This document shows, piece after piece, positions 1 to 35,371 of a stretch of DNA of 35,371 nucleotides. The notes under the pieces are model-generated. The model was not told the DNA's origin and did not search any database. It worked only from the letters and a program-made list of their open reading frames with translations. A program made the position numbers and the translations under genes. The first letter of the stretch is position 1. Every line of letters starts with the position of its first letter. The stretch is from positions 1 to 35,371 of IMG/VR virus record IMGVR_UViG_3300008266_001277; one strand, written 5' to 3'. This DNA comes from a virus.

Positions 1-97
1 CGTCGCGGCCAAGCTGGTCTCCGGCGAGTACAAGGACATGGTGGTCAAGCCGATCCAGCGGAACGGCCAGGCCAACGGCACGACCGTCTATGTCAAG
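1..97. repeat. Terminal direct repeat, left copy (circular overlap)
   Basis: These 97 bases are identical to positions 35275-35371. They lie inside the coat-protein gene, and joining the two copies restores one uninterrupted reading frame. The sequence is therefore a circular map of about 35,274 bp. An overlap of this size inside a structural gene looks like an assembler overlap from a circular or circularly permuted molecule, as expected for headful packaging, rather than a biological terminal repeat. Confidence 0.95.
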
Positions 98-1234
98 CGT
101 CCGCCCGAGTTCACGGTTCGTGACGGTGCGGTCGCCTCGGTGCAAGACGTGGTCGAAGGCGAAATCGCCGTGACCATCGACAAGCAGAAGGGTATCGACG
201 TCGAGTTCACCTCGCTTGAGGAGACCTTGACCGTTGACAGCCTCCTGAAGTCGAAGGTGATGGCGTCGGCCATGAGCCGCCTCGCCAACCAGATCGACGG
301 CGACATCCATGCCGTTACCAAGCAGTTCTACTCTTGGGTCGGCACGCCCGGCCAGGCGATCAACAGCTATGCGGACCTGACCAAGGCTCCGCAGCGCCTG
401 GACGAGCAAGCGGTGGAAACCGATGGCCGCGTCGGCTTCATGCACCCCTCGGATGCGTGGGCCATGCTCGGCAGCCTGTCGGGCCTGACCGCTCAGACCA
501 AGGAAGCCACTGACGCGCTGACCCGCGCCAAGCTCCCGGTGCTGGGCAACATCGACTGGTACTCGACCCAGAACGCGGCGACGGTCACGACCGGCACGCG
601 CGACGGGAACGCGGTCATCGACGGCGCCAACCAGGATGTGGCCTACTCGGAAGTCGCCTCGGGCAACTGGACGCAGACGCTGTCGATTGACAACGTCGGC
701 AACGCCAAGACCGTCGCGGCGGGCGAGGTGTTCACGATTGCGGACGTTTACGCGGTCAACCCGATCACCAAGGAGCGCCTGGACTACCTCCAGCAGTTCA
801 CGGTGATTACGGGCGGCACCTCGGCGGCGACCGGGACGGGCAACGACCAGAACCTGGACATCACGATCAGCCCGCCGATCATCTCGTCGGGTGCGTTCCA
901 GACGGTTTCTTGCCGGGGCACGTCCTCGACGGCGCCCGACGACAACGCCGCGATCCAGTGGATGGGTTCCGACACCGAGGCCGACACGGACAACACCACG
1001 TACAAGTTCGCGACCGTCTTCCGCCCGGAAGCCATCGCGCTTGTGTCCGCGAAGCTGATCATGCCGTATTCGGGCGAGGCGGAGTACGCCACCGACCCCG
1101 AAACCGGCCTGACGCTGCGCTACTGGCGTTCGTCCGACTCCACCAACGACACGCACATGCACCGCTTCGACGTGGTGTACGGCGTGAAGAACGTGGACAA
1201 GCGTCGCGGCGTCCGCCTCTCCGGCACGGCCTAA
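1..1234 (+). CDS. Major capsid (coat) protein, 3' part, P22 gp5-like
   Basis: This is most of the coat protein that builds the icosahedral head. The frame is already open at position 2, and the 5' end lies at the right edge of the window (GTG at 35207). Joining the ends gives 433 residues, against 430 for P22 coat protein. The start MSNSLLSPKVYANVGL and the stretch around GRVGFMHPSDAWAML are of the kind seen in the P22 coat family. The portal, scaffold, coat, gp4 gene order supports the call. The first internal ATG at 38 is not the start. No signal or membrane segments are visible. Confidence 0.9.
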   Translation, partial: VAAKLVSGEYKDMVVKPIQRNGQANGTTVYVKRPPEFTVRDGAVASVQDVVEGEIAVTIDKQKGIDVEFTSLEETLTVDSLLKSKVMASAMSRLANQIDGDIHAVTKQFYSWVGTPGQAINSYADLTKAPQRLDEQAVETDGRVGFMHPSDAWAMLGSLSGLTAQTKEATDALTRAKLPVLGNIDWYSTQNAATVTTGTRDGNAVIDGANQDVAYSEVASGNWTQTLSIDNVGNAKTVAAGEVFTIADVYAVNPITKERLDYLQQFTVITGGTSAATGTGNDQNLDITISPPIISSGAFQTVSCRGTSSTAPDDNAAIQWMGSDTEADTDNTTYKFATVFRPEAIALVSAKLIMPYSGEAEYATDPETGLTLRYWRSSDSTNDTHMHRFDVVYGVKNVDKRRGVRLSGTA

Positions 1235-1265
1235 GGCCGCCCGTATCTTTTGAAAGGACAGTCTC

Positions 1266-1502
1266 ATGACTGCTGAAGTTGTTGGCCGCGCCCCTGCGGA
1301 CGGCCTCAAGGTGGGTCAAGCCACCTCTCACCTGATCGGCTTTTACGGCACCACGGCAATCAGCCAGCGTGCGGGCGCCGCCCAGGGAACCGCGCTCGTT
1401 GGCACCGCCTCTTCGGCGGACGTCACCAGCGACGTCAAGGCCGCGATCATTGAGATCATGAACACCTTGACCAATCTCGGTCTGTGGAAAGGGTCAGCTT
1501 AG
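1266..1502 (+). CDS. Small virion protein (head-fibre/decoration-like)
   Basis: This 78-aa protein is encoded just after the coat gene and is preceded by the strong ribosome site GAAAGGACAG. An IGFYGTT motif near residue 25 and the ending LTNLGLWKGSA resemble a recurrent small phage head protein whose C-terminus has a short helix followed by an LGL-x-KG tail. I infer a capsid decoration or head-fibre role from this pattern and the position. It is the last gene before the inserted HNH cassette. Confidence 0.6.
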   Translation: MTAEVVGRAPADGLKVGQATSHLIGFYGTTAISQRAGAAQGTALVGTASSADVTSDVKAAIIEIMNTLTNLGLWKGSA

Positions 1503-1505
1503 TAC

Positions 1506-1533
1506 TTGATTTAACTAAGCTTTCCGCTATATT
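1506..1533 (+). promoter_or_regulatory. Candidate promoter for the HNH gene
   Basis: TTGATT (1506-1511) and TATATT (1528-1533) are separated by 16 bases in a short AT-rich patch within the GC-rich late operon. They lie directly after the stop of the small virion gene and upstream of the HNH gene. This resembles a vegetative bacterial promoter. It is a sequence match only. Confidence 0.5.
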
Positions 1534-1536
1534 GGC

Positions 1537-1571
1537 GGTCCCCGGAGGCGCGCTAACGCCGACCGGGGACC
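1537..1571 (+). promoter_or_regulatory. 5' leader hairpin upstream of HNH gene
   Basis: GGTCCCCGG (1537-1545) pairs perfectly with CCGGGGACC (1563-1571). An inner stem, GGCG (1547-1550) with CGCC (1557-1560), extends it. It would sit at the extreme 5' end of a transcript from the promoter at 1506-1533. A second small hairpin, AACCT (1582-1586) with AGGTT (1593-1597), overlaps the GAGG ribosome site of the HNH gene, so translation may be damped. There is no T-run, so it is unlikely to be an intrinsic terminator. Confidence 0.5.
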
Positions 1572-1600
1572 TGACCACTCAAACCTTCGCAGAGGTTCAA

Positions 1601-2158
1601 ATGGCTACCCAACGTAAACGCGTTTCAAACGCTGACCGCAAGCCCCTGACGCGCGAGCGCCTTACCGAGCTACTGGCTTACGACCCGGAGACGGGGGAGT
1701 TTCGCCGGGTAGGCGCGGCCCGCCCTCAGTCGGCGCACTACATGAACAAGCCGGTTGGCTACATTAAGCCGGGGCCTAAACACGACGGCGGCGGCTATCG
1801 GATTGTGACCGTGGACGGCAGGCCCTATCGGGCGCACCGCCTCGCGCGGCTCTACATGACGGGCGAGTGGCCCGCTGAAGACATTGACCACATCAACGGC
1901 GAACGGGCCGACAACCGCTGGAGCAACCTCCGCGCCGCGTCCCGTTGGCAGAACATTCACAACATGGGGATGCGCGACCGCAACACGAGCGGGCTGAAAG
2001 GCGCAAGCTTCGACAAGAAGCGCAACAAGTGGGTTGCCCAGATCGTGGTCAACGGTCGGCATCATCACCTTGGCCGTTTCGACACGGCACAACAGGCTGC
2101 GGACGCTTACGCCGCCGCCGCCGACAGAATGGTGGGTGAGTTTGCTAGAGCCGCGTAA
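1601..2158 (+). CDS. HNH homing endonuclease with AP2 domain
   Basis: A 185-aa free-standing HNH endonuclease. The HNH core lies at about residues 94-121 (DIDHINGERADNRWSNLR, then QNIHN). An AP2/ERF-type DNA-binding domain follows at about 129-184 (TSGLKGASF, HHLGRFDTAQQAADAYAAA). This pairing is typical of mobile phage endonucleases that cut DNA and spread into related genomes. ATG 1601 follows GAGG at 5 bases. The frame is open further upstream, but that extension would run through the promoter and hairpin and is rejected. The stop overlaps the start of the methyltransferase gene. It is a cargo gene inside the structural operon. Confidence 0.88.
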   Translation: MATQRKRVSNADRKPLTRERLTELLAYDPETGEFRRVGAARPQSAHYMNKPVGYIKPGPKHDGGGYRIVTVDGRPYRAHRLARLYMTGEWPAEDIDHINGERADNRWSNLRAASRWQNIHNMGMRDRNTSGLKGASFDKKRNKWVAQIVVNGRHHHLGRFDTAQQAADAYAAAADRMVGEFARAA

Positions 2159-2657
2159 GACCGTTCTCCACGTCGGTTGTGGGCGTGATCCGCTTCCGGC
2201 GTGGCTGACGGGCCATGACGAGGTGCGGCTCGACATCGAACCCGGTGTTGAGCCGCATATCGTCGCCTCAATGCTCGACATGGGCGACATCGGGGGGTTC
2301 GACGTTCTCTATACCAGCCACGCGCTTGAACACGTCTACCCGCACGAGGTTCCGGTGGCGTTGGGCGAGTTCTACCGGGTGCTGAAGCCCGGCGGTGTGG
2401 CGATTGTCGTTGTCCCCAATCTGGACGGCGTGAAGCCCGACGAGGAGGTTCTGTACGACTCCCCGGCGGGTCCGGTGTGCGGCCTTGATATGTATTACGG
2501 CATGGCGCGGCTGATCCGCGAAATGCCCTACATGGCGCACCATTGCGGGTTTGTGCCTGACACGCTCGCCAAGGCCATGACGGCGGCGGGCTTTGAGGAT
2601 GTTTCGGCTACGTCGCTGGAGTTCTGGACGCTGCTAGGCGCGGGGCGAAAGCCTTGA
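2136..2657 (+). CDS. SAM-dependent methyltransferase (class I)
   Basis: About 173 residues with a Rossmann-type methyltransferase core. Motif I is VLHVGCGRDPLP (about residues 10-21), an acidic strand reads VRLDIEP, the post-motif reads LYTSHALEHV and a later strand reads VLKPGGVAIVVVPNL. This pattern belongs to Methyltransf_11/25-type small-molecule or sugar methyltransferases, not DNA methylases (no NPPY or DPPY motif). GTG 2136 is chosen, with TTG 2142 as an alternative. Both overlap the end of the HNH gene. Its stop overlaps the glycosyltransferase start, so the two are translationally coupled and may act together, for example on a glycan of the virion or host surface (inference). Confidence 0.8.
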   Translation: MSLLEPRKTVLHVGCGRDPLPAWLTGHDEVRLDIEPGVEPHIVASMLDMGDIGGFDVLYTSHALEHVYPHEVPVALGEFYRVLKPGGVAIVVVPNLDGVKPDEEVLYDSPAGPVCGLDMYYGMARLIREMPYMAHHCGFVPDTLAKAMTAAGFEDVSATSLEFWTLLGAGRKP

Positions 2658-3340
2658 AGCTGGTCATCTGCACCCCGACGATCAAGCGCCCGTTTGACGC
2701 CTATCTGGCGGCCCTGGAGGCTGAGGTCCCGCACCTCGACGCGGCGGGGTTTGAACACTACGCGGTCAACGAGGTCGGCTCGGCCTACATCTCACACGCG
2801 CGGTCCTCGATGCTGCGCAAGGCGTTGGACGTGCAGCCTGACGTGGTGGTGTTCATTGACCACGACATGTCTTGGGAACCGGGCGAACTGGTCAAGCTGG
2901 TGCAGACGCCGGGTGACGTTGTCTGCGGGACCTACCGCTTCAAGACCGAGAAGGTCGAATATATGGGAACCTGGCGCACGGACGCCGAGGGCTACCCGGA
3001 ACAACGCGAAGACGGCTGCATCCGGGGCGAATGGGTTCCGGCGGGGTTCCTGAAGGTCACGCCGCACGCCGTCAACGAAATGATGAAGGCTTACCCGGAA
3101 CTGAACTACGGTCCGCTTTATCGCCTCTCGCACGACCTGTTTAACCACGGCGCTTTCGATGGCGTCTGGTACGGCGAGGACTACGCCTTCTCCCGCCGAT
3201 GGAACGCGCGGGGCGGGGAAATATGGATCAACCCGAGGCTTGAACTGACGCACCACGGCGCGGACGGAACGGCCTATTCGGGAAGCTTTCACACCTACCT
3301 ACGCCGGCAGCCCGGCGGTGACTTGGCGGAGGCCGCATGA
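2654..3340 (+). CDS. Glycosyltransferase-like protein (GT-A fold)
   Basis: A 228-aa protein starting with TTG at 2654 in a TTGA overlap with the methyltransferase stop. It begins with a strand typical of GT-A enzymes (MKLVICTPTIKRP). VVVFIDHDMSW carries a D-x-D (D69, D71) that would bind the metal and nucleotide sugar. Later come a GEWVPAGFLKVTP segment and GEDYAFSRRW, the usual ED-x-x-F acceptor-loop pattern. The donor and acceptor cannot be told from sequence. It sits between coat and gp4-like genes, where a modifier of the virion, host polysaccharide or DNA base would be plausible. Confidence 0.75.
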   Translation: MKLVICTPTIKRPFDAYLAALEAEVPHLDAAGFEHYAVNEVGSAYISHARSSMLRKALDVQPDVVVFIDHDMSWEPGELVKLVQTPGDVVCGTYRFKTEKVEYMGTWRTDAEGYPEQREDGCIRGEWVPAGFLKVTPHAVNEMMKAYPELNYGPLYRLSHDLFNHGAFDGVWYGEDYAFSRRWNARGGEIWINPRLELTHHGADGTAYSGSFHTYLRRQPGGDLAEAA

Positions 3341-3924
3341 CCACGATGCGAGTTATCCTCACGCGGGCCATCCGCATGACGCGCGCCCTGCCCATGGGCG
3401 ACACGCCCGAGGCGGAGCAAATGGACGCCGCGCTTGAGGACGCCCAGAGTTACTATCTCTATTTCCCGATCCGCAAGCTGACCGACGTGCTGATCACGGC
3501 GGACTACACCGCCAAGGAAAACGAGCGGATCACGTGGACCAGCGGTTCGCCCACGGTGACTATCCCCACGACCATCACCGAGGACGGCTCCGACCGGCTT
3601 CCGTACAACGGCGCGATTGTCGAGACGACGGGAACCTCGGGCTCCACGCGCAAGATTTACATCTCCGAACTGAAGACGTGGATGACGCTGACCGGCCTGG
3701 CGCTGACAAGTGAGCAGCCGTTCGGCCCGACGCATGACGGCGACGTGGCGGCGATGATTGCGGCGCGGATTGCGGGGCCGGTGTTCCAGCGTGCGGCCCC
3801 GGATGACGTGATGGCGCTCGCCAATGCCGGACGCACGGCCATCCGGGCGGCGTTCCACCAGAAATATACCCCCACCTTCGACCGGGCGCTCCTGCGGCCT
3901 GAAGACCTGAATATGGAGACCTAG
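3337..3924 (+). CDS. Head-tail connector, P22 gp4-like tail accessory factor
   Basis: A 195-aa protein overlapping the glycosyltransferase stop by 4 bases (ATGA). In P22 the 166-aa gp4 closes the portal and forms the platform for tail spikes and gp10. Supporting signs are the length, an N-terminal helical part with a 'LEDAQSYYLYFPIRKLTDVL' stretch, a central beta-rich region and the gene order (coat, gp4, gp10). No catalytic motif stands out. The call rests mainly on position and general resemblance. Confidence 0.65.
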   Translation: MTTMRVILTRAIRMTRALPMGDTPEAEQMDAALEDAQSYYLYFPIRKLTDVLITADYTAKENERITWTSGSPTVTIPTTITEDGSDRLPYNGAIVETTGTSGSTRKIYISELKTWMTLTGLALTSEQPFGPTHDGDVAAMIAARIAGPVFQRAAPDDVMALANAGRTAIRAAFHQKYTPTFDRALLRPEDLNMET

Positions 3925-4185
3925 ATGTCCGACATGACGCGCCCCGGCGCATCCCTGGCGACCGTCACGGCGTCCGATAGCACCGACATCGCCAAGCTCA
4001 ACGGCAACTATCCGCGCGCCCTTTGGGTTGGCGCGGCGGGCAACATCGCCTTGGTGGCGCCGGACAACACGACCAAGATTCTGGAGGCCGTCCCGGCGGG
4101 GACGTTGCTCCCCATCCAGTTCAAGCGGGTCAACAGCACAAGCACGACCGGCCAATCGGCCACGTCGATGATAGCGGTCTACTAA
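3925..4185 (+). CDS. Small beta-rich virion protein
   Basis: An 86-aa protein with ATG directly after the previous stop and GGAG 6 bases upstream. The pattern P-R-A-L-W-V-G-A-A-G-N-I, then ILEAVPAGTLLPIQFKRVN and ending MIAVY, recurs in many tailed-phage head or tail neighbourhoods (small proteins that end in IVALY-type motifs). It is probably a structural component. Its exact role is unknown. Confidence 0.6.
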   Translation: MSDMTRPGASLATVTASDSTDIAKLNGNYPRALWVGAAGNIALVAPDNTTKILEAVPAGTLLPIQFKRVNSTSTTGQSATSMIAVY

Positions 4186-4593
4186 TTGCGTCCCCTTGCG
4201 CCCACCTCGCCGCAGCGGGACCGGCGCATCCTGGCGGCGGACGCGGCCTATGCGGCGTTCCTGGCGCCGGGCTTTCCGCTCGATGACTACCCCGGCGAGA
4301 CGTTGCAAATCCGCAATGAGTTGGACCGGACCAACTGGCTGACGCTCAAGGACATATGCGCCGAGGCTATCGCGGCGGGTGTAGGCGACCTGACGATTGA
4401 CGCGCCGGGTATCCGCACGACGTCGAACAACTTCATCCGCCCGACCTACGCCGAGACCTACGCCCTGATGCAGGGGCTTCGGGCGTGGGCGATGCAAGCG
4501 CAGGCCAACTGGTGGCGGCTCAAGGACGAATGTCGGTCGGTCACGACGCGGGCCGAGCTGGAGGCTATCGACATGGGTGCGGGGTGGCCGTGA
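4186..4593 (+). CDS. Uncharacterised tail-region protein
   Basis: A 135-aa product that begins with TTG immediately after the stop of the previous gene. It therefore probably depends on translational coupling, and no clear ribosome site is seen. It is mainly helical. The C-terminal segment (RAWAMQAQANWWRLKDECRS, then TTRAELEAIDMGAGWP) resembles the end of DUF4376-type phage tail proteins. The function is not assigned. Confidence 0.6.
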   Translation: MRPLAPTSPQRDRRILAADAAYAAFLAPGFPLDDYPGETLQIRNELDRTNWLTLKDICAEAIAAGVGDLTIDAPGIRTTSNNFIRPTYAETYALMQGLRAWAMQAQANWWRLKDECRSVTTRAELEAIDMGAGWP

Positions 4594-4802
4594 GGCGGTA
4601 TCTGGAGCGCGTCCTCGCCGGGTTCTCTCACCTCGTTAACGCCCTGACCGGCGGTGATCCGCGCAACAGCTTCTCCGCCCGCGTGGGCATGGAAGCGCAC
4701 CACGGCAAGCGGTGGGCGGTACGGGCGGCAAGGCTGATCGACGGGCTTCTCTGGTCCCGTAACCACTGTTCCGAACACGCGCGCGAGGAGGGTCTGATCT
4801 GA
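4590..4802 (+). CDS. Small conserved phage protein
   Basis: A 70-aa protein from GTG 4590, overlapping the preceding TGA (GTGA). It contains VLAGFSHLVNALTGG, NSFSARVGM, a basic WAVRAARLIDGLLW segment and a late RNHC. Similar short proteins with an 'F-S-x-R' and a final H-C are common between phage head and tail genes. It is probably a small connector or chaperone-type protein, but the role is unknown. It ends in TGATG, coupled to the gp10-like gene. Confidence 0.6.
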   Translation: MRRYLERVLAGFSHLVNALTGGDPRNSFSARVGMEAHHGKRWAVRAARLIDGLLWSRNHCSEHAREEGLI

Positions 4803-6215
4803 TGGCCGACGCGCTCGTTTACTTCGGCGCCTACAAGCGCACCGGCTTCCCGGAAGCCATTGCGCTGAATTGCATATCCGAGAAAGAACGCGCCCACGCT
4901 TCCGAGCGCCCCCACGGCGCTGATCGCGCGGCCCGGCCTGGAGGACTTCACCACGGTCGGAACGGCGCCCATCCGGGGGGTGTTTCAGAAGGCGGGCCTG
5001 ATCGGTGGTGACGCTTTCGTTGTCGCCAATGATACCTGCTACCGGGTGACGTCGGGCGGTGCGGTGACGGCATTGACCGGGACCATTCCGGGCTCGGGCG
5101 TGGTCGAAATGGATGGCGGCCTCGACGCCGATTACAACTCGATCATCCGCATTGCGACGGGTTCGGCGCTTTACAAGTACGACAGCAGCGGCGTGTCGGT
5201 TGTGGCGGAGACGTTCCCAGATTCCGGCAACGCCGGGGCGACGTCGGTGGCGTTCTTTGGGGGCTATTGGGCCGCGCCGGAAGCGGGCTCGGATGCGCTT
5301 TACTACCAAGTCCCCGCCACCTCGACATGGTCCGCGCTTGACTTCGCCTCGGCGGAATATGCGCCCGACCCGCTGGTCGGCGTGCGGGCGTTTGGGGAGC
5401 TACTGGCGCTTTTCGGTTCGGCCACGACGGAGTTCTGGCGGCTGACGGGTGACGCCGCGTCGCCACTGGAACCGGCGGGCGGCTTGAAGTTCGACATCGG
5501 GTGTCGGGCCATCGCTTCGGCGGTTAACGCGGCGGGGGCGCTCTTTTGGGTTGACGACAATTGCTCGGTAAACGTGAGCGAGGGCGGGCCGCCTTCGGTC
5601 ATCTCGGATAGCGGGCTTTCGGAGCAAATCCGCAACACGGCGGCGGCGGACCTGTCGGCGTCGTATTTCATCTATGACCAGCACCCGCTCTATGTGCTGC
5701 ACCTCGGCACAACGGCAACGTGGGTTTATGACCTTTCAACCAAGCGTTGGTCCAACTTCCTTTCGCTCGGTTATGACTACTGGCGGCCCCGCTTTTTCGC
5801 CAACCTCGGCGGGACGGTCCTGGCGACGGATCGTCTATCCTCGCAGCTCTACCGACTAGACCCCGACCGACGCACGGACGGCTCGACGGTGTTTCCGCTG
5901 GAGTTCATGGCGGTGGTGGACGTGCCCGAGGGGACGGCGGACATCGGCAATGTCGAGCTTGATTGCCTGACGGGCGACGCGCCGCGAAGCGGGCAGGGGA
6001 GCGCCCCGCTGATCGGGGTTCGGTGGTCTAGGGACCGTGGCGCGACGTGGAGCGATGCGCGGTATCGGAGCCTGGGCGCAACGGGCCGCAACGCCGAAAC
6101 GGTGCGTTGGACGGCCTTGGGGCAGGCGCGGGCGCCGTACGGGCTCATGTTGAAGTTTGAGGTGTCGGACCCGGTTGGGCGGCGCTTTTCGGCGGTGCGG
6201 GTCAACGTACCGTGA
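4802..6215 (+). CDS. Packaged-DNA stabilisation protein, P22 gp10-like (frameshifted)
   Basis: This is the tail hub that plugs the connector after packaging. Translation from ATG 4802 gives MADALVYFGAYKRTGFPEAI...NCISEK and then loses sense. One base further on, from about 4887, the frame reads NAPTLPSAPTALIARPGLED and runs to 6215. Skipping one base near AAAG (4883-4886) restores a 470-aa protein, against 472 aa for P22 gp10. Later parts (FGELLALFGSATTEFWRLTG, SYFIYDQHPLYVLHLG, WVYDLSTKRW) fit the gp10 beta-propeller-like family. The shift is either an extra A in the sequence or a real mutation. A programmed +1 shift is less likely. Confidence 0.78.
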
Positions 6216-6463
6216 CCATTCGCAATTCGATGCTTTTCATGACGAGCGGGCGGGCCACGCCGCTCTTGCTAGGCCAGATCAGAAGCCGCTCACCGCTGCA
6301 ACCGTTTCAGTCGATGGTCGTCCTCGTGGATGGCGGTTTGGCTACCAAATACTTCCGCGACTGGTGGGCTCGGGCCTTCCCGTTGCGTGATCCTCTCCCG
6401 CTTGAACCGATAGCCGACGCCGAAGGGCGCGGAAGTGATCGGTTCTGGGACCTGCTTGATTAG
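6212..6463 (+). CDS. Hypothetical small protein after the gp10-like gene
   Basis: An 83-aa product from GTG 6212, overlapping the previous stop by 4 bases. It has MLFMTSGRATPLLLGQI near the start and an acidic C-terminus ending FWDLLD. In P22 the next genes are gp26 (tail needle) and gp14, but this protein is too short for gp26 and lacks its heptads, so I assign no function. Confidence 0.5.
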   Translation: MTIRNSMLFMTSGRATPLLLGQIRSRSPLQPFQSMVVLVDGGLATKYFRDWWARAFPLRDPLPLEPIADAEGRGSDRFWDLLD

Positions 6464-6471
6464 GAGGCGAG

Positions 6472-7875
6472 ATGTCGCTCACCGCACTCATCGGCCCCGC
6501 GTTGAGCATCGGGGCTTCGCTTCTGGGCGCGTCGAGCGCCAAGAAAGCCGCCGCAAAGACCGACGCCGCAAACCAGCAGGCGGCGCGTGAGAGCCTTGCC
6601 GCACAGCAGGCCAACTTTGACCGCATCGTCGGGCTTAACACGCCTTACATTGAGGGCGGCAACACGGCGCAACAGGCGCTGATGGGGCGGCTTGGCCTCA
6701 CCCCACGCCCGAACGGTCAAAACCCCTGGACGATGACGCCTCAAGGCCCCGTGAACGCGGGCGGGGGCGGCGCGGCCAAGGTCGAGGGCGGTTTTGCGGG
6801 CGGCATCCCCGGCGAACCGACACCGCAACAAGGCGACGGCCAGGATTATCAAGCCTACTTGCAAGCCAACCCCGACGTCGCCGCGTGGGCGCAATCGTCC
6901 GTTGGCCAGACGCCCCCGAATTGGGAAGGCGGGGTGATCGACAGCCCGGAGGAGGCGGCGGCCTACCATTATCAGGCGCACGGACAGGGCGAGGGTCGCA
7001 CGCTCAATACCGCCGCGCCCGACCCGAACGCCGTTCCCGACTACATGAACATGCGCCGCCCGGACGCCCCGGAAGCGCCGACGTATGAGCGTGGGGCAGC
7101 GATGCAAGCGCCGAGCTTGCAAGGCTTCATCGACCCCGCCAAGTTCCAGGTCGATCCGGGTTATCAGTTCCGGCTTAGTGAGGGCCTGAAAGCCGTCAAC
7201 GCGGCCTCGGCGGCGCGGGGCAAGCTTCGGTCCGGGGACGCCGCAATGGCGCTCCAGGCGCGCGGCGAGGGGCTTGCAAACCAGGGCTATGCGGACTGGT
7301 ACAATCGCCAGCTTCAAGCCTTCGACCGGACGAACCAGCAGTTCCAATACGGCCAAGGCCGGGCGGACAACGTGTTCTCCGAGGACCGGAACTACGGAAC
7401 GGCCCGATACGTCGATCAGCGCACCTACGGCGACAACCGCTTTGACGCCGACCGCAATTATCAGACCGACCGTTACGACACCGCCAACAATAACCTGTTC
7501 AAGCTGACGGACATTGGCCGCATGTCGGCGGGTTCGGTCGGCAACGCCGGCACGAACTTCGCCAACAACGCCTCCAACATCTACGGCGATCAGGCCGCAT
7601 CCGGCACGAACTTCGCCAACAACGCCTCCAACATCTACGGCGATCAGGCCGCATCAACCGGGGCGAGGGCGAACGCGCGTTCGGTCGCCAATCAGCAGCT
7701 ATTCGGAGCGGTTGCGGGCGCGGCGGGCAACGCCTTTGCGAATTGGGGCGGCGGCATCGGACGCACGACGCCGATGAACCCGCAGACCGTGGGCGATGCT
7801 TGGAATAGCTCGTTCGGCGGCGGATGGCAGACGGCGGCCAACCCCGGCCCGCTTCGCACGATGGGGGTGTTCTAG
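6472..7875 (+). CDS. Ejection/internal virion protein
   Basis: A 467-aa protein after a strong AGGAGG site. The N-terminus (LIGPALSIGASLLGASSAKKAAAK) is a glycine/alanine-rich, potentially membrane-active helix common in phage injection proteins. It is followed by an alpha-helical Ala/Gln-rich part and a YLQANPDVAAWAQ...AAAYHYQAHGQGEGRTL motif at about residues 125-180. The C-terminal half has degenerate Tyr/Arg/Asp repeats (RNYGTARYVDQRTYGDNRF) and an 18-residue unit present twice (7549-7656). By position and character it corresponds to the P22 gp7/gp14 region and would be ejected with DNA into the host envelope. Confidence 0.7.
   Translation: MSLTALIGPALSIGASLLGASSAKKAAAKTDAANQQAARESLAAQQANFDRIVGLNTPYIEGGNTAQQALMGRLGLTPRPNGQNPWTMTPQGPVNAGGGGAAKVEGGFAGGIPGEPTPQQGDGQDYQAYLQANPDVAAWAQSSVGQTPPNWEGGVIDSPEEAAAYHYQAHGQGEGRTLNTAAPDPNAVPDYMNMRRPDAPEAPTYERGAAMQAPSLQGFIDPAKFQVDPGYQFRLSEGLKAVNAASAARGKLRSGDAAMALQARGEGLANQGYADWYNRQLQAFDRTNQQFQYGQGRADNVFSEDRNYGTARYVDQRTYGDNRFDADRNYQTDRYDTANNNLFKLTDIGRMSAGSVGNAGTNFANNASNIYGDQAASGTNFANNASNIYGDQAASTGARANARSVANQQLFGAVAGAAGNAFANWGGGIGRTTPMNPQTVGDAWNSSFGGGWQTAANPGPLRTMGVF
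7549..7656 (+). repeat. 54-bp exact tandem duplication in ejection gene
   Basis: Two head-to-tail copies, 7549-7602 and 7603-7656, differ only at the last base (C versus A). Each encodes GTNFANNASNIYGDQAAS in frame, so the repeat adds 18 residues to the protein. Near-identity suggests a recent duplication or replication slippage. Confidence 0.95.
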
Positions 7876-8048
7876 TGGCGCGCAACATCTTCGCTCAGGA
7901 AGGCTCATGGCTTCCGAACGTGCAAGCCGGGGCCGACTTCGCCAACGCCTTTGACGACCGCATCCGGTCCCGCCGCGCGTCCACCCGCGCCGCTCCGATG
8001 ATTGCGTCGGGTGACTACCAGGGCGCGGCGGGCGTCTATGGCGGATGA
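7875..8048 (+). CDS. Ejection-protein fragment or small virion protein
   Basis: A 57-aa product from GTG 7875, overlapping the previous stop. It reads MARNIFAQEGSWLPNVQAGA and ends MIASGDYQGAAGVYGG. This is typical of the N-terminus of longer phage injection proteins, where 'GDYxGAAxxLY' continues into a helical domain. Here a stop intervenes, and the next gene starts in another frame 11 bases earlier. I read it as either a split gene or the N-terminal piece of one protein broken by a frameshift/deletion. Confidence 0.55.
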   Translation: MARNIFAQEGSWLPNVQAGADFANAFDDRIRSRRASTRAAPMIASGDYQGAAGVYGG

Positions 8049-8505
8049 GCGCGAGTTGGTCAAGGAGCGGATCGAATCCCTCCGCGCCATCAAACAAGAC
8101 CTCTCCGCCGTGCCGGAAGGCCAACGTCTTGGCGCGTGGCGGCGTCGCGCGCCCGAGTTGCTTTCCTACGGCGTACCGCAAGAGGAGATCGACAGCCAGA
8201 CCGAGGCCGACCTGACCGACGCCGAATTGCAGGCGTTCGGGGCGAAGCTCGATGACGAGTGGAAGTTCTATTCCACGTCGGCGGGTCTCGCGCGCGCCAG
8301 TGGGCGGACGGGCAAGGCGGAACTGGTCATCAACGCCCCCGAAAAGCCGCTGATCCTGGCGCCCGAGCGGATCGCCGTCATGCCGTCAACCGGCGAGGTG
8401 GTCGGGCGTGGCGGGCCTAAGACGTTCGCGCCGCGCGCTCCGGGCCGTAGCGGGGCATCCAGCGGCGGGCGTTCGCTCGGCGCCCAACTTCCGGAGGGTT
8501 ACTAA
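8038..8505 (+). CDS. Ejection-associated protein (possible C-terminal part of split gene)
   Basis: 155 residues from ATG 8038, inside the end of the preceding frame. The first half is a charged helix (ERELVKERIESLRAIKQDL) followed by VPEGQRLGAWRRRAPELLSYG and LTDAELQAFGAKL, a pattern seen in the middle of phage injection proteins. The C-terminus is Gly/Arg/Ser-rich. The upstream open frame from 8002 is ignored. If fused with the 57-aa product it would form one protein of about 210 aa. The next gene overlaps at TAATG. Confidence 0.6.
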   Translation: MADERELVKERIESLRAIKQDLSAVPEGQRLGAWRRRAPELLSYGVPQEEIDSQTEADLTDAELQAFGAKLDDEWKFYSTSAGLARASGRTGKAELVINAPEKPLILAPERIAVMPSTGEVVGRGGPKTFAPRAPGRSGASSGGRSLGAQLPEGY

Positions 8506-9425
8506 TGCCCGAGCCTGGCGAAAGACGTGTCCGCAAGGACGGCTTGGCCTTTGCCGAGTGGAATGGGCAAGAGTGGATTGAGAACCCCATTCCGAAGGGG
8601 ATGTCGGCGGCTCAGTTTGAGCAATCGGTTCCGCGCACAAGCGCCGATCAGCCGTTCGCGCCGCTAACGCCCGGCTCCGAAAGCCGCGCCCGCATCGCGC
8701 TCGGGCTTGGTCCCGTCGTTTCCGCGCAACGCCAGATGTACAAGTCCGAAGGTTGGAACACGCAGCCGACCGGACGCCTTCGCGGCGGGTTTAACCCTCT
8801 CAACAAGGATTGGGGCGCCGCAAACATGGCGCTCAGTGCGGAGGAAGAAGGCGGCAAGCGAACCATCTTTGGCATCGACAAAATGGCGATAGCCAAGACC
8901 ATCGGTGGGGATGACTACCAAGCCTACGACCAAGCCATGAAAAGTTTCGAGGCCGCCCTCCTGCCAATCATGTCCGGTGCTGCCGTGACCGCATCGGAAG
9001 CGCAGCGACAGATCAGGGCGAACCTTCCCCAGCTTGGCGACACGCCGGATAACCTTTCCCGCAAGGCAATGAACCGCGCCATGATGGTCAACGCCGCAGC
9101 GGACCTCGGCGGGCGGCCCCGACCTTTCCCGCAGATGGGGACGTGGGATTTCGAGAGCGACGGTCCAAGCGGGCGAGCGCGGGCAGCGCCAGGGGGCAAC
9201 ACGTCGCCCCGCAACGCTGATGGCCGCGCGCCGCCCCAAGGGTTCGACCAGCGCCTTTCGCCGCAACAACGCTCCGCCGCCGCCCGGTTTAAGGGTGCAA
9301 AGGCACCATCAGGAACCGAGGCGAACCCGTGGGCGCCGACAACCGCCGCTGAGTTTGAAAAGATTCCGGTCGGGTCGCGCTTCATCAACCCCGCCGATGG
9401 CCGCATCTTGACGAAGGAGCGCTAA
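8505..9425 (+). CDS. Ejection/internal virion protein
   Basis: A 306-aa protein. The conserved core at about residues 145-205 (FEAALLPIMSGAAVTASEAQ, then PQLGDTPDNLSRKAMNRAMM) is a recurrent signature of large podovirus ejection proteins. The flanks are low-complexity Pro/Arg/Gly. The last part (FEKIPVGSRFINPADGRILTK) is a short module often found at the end of phage structural polypeptides. It is coupled by TAATG to the upstream gene and followed by an AAGGAG site for the next gene. It probably forms part of the trans-envelope ejection channel (inference). Confidence 0.65.
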   Translation: MPEPGERRVRKDGLAFAEWNGQEWIENPIPKGMSAAQFEQSVPRTSADQPFAPLTPGSESRARIALGLGPVVSAQRQMYKSEGWNTQPTGRLRGGFNPLNKDWGAANMALSAEEEGGKRTIFGIDKMAIAKTIGGDDYQAYDQAMKSFEAALLPIMSGAAVTASEAQRQIRANLPQLGDTPDNLSRKAMNRAMMVNAAADLGGRPRPFPQMGTWDFESDGPSGRARAAPGGNTSPRNADGRAPPQGFDQRLSPQQRSAAARFKGAKAPSGTEANPWAPTTAAEFEKIPVGSRFINPADGRILTKER

Positions 9426-10943
9426 ATGCCGCTCGATTTCTCAGACCGCGCCGTGAAGCCGCAAGGCGGGAAGCCGACCGGCGGCCTTGACTTCAGCAGC
9501 CGCGCCCGTCGCCCCGCTGGCGTTGTCGAGACCATCGCCGGGGGCATGGCGAACTTCAACCGTGGGACCGGCTTTCTCGATGAGATGGCGGCGGCGGGCG
9601 GCGTGCTGACCGGCGTTGTCACTGGACGCCACAAGCTGACCGACCCCGTTGTCGAGACGTACCAAAAAGAACTGGCCTACCAGCGCGGCACGGAAGACCA
9701 ATTCGCGGCGGAACGTCCCCGGTGGGCCTTGGGGCTCAAGGGCCTGGGCATGGGCTCGACAACCGTTGTCCCGGTCGGTGGCGCGGCTAACGTGTTTGCC
9801 CAAGGTGGGCGCATTGCCAACGCGGCGCGCGGCGCAACCCTCGCAGGCGGTCAGGCGGCGCTATACGCGGCGGCGGATCGGGGAACGGCTCAAGAGCGTC
9901 TGTCGGCCTCTAGCCGTGCGGCGGTCGACCCCCTGACCTTGGCCCTTGGGGCGGGTGGTGGCGCGCTGGCGACCCCGCGCAGAGGCAAGCCTCAACCCGC
10001 CCCGGCTTTTCCAACGGTTGCGGAACTGGAGCAAAAGAAGCGCGACCTCTACACGCAAGCCAACGCCAGCGGCTTCACGTTTGCGGACAATGATATGCAG
10101 GGCCTGGCCCAAAGGGTTACGGCTGAGTTTCAGAAGCGCGCCGGCAGCGGGCCGGAAGGCAAGATGGCGCTCCCCATCGGCAACAGCCTTCGCGCCCGAC
10201 TGGATGAAATGGCGAAAACCGGGAACGTCACGCTTGAGCAGTTGGACGCCCTGCGGGCCGACGCTTACGAAATGGCCGTGGCGCAAGGTGGAGCCGAGTC
10301 GATTATCGGACGCTTCCTCCGCAGCGAGATCGACCAGCTAATGGACGGCTACAACGTCCCGCTGATCAAGGAAGCCCGCCAGGCGAACACGCAATGGATG
10401 AAGGCCAGGGAAATTGCGAACCGCCAACGCTCCGGCGAGCTTGGCGCGGCGTCGGCCAACAGCGGGCAAAACGTCGTCAACGCCCAACGCGCGAAAATCC
10501 GCCCGACGATTGACCCTCTCCATAGCAGCGAAATCACCAACTGGACGCCAGAGGAAGCCGCCGCCGTTGAGCGCGTGGTCGTGGGCAGCCCAGAGGCGAA
10601 CAGGTTGCGTGACACCGGCAATCTCCTTCGCAATCCACTGTTCAACACTGTCGGCGGCATTGCTGGCGGCTTTACGGGCGGCGGCGTCCCCGCCGTGGCC
10701 GTTCCTGCGTTGATGCAACTGGCGGGCCGATACTTCCGCAAGGCGGCGGAAAACGTGACCGCCAAGGACATCGAGGCGCTTCAGCGGTTGATTGCCGAGG
10801 GCAGGGTCGCGCCGCCGCCTGGATACGGCCCGCCTATAGCCGGGATTGCGGGTCGGGAGGCGGCAAGGCTTTCAACGGCGGCGGGAGTTGCAGGAGGCGC
10901 GCGGGCTTCCGAAGCGCCGCCCAACGTCTTCGCACAGCCCTAG
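9426..10943 (+). CDS. Large ejection protein (P22 gp16/gp20-like role)
   Basis: 505 residues. It begins MPLDFSDRAVKPQGGKP, then has Gly/Ala-rich hydrophobic stretches (VGGAANVFAQGGRIANAARG, AAVDPLTLALGAGGGAL) that could insert into membranes. A long helical domain follows at about residues 190-330 (ELEQKKRDLYTQANASGFTF; LDALRADAYEMAVAQGG). A second hydrophobic region (NTVGGIAGGFTGGGVPAVAV) comes near 410-435. It is the last gene of the ejection block, before the fibre module. The role is inferred from position and composition. Confidence 0.65.
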   Translation: MPLDFSDRAVKPQGGKPTGGLDFSSRARRPAGVVETIAGGMANFNRGTGFLDEMAAAGGVLTGVVTGRHKLTDPVVETYQKELAYQRGTEDQFAAERPRWALGLKGLGMGSTTVVPVGGAANVFAQGGRIANAARGATLAGGQAALYAAADRGTAQERLSASSRAAVDPLTLALGAGGGALATPRRGKPQPAPAFPTVAELEQKKRDLYTQANASGFTFADNDMQGLAQRVTAEFQKRAGSGPEGKMALPIGNSLRARLDEMAKTGNVTLEQLDALRADAYEMAVAQGGAESIIGRFLRSEIDQLMDGYNVPLIKEARQANTQWMKAREIANRQRSGELGAASANSGQNVVNAQRAKIRPTIDPLHSSEITNWTPEEAAAVERVVVGSPEANRLRDTGNLLRNPLFNTVGGIAGGFTGGGVPAVAVPALMQLAGRYFRKAAENVTAKDIEALQRLIAEGRVAPPPGYGPPIAGIAGREAARLSTAAGVAGGARASEAPPNVFAQP

Positions 10944-11058
10944 CGATCCACTTCCAGCCGATCACGCCGGCATAGAAAAACACAAACAGGCCGGGGACGA
11001 ATTGTCCGTCCCTCACGATCCGCTCGCCTAGTTCCCAGCGAATTTCATCGTCGGCCAT
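10834..11058 (-). CDS. Small antisense single-span membrane protein (tentative)
   Basis: A 74-aa frame opposite the end of the large ejection gene and the following gap. It begins MADDEIRWELGERIVRDG, has one clear membrane segment (VPGLFVFFYAGVIGWKWIA) and then a basic flank. The segment that lies in the intergenic gap (residues 1-38) reads like a real small membrane protein. The rest overlaps the ejection gene by 110 bases and is Pro/Arg-rich. A GGGTGGGGGA run precedes the ATG but sits very close. It could be chance, since nothing else occupies 10944-11092. Confidence 0.4.
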   Translation of the reverse strand: MADDEIRWELGERIVRDGQFVPGLFVFFYAGVIGWKWIARAVRRRWAALRKPARLLQLPPPLKALPPPDPQSRL

Positions 11059-11092
11059 TCCCCCACCCTATCACTCCGCACTGTGAGGCGCC

Positions 11093-12133
11093 ATGGGCCT
11101 TCTATACGACGGACGCATCCTGATCACGGACGCCTCGAACGTCCCCGTCTCCGGGGGCAAGGTGCGCGTGTACGATGCCGGGACGACCAACCCCTCAAGC
11201 CTGTTCTCGGACGCCAGCCTGTCAACACCGCTGGCCAATCCGGTGGTCGCCAACTCCGCAGGCATCACGCCGCAAATCTTCGCCGCTGACGGGCTTCTGG
11301 TCGATATTCAGTACCTCACCAGCGCGGACGCCTCGATTGCCAACCGGGGCTATGAGGATGTCTCGTTCCTCGGCTCCTCGACCGGCGACCTCTCCCGCAC
11401 GGTGACGGGTGACGGACGCTTCACCATCACCGGATCGGCGGGCGCGGTGTTGTTCCGCGTGGGCGACCCAAGCCCCGACAACACCGGGGGAACGCTCACC
11501 ATCGAAGGGTGGGCCGGAACGCAGGGCGACACCCTGACGCTCGACTTCGCACTGGTCAACGTGACGGGACGGTTCAAGGAGCAGGGCAAGAAGCTCCAAG
11601 GCACGGTCTACACAGAAGCCACGCAGGTCACGGCTCAGACCTCGGTTGACATCGCGCTCCCGAACGACCCGACCGGCTGCCGGGCTTGGGAAATCCATAT
11701 CTGGGATTACTCGCAAAGCGGGATCGGCAACCTGCAAGGCCGCCTGAGCTTCGACGGTGGCGCGACGTATAAATCCGGCGCCACTGACTATGACTCCTTC
11801 TGGTTCACCTCGGAAACGACGGGCGGGACCGTAACCGGCACGGCGATGGTGACTGCCGCCCAGATGGGTTTTTGCAGCAACCTTAACGGGGCCTCAAACC
11901 AGCTTGGCAGCGGCGTGTTCCGCGTCATCACGCCGGACAGCGGCACGGCCTTCACCAAAATTGACGCCGATCTGTCGGGCATTATCAACACCGGGGCGGG
12001 CTCGATCTTCCGCGCCACGGCTTACGGAAAAGGCTCCTACGGGCGAGCGACAAACATCCGCCTGCTGCTGGCCTCCAACAACTTCACGTTCAAATATCGG
12101 CTCGTTGCTTTGCGTGGGTTTGGGGAAGTCTGA
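11093..12133 (+). CDS. Tail fibre/spike with virion-binding N-terminus
   Basis: 346 residues, ATG 11093 with GAGG upstream. Residues about 1-65 (GKVRVYDAGTTNPSSLFSDA, then LANPVVANSAG) form the small beta domain that many phages use to anchor fibres to the particle, comparable in role to the P22 tailspike head-binding domain. The middle and C-terminal parts are beta-rich (RAWEIHIWDYSQSGIGNLQG; FRVITPDSGTAFTKIDADLS) with no catalytic motif. It probably serves as the adaptor on which the two enzymatic spike proteins encoded next are carried (inference). It ends in TGATG. Confidence 0.72.
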   Translation: MGLLYDGRILITDASNVPVSGGKVRVYDAGTTNPSSLFSDASLSTPLANPVVANSAGITPQIFAADGLLVDIQYLTSADASIANRGYEDVSFLGSSTGDLSRTVTGDGRFTITGSAGAVLFRVGDPSPDNTGGTLTIEGWAGTQGDTLTLDFALVNVTGRFKEQGKKLQGTVYTEATQVTAQTSVDIALPNDPTGCRAWEIHIWDYSQSGIGNLQGRLSFDGGATYKSGATDYDSFWFTSETTGGTVTGTAMVTAAQMGFCSNLNGASNQLGSGVFRVITPDSGTAFTKIDADLSGIINTGAGSIFRATAYGKGSYGRATNIRLLLASNNFTFKYRLVALRGFGEV

Positions 12134-13722
12134 TGGCAATGTCACTCGGCATCGGGATCGGGCTACCGTTCGGGGGGGCTCCGGCTGCGGCGTCCTCCGG
12201 CGGCACGTCGGCGGATCGATTCAGCGTGATGGGGACCGGCTTCCGCTGGCCGACAGAGGGCGCGAGCCATGCGACGAACACCTATTTCGTCGTAGAGTTC
12301 CGCTTTGCCACGCCGGACTACGCCGTCACCGATCCGCGCGTGTTCTGCCCGTCCTTTTTCAGCCCGTCGTCGGGCGGCGAAACCCTCCTGGCAGGGGGCG
12401 CTTCGATCATTGTTCAAGGCTGGTCCATTGAGACGTCTTCGGGCGTCTGGACGGCCTGCGACGGGGCGGCGGAAGGGGGCTGCGCGACGGTCACGAACGC
12501 GAACGGTGGCGAGTGGCTACCACGGGTCGCCGCGACACTTTCGGCAAATACCGGCTATGTCGCCCGGCTCACGTTCAGGGTCTCGGGAACCTCGGTCACA
12601 ATCCCGCGTGTGACCCAGCAGGCGCTCCCCACCTCACCGCTGGGGCAGGAGAGAATGAACGGCGCCACGACGACGTGGTTTGCGCGGCTGACCGACAACG
12701 TGGCCGTGACGAACAGCGGCGGTAATGGCATCTTCTACAAGCCTGTTATGATGATTGCGAAGGGCGGCGACGGACGGCCTGCGATCATAGTTGTCGGCGA
12801 CAGTATCGGTTACGGGTCCGCAGACAGCCGGGCCATCTCGAACTGGAGCAGCCGGAACGAGTTCGGCTACGTTGCGCGGGGGCTCGATAACAACTCGGGC
12901 AGCCAGCGTCTCGGCTATCACATCATGTGCATCCCAGGTCAGCGCGCGGTCGGCACCGGCTCGCCTTGGACTACGACATCCAACTGGGCCGGGAAGCGGA
13001 ACGCGGTGCAGCAGGTGGTCGATGCCTATGGCGAGCTGCCCTTCGATGAAGTGCTCTGCCAGCACATCTCGAACACCGTTCCTTTTGTTGGCGATGTTCG
13101 GGCTGGTTTCGTCGATTTTTACGGTCTGCTCTGGAGCAAGCCGATCACGCAGATCGAGTGCCTGCCGGCCGTCACCAGTTCGAACGGCTACGCGGACGTC
13201 GGGGGCCAGACACCGCAATCCGGCTACAACTACGGCGGTTCGGGGACGGACGTTCAGGCGTGGGACTTCAACGCCGACGTCGGCGGCGTGGACGGCCTAG
13301 GCGATGCGTCGGCGTACTATCGCGCCGGGGGCTATATCATCGGTTCCATCGCGCCGTGGCGATACAGCTCTGTTGACACATCGACGCAGCGGGACCTTTG
13401 GCCGGTGCGGCCTTATTCGAGCACGCTTTCCTCTGCCTATGTCTCGGGTGGGACGATTGTCACCACGGACGCGCCGAGCCTGGGGATGGCCCTGGCGGTG
13501 CTGCTTGACAGCGGCAGCTATGGAACCCTGCGCGATGTGACGGCGGTCACGGGTTCCGGCCCTTACACGGTGACGCTTACGGGATCGCTGGGCGGCGCGG
13601 CAGCGGCAGGCAAGACGGTGCGCGAAGTGTGGGGGGATAACATCCACCCCAGCGGGCTGGTCCATCGGGACGTGCTGCAAAGCGCCATCACCGATTGGAA
13701 GGTGGCGCGGGGGTGGGTCTGA
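12133..13722 (+). CDS. SGNH/GDSL hydrolase spike protein
   Basis: 529 residues. The N-terminus is short and Gly/Ala-rich, and a beta-rich domain occupies about 25-205. An SGNH hydrolase domain then starts with PAIIVVGDSIGYGSADS (nucleophile Ser224) and ends with GDNIHPSGLVHRD (D502 and H505 of the D-x-x-H block). Such enzymes in tail spikes remove acyl groups from host capsule, O-antigen or holdfast-like polysaccharide. An insertion of about 65 residues before the last block contains a small beta module (TVTLTGSLGGAAAAGKTVRE). It is coupled to the fibre gene by TGATG. Deacetylase or esterase activity is inferred from the motifs. Confidence 0.82.
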   Translation: MAMSLGIGIGLPFGGAPAAASSGGTSADRFSVMGTGFRWPTEGASHATNTYFVVEFRFATPDYAVTDPRVFCPSFFSPSSGGETLLAGGASIIVQGWSIETSSGVWTACDGAAEGGCATVTNANGGEWLPRVAATLSANTGYVARLTFRVSGTSVTIPRVTQQALPTSPLGQERMNGATTTWFARLTDNVAVTNSGGNGIFYKPVMMIAKGGDGRPAIIVVGDSIGYGSADSRAISNWSSRNEFGYVARGLDNNSGSQRLGYHIMCIPGQRAVGTGSPWTTTSNWAGKRNAVQQVVDAYGELPFDEVLCQHISNTVPFVGDVRAGFVDFYGLLWSKPITQIECLPAVTSSNGYADVGGQTPQSGYNYGGSGTDVQAWDFNADVGGVDGLGDASAYYRAGGYIIGSIAPWRYSSVDTSTQRDLWPVRPYSSTLSSAYVSGGTIVTTDAPSLGMALAVLLDSGSYGTLRDVTAVTGSGPYTVTLTGSLGGAAAAGKTVREVWGDNIHPSGLVHRDVLQSAITDWKVARGWV

Positions 13723-13723
13723 G

Positions 13724-14605
13724 ATGATCGCCGCCTCAACACTCGCGGACGCCCGGGCCTCAGTGCGGCCCGGCCAGACCCTGGTGCTGGAGGGCGTCTA
13801 TGACGGCCCCTGGCGGCCGAAGGCGGCGGCGCTGAAAGGCGTGACGATCGACGCCCGCAAGGCGGAGATCCGGGGCCTGTTCTATCCCGGCGCGGGCGTC
13901 GAAGGGCTGACCATCATCGGCGGGACATGGGTGGGCCTGCGCCTTGACCGCGTGGTCGGTCTGACGATCAAGGACGCCGAGATGGTCGGCCCCGGCGCCG
14001 AAGACGCCAGGCTGGCGGACGGCTACGGCGTGTTTGTGAATGGCGGCTCGGGCGTGATGATCTCGGGCCTGCGGGCGTCGGGCTACAAGTCCGGCGTGGT
14101 GATCAGCCGCGTGGACGGGTTCGAGGTGCTGGACTGCGGCCTGTCTCGGATGCGCTCCGATGGCGTCCAGGTCGGCGAGAGCCGCAACGGCCGGATCGCG
14201 GGCAATGTGATCCACGGCACGCGCATCCTGGGCGACGAGCACCCGGACGGCATCCAGCTCTGGAGCCGGCCGACCAGCCCACCCACGGCCGACATCGTCA
14301 TCGAGGACAACCTCGTGGTGGGCGAGACGCAGGGCGTCTGCGGCTTCAACCACGTCCGCGCCGGCATTGACGACGGCGGGTTCGACCGGATCACGATCCG
14401 AGGCAACCGGATTGTCGGCGGCTATCCGAACGGCATCTCGCTGCAGGACGGCCGCGACTGCGTGGTGACCGACAACACGGTCTCGACCTATCCGGGCTCG
14501 CGCTGGCGGGCGTCGATCAACCTGATCGGCTGCGCGGGCGTGATCCGCCGCGGCAACACCGTGGCGACCGGGGCGGGGAAGCCTGCGGCGGATGATCCGC
14601 CGTGA
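13724..14605 (+). CDS. Right-handed beta-helix protein (spike/lyase-like)
   Basis: 293 residues with parallel beta-helix periodicity: repeated segments such as VEGLTIIGGTWVGLRLDRVV, GVMISGLRASGYKSGVVISR and IVIEDNLVVGETQGVCGFNH, the last with the N-x-V/I turns typical of pectate-lyase-like or PbH1 repeats. SDGVQVGESRNG and HPDGIQLW give candidate acidic and His residues for polysaccharide binding or cleavage. It has no head-binding domain, so it must dock on a neighbouring fibre. Codon use from here to about 15000 seems more strongly G/C-ending than in the flanking genes, hinting at a separately acquired module. Confidence 0.78.
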   Translation: MIAASTLADARASVRPGQTLVLEGVYDGPWRPKAAALKGVTIDARKAEIRGLFYPGAGVEGLTIIGGTWVGLRLDRVVGLTIKDAEMVGPGAEDARLADGYGVFVNGGSGVMISGLRASGYKSGVVISRVDGFEVLDCGLSRMRSDGVQVGESRNGRIAGNVIHGTRILGDEHPDGIQLWSRPTSPPTADIVIEDNLVVGETQGVCGFNHVRAGIDDGGFDRITIRGNRIVGGYPNGISLQDGRDCVVTDNTVSTYPGSRWRASINLIGCAGVIRRGNTVATGAGKPAADDPP

Positions 14606-14988
14606 CCGTCCAAGCCTCGCACAACGATCTGCAGGCCGACATCCGCGCTCTGTCAAACAGGTTTGAGAAGGCCGAGGCCGAGCGCGCGGCCTATCGCGAG
14701 GACACCGCCAGGACCCTGCGCGCCATGGCCGACAGCCTGCGCGTGACCGGCGAGGCGCTGGAGGCGATCGAAACCAAGCTGGGCGAGGAGCCCGACAGCG
14801 ACGGCAATGGCGGGCGGGGCCTGATCGGCGACGTCCGCCGCTCGGCGCGGCACATCCAGGACCTCATGGGCCTGCAGAAGGTCGGCAAGGGCGTGTTCGC
14901 GACCGTCGGCGTGTTCTTCACGGTGTTCGGCGGGCTGATCGTGCTGGGCGTCGGCAAGTGGATTGTCGATCTCGTGGGCGGCAGATGA
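14602..14988 (+). CDS. Coiled-coil membrane protein of the lysis region
   Basis: 128 residues from GTG 14602 (GTGA overlap). The N-terminal half is a charged coiled coil (LQADIRALSNRFEKAEAERA). The C-terminal end has one membrane segment (VFATVGVFFTVFGGLIVLGV) and a short tail. Located just upstream of the endolysin, it could be a holin-like or antiholin-like protein, or a membrane anchor. The single span and cytosolic-type coil do not settle which. Its last bases overlap the start of the truncated membrane gene. Confidence 0.6.
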   Translation: MTVQASHNDLQADIRALSNRFEKAEAERAAYREDTARTLRAMADSLRVTGEALEAIETKLGEEPDSDGNGGRGLIGDVRRSARHIQDLMGLQKVGKGVFATVGVFFTVFGGLIVLGVGKWIVDLVGGR

Positions 14989-15121
14989 AACTCGTTCGTG
15001 ACCTCTTAACTGGTCCCGACGGCGTGACCTGGGCCATTGGCCGGGTGGCGTCGGTCCCGACCCTGTTCTCGCCGCGCTGATCGGCCTCACCAATCACACA
15101 GAGCCAAAGGAGGGCAGCTAA
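14985..15121 (+). pseudogene. Remnant of a holin-like membrane protein
   Basis: ATG 14985 opens MKLVRDLLTGPDGVTWAIGR, then VASVPTLFSPR and a stop at 15078-15080. In another frame (15056-15121) the sequence continues PDPVLAALIGLTNHTEPKEGS and ends at a TAATG that starts the endolysin. Small phage membrane proteins are known that begin with an LLTGPDG-x-TWAIGRV-like segment and end in a hydrophobic helix followed by TNHTEP-type tails. The pieces look like the two ends of such a gene with the membrane core and the frame lost. If this is right, the normal holin here is deleted. Confidence 0.55.
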
Positions 15122-15552
15122 TGCCGGAACTTGAGGCGCTATCGAACGAACGCTTGAAGGGTGTGAATCCTAAGCTAGTGGAGACGGTCAAGCAAGCCGC
15201 GAAGGCTTCCCCGTTTCCCATCCGCGTGACCGAGGGGCTGCGGTCATCGGCCAGGCAGAACCAGCTCTATGCCCAAGGTCGCACCAAGCCCGGCAAGATT
15301 GTGACCTGGACCCGGAACAGCAAGCACATGATCCAGGCGGACGGGACCGGCCACGCGGTTGACCTTGTGCCGCTGATCGACGGCGCGGTCCCCTGGTCGG
15401 ACAAGGCCCGCTTTCGGGTGATCCGCGACCTCATGATGGCCGCCGCCGAGGATGTGGGGGTCAATGTCAGGTGGGGTGCGGATTGGAACCGCGACGGCGT
15501 GCCGTGGCAGCGGGGCGAGTACGACGGCCCGCACTTTGAGATGGTGGCGTAA
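15121..15552 (+). CDS. Endolysin, M15 L-Ala-D-Glu peptidase type
   Basis: 143 residues, ATG 15121 preceded by AAAGGAGGGC. A zinc peptidase of the VanY/M15 family that cuts peptidoglycan cross-bridges. RVTEGLRSSARQNQLYAQGR (about 35-54) is the substrate-cleft region. SKH (H69) and GHAVDLVP (H78, D81) supply the metal ligands, RWGADW (117-122) and GPHFEM (H138) the rest. There are a few extra residues between SKH and GHAVD relative to the usual SxHxxGxAxD spacing. It has no signal peptide, so it needs a holin or other export route. Confidence 0.88.
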   Translation: MPELEALSNERLKGVNPKLVETVKQAAKASPFPIRVTEGLRSSARQNQLYAQGRTKPGKIVTWTRNSKHMIQADGTGHAVDLVPLIDGAVPWSDKARFRVIRDLMMAAAEDVGVNVRWGADWNRDGVPWQRGEYDGPHFEMVA

Positions 15553-16673
15553 TGGCTGCGAAACAGCTTTCCATCGAAGAGGCCGAACGCACGGTCGCGG
15601 TCTATAACGAGTGCGTTTCAGAGGGCTTCGGGACGGGCGCGAATCGGGGAGGGCGGCGGAACTTCTCGGCCCGCGCTGAAACCGCTCGCCGGTTGTGTCT
15701 CGACCTCAACACCACGACGCACCGCTTGAACGTCGCCGTCAACCGCTATGGTTTGAAACTGGACGAAACCGTCAAGCCTGCCTTTACATTCGACGACCTC
15801 CCGCATGACGGGGAGAAGTCCGCCGAGGAACTGATCGCCGAACTGACCGAGCGCCACGCCAAGCGGAAGGCCCACCACGATGCGGGCAAACTGCGGCAGG
15901 TGCAGGTCAATATCGACGGGCCGATCATGCTGGCGTTTTTCGGAGATCCGCACGTTGATGACCCCGGCTGCGCGTGGGGCGACCTAGAGCGCGACGTCAG
16001 GCTTTGCCGCGAGACCGAGGGCGTCTTAGCCGTGGACGTGGGCGACGATAGCAACAATTGGGTGGGTCGCCTCGCCAAGCTCTACGCCCACCAGGAGATA
16101 ACCGCCAAGCAATCGCTCAAGCTGATCGAGTGGCTCATGGGCTCGCTTCCGTGGCTTCTGCGGATCAAGGGCAACCACGACAACTGGAACACCGAGAAGG
16201 GCGACGTATCGGACTATATCCACCGCCTGTTCGGCCAGATCGGCGGGCTGGAGGAAAGCGGCGCCCGGCTTGAGTTGAACATGCCGAGCGGGGCTGCGGT
16301 GCGGCTACACGTCCGCCACGACTTTCCAGGGGGCTCGCAATTCAACCCGGCGCACGCGCTGGTGCGGGAGACCCTGTTCGGCCACCGGGATCATATCCTG
16401 GCCTGCGGTCATCGACATACAACTGGTTATATACCGATTTTCCACAACGACCCGCGCCGGCTCTGCCATGGCTTCCGGGTGGGCGCGTACAAAGACTTCG
16501 ACCACTACGCCAAGGAAAAGGGCTTTCAGGACGGCAACTGGGCGCGTTCGATGGCCGCCGTCATTGACCCTGACCACATTGGCGACCCGGTTCGCTACAT
16601 CAAGCCGTTCTTCTCGCTGGAAGATGCGACCGACTACCTGGGCAAGTGGTCGGTCGGCAGGCGGGCCGCGTGA
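15552..16673 (+). CDS. Calcineurin-like metallophosphoesterase
   Basis: 373 residues. All core blocks of the metallophosphoesterase fold are present: FGDPHVDDPG (D132, H134), VDVGDDSNNW (164-169), IKGNHDNW (GNHD at 207-210) and ILACGHRHTTG (two His, near 285-290). The N-terminal 80 residues (IEEAERTVAVYNECVSEGFG) are helical and could be a DNA-binding or oligomerisation part. Phages often carry such enzymes near lysis or DNA-processing genes. The substrate (nucleic acid end, cyclic nucleotide, protein) is unknown. It starts at TAATG, coupled to the endolysin. Confidence 0.82.
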   Translation: MAAKQLSIEEAERTVAVYNECVSEGFGTGANRGGRRNFSARAETARRLCLDLNTTTHRLNVAVNRYGLKLDETVKPAFTFDDLPHDGEKSAEELIAELTERHAKRKAHHDAGKLRQVQVNIDGPIMLAFFGDPHVDDPGCAWGDLERDVRLCRETEGVLAVDVGDDSNNWVGRLAKLYAHQEITAKQSLKLIEWLMGSLPWLLRIKGNHDNWNTEKGDVSDYIHRLFGQIGGLEESGARLELNMPSGAAVRLHVRHDFPGGSQFNPAHALVRETLFGHRDHILACGHRHTTGYIPIFHNDPRRLCHGFRVGAYKDFDHYAKEKGFQDGNWARSMAAVIDPDHIGDPVRYIKPFFSLEDATDYLGKWSVGRRAA

Positions 16674-16804
16674 TGGACGGTTCCGAGTGGCTAGTCCTGA
16701 TCCTCGGCGTCCTGCTCGGGCTCCTGATCGCGGTGAAGCTGGTGGCGCTCGCGTTGGTCGGGGCGTTGCGGGTGCTTAAGATGTGGGTGGAGAGGGCGTT
16801 CTGA
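16673..16804 (+). CDS. 43-aa single-span membrane protein
   Basis: A short gene in TGATG overlap with both neighbours. It encodes MDGSEWLVLILGVLLGLLIA and continues with another hydrophobic stretch, then a basic/aromatic tail ending WVERAF. It has one long or two short membrane helices and no signal peptidase site. Between the phosphoesterase and the spanin it is a good candidate for a holin, antiholin or lysis regulator, especially since the gene before the endolysin is broken. The coding call is supported by the perfect start/stop coupling. Confidence 0.6.
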   Translation: MDGSEWLVLILGVLLGLLIAVKLVALALVGALRVLKMWVERAF

Positions 16805-17199
16805 TGATCCTGACGCTACTGACTAGCAGACTCGCCGGCCCTATCGCCTCCGGTGTCGCCGTCCTGTTCATGGCCCTTGCGGTTGGACAGTGCACGCGGG
16901 CGATCAGGGCCGAGAACCGCGTCACGAAGGCCGAAGCGGTCGCGGCGAGGGCTATGGCCGACTTCACCACATGCAAAGCCAACACCACGACGCTAGAGGC
17001 CGCGCTAGAGGCTCAGAGCCGCGCCGTGGCGGGCCTTAAGGCTGAATCCGATAGGCGTGTAGCCCAAAGCGCCAAAGCCGCCAGAGACGCCCGCGCTGTG
17101 GCAGAGAGTGCCCGCCGTCATGCTGACCGGGTGCTGGCGAGGCCGGCTCCCGAGGACGTGTGCGCGGGGGCTCTGGATGTTCTGAGGGGAGGCCAGTAA
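16804..17199 (+). CDS. Rz-like inner-membrane spanin (i-spanin)
   Basis: 131 residues from ATG 16804; an in-frame ATG at 16783 lies inside the preceding gene. One N-terminal membrane anchor (IASGVAVLFMALAVGQC) is followed by a long Ala/Arg/Glu-rich periplasmic coiled coil (ENRVTKAEAVAARAMADFTT; AKAARDARAVAESARRHADR). A Cys-containing C-terminus ends CAGALDVLRGGQ. This is the layout of Rz-type spanins that fuse inner and outer membranes after endolysin action. I could not find a lipobox-bearing Rz1 partner embedded in it or directly downstream. Confidence 0.72.
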   Translation: MILTLLTSRLAGPIASGVAVLFMALAVGQCTRAIRAENRVTKAEAVAARAMADFTTCKANTTTLEAALEAQSRAVAGLKAESDRRVAQSAKAARDARAVAESARRHADRVLARPAPEDVCAGALDVLRGGQ

Positions 17200-17339
17200 T
17201 GAGGCCAGCAATTCAAGCCGATGCGGCGATTGCTGGCGCTCCGAACGTGTTTGAGCTTGCCAAGCTATACCGCGCCGGACGTGCTCTCAGGATCGGGCGG
17301 GAGGCGGAGCTAGAGGCGAGTGTGGCGGGGTGTCGGTAG
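17199..17339 (+). CDS. 46-aa hypothetical protein at the convergent end
   Basis: ATG 17199 overlaps the spanin stop (TAATG). It encodes MRPAIQADAAIAGAPNVFEL, then AKLYRAGRALRIGREAELEA and a C-terminal Cys. It overlaps the 3' end of the leftward gene at 17287-17529 by 53 bases, tail to tail. It shows neither lipobox nor membrane helix, so it is not an obvious o-spanin. The call rests on coupling and reasonable composition. Confidence 0.45.
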   Translation: MRPAIQADAAIAGAPNVFELAKLYRAGRALRIGREAELEASVAGCR

Positions 17340-17529
17340 CCGCGTCCATCGCGTAGGACAGCAACGCGCCGCCTTCCTGACGAGCCCTCATAACCGCGTA
17401 GGTATCGCCCTCGCTAGGCTCTCTCACCACTCCCAACACCCCCCGCACGATAGCCAGACACTCACGCTCTGGCAGGTACGGCTTATCGGATGCGGTGCGG
17501 ACGGCGGCGATCAGGTCAGCGCGGGTCAT
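17287..17529 (-). CDS. Hypothetical 80-aa protein, last gene of leftward operon
   Basis: ATG 17529 overlaps the nuclease stop (ATGA). The sequence reads MTRADLIAAVRTASDKPYLP...ECLAIVRGVLGVV, a helical fold, then a Pro/Ser-rich tail. The family is not recognised. It is the most distal gene of the leftward block and converges on the spanin operon. Confidence 0.55.
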   Translation of the reverse strand: MTRADLIAAVRTASDKPYLPERECLAIVRGVLGVVREPSEGDTYAVMRARQEGGALLSYAMDAATDTPPHSPLAPPPARS

Positions 17530-18116
17530 GGGGCGTCCTTTGCAGGTTGGTCACACGTCCAGCCAAACCGCCGGGCGCGAAGGGCGGCCATAACGCCACG
17601 ACGTATTTCCAGGCCAGTCAGGTTATCGTGCGCGAGCGCTTGGAGTTCCGTAACGGTGTGGCCCGACTTTCCGCCGAATGGCCGCGCCATTTCCAGAAGT
17701 TCGGGCTTCACCAACAACCAGAGCAAGGCGCGATTGTTGTACCGATCTTGGTTTGGAGCCAGCCGCATAGGGTGCAGATTCGCAAAGCCGGCGTCCGTTT
17801 CGGGAAGCCACTCGACGTTGTAGAGCCCCTTGCTCGTCCAAATCTCACGGATGGCGGCGGCCCAGCGCGGTGCGAAGCAAACCAGAACCGGCCCTCCCAC
17901 AGACAGCGCCCCACGCACCTGACCTTCAAGGCGGGAGAGGGTGTCGAGTTCGCTTTTGATTTCCACCAAGGCGAGGCGATCCGGGGTGATGGCGGCAAGG
18001 TCTAAGCGGACGTTTGCGACCGGGAACTCGTGGACGATACGGGCGTCGGGAAAGTGCTCCCGTAGGACCGCCTCGGCCTTGGCGCGGATTCTGGCTTCGG
18101 CAGCGGACGCGCTCAC
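17526..18116 (-). CDS. sce7726/VRR-NUC-like PD-(D/E)XK nuclease
   Basis: 196 residues from GTG 18116 (GTGA overlap). The N-terminal helix is followed by VANVRLDLAAI (D39) and LALVEIKSELDTLSRLEGQV (E52-x-K54, then D58, R62, Q66). This is the D...ExK plus S-x-x-D-T-x-x-R-L-x-x-Q signature of sce7726-type and related MmcB-like endonucleases. The C-terminal helical part ends TGLEIRRGVMAALRARRFGW. It could act on host DNA, on recombination intermediates or on competing phage DNA. The location among small early-type genes argues for an early function (inference). Confidence 0.72.
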   Translation of the reverse strand: MSASAAEARIRAKAEAVLREHFPDARIVHEFPVANVRLDLAAITPDRLALVEIKSELDTLSRLEGQVRGALSVGGPVLVCFAPRWAAAIREIWTSKGLYNVEWLPETDAGFANLHPMRLAPNQDRYNNRALLWLLVKPELLEMARPFGGKSGHTVTELQALAHDNLTGLEIRRGVMAALRARRFGWTCDQPAKDAP

Positions 18117-18421
18117 TTCCCCCTCTCCCCTTCATATGCAGCGATAGCGGCTCGGGCTAGGTCTTCGGCCAAGATGCCGTTCATCTGCGCCAAAGCGTAC
18201 TCCGGGTAGACCTCGGTTCGCCGGTATATCGCCCGCGCCACCGCATCCACCACGGCCTCGGAAGGCTCTGGTCGGGCTAGGATTGCGTCGGCGCAAGCCA
18301 GCACGCACCTAGCGTCCTCGGGGGCGTACAGCGGGGCATCCTCCCAACTGATCGGGCCTGCGTCCGCCTCACGGACCCAGGTTTCCCACATGATCCGCGC
18401 AATCCTCTCTCGCTCACTCAC
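18113..18421 (-). CDS. Hypothetical 102-aa early protein
   Basis: I choose GTG 18421, which has GGAGG at good spacing and overlaps the DUF551-like stop (GTGA). The longer frame from 18526 would run through that gene and is rejected. It starts VSERERIARIMWETWVREAD, contains WEDAPLYAPEDARCVLACAD, and later VVDAVARAIYRRTEVYPEYA. Two similar helical halves (an IAR-x-MW-type and a VARAIYRR-type motif) resemble small phage proteins of unknown function with a 'VARAIW' signature. No enzyme motif is seen. Confidence 0.6.
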   Translation of the reverse strand: MSERERIARIMWETWVREADAGPISWEDAPLYAPEDARCVLACADAILARPEPSEAVVDAVARAIYRRTEVYPEYALAQMNGILAEDLARAAIAAYEGERGK

Positions 18422-18531
18422 GCTCGCCTCCGTGCTTGGTGGGGTTGAGGGCGGCGCGGATAGCTTCGGACGCCCCAAAGCAGAATATCGCGCCCATCCC
18501 TCGGCGCGGTCTCTATCGGTTGCCACGTCAC
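18418..18531 (-). CDS. DUF551-like small protein
   Basis: 37 residues from GTG 18531, linked by GTGA overlaps at both ends. VTWQPIETAPRDGRDILLWG is a clear match to the W-x-P-I-x-[ST]-A-P-x-[DN]-G signature of DUF551 proteins common in phages and mobile elements. This copy is truncated compared with the usual 60-100 residues and ends in a basic PHQARRRA tail. The function of the family is unknown. Confidence 0.6.
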   Translation of the reverse strand: MTWQPIETAPRDGRDILLWGVRSYPRRPQPHQARRRA

Positions 18532-18620
18532 GGCGTCAGTCCTCCAGCTTCATGCAGGTCGCGGCAGAACGGCGGCATCCCCGGCTTACCGACCGGCGCG
18601 AAGCACGGTGTCGGGGTCAT
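18528..18620 (-). CDS. 30-aa micro-ORF with two Cys
   Basis: ATG 18620 to TGA 18528, whose TGA overlaps the DUF551-like GTG. The peptide MTPTPCFAPVGKPGMPPFCR...is Pro/Cys-rich. There is no strong ribosome site. It overlaps the preceding micro-ORF in another frame, so only one of the two may be real. Confidence 0.35.
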   Translation of the reverse strand: MTPTPCFAPVGKPGMPPFCRDLHEAGGLTP

Positions 18621-18675
18621 GGTAAGCCGTGCCGCCGCAGGTTAGCGGGATCGGGCGGGTGTCTGTGGGGCTCAC
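18586..18675 (-). CDS. 29-aa micro-ORF
   Basis: GTG 18675 overlaps the previous TGA and has AAGGAG 8 bases upstream, one of the better ribosome sites in this operon. It encodes MSPTDTRPIPLTCGGTAYHD and a short tail. No family is recognised. It may be the start of a protein whose remainder lies in the next frame (18528-18620). Confidence 0.4.
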   Translation of the reverse strand: MSPTDTRPIPLTCGGTAYHDPDTVLRAGR

Positions 18676-18857
18676 GCTTCAATCTCCTTGTCGGTCCAAA
18701 CAACGGCTTCCGATGTTACGGTGTCAATTCTTTTCACGGCCAGGCCCGGAACAACGTGCGCGTGGTTCTTCGCCCATTCGACCGCGTGCGAGAGCGTTTC
18801 AAGAGTGCAGGCGACAGCGCCCGCCGCCGTGACCACGTGATAGGATGTGCGGGTCAT
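18672..18857 (-). CDS. Hypothetical 61-aa protein
   Basis: ATG 18857 overlaps the stop of the membrane peptide (TGATG). The upstream frame extension is rejected because it crosses that gene. The sequence reads MTRTSYHVVTAAGAVACTLE, then LSHAVEWAKNHAHVVPGLAV and an acidic end. It looks like a small alpha/beta protein. No family is recognised. Confidence 0.55.
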   Translation of the reverse strand: MTRTSYHVVTAAGAVACTLETLSHAVEWAKNHAHVVPGLAVKRIDTVTSEAVVWTDKEIEA

Positions 18858-18952
18858 CACAAAAACCCCGTCAGTTTCGCCACCAGCCCAATGCAAGCGG
18901 TGATCACGATTAACGATGCCGTTTGGTAGGCGTACCAGGACCAAGGGCGCAT
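18857..18952 (-). CDS. 31-aa single-span membrane peptide
   Basis: ATG 18952 with GGAGG upstream, sharing one base with each neighbour (TGATG). It encodes MRPWSWYAYQTASLIVITAC and ends IGLVAKLTGFL, an aromatic N-terminus with one membrane helix. Small early membrane peptides often inhibit a host function, but nothing here shows which. Confidence 0.5.
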   Translation of the reverse strand: MRPWSWYAYQTASLIVITACIGLVAKLTGFL

Positions 18953-19128
18953 CACGCCACCTCCAATTCCAAAAACACCCCCGCCTCGTCGGCGGCGGCT
19001 CCAATGTCATCGAGCAACGCCCAAGCGCGCTCACGGTTGAAAAGCAGGATCAGCCCGCGCACGACCTCGGGCGCAAGGCGCGTGTGGTCGAGGTAGACTT
19101 GGCCGGCGTGGCAATGAAAGCGGGTCAT
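18952..19128 (-). CDS. Hypothetical 58-aa protein
   Basis: ATG 19128 in a 4-base ATGA overlap with the upstream stop. It begins MTRFHCHAGQVYLDHTRLAP, then VVRGLILLFNRERAWALLDD and an acidic C-terminus. H-x-C-H at residues 5-8 could bind a metal, but there is no second half-site. Function unknown. Confidence 0.55.
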   Translation of the reverse strand: MTRFHCHAGQVYLDHTRLAPEVVRGLILLFNRERAWALLDDIGAAADEAGVFLELEVA

Positions 19129-19298
19129 TGGGCGTCTTCTTCGGCCTTGGCCGCTTCCCATTCCAAGACCTCATCAGCGCAATCGATGCAGACAAGCTCC
19201 CCGGTGAGTTCGTAAACCTCGACGCTGGGTGAGAAGTCGCGGGCGCAACATTCGCTGCAACGCGACTCCGAATGGATGACGTAGGCTTTGCGCGTCAT
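19125..19298 (-). CDS. Small zinc-ribbon-like protein
   Basis: 57 residues from ATG 19298, coupled at both ends. Two Cys pairs, CSEC followed by a third Cys (residues about 15-19) and CIDC (about 40-43), separated by about 22 residues (FSPSVEVYELTGELVCIDCA), give a plausible zinc ribbon. An acidic helix ends the protein. It may bind nucleic acid or a host protein (inference). Confidence 0.6.
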   Translation of the reverse strand: MTRKAYVIHSESRCSECCARDFSPSVEVYELTGELVCIDCADEVLEWEAAKAEEDAQ

Positions 19299-19489
19299 CA
19301 CGCGGCCTCCGCACGGTCGCGCACCATGGTCAAGTGGCGGTCGATCTCGTCGCGGATGCGGGCAAGATCGGCGTCGGAAGCGAACACCGAACATCTCATG
19401 CTAAGTCGCAACCACTGGTGGCCGTCCACGCGCTCGATATCAATTTCGTCGCCGGGCGACAGGTGAATATTGGTGGTGATAGTAGCCAT
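19298..19489 (-). CDS. Hypothetical 63-aa protein
   Basis: ATG 19489 overlaps the upstream TGA (TGATG). It begins MATITTNIHLSPGDEIDIER, then DGHQWLRLSMRCSVFASDAD and a charged C-terminal helix. The beta-strand start plus helix suggests a small DNA- or protein-binding fold. No family is recognised. Confidence 0.55.
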   Translation of the reverse strand: MATITTNIHLSPGDEIDIERVDGHQWLRLSMRCSVFASDADLARIRDEIDRHLTMVRDRAEAA

Positions 19490-19701
19490 CAAGCCGCCTC
19501 CCCATAAGCCGCCGCCGCTTCCGTAATGCTGGCGAACCGGCTGACCGTTATATCGCAGTCCTTCTCGCCGTCGCGGCTAAAGAACCATTGTTCCGTGACG
19601 ACCTCAAACCCCGCCGGGGTTTCGAGTAGCGACACCTTGCGCGACCAGTCATAAGGCGTCCGCTTGTCGCCGTGCGACGTGGCGATGATGTGTGCGGGCA
19701 T
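19489..19701 (-). CDS. Hypothetical 70-aa protein
   Basis: ATG 19701 lies one base after the upstream TAA, with GGGAGG 6 bases before it. It encodes MPAHIIATSHGDKRTPYDWS, then VVTEQWFFSRDGEKDCDITV. It is mixed alpha/beta. Function unknown. Confidence 0.55.
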   Translation of the reverse strand: MPAHIIATSHGDKRTPYDWSRKVSLLETPAGFEVVTEQWFFSRDGEKDCDITVSRFASITEAAAAYGEAA

Positions 19702-19702
19702 C

Positions 19703-19939
19703 TTAGACCTCCCAACCCGCGTTAAGCCCCATGTGCGGGGTGAAAACATACTTCCGACCGTTGGCGGGGTTCCAAAGGCGGTAGTCGGGGCCGACCTTCT
19801 CGACCACTTCCAGCGTCAGGAAGCCGACCCTGACCGTCTCGCCGTTCGACCAGTCCTGCGTGCGGCGGGGGGTCTGATAGCCGTTCTGAAGGCCGCCTAG
19901 GGCGGATCGGCTGGCGCGGTATCCAACAAACTTGGGCAT
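19703..19939 (-). CDS. Hypothetical 78-aa protein, first gene of leftward operon
   Basis: ATG 19939 is chosen for its GGAG site; in-frame starts at 19969 and 19978 sit on the promoter. The protein begins MPKFVGYRASRSALGGLQNG, then VRVGFLTLEVVEKVGPDYRL and ends with an NPANGRKYVFTPHMGLNAG segment. It is the promoter-proximal gene of the leftward early-type block. No family is recognised. Confidence 0.55.
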   Translation of the reverse strand: MPKFVGYRASRSALGGLQNGYQTPRRTQDWSNGETVRVGFLTLEVVEKVGPDYRLWNPANGRKYVFTPHMGLNAGWEV

Positions 19940-20064
19940 CTCGTTTTCTCCGTTTGCGTTGTTCCCCATAGTCACCACGCAAGCGTGACGGTCAACAAAA
20001 AAATGCGCCCCCAGGCCGTTTTTAATGATTGACCCCGCCGTGCCTATGCGTCACCACTAGGGCC
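19940..20064. promoter_or_regulatory. Divergent control region with paired operators
   Basis: Two TTGACC boxes face away from each other: leftward at 19995-19990 and rightward at 20029-20034. GTCACCAC occurs twice on the + strand, at 19971-19978 and 20050-20057, each time near where a -10 region would fall. A further CACGC-TT-GCGTG palindrome lies at 19975-19986. The middle is AT-rich (AAAAAAAT, TTTTTAATGATT). This is the expected layout for a regulator that controls both operons, probably the Cro-like protein starting at 20065. The rightward transcript would start close to ATG 20065 and may be leaderless. Confidence 0.6.
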
Positions 20065-20250
20065 ATGACATTAGCTCAGTGGATGGCCGCCAACGGCTAC
20101 AAAGACCAGCGCCTTGCGGACGAACTGTCCCTGTCGCGCTCGGCAATCACCCGCATCCGTCGCGGCGAGCGTAAGCCGTCGCTTGACGTCGCCCTGCGCC
20201 TTGAGCGCGTCACCGGCTTGCCGATTGGCGCGCTTGTGGGGGCGGCGTGA
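20065..20250 (+). CDS. Cro/XRE-family HTH regulator
   Basis: 61 residues. DQRLADELSLSRSAITRIRR (about 15-34) is a canonical XRE helix-turn-helix, followed by GERKPSLDVALRLERVTGLP, the usual rest of the five-helix domain, with nothing beyond it. That size and its place beside a divergent promoter with repeated sites fit a Cro-type repressor of early transcription. The upstream ATG at 20029 would place extra residues over the promoter and is rejected. No ribosome site is evident, so translation may be leaderless. Without an integrase in the genome there is no sign of a lysogeny switch. Confidence 0.75.
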   Translation: MTLAQWMAANGYKDQRLADELSLSRSAITRIRRGERKPSLDVALRLERVTGLPIGALVGAA

Positions 20251-20288
20251 AACCTGTCGCCACAAACAACCCTTCAGGAGCAAACGAA

Positions 20289-20459
20289 GTGACCGAACGC
20301 AAAAACAACGCGCGGAAGTTCCCAAAATACGCGGACCTTCCGATCCACCGGCTGGCGGACCAATACCTGCCAAGCCTGAACGACCACCAGGCGCACCTCG
20401 ACACTATCGCCCGCGCGAACAACGGACGCGGTTTCTCCGTCGCGAAGGTGCGGCCGTGA
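20289..20459 (+). CDS. Hypothetical 56-aa protein
   Basis: GTG 20289 has AGGAG 8 bases upstream. An in-frame GTG at 20247 overlaps the repressor stop and is an alternative, giving 70 residues. The sequence begins VTERKNNARKFPKYADLPIH, then LNDHQAHLDTIARANNGRGF. Basic and polar, it could bind nucleic acid, but no fold is recognised. Its stop overlaps the start of the GcrA-like gene. Confidence 0.5.
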   Translation: MTERKNNARKFPKYADLPIHRLADQYLPSLNDHQAHLDTIARANNGRGFSVAKVRP

Positions 20460-21103
20460 GAAGTTGGACGCCGGAAGAGCTGACACGCTTGCAAGAGCTT
20501 GTCGGGCTAGGGTGGGCGCGGCAACGCATCGCCGCCGACCTCGACCGCAGCGTGGACGCCGTGAAGGCACGCATAAACCACGGCGGGTTCGACAAGCCGC
20601 CCATGCGCGCCGTAACATGGTGGACGCCGGAGGAGGAGGCGAAGCTCGAAGAGCTTTGGCGGATCGGCCACTCTCTCACCGAGATCGGGCGCATCCTCGG
20701 CAAGGGGCGCGGTGCTATCGCCGGGGCCTGCGCGCGACGGGGGTTGAAACGTGACGCGGCAAGCCGGGGGCTCATTAACTCCGTCGCATCATCCGTCCGC
20801 TCCGAACGGTCGCCCGCCCGCAAGCGCGTCGCCAACTGGTCAATCTCCAAGGTCCCCGCCCCCGCCGACGTAGCGCGTTACGTCCCCAAGACACACGCCG
20901 TACCGCCGACCGCCAAGCATTGGCTAGAACGCGCGTTCGGTGAATGTGCGTTTCCTGTAGACGGCGCCGGGGTTGATCTGATTTCGTGTTGCCGCAAGGG
21001 CTGGCGCACCACACCGGACGCCGCCGCCTATTGCGACGAACACCGCGCCGTCATGTTCGGCGCACCGCGTAGCGATCTGGAAGGGTTGGAGAAGGTGGTA
21101 TGA
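20456..21103 (+). CDS. GcrA-like cell-cycle regulator with two HTH repeats
   Basis: 215 residues from GTG 20456 (GTGA overlap). Bacterial GcrA binds methylated GANTC promoters together with sigma factor. Here two SANT/HTH-like repeats are seen: SWTPEELTRLQELVGLGWAR (3-22, ending near 45) and WWTPEEEAKLEELWRIGHSL (55-74, ending with GAIAGACARRGLKR near 99). The second matches GcrA's W-T-x-E-x-x-x-x-L-x-x-L-W start. The C-terminal part (CAFP at 164-167, SCCRKG at 177-182, AYCDEH at 191-196) matches GcrA's Cys/His module that contacts sigma-70. The extra N-terminal repeat is unusual. It is coupled to the adjacent DNA methyltransferase gene, which strengthens the reading. Confidence 0.78.
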   Translation: MRSWTPEELTRLQELVGLGWARQRIAADLDRSVDAVKARINHGGFDKPPMRAVTWWTPEEEAKLEELWRIGHSLTEIGRILGKGRGAIAGACARRGLKRDAASRGLINSVASSVRSERSPARKRVANWSISKVPAPADVARYVPKTHAVPPTAKHWLERAFGECAFPVDGAGVDLISCCRKGWRTTPDAAAYCDEHRAVMFGAPRSDLEGLEKVV

Positions 21104-21795
21104 GCTACCAGCGCAAGGAGGTGATCGGGGATGCGACGCTGTATCTGGGCGACTGCCGGGACATCCTTCCGACGTTGGGGAAGGTTGACGCGGTTGTGAC
21201 GGACCCTCCGTTCGGGATGGCGTTCCAAAGCAATTACCGGACGGTGCAGCACGCGGAAATCGCCAACGACGGAACCGATGAACTGCTGCGGTGGGCATGC
21301 GAAATACCGGCCCGCCACTCCAGCTATGTCTTCTGCAGGTGGGACAATATCGCCGCACTTCCGAAGCCTAAGAGCCTCGTGACATGGGTTAAGAATAACT
21401 GGTCAATGGGCGACCTGGAGCACGAGCACGCGCGGCAGACTGAGGTCGCGTGCTTCTATCCAGGCCCCGAGCACAGGTGGCCTAGAGGGCGACCGACCGA
21501 CGTTGTGGAGTGTCCCCGCACCGGGAACGTCTACCACCCTACCGAGAAGCCTGTGGCGCTTATGTGGGCGATTGTAGGCTGGACGGAGGGTGTCGTTTTC
21601 GACCCGTTCGCAGGAAGCGGAACAACCGGGGTCGCCTGCGTGCAGCGGGGGCGCGCGTTCATCGGCTGCGAGATTGATCCGGCGCATTTCGAGACGGCCT
21701 GCCGCCGCATCGCCAAGGCTTACGAACAGCCCCGGCTCTTTGACGAGCCACCCCCAAAGCCAGTGCAACCTTCTCTGTTAGGGGACCTGTCGTGA
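21100..21795 (+). CDS. DNA adenine methyltransferase, beta-type motif order
   Basis: 231 residues, ATGA overlap with the GcrA-like gene. The catalytic motif VVTDPPFGM (DPPF 35-38) precedes the SAM-binding motif VFDPFAGSGTTGVACVQRGR (FAGSGTT 170-176), the order of beta-class N6-adenine (or N4-cytosine) methylases. VYHPTEKPVALM (about 145-155) is the usual motif between them. DPPF rather than SPPY favours adenine. It lacks the long C-terminal domain of CcrM, so the target is not GANTC by inspection alone. Possible roles are protection from host restriction and, with the GcrA-like protein, altered host transcription. Confidence 0.85.
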   Translation: MSYQRKEVIGDATLYLGDCRDILPTLGKVDAVVTDPPFGMAFQSNYRTVQHAEIANDGTDELLRWACEIPARHSSYVFCRWDNIAALPKPKSLVTWVKNNWSMGDLEHEHARQTEVACFYPGPEHRWPRGRPTDVVECPRTGNVYHPTEKPVALMWAIVGWTEGVVFDPFAGSGTTGVACVQRGRAFIGCEIDPAHFETACRRIAKAYEQPRLFDEPPPKPVQPSLLGDLS

Positions 21796-22265
21796 CCATC
21801 CTGGCAATAGACCCCGGCCTCTCGGGCGCGCTTGCGTTCTTGAAGCCGTCCGGCAATCTCACCGTCATCGACATCCCGACGCTCCAGCTAAAGAAGCGCG
21901 TGATCGACGAATATGCGCTCGCGCGAATCGTTGACGAGTGGGCGATTGAGGTGCGCGAGGTTTGGCTGGAGCAAGTCGGCGTGCGGCCGGGCGAAGGCGC
22001 GGTCGGGGCGTTCACGTTCGGGCGCGGCTATGGGCTGATACGCGGTATCTGCGCCGCCAACTTTTTGACGATCCACGACGTAACACCGCAGGTCTGGAAG
22101 CGCGCCTTAGGCGTACCAGCGGAAAAGGATGGCGCACGCGCCGTCGCGTCCCGCTACTTCCCGCGCTACGCAGGCGAGTGGGCGCGCGTGAAGGATGACG
22201 GGCGGGCCGAAGCCGCGTTGATCGCGCTTTATGGTTCAAGGCAGATGCAAGCGAGGGCCGCGTGA
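21792..22265 (+). CDS. RuvC-like Holliday junction resolvase
   Basis: 157 residues from GTG 21792 (GTGA overlap). The RNase H-like fold starts MTILAIDPGLSGA (D7). VWLEQVGVRPG gives the second acid (E60). VKDDGRAEAALIALYG supplies the last acidic residues (D135/D136, E140), matching the RuvC catalytic set. GRGYGLIRGI and TIHDVTPQVWKRALG are typical linker strands. It resolves branched DNA before packaging. The size is close to the usual 155-175 residues. Confidence 0.85.
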   Translation: MTILAIDPGLSGALAFLKPSGNLTVIDIPTLQLKKRVIDEYALARIVDEWAIEVREVWLEQVGVRPGEGAVGAFTFGRGYGLIRGICAANFLTIHDVTPQVWKRALGVPAEKDGARAVASRYFPRYAGEWARVKDDGRAEAALIALYGSRQMQARAA

Positions 22266-22567
22266 CCCAATCCCTCACCGGCGCCGGCTGGTATTTCTCC
22301 GCGTCTCACCGCGACCCGATCCGCAAGGAGTTGCACGGCCACTCCTACGAGGTCACCGCCTACTGGCCCTCGGAGCCGCCGCGCGATGCGATGGTCCTGC
22401 AATGGACCCTGCGCGACGTGTTGAAGGGCTTCGACCATGTGACGCTGCCCGACGAAATGACCCGCGCCGAAACGCTGGCCCGCGCCATCGGATCACTGAT
22501 CGACGGATGCGTTCGCGTGGACATCGCCCGGCCTTCGGAGCGCCTGCGTTGCGAGGTCTGGTTGTGA
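22262..22567 (+). CDS. QueD-like 6-carboxytetrahydropterin synthase homologue
   Basis: 101 residues, GTGA overlap. The zinc ligands of the PTPS/QueD fold are visible: FSASHRD (H16) and ELHGHSYEV (H25, H27). GFDHVTLPDEMTRAETLARA is the catalytic Asp-His region, and a RPSERLRCEVWL end resembles the terminal Glu-bearing strand. The catalytic Cys normally four residues before HGH in QueD is not present (Arg at 21), so activity may differ. QueD makes an intermediate of preQ0, the precursor of 7-deazaguanine bases. The next gene looks like the enzyme that inserts such bases into DNA. Confidence 0.75.
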   Translation: MTQSLTGAGWYFSASHRDPIRKELHGHSYEVTAYWPSEPPRDAMVLQWTLRDVLKGFDHVTLPDEMTRAETLARAIGSLIDGCVRVDIARPSERLRCEVWL

Positions 22568-23286
22568 TGACGGTCTGTTACCACGGAACGCCGATCACGC
22601 CACAAAGCTCGCTCTTGAAGCTCGCCGGGCGTCACTTCTGCGTCTCGTATTTCAACCGGACAAAGACCAGCCTCCCGCTGATCGAGGGCATCGCGTCCAG
22701 CCTCATGCTCGATAACGGCGCGTTCTCGGCATGGCAGGCGGGCGTTGATCTTAGCGATGCCTACTGGTCCAGCTATTTCGATTGGTGCGACCCGCTGCTG
22801 GACCGCCCGACGACGTGGGCCGTCATCCCCGACGCCATCGCCTCGGGAACCCAGGAGCAAGACCGCCTCATCCGGCTATGGCCGCACGGCGACCGTGGAG
22901 CGCCCGTCTATCACCTGACCGAAGACTTCATGCAGCCGTTGTCGCGGTTGGTGCGGCTGACACAGGAATGGCCGCGCGTCTGCATCGGCTGGGCGCACCC
23001 ACCGTCAAAACACCCGATCAACGGTGTCGCGTTTGAGCGCGCGATGGATGCGCTTTGGAACGAGCTGGCGAGGCATCATAGCCGCACGCCGGTAGTCCAT
23101 ATGTTCCGGGGGATGCAACTCGTCCGGTCGCGGTGGCCGTTTGCGTCCGTCGATTCAACCGACGTTGCCCGCAATCACAACCGCCCGCAGAACACGCCCG
23201 AAGTCATGGCCGCCCGTTGGGATGCGGCGCAATGCCCGGCGCGATGGGAGCAGGCGCCCTCTCCTTTAGAATTGGATTTTGCATGA
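22567..23286 (+). CDS. DpdA-like transglycosylase for 7-deazaguanine in DNA
   Basis: 239 residues from ATG 22567 (TGATG). The frame open upstream from 22231 runs through the QueD-like gene and is rejected. Key segments are SLMLDNGAFSAWQ (D49), comparable to the D-S-G-G-F/Y substrate-binding loop of tRNA-guanine transglycosylases, DWCDPLL...TWAVIPDAI, VCIGWAHPP, VVHMFRGM and FASVDSTDVARNHN (D196/D199), comparable to the second catalytic Asp loop (DC-x-x-x-T-R-N-A-R). This fits the short phage DpdA families that exchange guanine for a preQ0-type base in DNA. Adjacency to a QueD-like gene is the strongest support. The start overlaps the QueD stop; the end overlaps the exonuclease start. Confidence 0.7.
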   Translation: MTVCYHGTPITPQSSLLKLAGRHFCVSYFNRTKTSLPLIEGIASSLMLDNGAFSAWQAGVDLSDAYWSSYFDWCDPLLDRPTTWAVIPDAIASGTQEQDRLIRLWPHGDRGAPVYHLTEDFMQPLSRLVRLTQEWPRVCIGWAHPPSKHPINGVAFERAMDALWNELARHHSRTPVVHMFRGMQLVRSRWPFASVDSTDVARNHNRPQNTPEVMAARWDAAQCPARWEQAPSPLELDFA

Positions 23287-24044
23287 AGAACGCATTTGAA
23301 ACACACAACATCGGCCACCTGTCGCCGTCGTCCATTAACCTCTGGCTTAACGCGCCGTCGCTGTGGGTGATGGAGAAGCTCCTGGGCCACCGTGGGGGTA
23401 TGGGCGCCGCCGCTCACCGTGGCACGGCGACAGAGGCGGGCGTCAGCGCCGGGCTGTTCGACCACGACCTGACGCTTGACGACTGCGTCGCCGTCGCCTT
23501 GCCCGTCTATGACCGGCTTACGGCGCTGTCAGGCGACCCTAAGCGCGAAACCGAGCGCGGGGTTATCCCCGGCATGGTCAAGCAGGGGCTCGCCCTGCGT
23601 ACGCACGGCGTCCCGATCCGGCCCAACCAGGGCGACCAGCACAAGGTCGAAACGTCGCTTGATGGCGTCGGCGTGCCGGTGATCGGCTATCTCGATTGGA
23701 TGTTCGCCGATGAGATTCTAGACCTCAAGACCACCCTTCGGGTTCCCTCCGCCATGAGCGAGACGCATCTGCGCCAGGCGTCCGTCTACAAGCGGGCGCA
23801 CCTGGATAAGCGCGTGCGGTTCGTTTACGTCAGCGACAAGAAGTCGGAAACGCACACGCTCACGCGCGAGCAATACGACGCCGCCATTGTCCAGCTTACG
23901 GGCGCGGCTTTGCGGTTGCAGAGATTTCTTGCAATCTCGACCGACCCGCGCGAACTTGCCGCCATTGTTCCGCACTCGTCGGATAGCTTTTATTTCAACG
24001 ACCCGGCGACGCGCGCCAAGTCGGTTGAAGTGTTCGGTTACTGA
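23283..24044 (+). CDS. PD-(D/E)XK exonuclease (RecB/Cas4-like)
   Basis: 253 residues, ATGA overlap. HLSPSSINLWLNAPSLW is the usual opening of PDDEXK_1 nucleases. RGTATEAG (R46, E51) is the helix that follows, and GYLDWMFADEILDLKTTLRV gives D138, D147 and K149 of the active site. RQASVYKR supplies the Q-x-x-x-Y motif. It is probably a recombination or host-DNA-degrading exonuclease working with the SSB-like protein encoded nearby. There is no iron-sulphur Cys cluster, unlike true Cas4. Confidence 0.82.
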   Translation: MKNAFETHNIGHLSPSSINLWLNAPSLWVMEKLLGHRGGMGAAAHRGTATEAGVSAGLFDHDLTLDDCVAVALPVYDRLTALSGDPKRETERGVIPGMVKQGLALRTHGVPIRPNQGDQHKVETSLDGVGVPVIGYLDWMFADEILDLKTTLRVPSAMSETHLRQASVYKRAHLDKRVRFVYVSDKKSETHTLTREQYDAAIVQLTGAALRLQRFLAISTDPRELAAIVPHSSDSFYFNDPATRAKSVEVFGY

Positions 24045-24055
24045 AAGGCCCTTGC

Positions 24056-24310
24056 ATGTTTGAAGTTCGCAAGCACTCACACAAGACGCGCGGGAAACCG
24101 CTCCTGGGTTTCACGATCCACGACGGCGACCGCGAAGTCTGGCGCGGCGATGGCTTCATTGAGCCCGATTACCGCGCGGCGTCTATTCAGGTCGCTCTGC
24201 GCGAATTGAACGGCCAGCCGCCCGTCATCGCGGGTGAGAATATTCTTGACCGGACGGCGATGATTCTTGCCGATTGGTCCCGCCGCCGGTTCCCCGAACA
24301 CGCGGCATAG
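24056..24310 (+). CDS. Hypothetical 84-aa protein
   Basis: ATG 24056, 11 bases after the exonuclease stop. It begins MFEVRKHSHKTRGKPLLGFT and continues IHDGDREVWRGDGFIEPDYR with a helical C-terminus. No family is recognised. It lies between exonuclease and SSB-like genes, so a DNA-metabolism accessory role is likely but unproven. Confidence 0.6.
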   Translation: MFEVRKHSHKTRGKPLLGFTIHDGDREVWRGDGFIEPDYRAASIQVALRELNGQPPVIAGENILDRTAMILADWSRRRFPEHAA

Positions 24311-24361
24311 AATGGGCGGTCCCGACCCTTTCGGGTATGTGTAAACTGAGGAAAATGTAAA

Positions 24362-24985
24362 ATGGCACTAGGATTGCAGACCGAAGCCGGTGGCGGTGAA
24401 AACTTCCTTCCGGTGGTCAAGTACGACGCCCGCGCCGGGCGGGTGTTCCGCATCGACCGCCATCAGGACAGCGCGGGCAACTGGTCGTCCGATGACGTGG
24501 ACATCACGTCCACGTTCCAGGGCGCGTTCGACCTCGGCGCCATCGAGGTCGGCTGGGTGTATTTCGTCGCGGGCCAAGGCCCGTCGTGGGCGCTCGTGCC
24601 GCTCGGCCAGCCCCTCCCGGCCAGGCCTTCCGAGAACCACAAGCAGTGCTTTCGCCTCAAGGTGAAGCTCGGCAAGGCGTGTGGCGGTGACGTGCGTGAG
24701 TTCGCGTCGCAGGCCAAGTCGGTGATCGGCGCGGTGGACAAGCTGCACGACGCCTACACGGCGGGGCTCAAGGACAACCCCGGCAAGGTTCCCGTCGTCG
24801 CCATGACCGGGACCACGGCGATCAAGTCCACCGGCAAGGGGCAGACCTCGACCAACTATGCCCCGATCTTCGAGATCAAGTCGTGGGTGGATCGTCCCGC
24901 AGACTTCGACGCGGCGCCGGCCGCTACGCCCGAACCGGAGCCCGTCGCGGCGACGGTCGCGGGTGACGACGACACCGAGTTCTAA
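24362..24985 (+). CDS. Single-stranded DNA-binding protein-like
   Basis: 207 residues, GAGGAAAATGTAAA before the ATG. A beta-rich core (FLPVVKYDARAGRVFRIDRH; FEIKSWVDRPADF) with conserved aromatic residues (WVYFVAGQGPSWALV) is followed by a Pro/Glu/Ala linker and an acidic tail ending AGDDDTEF. An acidic, Phe-terminated tail is the hallmark of SSBs that recruit partner enzymes. The core matches a phage SSB family more than the OB fold of bacterial SSB. The spacer before it has an extended -10-like TGTGTAAACT. The gene is followed by a terminator. Confidence 0.72.
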   Translation: MALGLQTEAGGGENFLPVVKYDARAGRVFRIDRHQDSAGNWSSDDVDITSTFQGAFDLGAIEVGWVYFVAGQGPSWALVPLGQPLPARPSENHKQCFRLKVKLGKACGGDVREFASQAKSVIGAVDKLHDAYTAGLKDNPGKVPVVAMTGTTAIKSTGKGQTSTNYAPIFEIKSWVDRPADFDAAPAATPEPEPVAATVAGDDDTEF

Positions 24986-25008
24986 GAGACCCTCCCCTGG
25001 GCCAACTT

Positions 25009-25039
25009 GGCGGGGCGTGAAAGCGTCCCGTCTTTTTTT
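25009..25039 (+). terminator. Rho-independent terminator
   Basis: CGGGGCGT (25011-25018) and GCGTCCCG (25023-25030) form an 8-bp stem closed by a GAAA tetraloop, with two G-T pairs. TCTTTTTTT follows (25031-25039). It ends the rightward operon that begins at 20065. Confidence 0.85.
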
Positions 25040-25044
25040 GCACG

Positions 25045-25079
25045 TTGACGGACGTTGGCGTGCGTGCCAATGTGGAACC
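25045..25079 (+). promoter_or_regulatory. Candidate promoter/operator of replication operon
   Basis: TTGACGG begins at 25045. About 14 bases later GCCAATGT resembles the alphaproteobacterial sigma-73 -10 element. An imperfect palindrome TTGGCGTGCGTGCCAA (arms TTGGC and GCCAA) covers the spacer and -10. Two ACGTTG copies precede it. A small HTH protein is encoded immediately downstream and may bind here. Confidence 0.5.
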
Positions 25080-25259
25080 ATGATGACAGAACACCCGCGC
25101 CGAGCATATCGGATCGACGAGTTTTGCCGGGCTTTCGGCCTTTCTCGCTCAACGGTTTACACCCTAATGGACGCCGGTAAGCTGGCATCCGTCAAGGTCG
25201 GAAGGCGACGGCTTATCCCCGTTGAAGCCGCCGAGGCGCTTCTCAAGACCGACGCCTAG
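25080..25259 (+). CDS. AlpA/MerR-type excisionase-like HTH protein
   Basis: 59 residues from ATG 25080 (a second ATG follows at 25083). YRIDEFCRAFGLSRSTVYTL and MDAGKLASVKVGRRRLIPVE form the winged HTH_17/AlpA domain almost end to end. Such proteins act as small transcription activators or excisionases. With no integrase present, a regulator of the replication operon is more likely. A palindrome overlaps its promoter, so it may regulate itself. Confidence 0.75.
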   Translation: MMTEHPRRAYRIDEFCRAFGLSRSTVYTLMDAGKLASVKVGRRRLIPVEAAEALLKTDA

Positions 25260-25270
25260 GCGGTGCGGGC

Positions 25271-25666
25271 GTGCCCCTTCCCCCTAAAGCCGCACCCTTG
25301 ATCGCCATGCTCGCCAGCGACAACGAGGGCGAGGCAATGAACGCGCTGCGGGCGTTGAAGCGTGTTCTAGGCGGTGCGGGTATGGACTTCCATGACCTAG
25401 CTCGGGGTTCAACGCCCGCGCGCCGCGAGCCGTGCCGCGTTTGCGCAGAGCGGCAGCGGCGGGAGCAGGCAACGTCGAAAGCGCGCGGCTCACACGCCGC
25501 CGACCTAAAATGGCTCTTGGCGCAACCGTTCCGGTATTCGGAAAGGGAAGCCGATTTTCTTCAAAACCTGGGATCATGGGAAGGCGAGCTAACCGAAAAG
25601 CAAGCCGCGTGGTTTCAGAACATTCTAGCAAAGGTCCGAAAGGCCGCTCAGGAGGCCGAGTTTTGA
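25271..25666 (+). CDS. DUF2786-like N-terminus, 131-aa protein
   Basis: GTG 25271. APLIAMLASDNEGEAMNALR and ALKRVLGGAGMDFHDLA resemble the short helical module (DUF2786-type) at the start of many phage proteins. A C-x-x-C (CRVC) near residue 56 is followed by a basic stretch, then FRYSEREADFLQNLGSWEGE and TEKQAAWFQNILAKV. A replication accessory role fits, since it directly precedes and couples (TGATG) to the primase-helicase gene. Function unproven. Confidence 0.6.
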   Translation: MPLPPKAAPLIAMLASDNEGEAMNALRALKRVLGGAGMDFHDLARGSTPARREPCRVCAERQRREQATSKARGSHAADLKWLLAQPFRYSEREADFLQNLGSWEGELTEKQAAWFQNILAKVRKAAQEAEF

Positions 25667-28008
25667 TGTCCGCCGCAGCCGACACGTTTAACCATGAGTT
25701 CGCCAACGCCTACGCGTGGGCGGCCATGTATCGCGGCCTGGGGCTTCAAGTGGTCCCGGCGGGCGACCCCGCACAAGGGCCGAACTGGAAGCGCCCCAGC
25801 CTCCCGCAATGGACGGAATTGCAAACGTCCCTGGCGCCCGAAACGACGTTCTCGCGCTGGTACGACCCCGAGATCGGCAAACACCGCACGCGAGACAATA
25901 TGGGCCTGATCATGGGCCTGGCGTCCGGCGGGGTGTTTTGCGTCGATCTGGACCTCCACAAAGACACTGGAATGGCCCGCCAATGGTGGGCCGACCTGCT
26001 GGCGGAAAACGCCCACGGTGTTGAGCCCGTTACGCCGTCACAGCGCACGGGGGGCGGCGGGCGGCACATTCTATTCCGCGCGCCGGAAGGGTGGGCGTCG
26101 CCCACATTCAAGACATCCGTAGGCATCGACATCCGGGGGCAGGGCGGCTTTATGATGGCCGCGCCCAGCCGCCACGAAAGCGGGCGCGAGTACGCCTGGG
26201 AAGAAGGGCGCGAGCCGTGGCTGACGGACATCGCCCCGGCCCCGGAATGGCTTGTGGAGGCCATCGAAGCGTTACGCGAGCAATACGCGCCTTTGGCCGG
26301 CGGGGGCGCCGCGCGTACGCGGACGGAAGGAGCCGAAAAGTACCGCGCGGAAGGCGTTCGGTTTGAGGAGATAGACGAGCGCGAGGAAACTATGCACCGC
26401 CTGATATGGGGCGTGCTTTGTGACCTCCGTCGCCGCTCCCCGGATGACACCGAACCATTTCCGGGCGACGCGGCCGATGAGTTTGACCGCGCATGGGGTG
26501 TCTATCTAGAGAAGGTGGGTTCCCGCCTGACCGACCCCAACGCGACAAAGGAAGCCTTGCTGGAGCGCGAGGGGCGCGGAAAGAGCGAGTTTCGCCGGAA
26601 GTGGCAGCGCGCCGTAAAGCAATGGAACGGCAAGCTAAAGGAAGCCGCCGCCGAACCCCGACCGGGCGAGCCGCCGCCAAGTAAGGCTTACACAAGGGAC
26701 GACGACGGAACGCTGCACGACCCCGAGACGGGGGAGGTGTTTGAGCCCGAACCGGGTCCGCCGCCCGCTTCCGACTTTCCCGACCACCTGACGCGCCCGC
26801 CGGGCCTGCTGGGCGACATCATAGACTGGATTGAGGCGACATCGCGCCACCCGTCGCGGGCGATGGCTCTAGGCGTCGCCCTGGGTGTCGTGGGGACCGT
26901 CGCGGGGCGTAAGTACGCCACACCGACAAAGTCCGGCACGCACATCTATGCGCTGGCCCTGGCGCCGACGGGGGCGGGGAAAAACCACGCACCCAAGCAA
27001 GCCAAGCGGCTTTTGCGAGCGGCCGGGTTGGGCGACCTGATCGGCCCCTCACAATATATGAGCATGAGCGCGGTGTTCGCTACGCTCGGCAAAAGCCCCC
27101 GCCACGTCTCGTTTATCGACGAGTTCGGCGGCTACATGACGCGCATCGCATCGGCCAAGGGGAGCCCCCACGAACGGGCGGTGAAGGACATTCTCCGCAC
27201 CGCCTGGGGCGCGTCGTTTGAAGAGCTTCGGCCCCTGTCATACGCGGACGGGCGCGTTATAGAGCCCATCATAAGCCCGGCCCTGTCGATCTGCGGCATG
27301 AGTACGCCGGAGGAGTTTTACAAGGCGCTCGCGGGTGATGACGTTTTCAACGGCTTCCTGAACCGCTTCCTGATCATCCGCATTTCGGAGAAGCCGCACG
27401 AGGTCGAGCCCAAAGAGGATGAGTTCGACCCGCCCGGTTCGTTGCTTTGGGGCATTGCCCGGATCAAGGACCGCGTTTCGGGCGCGCTTGCGGACGCGCT
27501 TCACGATGAATCCCGCCCCATCTTGCGGCTGAACTGGGCGTCACCGGAAGCCGCCGCCGTCTATACCGTCCTGCGCCGGGATATGGAGCGGCGCGAGGAT
27601 GACGCGGCGCTTGTGTCCCGCGTTGCGGAGATGGCGTGCCGCCTGGCAACGATCCGGGCCATCGGGCGCGACCTTGAGGAACCGACCGTAGCCGTACGAA
27701 AAGATGACATAGAGTGGGGCCGCGACCTCGCTTTATGGTCCGCCGAACGTATGATTCAGGACGCCCAGGACTTCATGGCCGAGACCGAAAACCAGGCCCG
27801 CGCAATGCAAATCCTGCGCCTGATACGCGAGGCGCCCGACCGACAGATCAAGCACTCCGACCTGTTGCGGAAGTTGAAACACCGCTTCGACGCGAAGGCT
27901 ATCGTCACCATTTTGGAAGGCCTGATCGGGGCCGAACAAGTCGCCCTGATCGAAACCCAGACACCCGGCGCGGGGCGAAAAGGGAGGGCCTATGCGTACC
28001 TCGGTTAG
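25666..28008 (+). CDS. Primase-polymerase / helicase (replication initiator)
   Basis: 780 residues from ATG 25666 with a GGAGG site; the frame open from 25432 lies inside the previous gene. Residues about 10-240 form a prim-pol domain: GVFCVDLDLHKD (D94, D96), SQRTGGGGRHILF (H134), GIDIRGQGGFMMAAPSRH (H170). A charged linker follows. Residues about 400-750 form a DUF3987-like ATPase: ALAPTGAGKNHAPK (Walker A, K439), HVSFIDEFGG (Walker B, D485/E486) and a final winged-helix-like region ending GRKGRAYAYLG. It would unwind the origin and prime synthesis, with the host replicase doing the rest since no DNA polymerase gene is seen. The candidate origin lies immediately downstream. Confidence 0.85.
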   Translation: MSAAADTFNHEFANAYAWAAMYRGLGLQVVPAGDPAQGPNWKRPSLPQWTELQTSLAPETTFSRWYDPEIGKHRTRDNMGLIMGLASGGVFCVDLDLHKDTGMARQWWADLLAENAHGVEPVTPSQRTGGGGRHILFRAPEGWASPTFKTSVGIDIRGQGGFMMAAPSRHESGREYAWEEGREPWLTDIAPAPEWLVEAIEALREQYAPLAGGGAARTRTEGAEKYRAEGVRFEEIDEREETMHRLIWGVLCDLRRRSPDDTEPFPGDAADEFDRAWGVYLEKVGSRLTDPNATKEALLEREGRGKSEFRRKWQRAVKQWNGKLKEAAAEPRPGEPPPSKAYTRDDDGTLHDPETGEVFEPEPGPPPASDFPDHLTRPPGLLGDIIDWIEATSRHPSRAMALGVALGVVGTVAGRKYATPTKSGTHIYALALAPTGAGKNHAPKQAKRLLRAAGLGDLIGPSQYMSMSAVFATLGKSPRHVSFIDEFGGYMTRIASAKGSPHERAVKDILRTAWGASFEELRPLSYADGRVIEPIISPALSICGMSTPEEFYKALAGDDVFNGFLNRFLIIRISEKPHEVEPKEDEFDPPGSLLWGIARIKDRVSGALADALHDESRPILRLNWASPEAAAVYTVLRRDMERREDDAALVSRVAEMACRLATIRAIGRDLEEPTVAVRKDDIEWGRDLALWSAERMIQDAQDFMAETENQARAMQILRLIREAPDRQIKHSDLLRKLKHRFDAKAIVTILEGLIGAEQVALIETQTPGAGRKGRAYAYLG

Positions 28009-28243
28009 GGCAATTCATTTCCGAAAGGCCTCGGGAAAGAATTGCCGGAGGGCCGAAAAAGCCCCAAAAACCTATTCTTTCCCCGGGAAAGAATCCAATG
28101 AATTGCCCCCTTTTTTTCAATGTTTTCAAAGTCTGAGCAATTCTTTCCCTCTTTCCCTGGGGGGTATCTTATGAGAGGGGAGGGTATCCCCCCCCCATTT
28201 ACGGGAAAGAATTGCTTGGGCCTCAAAAATGACAGGACCGAAA
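28009..28243. other. Candidate replication origin with iteron repeats
   Basis: This AT-rich gap after the replication gene holds GGGAAAGAATTGC at 28033-28045 and 28203-28215, its exact complement at 28137-28149 and a variant complement at 28010-28022. A 21-bp palindrome ATTCTTTCCC-C-GGGAAAGAAT lies at 28074-28094, a half-site GAATTGC at 28100-28106 and another TCTTTCCC at 28150-28157. Between them are A- and T-runs (28107-28130). GGGTATC occurs at 28162-28168 and 28182-28188, two helix turns apart. No convincing gene lies here. Repeated sites in both orientations in an AT-rich spacer beside an initiator-type gene are typical of an origin. A multi-operator promoter is the alternative. Confidence 0.65.
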
Positions 28244-28789
28244 ATGCCCACACCCACTGACGCCGGAACCCTCCAGGCCGTGTTCGAGGGCGTCGAGAAC
28301 GCCCGTTCGGAGGCCGAGACGGAATGGGGGTTTGAACGCCTTCCCATGCTGGTTTCTGATGATTTGCGCGCTAAGCTCTATCGGCAGAAGGCCAAGTGGT
28401 CGGAAGCGTACCAAGCCGCGTGGGCGGCGGACGTGCTGACGCGGGACATGCTGGCGGAAGTCGAAAAGCAGGCGGGCGCCATGAAGCGGGCATGGGCCGC
28501 GCTATCACAAGCCGCAAGCGACGCCGGCCACCGCGCCGTGAAGCCTTGGGTTTGGGAAGTGCCGCTTGCGAACGGAACCGTCGCCGCGCTTGTCCGCACC
28601 GACGCCGAAGTCGCGGACGTTGAAGCGTCCGGTCGGTTCGTTGCGGTCTATACGGCGCGCGAAATCGGGAATATCATTGACGCCCTGCCCCCGACGCTGG
28701 TGGAGGCAAAGCGCGTGTTTCCCGGTTCCAAGTTCCAAGGTTCGTTTGACCGCTCCTGGGTTAAGGACGGCGACGAAATCCCATTTTGA
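28244..28789 (+). CDS. Hypothetical 181-aa protein
   Basis: ATG 28244 is favoured by AGGA at 6 bases; ATG 28229 is in frame but lacks a site. The N-terminal half is helical (VFEGVENARSEAETEWGFER; DMLAEVEKQAGAMKRAWAAL), and the C-terminal half is mixed (KPWVWEVPLANGTVAALVRT; VAVYTAREIGNIIDALPPTL). No known motif is seen. Position next to the origin suggests a replication or early function. Confidence 0.6.
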   Translation: MPTPTDAGTLQAVFEGVENARSEAETEWGFERLPMLVSDDLRAKLYRQKAKWSEAYQAAWAADVLTRDMLAEVEKQAGAMKRAWAALSQAASDAGHRAVKPWVWEVPLANGTVAALVRTDAEVADVEASGRFVAVYTAREIGNIIDALPPTLVEAKRVFPGSKFQGSFDRSWVKDGDEIPF

Positions 28790-28805
28790 CAACGGAGCTA
28801 GACGC

Positions 28806-29021
28806 ATGACCGAACCTTACCGCAACGCAGACACCCGGCTGAAAGCCGCCTTCGCCGCCTTGAGGGCTGAGATTGTGGATATCCTTGGGGAGCCCATGGA
28901 TACGTTCGATCCCGAGAAGCTGGACGTTGACCCGTCGGATTATGATTGGGCGATGCTCGATATCGAGAATGTCCGGGACGCCATCCTCGACTACGCCAAA
29001 CAACCCGCAAGCGAGGGGTGA
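28806..29021 (+). CDS. Hypothetical 71-aa acidic protein
   Basis: ATG 28806 with GGAG 8 bases upstream. It begins MTEPYRNADTRLKAAFAALR, then an acidic stretch FDPEKLDVDPSDYDWAMLD. The strong negative charge could mimic DNA or bind a basic protein (speculative). No family is recognised. Confidence 0.55.
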   Translation: MTEPYRNADTRLKAAFAALRAEIVDILGEPMDTFDPEKLDVDPSDYDWAMLDIENVRDAILDYAKQPASEG

Positions 29022-29024
29022 GGG

Positions 29025-29177
29025 ATGACCTGGAAATGCTTGTTCGGCGCGCACCGCTGGCGCTGGTTTTCACTTTACGACCCCGGCGAGCTTGGCGCCA
29101 GCGTCCATCTCAGCCAGTGCCAGTCCTGCGGCAAACTTGCGGGCGGTTGGAGGGGTTTGGTAAATGACCGCTCGTAA
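29025..29177 (+). CDS. 50-aa putative zinc-binding protein
   Basis: ATG 29025, 3 bases after the previous stop, after a GAGGGGTGAGGG run. It encodes MTWKCLFGAHRWRWFSLYDP, then HLSQCQSCGKLAGGW. C5, H10 and a C-x-x-C (CQSC) make a plausible single zinc site, a pattern common in small phage proteins. It overlaps the next gene by 14 bases in another frame. Confidence 0.55.
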   Translation: MTWKCLFGAHRWRWFSLYDPGELGASVHLSQCQSCGKLAGGWRGLVNDRS

Positions 29178-29772
29178 CGCCAAGAGCCGCGCCTTCGCTT
29201 CGGTCGCAAAAGCCCACCACGCCCGCACCCGCGCAAACCTCGTCCGCCAGGCCGAACGGGAACGCGCCAAGGCCGAGGCTCTGGAGGTGTCCACCGGAGT
29301 TGACGAAACTGTCGCGCTTGCCGAGGGCAGGGGGGAAGCGTTCGAGCGTCCGAAGCAACGACCAGGGGAGCGCGCCAAGCCGGTTCGTCGCCTCAACGGC
29401 CTGGCCTATCTCGTTTCGCGCGGTGTGATCGACCGTGAGCTTGCCCAGATCGGCGAGCAATGGGGCGACCTCTGGCGCGAAGGCTTCGGCCCCGTTCCCC
29501 TGCGCTCGTGCATCAACGACGCCGTGGGCGGTGGTGGCGACAGAACGGGAAACGCCATAGAGGCCGCAAAAACGCGCGTACAGGCCCAACGGCGGCTTTT
29601 GGCTATGTCCCTACGTCTAGACCGCGTTCCCGCCGTCTGGGGCGCTCTGGTGGCGATTGCGGGGCAAGGTATGACGCCCCGGCAGTACGGCGGCAACGAA
29701 CGCGCCGCGCACGCCGCGCAAACGCGCGTGGTTGATGCCCTCGAATTGATGCGCGCGGGGTTGCGGCGTTGA
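29164..29772 (+). CDS. DUF6456-like protein upstream of terminase genes
   Basis: 202 residues. The N-terminus is very basic (MTARNAKSRAFASVAKAHHA). The C-terminal domain starts RLNGLAYLVSRGVIDRELAQ and continues through GEQWGDLWREGF, CINDAVGGGGDRTGNAI and VPAVWGALVAIAGQGMTPRQ. The pattern (short helix, 'G-x-I', 'Q/E-G-x-x-W-G', 'D-x-x-x-G-G-G') recalls DUF6456-type proteins of alphaproteobacteria and their phages. Just upstream of the packaging genes it could be a late-gene regulator, but this is inferred from position only. Confidence 0.6.
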   Translation: MTARNAKSRAFASVAKAHHARTRANLVRQAERERAKAEALEVSTGVDETVALAEGRGEAFERPKQRPGERAKPVRRLNGLAYLVSRGVIDRELAQIGEQWGDLWREGFGPVPLRSCINDAVGGGGDRTGNAIEAAKTRVQAQRRLLAMSLRLDRVPAVWGALVAIAGQGMTPRQYGGNERAAHAAQTRVVDALELMRAGLRR

Positions 29773-29844
29773 AAAAAGTTTCAAAAGCGGTCGGGATGAT
29801 GCTTGCGGGCGCCGTTCCGCCAGATGGAGTGCCGGAATAGCCCC

Positions 29845-29870
29845 TTGACACTTGCCCGCGAATAGGGCAA
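29845..29870 (+). promoter_or_regulatory. Candidate late promoter with operator palindrome
   Basis: TTGACA at 29845-29850 is a consensus -35 box. Right after it lies TTGCCC (29852-29857), seven bases, then GGGCAA (29865-29870), a perfect inverted repeat placed between -35 and -10. No convincing -10 hexamer is visible, which fits a promoter needing an activator. It lies in the 171-base gap before the packaging operon (29773-29943), otherwise apparently empty. Confidence 0.5.
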
Positions 29871-29943
29871 CAAAACCCTAAAGCCCAGCAGCGCGTCCGT
29901 GCCGGGCGACCTCCACACACCCCAAACGCTCAGAGGCCCACCG

Positions 29944-30144
29944 ATGCCTAACCGCTCGGACTACTGGCCCGAGTTCCCTGTCATCCTGGGCTTCGGCTCA
30001 ACCCATGAAATGCGGGACGCCGGCGACACCGGAACCAAGTCGCGCCTTTGGGAACTGCGCTCGACCAGCAAGGCCGCGTGCAAGGCTTACGACCGCAACG
30101 ACCCGCCGAAGATCAATCGCGTGGCAGGGTTCAGGCGCACATGA
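29944..30144 (+). CDS. Hypothetical 66-aa protein
   Basis: ATG 29944 with GAGG 7 bases upstream. It begins MPNRSDYWPEFPVILGFGST and continues to DPPKINRVAGFRRT at the end. It is basic at the C-terminus. No family is recognised. It is the first gene after the candidate late promoter. Confidence 0.5.
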   Translation: MPNRSDYWPEFPVILGFGSTHEMRDAGDTGTKSRLWELRSTSKAACKAYDRNDPPKINRVAGFRRT

Positions 30145-30311
30145 CCTACGCCGGCAAGCCCATCAGCACACTCACCGAAGCCGAGCTAGACGACGCCGAG
30201 GCGTTCTGCATCGAACACGCCCGCATTGCATCGGAAGTCTACGCCGCCAACATGCGCGCACTTGCTGAGATAGCCGCAGCACGCGAGCGCCAAGCGGCGA
30301 CGGTTAACTGA
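30141..30311 (+). CDS. Hypothetical 56-aa helical protein
   Basis: ATGA overlap with the previous gene. MTYAGKPISTLTEAELDDAE followed by a long alanine-rich helix (EHARIASEVYAANMRALAEI). The fold is simple and could be a small coiled coil. Function unknown. Confidence 0.5.
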   Translation: MTYAGKPISTLTEAELDDAEAFCIEHARIASEVYAANMRALAEIAAARERQAATVN

Positions 30312-30328
30312 CCCGCCAAGGAGGAACC

Positions 30329-30718
30329 GTGAACCCTCCGTATGAGTTCAACCAAGACATAGCCGACGCCATCTGCCTTCGGATAGCTGAAGGCGAAAGC
30401 CTCCGGTTCATTTGCGGGCCGAACCGAGACCGCGACGCGCTGCCTGGCCAAAACACGGTTTACAAGTGGCTGAACGAGAACGACGCCTTCGCAAAGCAAT
30501 ATGCGCGCGCGCGGGAAATGCAGGGCGACACTTACGCCGACCGCGCGGTTGACGAGGCCCTGGAAGCGACCGACGCGGCGATTGGCCGTCTCCGCATGGA
30601 CGCGCTGCGCTGGGCGGCGTCGAAGCTGAACGCCAAGAAGTACGGCGACAAGCTTCAGGTGGGCGGCGATCCGAACGGAGCCCCGGTAGCGTTTTCGTGG
30701 CTGCCGCCAGAAGGGTAG
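30329..30718 (+). CDS. terS: Terminase small subunit
   Basis: 129 residues from GTG 30329, AAGGAGGAACC upstream. The N-terminal HTH-like part (IADAICLRIAEGESLRFICG, then TVYKWLNENDAFAKQYARAR) recognises the packaging site. The C-terminal part contains RLRMDALRWAASKLNAKKYG, a hallmark of Sf6/P22-group small terminases. It forms the ring that loads the large terminase on DNA to start headful packaging. The stop overlaps the start of the large subunit gene by about 20 bases. Confidence 0.87.
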   Translation: MNPPYEFNQDIADAICLRIAEGESLRFICGPNRDRDALPGQNTVYKWLNENDAFAKQYARAREMQGDTYADRAVDEALEATDAAIGRLRMDALRWAASKLNAKKYGDKLQVGGDPNGAPVAFSWLPPEG

Positions 30719-31734
30719 TCATCCCCTACGCACCTCGACGCGCGTTCCTGCCGCTGCATCAGCGCACGGAGCGGTTCGGGGTTGTCGTGGCGCACCGCCG
30801 GGCCGGCAAGACGGTTGCGGCGATCAACGATCTGATCCGGGCGGTTCTGTCGTGCCCGAACCCGAACCCTCGCGCGGCCTATCTCGCGCCCTACTACGCC
30901 CAGGCCAAGGACGTGGTCTGGAACTATCTGAAGCACTACACCGCCTCGATTCCCGGCGTGATGACGAACGAGAGCGAACTTCGCGTTGATCTGCCCAACG
31001 GCGGGCGGGTGAGGCTCTACGGCGCGGATAACTACGACCGCTTGCGCGGCATCTACCTCGATGACGTGGTGCTGGACGAATATGCGGACATGGACCCGCG
31101 CGCGTGGTCCCAGGTCATCCGCCCGGCTCTGGCGGACCGTGAAGGCCGGGCCTTGTTCATTGGAACGCCGAAGGGCCGCAACGCTTTCTGGAAGCTCTAC
31201 GACGAAGCACAAGCGGACCCGGAATGGTTCTCGATGCGCCTGAGAGCGAGCGAGACCGGCATCTTGCCCCAGGCGGAATTGGACAAGATGCGCGCGACGA
31301 TGAGCGAGGACGAGTACGCGCGGGAACTAGAGACCAGTTTCGAGGCCGCCATCGAGGGCGCGTATTACGCCCGCGTCCTGACCGACGCGGAGACCGAGAA
31401 GCGGATCGGCAACGTGCCGCATGATCCGGGCATCGAGGTCCACGCGGCCTGGGACCTGGGGATTGGCGACTCGACCGTCATTTGGCTGGCGCAGTTCGTC
31501 GGGCGTGAGGTCCGGTTGATTGACTACATTGAGAACAACGGGGTCGCGCTCGATTGGTACGCTCGGGAACTTCGGAACAAGCCTTACACCTATGCGCCGT
31601 TGATCCTGCCGCATGACGCGCAGGCGCGGGAGCGAACTGGGGCTTCGGGCGATCCGCGACTACCGCGAGAAGCGGGACGAGAAGCGCCGCCTCGGGATGG
31701 GTCCGCTGCACGACTGGACGTCACACGCCGCTGA
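30697..31734 (+). CDS. terL: Terminase large subunit, truncated in nuclease domain
   Basis: 345 residues from GTG 30697; the last 30 or so are out of the true frame. The ATPase is intact: FGVVVAHRRAGKTVAAIND (Walker A), YLDDVVLDEYADMDPR (Walker B), LFIGTPKGRNAFWKLY (coupling motif). The RNase H-like nuclease begins at HAAWDLGIGDSTVIW (first catalytic Asp) and is normal to LILPHDAQARE (about 31629). The frame then changes, and the expected stretch holding the second catalytic Asp is absent before the C-terminal piece seen at 31634-31837. P22 TerL has 499 residues. As written the motor might pump but not cut, so packaging would fail unless this is an assembly error. Confidence 0.85.
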   Translation: MAAARRVVIPYAPRRAFLPLHQRTERFGVVVAHRRAGKTVAAINDLIRAVLSCPNPNPRAAYLAPYYAQAKDVVWNYLKHYTASIPGVMTNESELRVDLPNGGRVRLYGADNYDRLRGIYLDDVVLDEYADMDPRAWSQVIRPALADREGRALFIGTPKGRNAFWKLYDEAQADPEWFSMRLRASETGILPQAELDKMRATMSEDEYARELETSFEAAIEGAYYARVLTDAETEKRIGNVPHDPGIEVHAAWDLGIGDSTVIWLAQFVGREVRLIDYIENNGVALDWYARELRNKPYTYAPLILPHDAQARERTGASGDPRLPREAGREAPPRDGSAARLDVTRR

Positions 31735-31837
31735 CGCGCTCCGGTATCTGGCGGTTGCGTATGAAGAGCCCCGCGTGAAGCGGGAAGCGGCACGGCGGCC
31801 CGTTCACGCGGGCGGCAACACATGGATGGGCAGGTGA
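31634..31837 (+). pseudogene. Detached C-terminal piece of terminase large subunit
   Basis: The frame reads ELGLRAIRDYREKRDEKRRL and then PLHDWTSHAADALRYLAVAY. HDWTSHAADA is the conserved last nuclease motif of TerL (third catalytic Asp), separated here from the ATPase part by a frame change and an apparent loss of roughly 50-70 residues. It ends just before the portal start at 31840. Confidence 0.8.
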
Positions 31838-31839
31838 TC

Positions 31840-34017
31840 ATGGCTTACGACGCCGAAAAGCCCGCCCGCAAAGCCAAGGTGCCACCGGGCTACAAGGACG
31901 AGGCCGAGTTCTGCCAGGAGGTCCGCGAGCTATTTCAGAACGGCGTCGATTACGACCGCGAGAACCGCGACCAGGCTGACGAAGACCTCAAGTTCTTGGC
32001 CGGCGACCAGTGGGATGACGATGCGGTCAAGGCTCGCGCCGGCAAGCCCCGGCTGACGATCAACGACCTACCGCAGAAGATTGCCCAGGTGGTGGGCGAC
32101 ATGCGGATCAACCGCCCGTCCATCCGCGTGCGCCCTGCTGAAGACGCCGACAAGGACTTGGCCGAGGTCCGCGAGGGGCTGATCCGCGCCATCGAGCGGG
32201 ATAACGACGCGCAGGGTGTCTACATCGCGGCGGGTGAGAACCAGGTCGGGTGCGGCATCGGCAACTTCCGTGTCGGGCTGAAGTACGCCGACGACACCGG
32301 ATTCGAGCGCGACATCGAGATCAAGAACATCCCCGACGCCTTCGCGGTGGTGTGGGACCCGTTCGCGGTCGAACGGACGGCGCGTGACGCGGAGTGGTGC
32401 TTCGTTGAAGAGGCGATGCCCCGCAAGGCGTTTGAGAAGCGCTGGAAGGACGAGCTGCCTTCGGAGCTAGAGGTCCCCAAGGCCGACGCGAACGGCTGGT
32501 ACAAGCGCGACGAGGTCCGCGTTGTCGAGTTCTGGCGCATGAAGTCGGAGCCGACGACGTACGCGCGGCTTGCGACCGGCTCGACGGTTGAGGTTGACCA
32601 GACCGACCCGCTGATGCCCGCCATGATCGTGCGGACGTCGAAGGGCCAGAAGTTGCGCCCGTTGCCCGCGCCCGTTGCGCTGGACGATGACGGCGAGCCG
32701 ATGATCCGCAAGGGCGTTCGGAAGTACGCCTGCATGTACCTGATGACGGGCCACGCGATCCTGTCCGGCCCGCACGAGCTACCTATTCCCCGCCTGCCGA
32801 TCTTTCGGGCGCGCGGTTGGGAGATCAACGTCAGGGCCAAGCGGGTGCGGTTCGGGCTTGTGCGCTTCGCCCGCGACAGCTACCGCCTGCGGAACTACTG
32901 GCGCTCGAAGTCGGCGGAAATGCTGGCGCTTGCGGGCAACGGCAAGTGGATTTTGCACGAGAACACCGAGGGCGATCAGGAGGCGTTCCGGGAAGCCTAC
33001 AAGAACAACGACGACCTGTTGATCTGGTCGGGTCAGGTGTCGCCGGAGTTCGTCGGGCCGCCGACGCTCAACAGCGCGGTGCTGCAAGAGAGCCAGATAC
33101 TAACCCAGGATATCAAGGACACGACCGGGCTGCACGACGCCTCGCTCGGCATGACGTCCAACGAGACCAGCGGCAAGGCCATCATCGCCCGCCAGCGTGA
33201 AGGCGACGTTGCGAGCTATATCTATCACGACAACCTCCAGGCCGCGATTGCCGAGGCCGGGCGGGTCATCAACGCGCTGATCCCGATTGCCTACGACACC
33301 GCGCGCACGATCCGCGTGATCGGTGAGGACGAGGCGGTGAAGGTCAAGCGCATCAACGACCCGATGAACCCGGAGAGTATCGACATCAACCGTGGCCGCT
33401 ATGACGTGGTGGTCGAGACGGGCGCTAGCTACAGCACAAAGCGCGTCGAGGCCGCCGAGAGCATGATGCAATTTATGCAGGCGGTTCCGGGCGCCGCCCA
33501 GATGGCGGGCGACCTGATCGCGCGCAACATGGATTGGCCCGGCGCGGACATGATCGCGGAACGACTCAAGAAGGCGCTCCCGCCCGGCATGGCCGAGGAG
33601 AAGGACGAAGACCTGTCGCCCGAGGAGATGCAACAGCGTCAGCAGGCGATGCAAGCCCAACAGGCCGATCAACAGCAGCAGCAGGCCATGCAGATGCAGG
33701 CCGGGCAACTGGCGCTCGCGGAGAAGGAAGCCCAGGTTCAGAAGACCCAGGCCGAAGCGATCAAGGCCATGCGCGAGGCCGAATCGGTCGGTCAGGAATC
33801 CGGCCCCGCCGTCACGCCGCTCGATGAGGCGCTTAAGATGGCGCAGCTACGCAAGGCCCAGGCCGACGCCGTCAAGGCCGAGGTCGAGGCCCAACGGTCA
33901 CAGGTCGCGCTGCAGGGCGACATCATGGATTTGGAACGCAAGCCGCTTGAGGCGATGACCGCCGAAGTGGACCTTGCCGAACGTCTCAACCCGCCGACGT
34001 CTCAAGAGGCAGGCTAA
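31840..34017 (+). CDS. Portal protein, P22 gp1-like
   Basis: 725 residues from ATG 31840 with AGGTGATC before it; an ATG at 31822 is less likely because it lies inside the terminase tail. The length equals P22 portal (725). FLAGDQWDDDAVKARAGKPR, INDLPQKIAQVVGDMRINRP and AGENQVGCGIGNFRVGLKYA are typical portal-family core segments. TTGLHDASLGMTSNETSGKA matches the conserved clip/stem region. The C-terminus is a Gln/Ala coiled coil (QADQQQQQAMQMQAGQLALA) like the P22 portal barrel. It is the dodecameric vertex through which DNA enters and leaves. Confidence 0.92.
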   Translation: MAYDAEKPARKAKVPPGYKDEAEFCQEVRELFQNGVDYDRENRDQADEDLKFLAGDQWDDDAVKARAGKPRLTINDLPQKIAQVVGDMRINRPSIRVRPAEDADKDLAEVREGLIRAIERDNDAQGVYIAAGENQVGCGIGNFRVGLKYADDTGFERDIEIKNIPDAFAVVWDPFAVERTARDAEWCFVEEAMPRKAFEKRWKDELPSELEVPKADANGWYKRDEVRVVEFWRMKSEPTTYARLATGSTVEVDQTDPLMPAMIVRTSKGQKLRPLPAPVALDDDGEPMIRKGVRKYACMYLMTGHAILSGPHELPIPRLPIFRARGWEINVRAKRVRFGLVRFARDSYRLRNYWRSKSAEMLALAGNGKWILHENTEGDQEAFREAYKNNDDLLIWSGQVSPEFVGPPTLNSAVLQESQILTQDIKDTTGLHDASLGMTSNETSGKAIIARQREGDVASYIYHDNLQAAIAEAGRVINALIPIAYDTARTIRVIGEDEAVKVKRINDPMNPESIDINRGRYDVVVETGASYSTKRVEAAESMMQFMQAVPGAAQMAGDLIARNMDWPGADMIAERLKKALPPGMAEEKDEDLSPEEMQQRQQAMQAQQADQQQQQAMQMQAGQLALAEKEAQVQKTQAEAIKAMREAESVGQESGPAVTPLDEALKMAQLRKAQADAVKAEVEAQRSQVALQGDIMDLERKPLEAMTAEVDLAERLNPPTSQEAG

Positions 34018-34246
34018 TAGACGATTGCCGGGTCGGGACGCTATCAACGTCTAGGCCGGTGCGCTCGCGGTAATCGTCAATCAACCAGATTAGCTGGTCG
34101 ATGTTTAGCCCGCACGTCATGTCTTCCCGGTATTTGCGCAGCGTCTGCGTGGCGACGATGGCAAGCCCCAAGATGTCCACGGAGCCTTGAGACGGAACCG
34201 CTTCGATCAGCGCCTTGTGAACGGCGCGGATAGTGTTGTCTTGCAT
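33986..34246 (-). CDS. Antisense 86-aa hypothetical protein between portal and scaffold
   Basis: ATG 34246 on the minus strand, filling most of the 335-base gap between portal and scaffold. MQDNTIRAVHKALIEAVPSQ, then LGLAIVATQTLRKYREDM and LNIDQLIWLIDDYRERTGLD read like a compact helical protein. It overlaps the portal 3' end by 32 bases. No clear ribosome site is seen. An orphan reverse gene in a late operon is often a recently acquired 'moron'. Its composition suggests coding but the family is unknown. Confidence 0.5.
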   Translation of the reverse strand: MQDNTIRAVHKALIEAVPSQGSVDILGLAIVATQTLRKYREDMTCGLNIDQLIWLIDDYRERTGLDVDSVPTRQSSISLPLETSAG

Positions 34247-34269
34247 CCGCGAAGACTAGCCCAACTGAG

Positions 34270-34320
34270 GGCCTAGGCCAACGCTAAAGCTTCGCGCCGG
34301 GGGGTTCGTCCCGCCCCCGG
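34270..34320 (+). promoter_or_regulatory. Palindrome and strong hairpin before scaffold gene
   Basis: GGCCTAGGCC (34270-34279) is a perfect palindrome. CCGGGGG (34297-34303) and CCCCCGG (34314-34320) form a 7-bp GC stem with a 10-base loop. No T-run follows in either direction, so these may be RNA processing or attenuation elements controlling scaffold and coat levels. The rest of 34247-34352 shows nothing recognisable. Confidence 0.4.
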
Positions 34321-34352
34321 ATCACGCGCCTCGGGACTTCGCGAAAGCGCCA

Positions 34353-35174
34353 ATGTCAGAAGCCAACACCGCGCCGGAAGGCGTGACCGAAGATGCGTCC
34401 GTTGCCGATCAGGTTACGGAACAAGCCCCCGCTCAGGGTGACGAGCAATTCGGGGACGATGCCCCCGCCGAAACCGCAGAAGGCGCGGGCGAAAAGCCCA
34501 AAGCCAAGAAAACGGTTCAAGACCGCATCGACGAACTGACCCGCAAGCAACGGGACGCCGAACGCGAGGCGGAGTTCTGGAGGGCGAAAGCCACCCAGCC
34601 GCAAGAGCGCCAGCGCGACCCCGAGCCCCAGGTCGATGAAGACCCGGAACCAAGCCCCTACGCTTACGAGCATGGGGAAAACGACGTGCGCTTTATTCGG
34701 GCGCAGGCCGCTTGGGAAGCCCGGCAGGAAGTCACGCGCCAGTTCAGCGAGCGCGCCCAACGTGAGGCCGAAGTGGCCGAACGTCGGCGGTTCAACGAGC
34801 GGGCCGAGACCTTCGCCGGTCAGACCCCGGACTTCTATGACGTGGTCGGTCACAACTACGAGCGCGCCGCGTCTGTGATGACGGAAGTCATGCAGCACGC
34901 CGCTCGCGCAGCCGATGAAGCGCCGGCCCTGGCGTATCACATGGCGAAACACCCGGCAGAGGCGCGTCGCATCGCGGCACTCAATCCCTACGCCCAAGCC
35001 GTTGAGATCGGAAAACTCGCAGCCCGGTTGTCGGCGCCCACGGCGTCACGACCGTCCCCCAAAACCGCCACCGACGCCCCGGAACCACCCCCGCAAGCGC
35101 GGGGGACCGGAGGCCGCTTCCAAGTCGCGCCCGATACGGACGACTTCGCGACCTTCGAGAAAACCTACGGCTAG
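34353..35174 (+). CDS. Scaffolding protein
   Basis: 273 residues. An acidic, disordered N-terminus (DEQFGDDAPAETAEGAGEKP) is followed by long charged helices (VQDRIDELTRKQRDAEREAE, VTRQFSERAQREAEVAERRR). A C-terminal coat-binding end reads TGGRFQVAPDTDDFATFEKT. Scaffold proteins direct coat assembly and then leave the head. The highly charged helical character and the place between portal and coat make the call firm. P22 scaffold is 303 residues. Confidence 0.85.
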   Translation: MSEANTAPEGVTEDASVADQVTEQAPAQGDEQFGDDAPAETAEGAGEKPKAKKTVQDRIDELTRKQRDAEREAEFWRAKATQPQERQRDPEPQVDEDPEPSPYAYEHGENDVRFIRAQAAWEARQEVTRQFSERAQREAEVAERRRFNERAETFAGQTPDFYDVVGHNYERAASVMTEVMQHAARAADEAPALAYHMAKHPAEARRIAALNPYAQAVEIGKLAARLSAPTASRPSPKTATDAPEPPPQARGTGGRFQVAPDTDDFATFEKTYG

Positions 35175-35206
35175 TCGGCGGCTCCTTTCCGTAAGGAACC
35201 CCAAAG

Positions 35207-35371
35207 GTGTCTAACTCCCTCCTTTCCCCCAAGGTCTACGCCAACGTCGGCCTTAAACTCCTGAAGAACAACCTCGTCGCGGCCAAGCTGGTCTCCGGCG
35301 AGTACAAGGACATGGTGGTCAAGCCGATCCAGCGGAACGGCCAGGCCAACGGCACGACCGTCTATGTCAAG
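35207..35371 (+). CDS. Major capsid protein, 5' part
   Basis: GTG 35207 with AAGGAAC upstream opens MSNSLLSPKVYANVGLKLLK and runs off the window. The same frame continues at position 2 on the left side, giving 433 residues in all. The last 97 bases duplicate the left end. Confidence 0.88.
   Translation, partial: MSNSLLSPKVYANVGLKLLKNNLVAAKLVSGEYKDMVVKPIQRNGQANGTTVYVK
35275..35371. repeat. Terminal direct repeat, right copy (circular overlap)
   Basis: Identical to positions 1-97; see that entry. Dropping one copy gives the circular unit of about 35,274 bp. Confidence 0.95.

Follow-up and report, generated by a model that had tools for sequence, protein, structure and literature searches.

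The DNA analysed is a viral stretch of 35,371 nucleotides (hereafter the window). It starts and ends with an identical run of 97 bases, and the genes for the scaffold (34353-35174) and coat (from 38) proteins join across its two ends; the window therefore holds the whole phage genome, which is 35,274 bp long. The phage genome has a G+C content of 64.5%, contains no tRNA genes and encodes matches to coat, portal, scaffold, head closure and DNA ejection protein families, a set which fits a P22-like head. The P22-like affiliation proposed in an earlier interpretation made from the letters alone (the sequence-only reading) thus holds for the head genes, while no close DNA relative of bases 1-25000 was identified among 50,697 phage records.

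A series of five overlapping genes, arranged head to tail, encodes a DNA methyltransferase, a Holliday junction resolvase-like protein, a QueD-like protein, a DpdA protein and an exonuclease/Cas4-like protein (Table 1). The junctions on both sides of the resolvase-like gene consist of GTGA overlaps, followed by a TGATG overlap between the queD-like gene and dpdA and an ATGA overlap between dpdA and the exonuclease-like gene. Based on these overlapping junctions, the five genes can fairly be inferred to form a single transcription unit, and the operon in which the sequence-only reading had coupled the pair to the methyltransferase and the resolvase is a reasonable assumption. That reading had also placed both open reading frames of the pair correctly. 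The queD-like frame runs from a GTG at 22262 to a TGA ending at 22567, whereas the listed dpdA frame starts further upstream than its natural start, the ATG at 22567, and closes with the TGA at 23286.

Table 1. Features of the phage genome (positions are those of the window).
Feature	Position	Strand	Evidence
Direct terminal repeat, left copy, 97 bp	1..97	.	Repeat comparison of the ends
DNA methyltransferase (N6/N4 type), first in the overlapping run	21100..21795	+	Pfam N6_N4_Mtase, E=1.2e-17; phrog_67
Holliday junction resolvase-like protein	21792..22265	+	phrog_1770, E=4.2e-30; 4-base overlaps with methyltransferase and queD-like genes
QueD-like (PTPS/T-fold) protein, 101 aa	22262..22567	+	Zn ligands H16, H25, H27; D58-H59 dyad; R21; R90
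DpdA (TGT-fold DNA-guanine transglycosylase family), 239 aa	22567..23286	+	D49/D196 pair; H178
Exonuclease/Cas4-like protein	23283..24044	+	phrog_10230, E=4.5e-14; phrog_1706 and phrog_69, E about 1e-4
Direct terminal repeat, right copy, 97 bp	35275..35371	.	

The downstream member of the pair is assigned to DpdA, which we regard as settled by its sequence and residues. It matches phrog_887 (annotated as 'queuine tRNA-ribosyltransferase') with E=3.8e-38, a family to which the experimentally validated 9g DpdA (E=2e-98) and the DpdA encoded by Salmonella phage 7-11 (E=7e-74) belong as well. An hhalign comparison with 9g DpdA yielded P=1.5e-8. When the alignment was enlarged, 9g DpdA came first among 29 control proteins, of which E. 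coli TGT was not significant. The identity to 7-11 DpdA is 30% (hhalign profile E=3e-32). The loops LMLDNGAFSAW and VDSTDVARN, proposed earlier as the two Asp regions of the active site, align with their 9g counterparts as expected: LDNGAFS (D49) pairs with LDSGAFS and VDSTD (D196) with CDSSS, and the two Asp residues are found in 51 and 50 of 52 aligned rows, respectively. H178, which is present in all 52 rows, is the equivalent of 9g His196, a residue of DpdA that is absent in DpdA2 (PMC6884629). No family in Pfam, NCBIfam or PADLOC matched the DpdA protein; as 9g DpdA itself also lacks a Pfam match, the silence of Pfam on phage DpdA does not count as evidence against the assignment. Searches of bacterial genomes with the DpdA protein returned two distant Janthinobacterium loci and nothing else. 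A 1.7-kb record labelled 'Staphylococcus phage' (OR850331.1), which is possibly mislabelled or contaminated, encodes a DpdA as identical to the query as those of Salmonella P22-like phages.

The AlphaFold model of DpdA (pTM 0.78) contains eight strands in the order of a TIM barrel, so that the earlier DpdA/TGT call has strong support from the family profiles, the catalytic residues, the predicted fold and the gene neighbourhood. Sequence searches against solved structures gave no significant match for DpdA or the QueD-like protein. A PDB search with the DpdA model retrieved Cap10, the TGT-family member found in type IV CBASS, as the top and only match at E<=0.001. Matches in BFVD include several phage queuine tRNA-ribosyltransferases and, furthermore, the 464-residue protein R9TGF0 of Vibrio phage nt-1, which may represent the DpdA2 of that phage. 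As Cap10 is a TGT-family enzyme remodelled to bind deazaguanylated protein, the DpdA protein could conceivably target host tRNA or protein instead of phage DNA, for example in counter-defence. We consider this highly improbable: the nearest relatives by sequence are phage DpdAs, of which that of 9g was shown to act on DNA (PMC6884629), methyltransferase, resolvase and exonuclease genes belong to the same overlapping series as this gene, and a single match among solved structures may reflect the fold only. By analogy with 9g, the present DpdA would likewise be active on DNA.

How much modification would result is a separate matter. Among the tested phages that have DpdA alone, the nearest is Salmonella phage 7-11; its DNA contains only traces of dADG (about 0.02% of G, corresponding to about 50 dADG per million nucleotides), while none was found in Orion (PMC6884629); strong modification by the present DpdA is therefore not assured. 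Together with the short length of the protein (239 aa, compared to 317 aa in 9g), these values are consistent with a weakly active or vestigial DpdA in this clade, in which case the pair would be a moron causing little DNA modification. However, D49, D196, H178, H116 and G141 are each conserved in 50 to 52 of 52 divergent sequences, and partner genes are retained across large divergence, which is unexpected for a dead enzyme and makes this explanation quite unlikely.

The upstream member of the pair is firmly a QueD relative by fold, yet not a QueD. The Zn motif noted earlier in the 101-aa protein (H16 and HGH at 25-27) is exact; H16, H25, H27 and H59 are invariant in the family, D58 is nearly so, and E93 is near-invariant. 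The structural model (pLDDT 95) most closely resembles E. coli QueD (TM about 0.8) and other PTPS proteins in the PDB (TM 0.72-0.84, E<=0.001), and E. coli QueD also ranked first in the profile comparison of the QueD-like alignment. While the single protein scored just under the curated cut-off for Pfam PTPS (E=2.8e-4), all 26 relatives matched this family (best 8e-10). This consistent recovery of PTPS, together with the phrog_887 match of DpdA, argues against chance similarity for the pair. Bacterial genomes searched with the QueD-like alignment gave no match, and the sole clear match of the gene in a cultured phage is in Caulobacter phage DMCA.

The active site of the QueD-like protein differs from that of QueD at two positions. 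Cys27 and Glu110 of E. coli QueD, which we take to be the catalytic and the substrate-anchoring residue, respectively, align with R21 and R90. The replacement of the catalytic Cys, which in QueD is found four residues before HGH, by Arg had been noticed before; we found that none of the 26 relatives has this Cys, and that the position is occupied by R, E, G, D, H, Q, S, T or A with no common substitute. The Arg at the position of Glu110 is invariant (26 of 26) and in most relatives is followed by P-x-E (RPxE motif); the near-invariant E93 could fill the role of the lost Glu. PTPS-III, a folate-pathway paralogue, has a Glu in place of the catalytic Cys, a hallmark that does not describe the present family, with R in this phage and mixed residues in its relatives. 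In line with these differences, the NCBIfam QueD equivalog scored 17.9 bits against a cut-off of 89.25. The earlier statement that only QueD is phage-encoded therefore stands for the fold, while the identity as QueD does not. A canonical QueD encoded beside another dpdA (locus L102) has Cys and Glu at both positions, so their loss in the QueD-like family is not an alignment artefact.

Judging from its sequence, the QueD-like protein has consequently most likely lost CPH4 synthase activity, and the earlier caution that it may do something different is strengthened by the family-wide loss of the Cys and the invariant Arg. It would alternatively be conceivable that it still makes CPH4, despite the drift of its active site, and thereby boosts the host preQ0 flux while DpdA inserts preQ0 or ADG. 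The fold, the Zn ligands, the Asp-His dyad and a TSE-type Glu are kept, as this alternative would predict, and a published survey of bacterial dpd islands gives 78% as the share with QueD-family genes (PMC11888242). A loss of the Cys without a single replacement, the exchange of the substrate-anchoring Glu for an invariant Arg and a score far under the QueD equivalog cut-off nevertheless favour repurposing over CPH4 synthesis, and we regard the drifted synthase as rather unlikely.

No genes for FolE, QueE, QueC or a radical-SAM enzyme were detectable in the complete phage genome, which is why any 7-deazaguanine must derive from the host or the medium. This agrees with the earlier suggestion that preQ0 or other steps are contributed by the host. 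We propose that the phage genome encodes a two-gene DNA hypermodification module consisting of DpdA and a repurposed QueD-like partner. In this module, the 7-deazaguanine core would be supplied by the FolE-QueD-QueE(-QueC) pathway of the host, with none made by the phage; the QueD-like protein would tailor a host 7-deazaguanine intermediate and pass the product to DpdA, which would exchange guanine in phage DNA for the 7-deazaguanine base using D49 and D196 as a TGT-type catalytic pair. Phage DNA may thereby be disguised by the base that the pair provides. Sequence, fold or gene context support the DpdA family membership, the QueD fold, the residue changes, the conserved pairing and the lack of detectable FolE, QueE and QueC; the DNA target, the host supply and the QueD-like reaction we infer, and we consider a module of this kind moderately probable. 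The sequence-only reading is thus partly supported: its DpdA/TGT call, the dependence on host precursors and its caution regarding the function of the QueD-like protein were upheld; modification of the phage DNA and a block of restriction are predicted effects.

As for the reaction of the QueD-like protein, an Arg at the position of the substrate-anchoring Glu would suit a carboxylated substrate, which makes CDG the foremost candidate. A specific guess, which we consider doubtful, is that CDG is decarboxylated to plain 7-deazaguanine; a predicted CDG decarboxylase, DpdL, was reportedly named by Cui et al. in 2023. More generally, and still tentatively, Cys-less QueD-like proteins with Arg in place of Glu may constitute a new class of T-fold enzymes that turn a host intermediate such as CDG into a DpdA-preferred base, so that the DNA would carry something other than preQ0, ADG or archaeosine, with DpdA and its partner as a minimal two-gene module.

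The association of the two genes extends beyond the present phage. In scans of close relatives, a dpdA is found beside every QueD-like locus having downstream sequence, at QueD-like identities of 42 to 100%. The DpdA loci in these scans that lack a QueD-like neighbour are either the most distant ones (L013-L016, 41-42% identity) or truncated where the contig stops (L010). In most close relatives nothing lies between the two genes; in L009 (6944-7359) they are separated by a gap of about 410 bases. A wider scan identified 575 DpdA relatives in viral contigs, of which the best 80 were kept. All loci were reduced to 52 non-redundant DpdA sequences, and a QueD-type neighbour was defined as one within 1.5 kb and on the same strand as dpdA. 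Among these 52 loci, 19 have a QueD-type neighbour, 15 a YhhQ/Vut_1 neighbour and 18 neither, as counted on contig fragments of this best-match sample; none has both. QueD-type neighbours are Cys-less or of the same profile in 18 of the 19 cases and canonical in one. YhhQ is a preQ0 transporter, and membership in the YhhQ/Vut_1 family was confirmed for three of the 15 neighbours; the YhhQ-paired loci include L033 (4992-6471), L034 (5001-6205), L085, L091, L101 and L110. Under independent assortment, the chance of zero co-occurrence is 2e-4, or 2e-3 when loci found via QueD are removed, both values being rough as the loci are related. On the DpdA tree, the neighbour labels require at least 13 changes.

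This mutual exclusion also bears on whether the QueD-like protein still synthesizes CPH4, as a QueD-type gene that never occurs beside the same dpdA as YhhQ could be an alternative to that route of precursor supply. Two further neighbourhoods point in the same direction. In the distant loci L068 (5701-7294) and L069 (6339-7339), a QueE-like radical-SAM gene is located beside a Cys-less QueD-like gene, with DpdA adjoining in L068; FolE and QueC are absent from both records, and among all 27 records searched FolE and QueC were found in none and radical SAM in two. The pairing of QueE-like and Cys-less QueD-like genes also fits plain extra precursor synthesis. In L102 (1482-2616), the gene after dpdA encodes the canonical QueD, which has both Cys and Glu, unlike the Cys-less partners at other loci; DpdA and a supply of QueD can therefore occur together. 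Two DpdA-like genes in the same orientation and about 0.7 kb apart were identified on one phage contig (L081, 5550-6239 and 6899-7678).

At residues 13, 35 and 38, the DpdAs of QueD-linked loci differ from those of YhhQ-linked loci, which may mark another base or partner, although with the tree taken into account the independent pairs are too few to tell. QueD-linked DpdAs mostly have Q35 and often L38, whereas those linked to YhhQ have D and R at these positions (14 of 14), a difference that is confounded with ancestry.

A survey from 2019 found YhhQ to be uncorrelated with any group of DpdA phages (PMC6884629); a DpdA-YhhQ module in the present DpdA family therefore goes beyond that result. 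No description of a DpdA/QueD-like or DpdA/YhhQ pair was found in the literature consulted, nor does that literature support plain 7-deazaguanine in phages SH-Ab 15497 or Iggy, a lead which was dropped. The neighbourhoods suggest an answer to the question, posed in 2019, of where DpdA phages without a preQ0 pathway obtain their base, namely, within the present DpdA family, via YhhQ in some and a QueD-like protein in others, with never both beside one dpdA examined. If the two-gene module is correct, a small phage would gain hypermodified DNA with one transglycosylase and one tailoring enzyme while leaving the core synthesis to its host. As a conserved group of QueD relatives without the catalytic machinery of QueD, the QueD-like proteins furthermore provide a test case for new T-fold chemistry, and, given their tie to DpdA, both the base and the chemistry involved are directly approachable in the cultured Caulobacter phage DMCA.

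Compared to known systems, the present DpdA shares phrog_887, the Asp pair, the His196 equivalent and a predicted TIM barrel with DpdA of phage 9g, yet is shorter and is encoded without FolE, QueE, QueC/Gat-QueC or a canonical QueD. Its closest tested homologue, of the same length class, is the singleton DpdA of Salmonella phage 7-11, a type also found in P22-like/lambdoid phages; no preQ0 genes were reported in 7-11, and, unlike the present phage, neither 7-11 nor BTP1 encodes a QueD-like partner in the stretches read. With QueD/PTPS-I (6-carboxytetrahydropterin synthase, COG0720), the QueD-like protein has the T-fold, the Zn His triad and the Asp-His dyad in common, but it differs in the missing catalytic Cys, the Arg in place of Glu110, the RPxE motif and a score under the equivalog cut-off. 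In bacterial dpd islands (dpdA-K), dpdA often has QueD-family neighbours, as in this phage, whereas none of the dpdB-K partners was identified among the genes annotated here. Finally, Cap10 of type IV CBASS, the best PDB match of the DpdA model, shares the TGT-family fold but binds a deazaguanylated protein N-terminus (PMC11996544), whereas the present DpdA is embedded in a neighbourhood of DNA metabolism genes.
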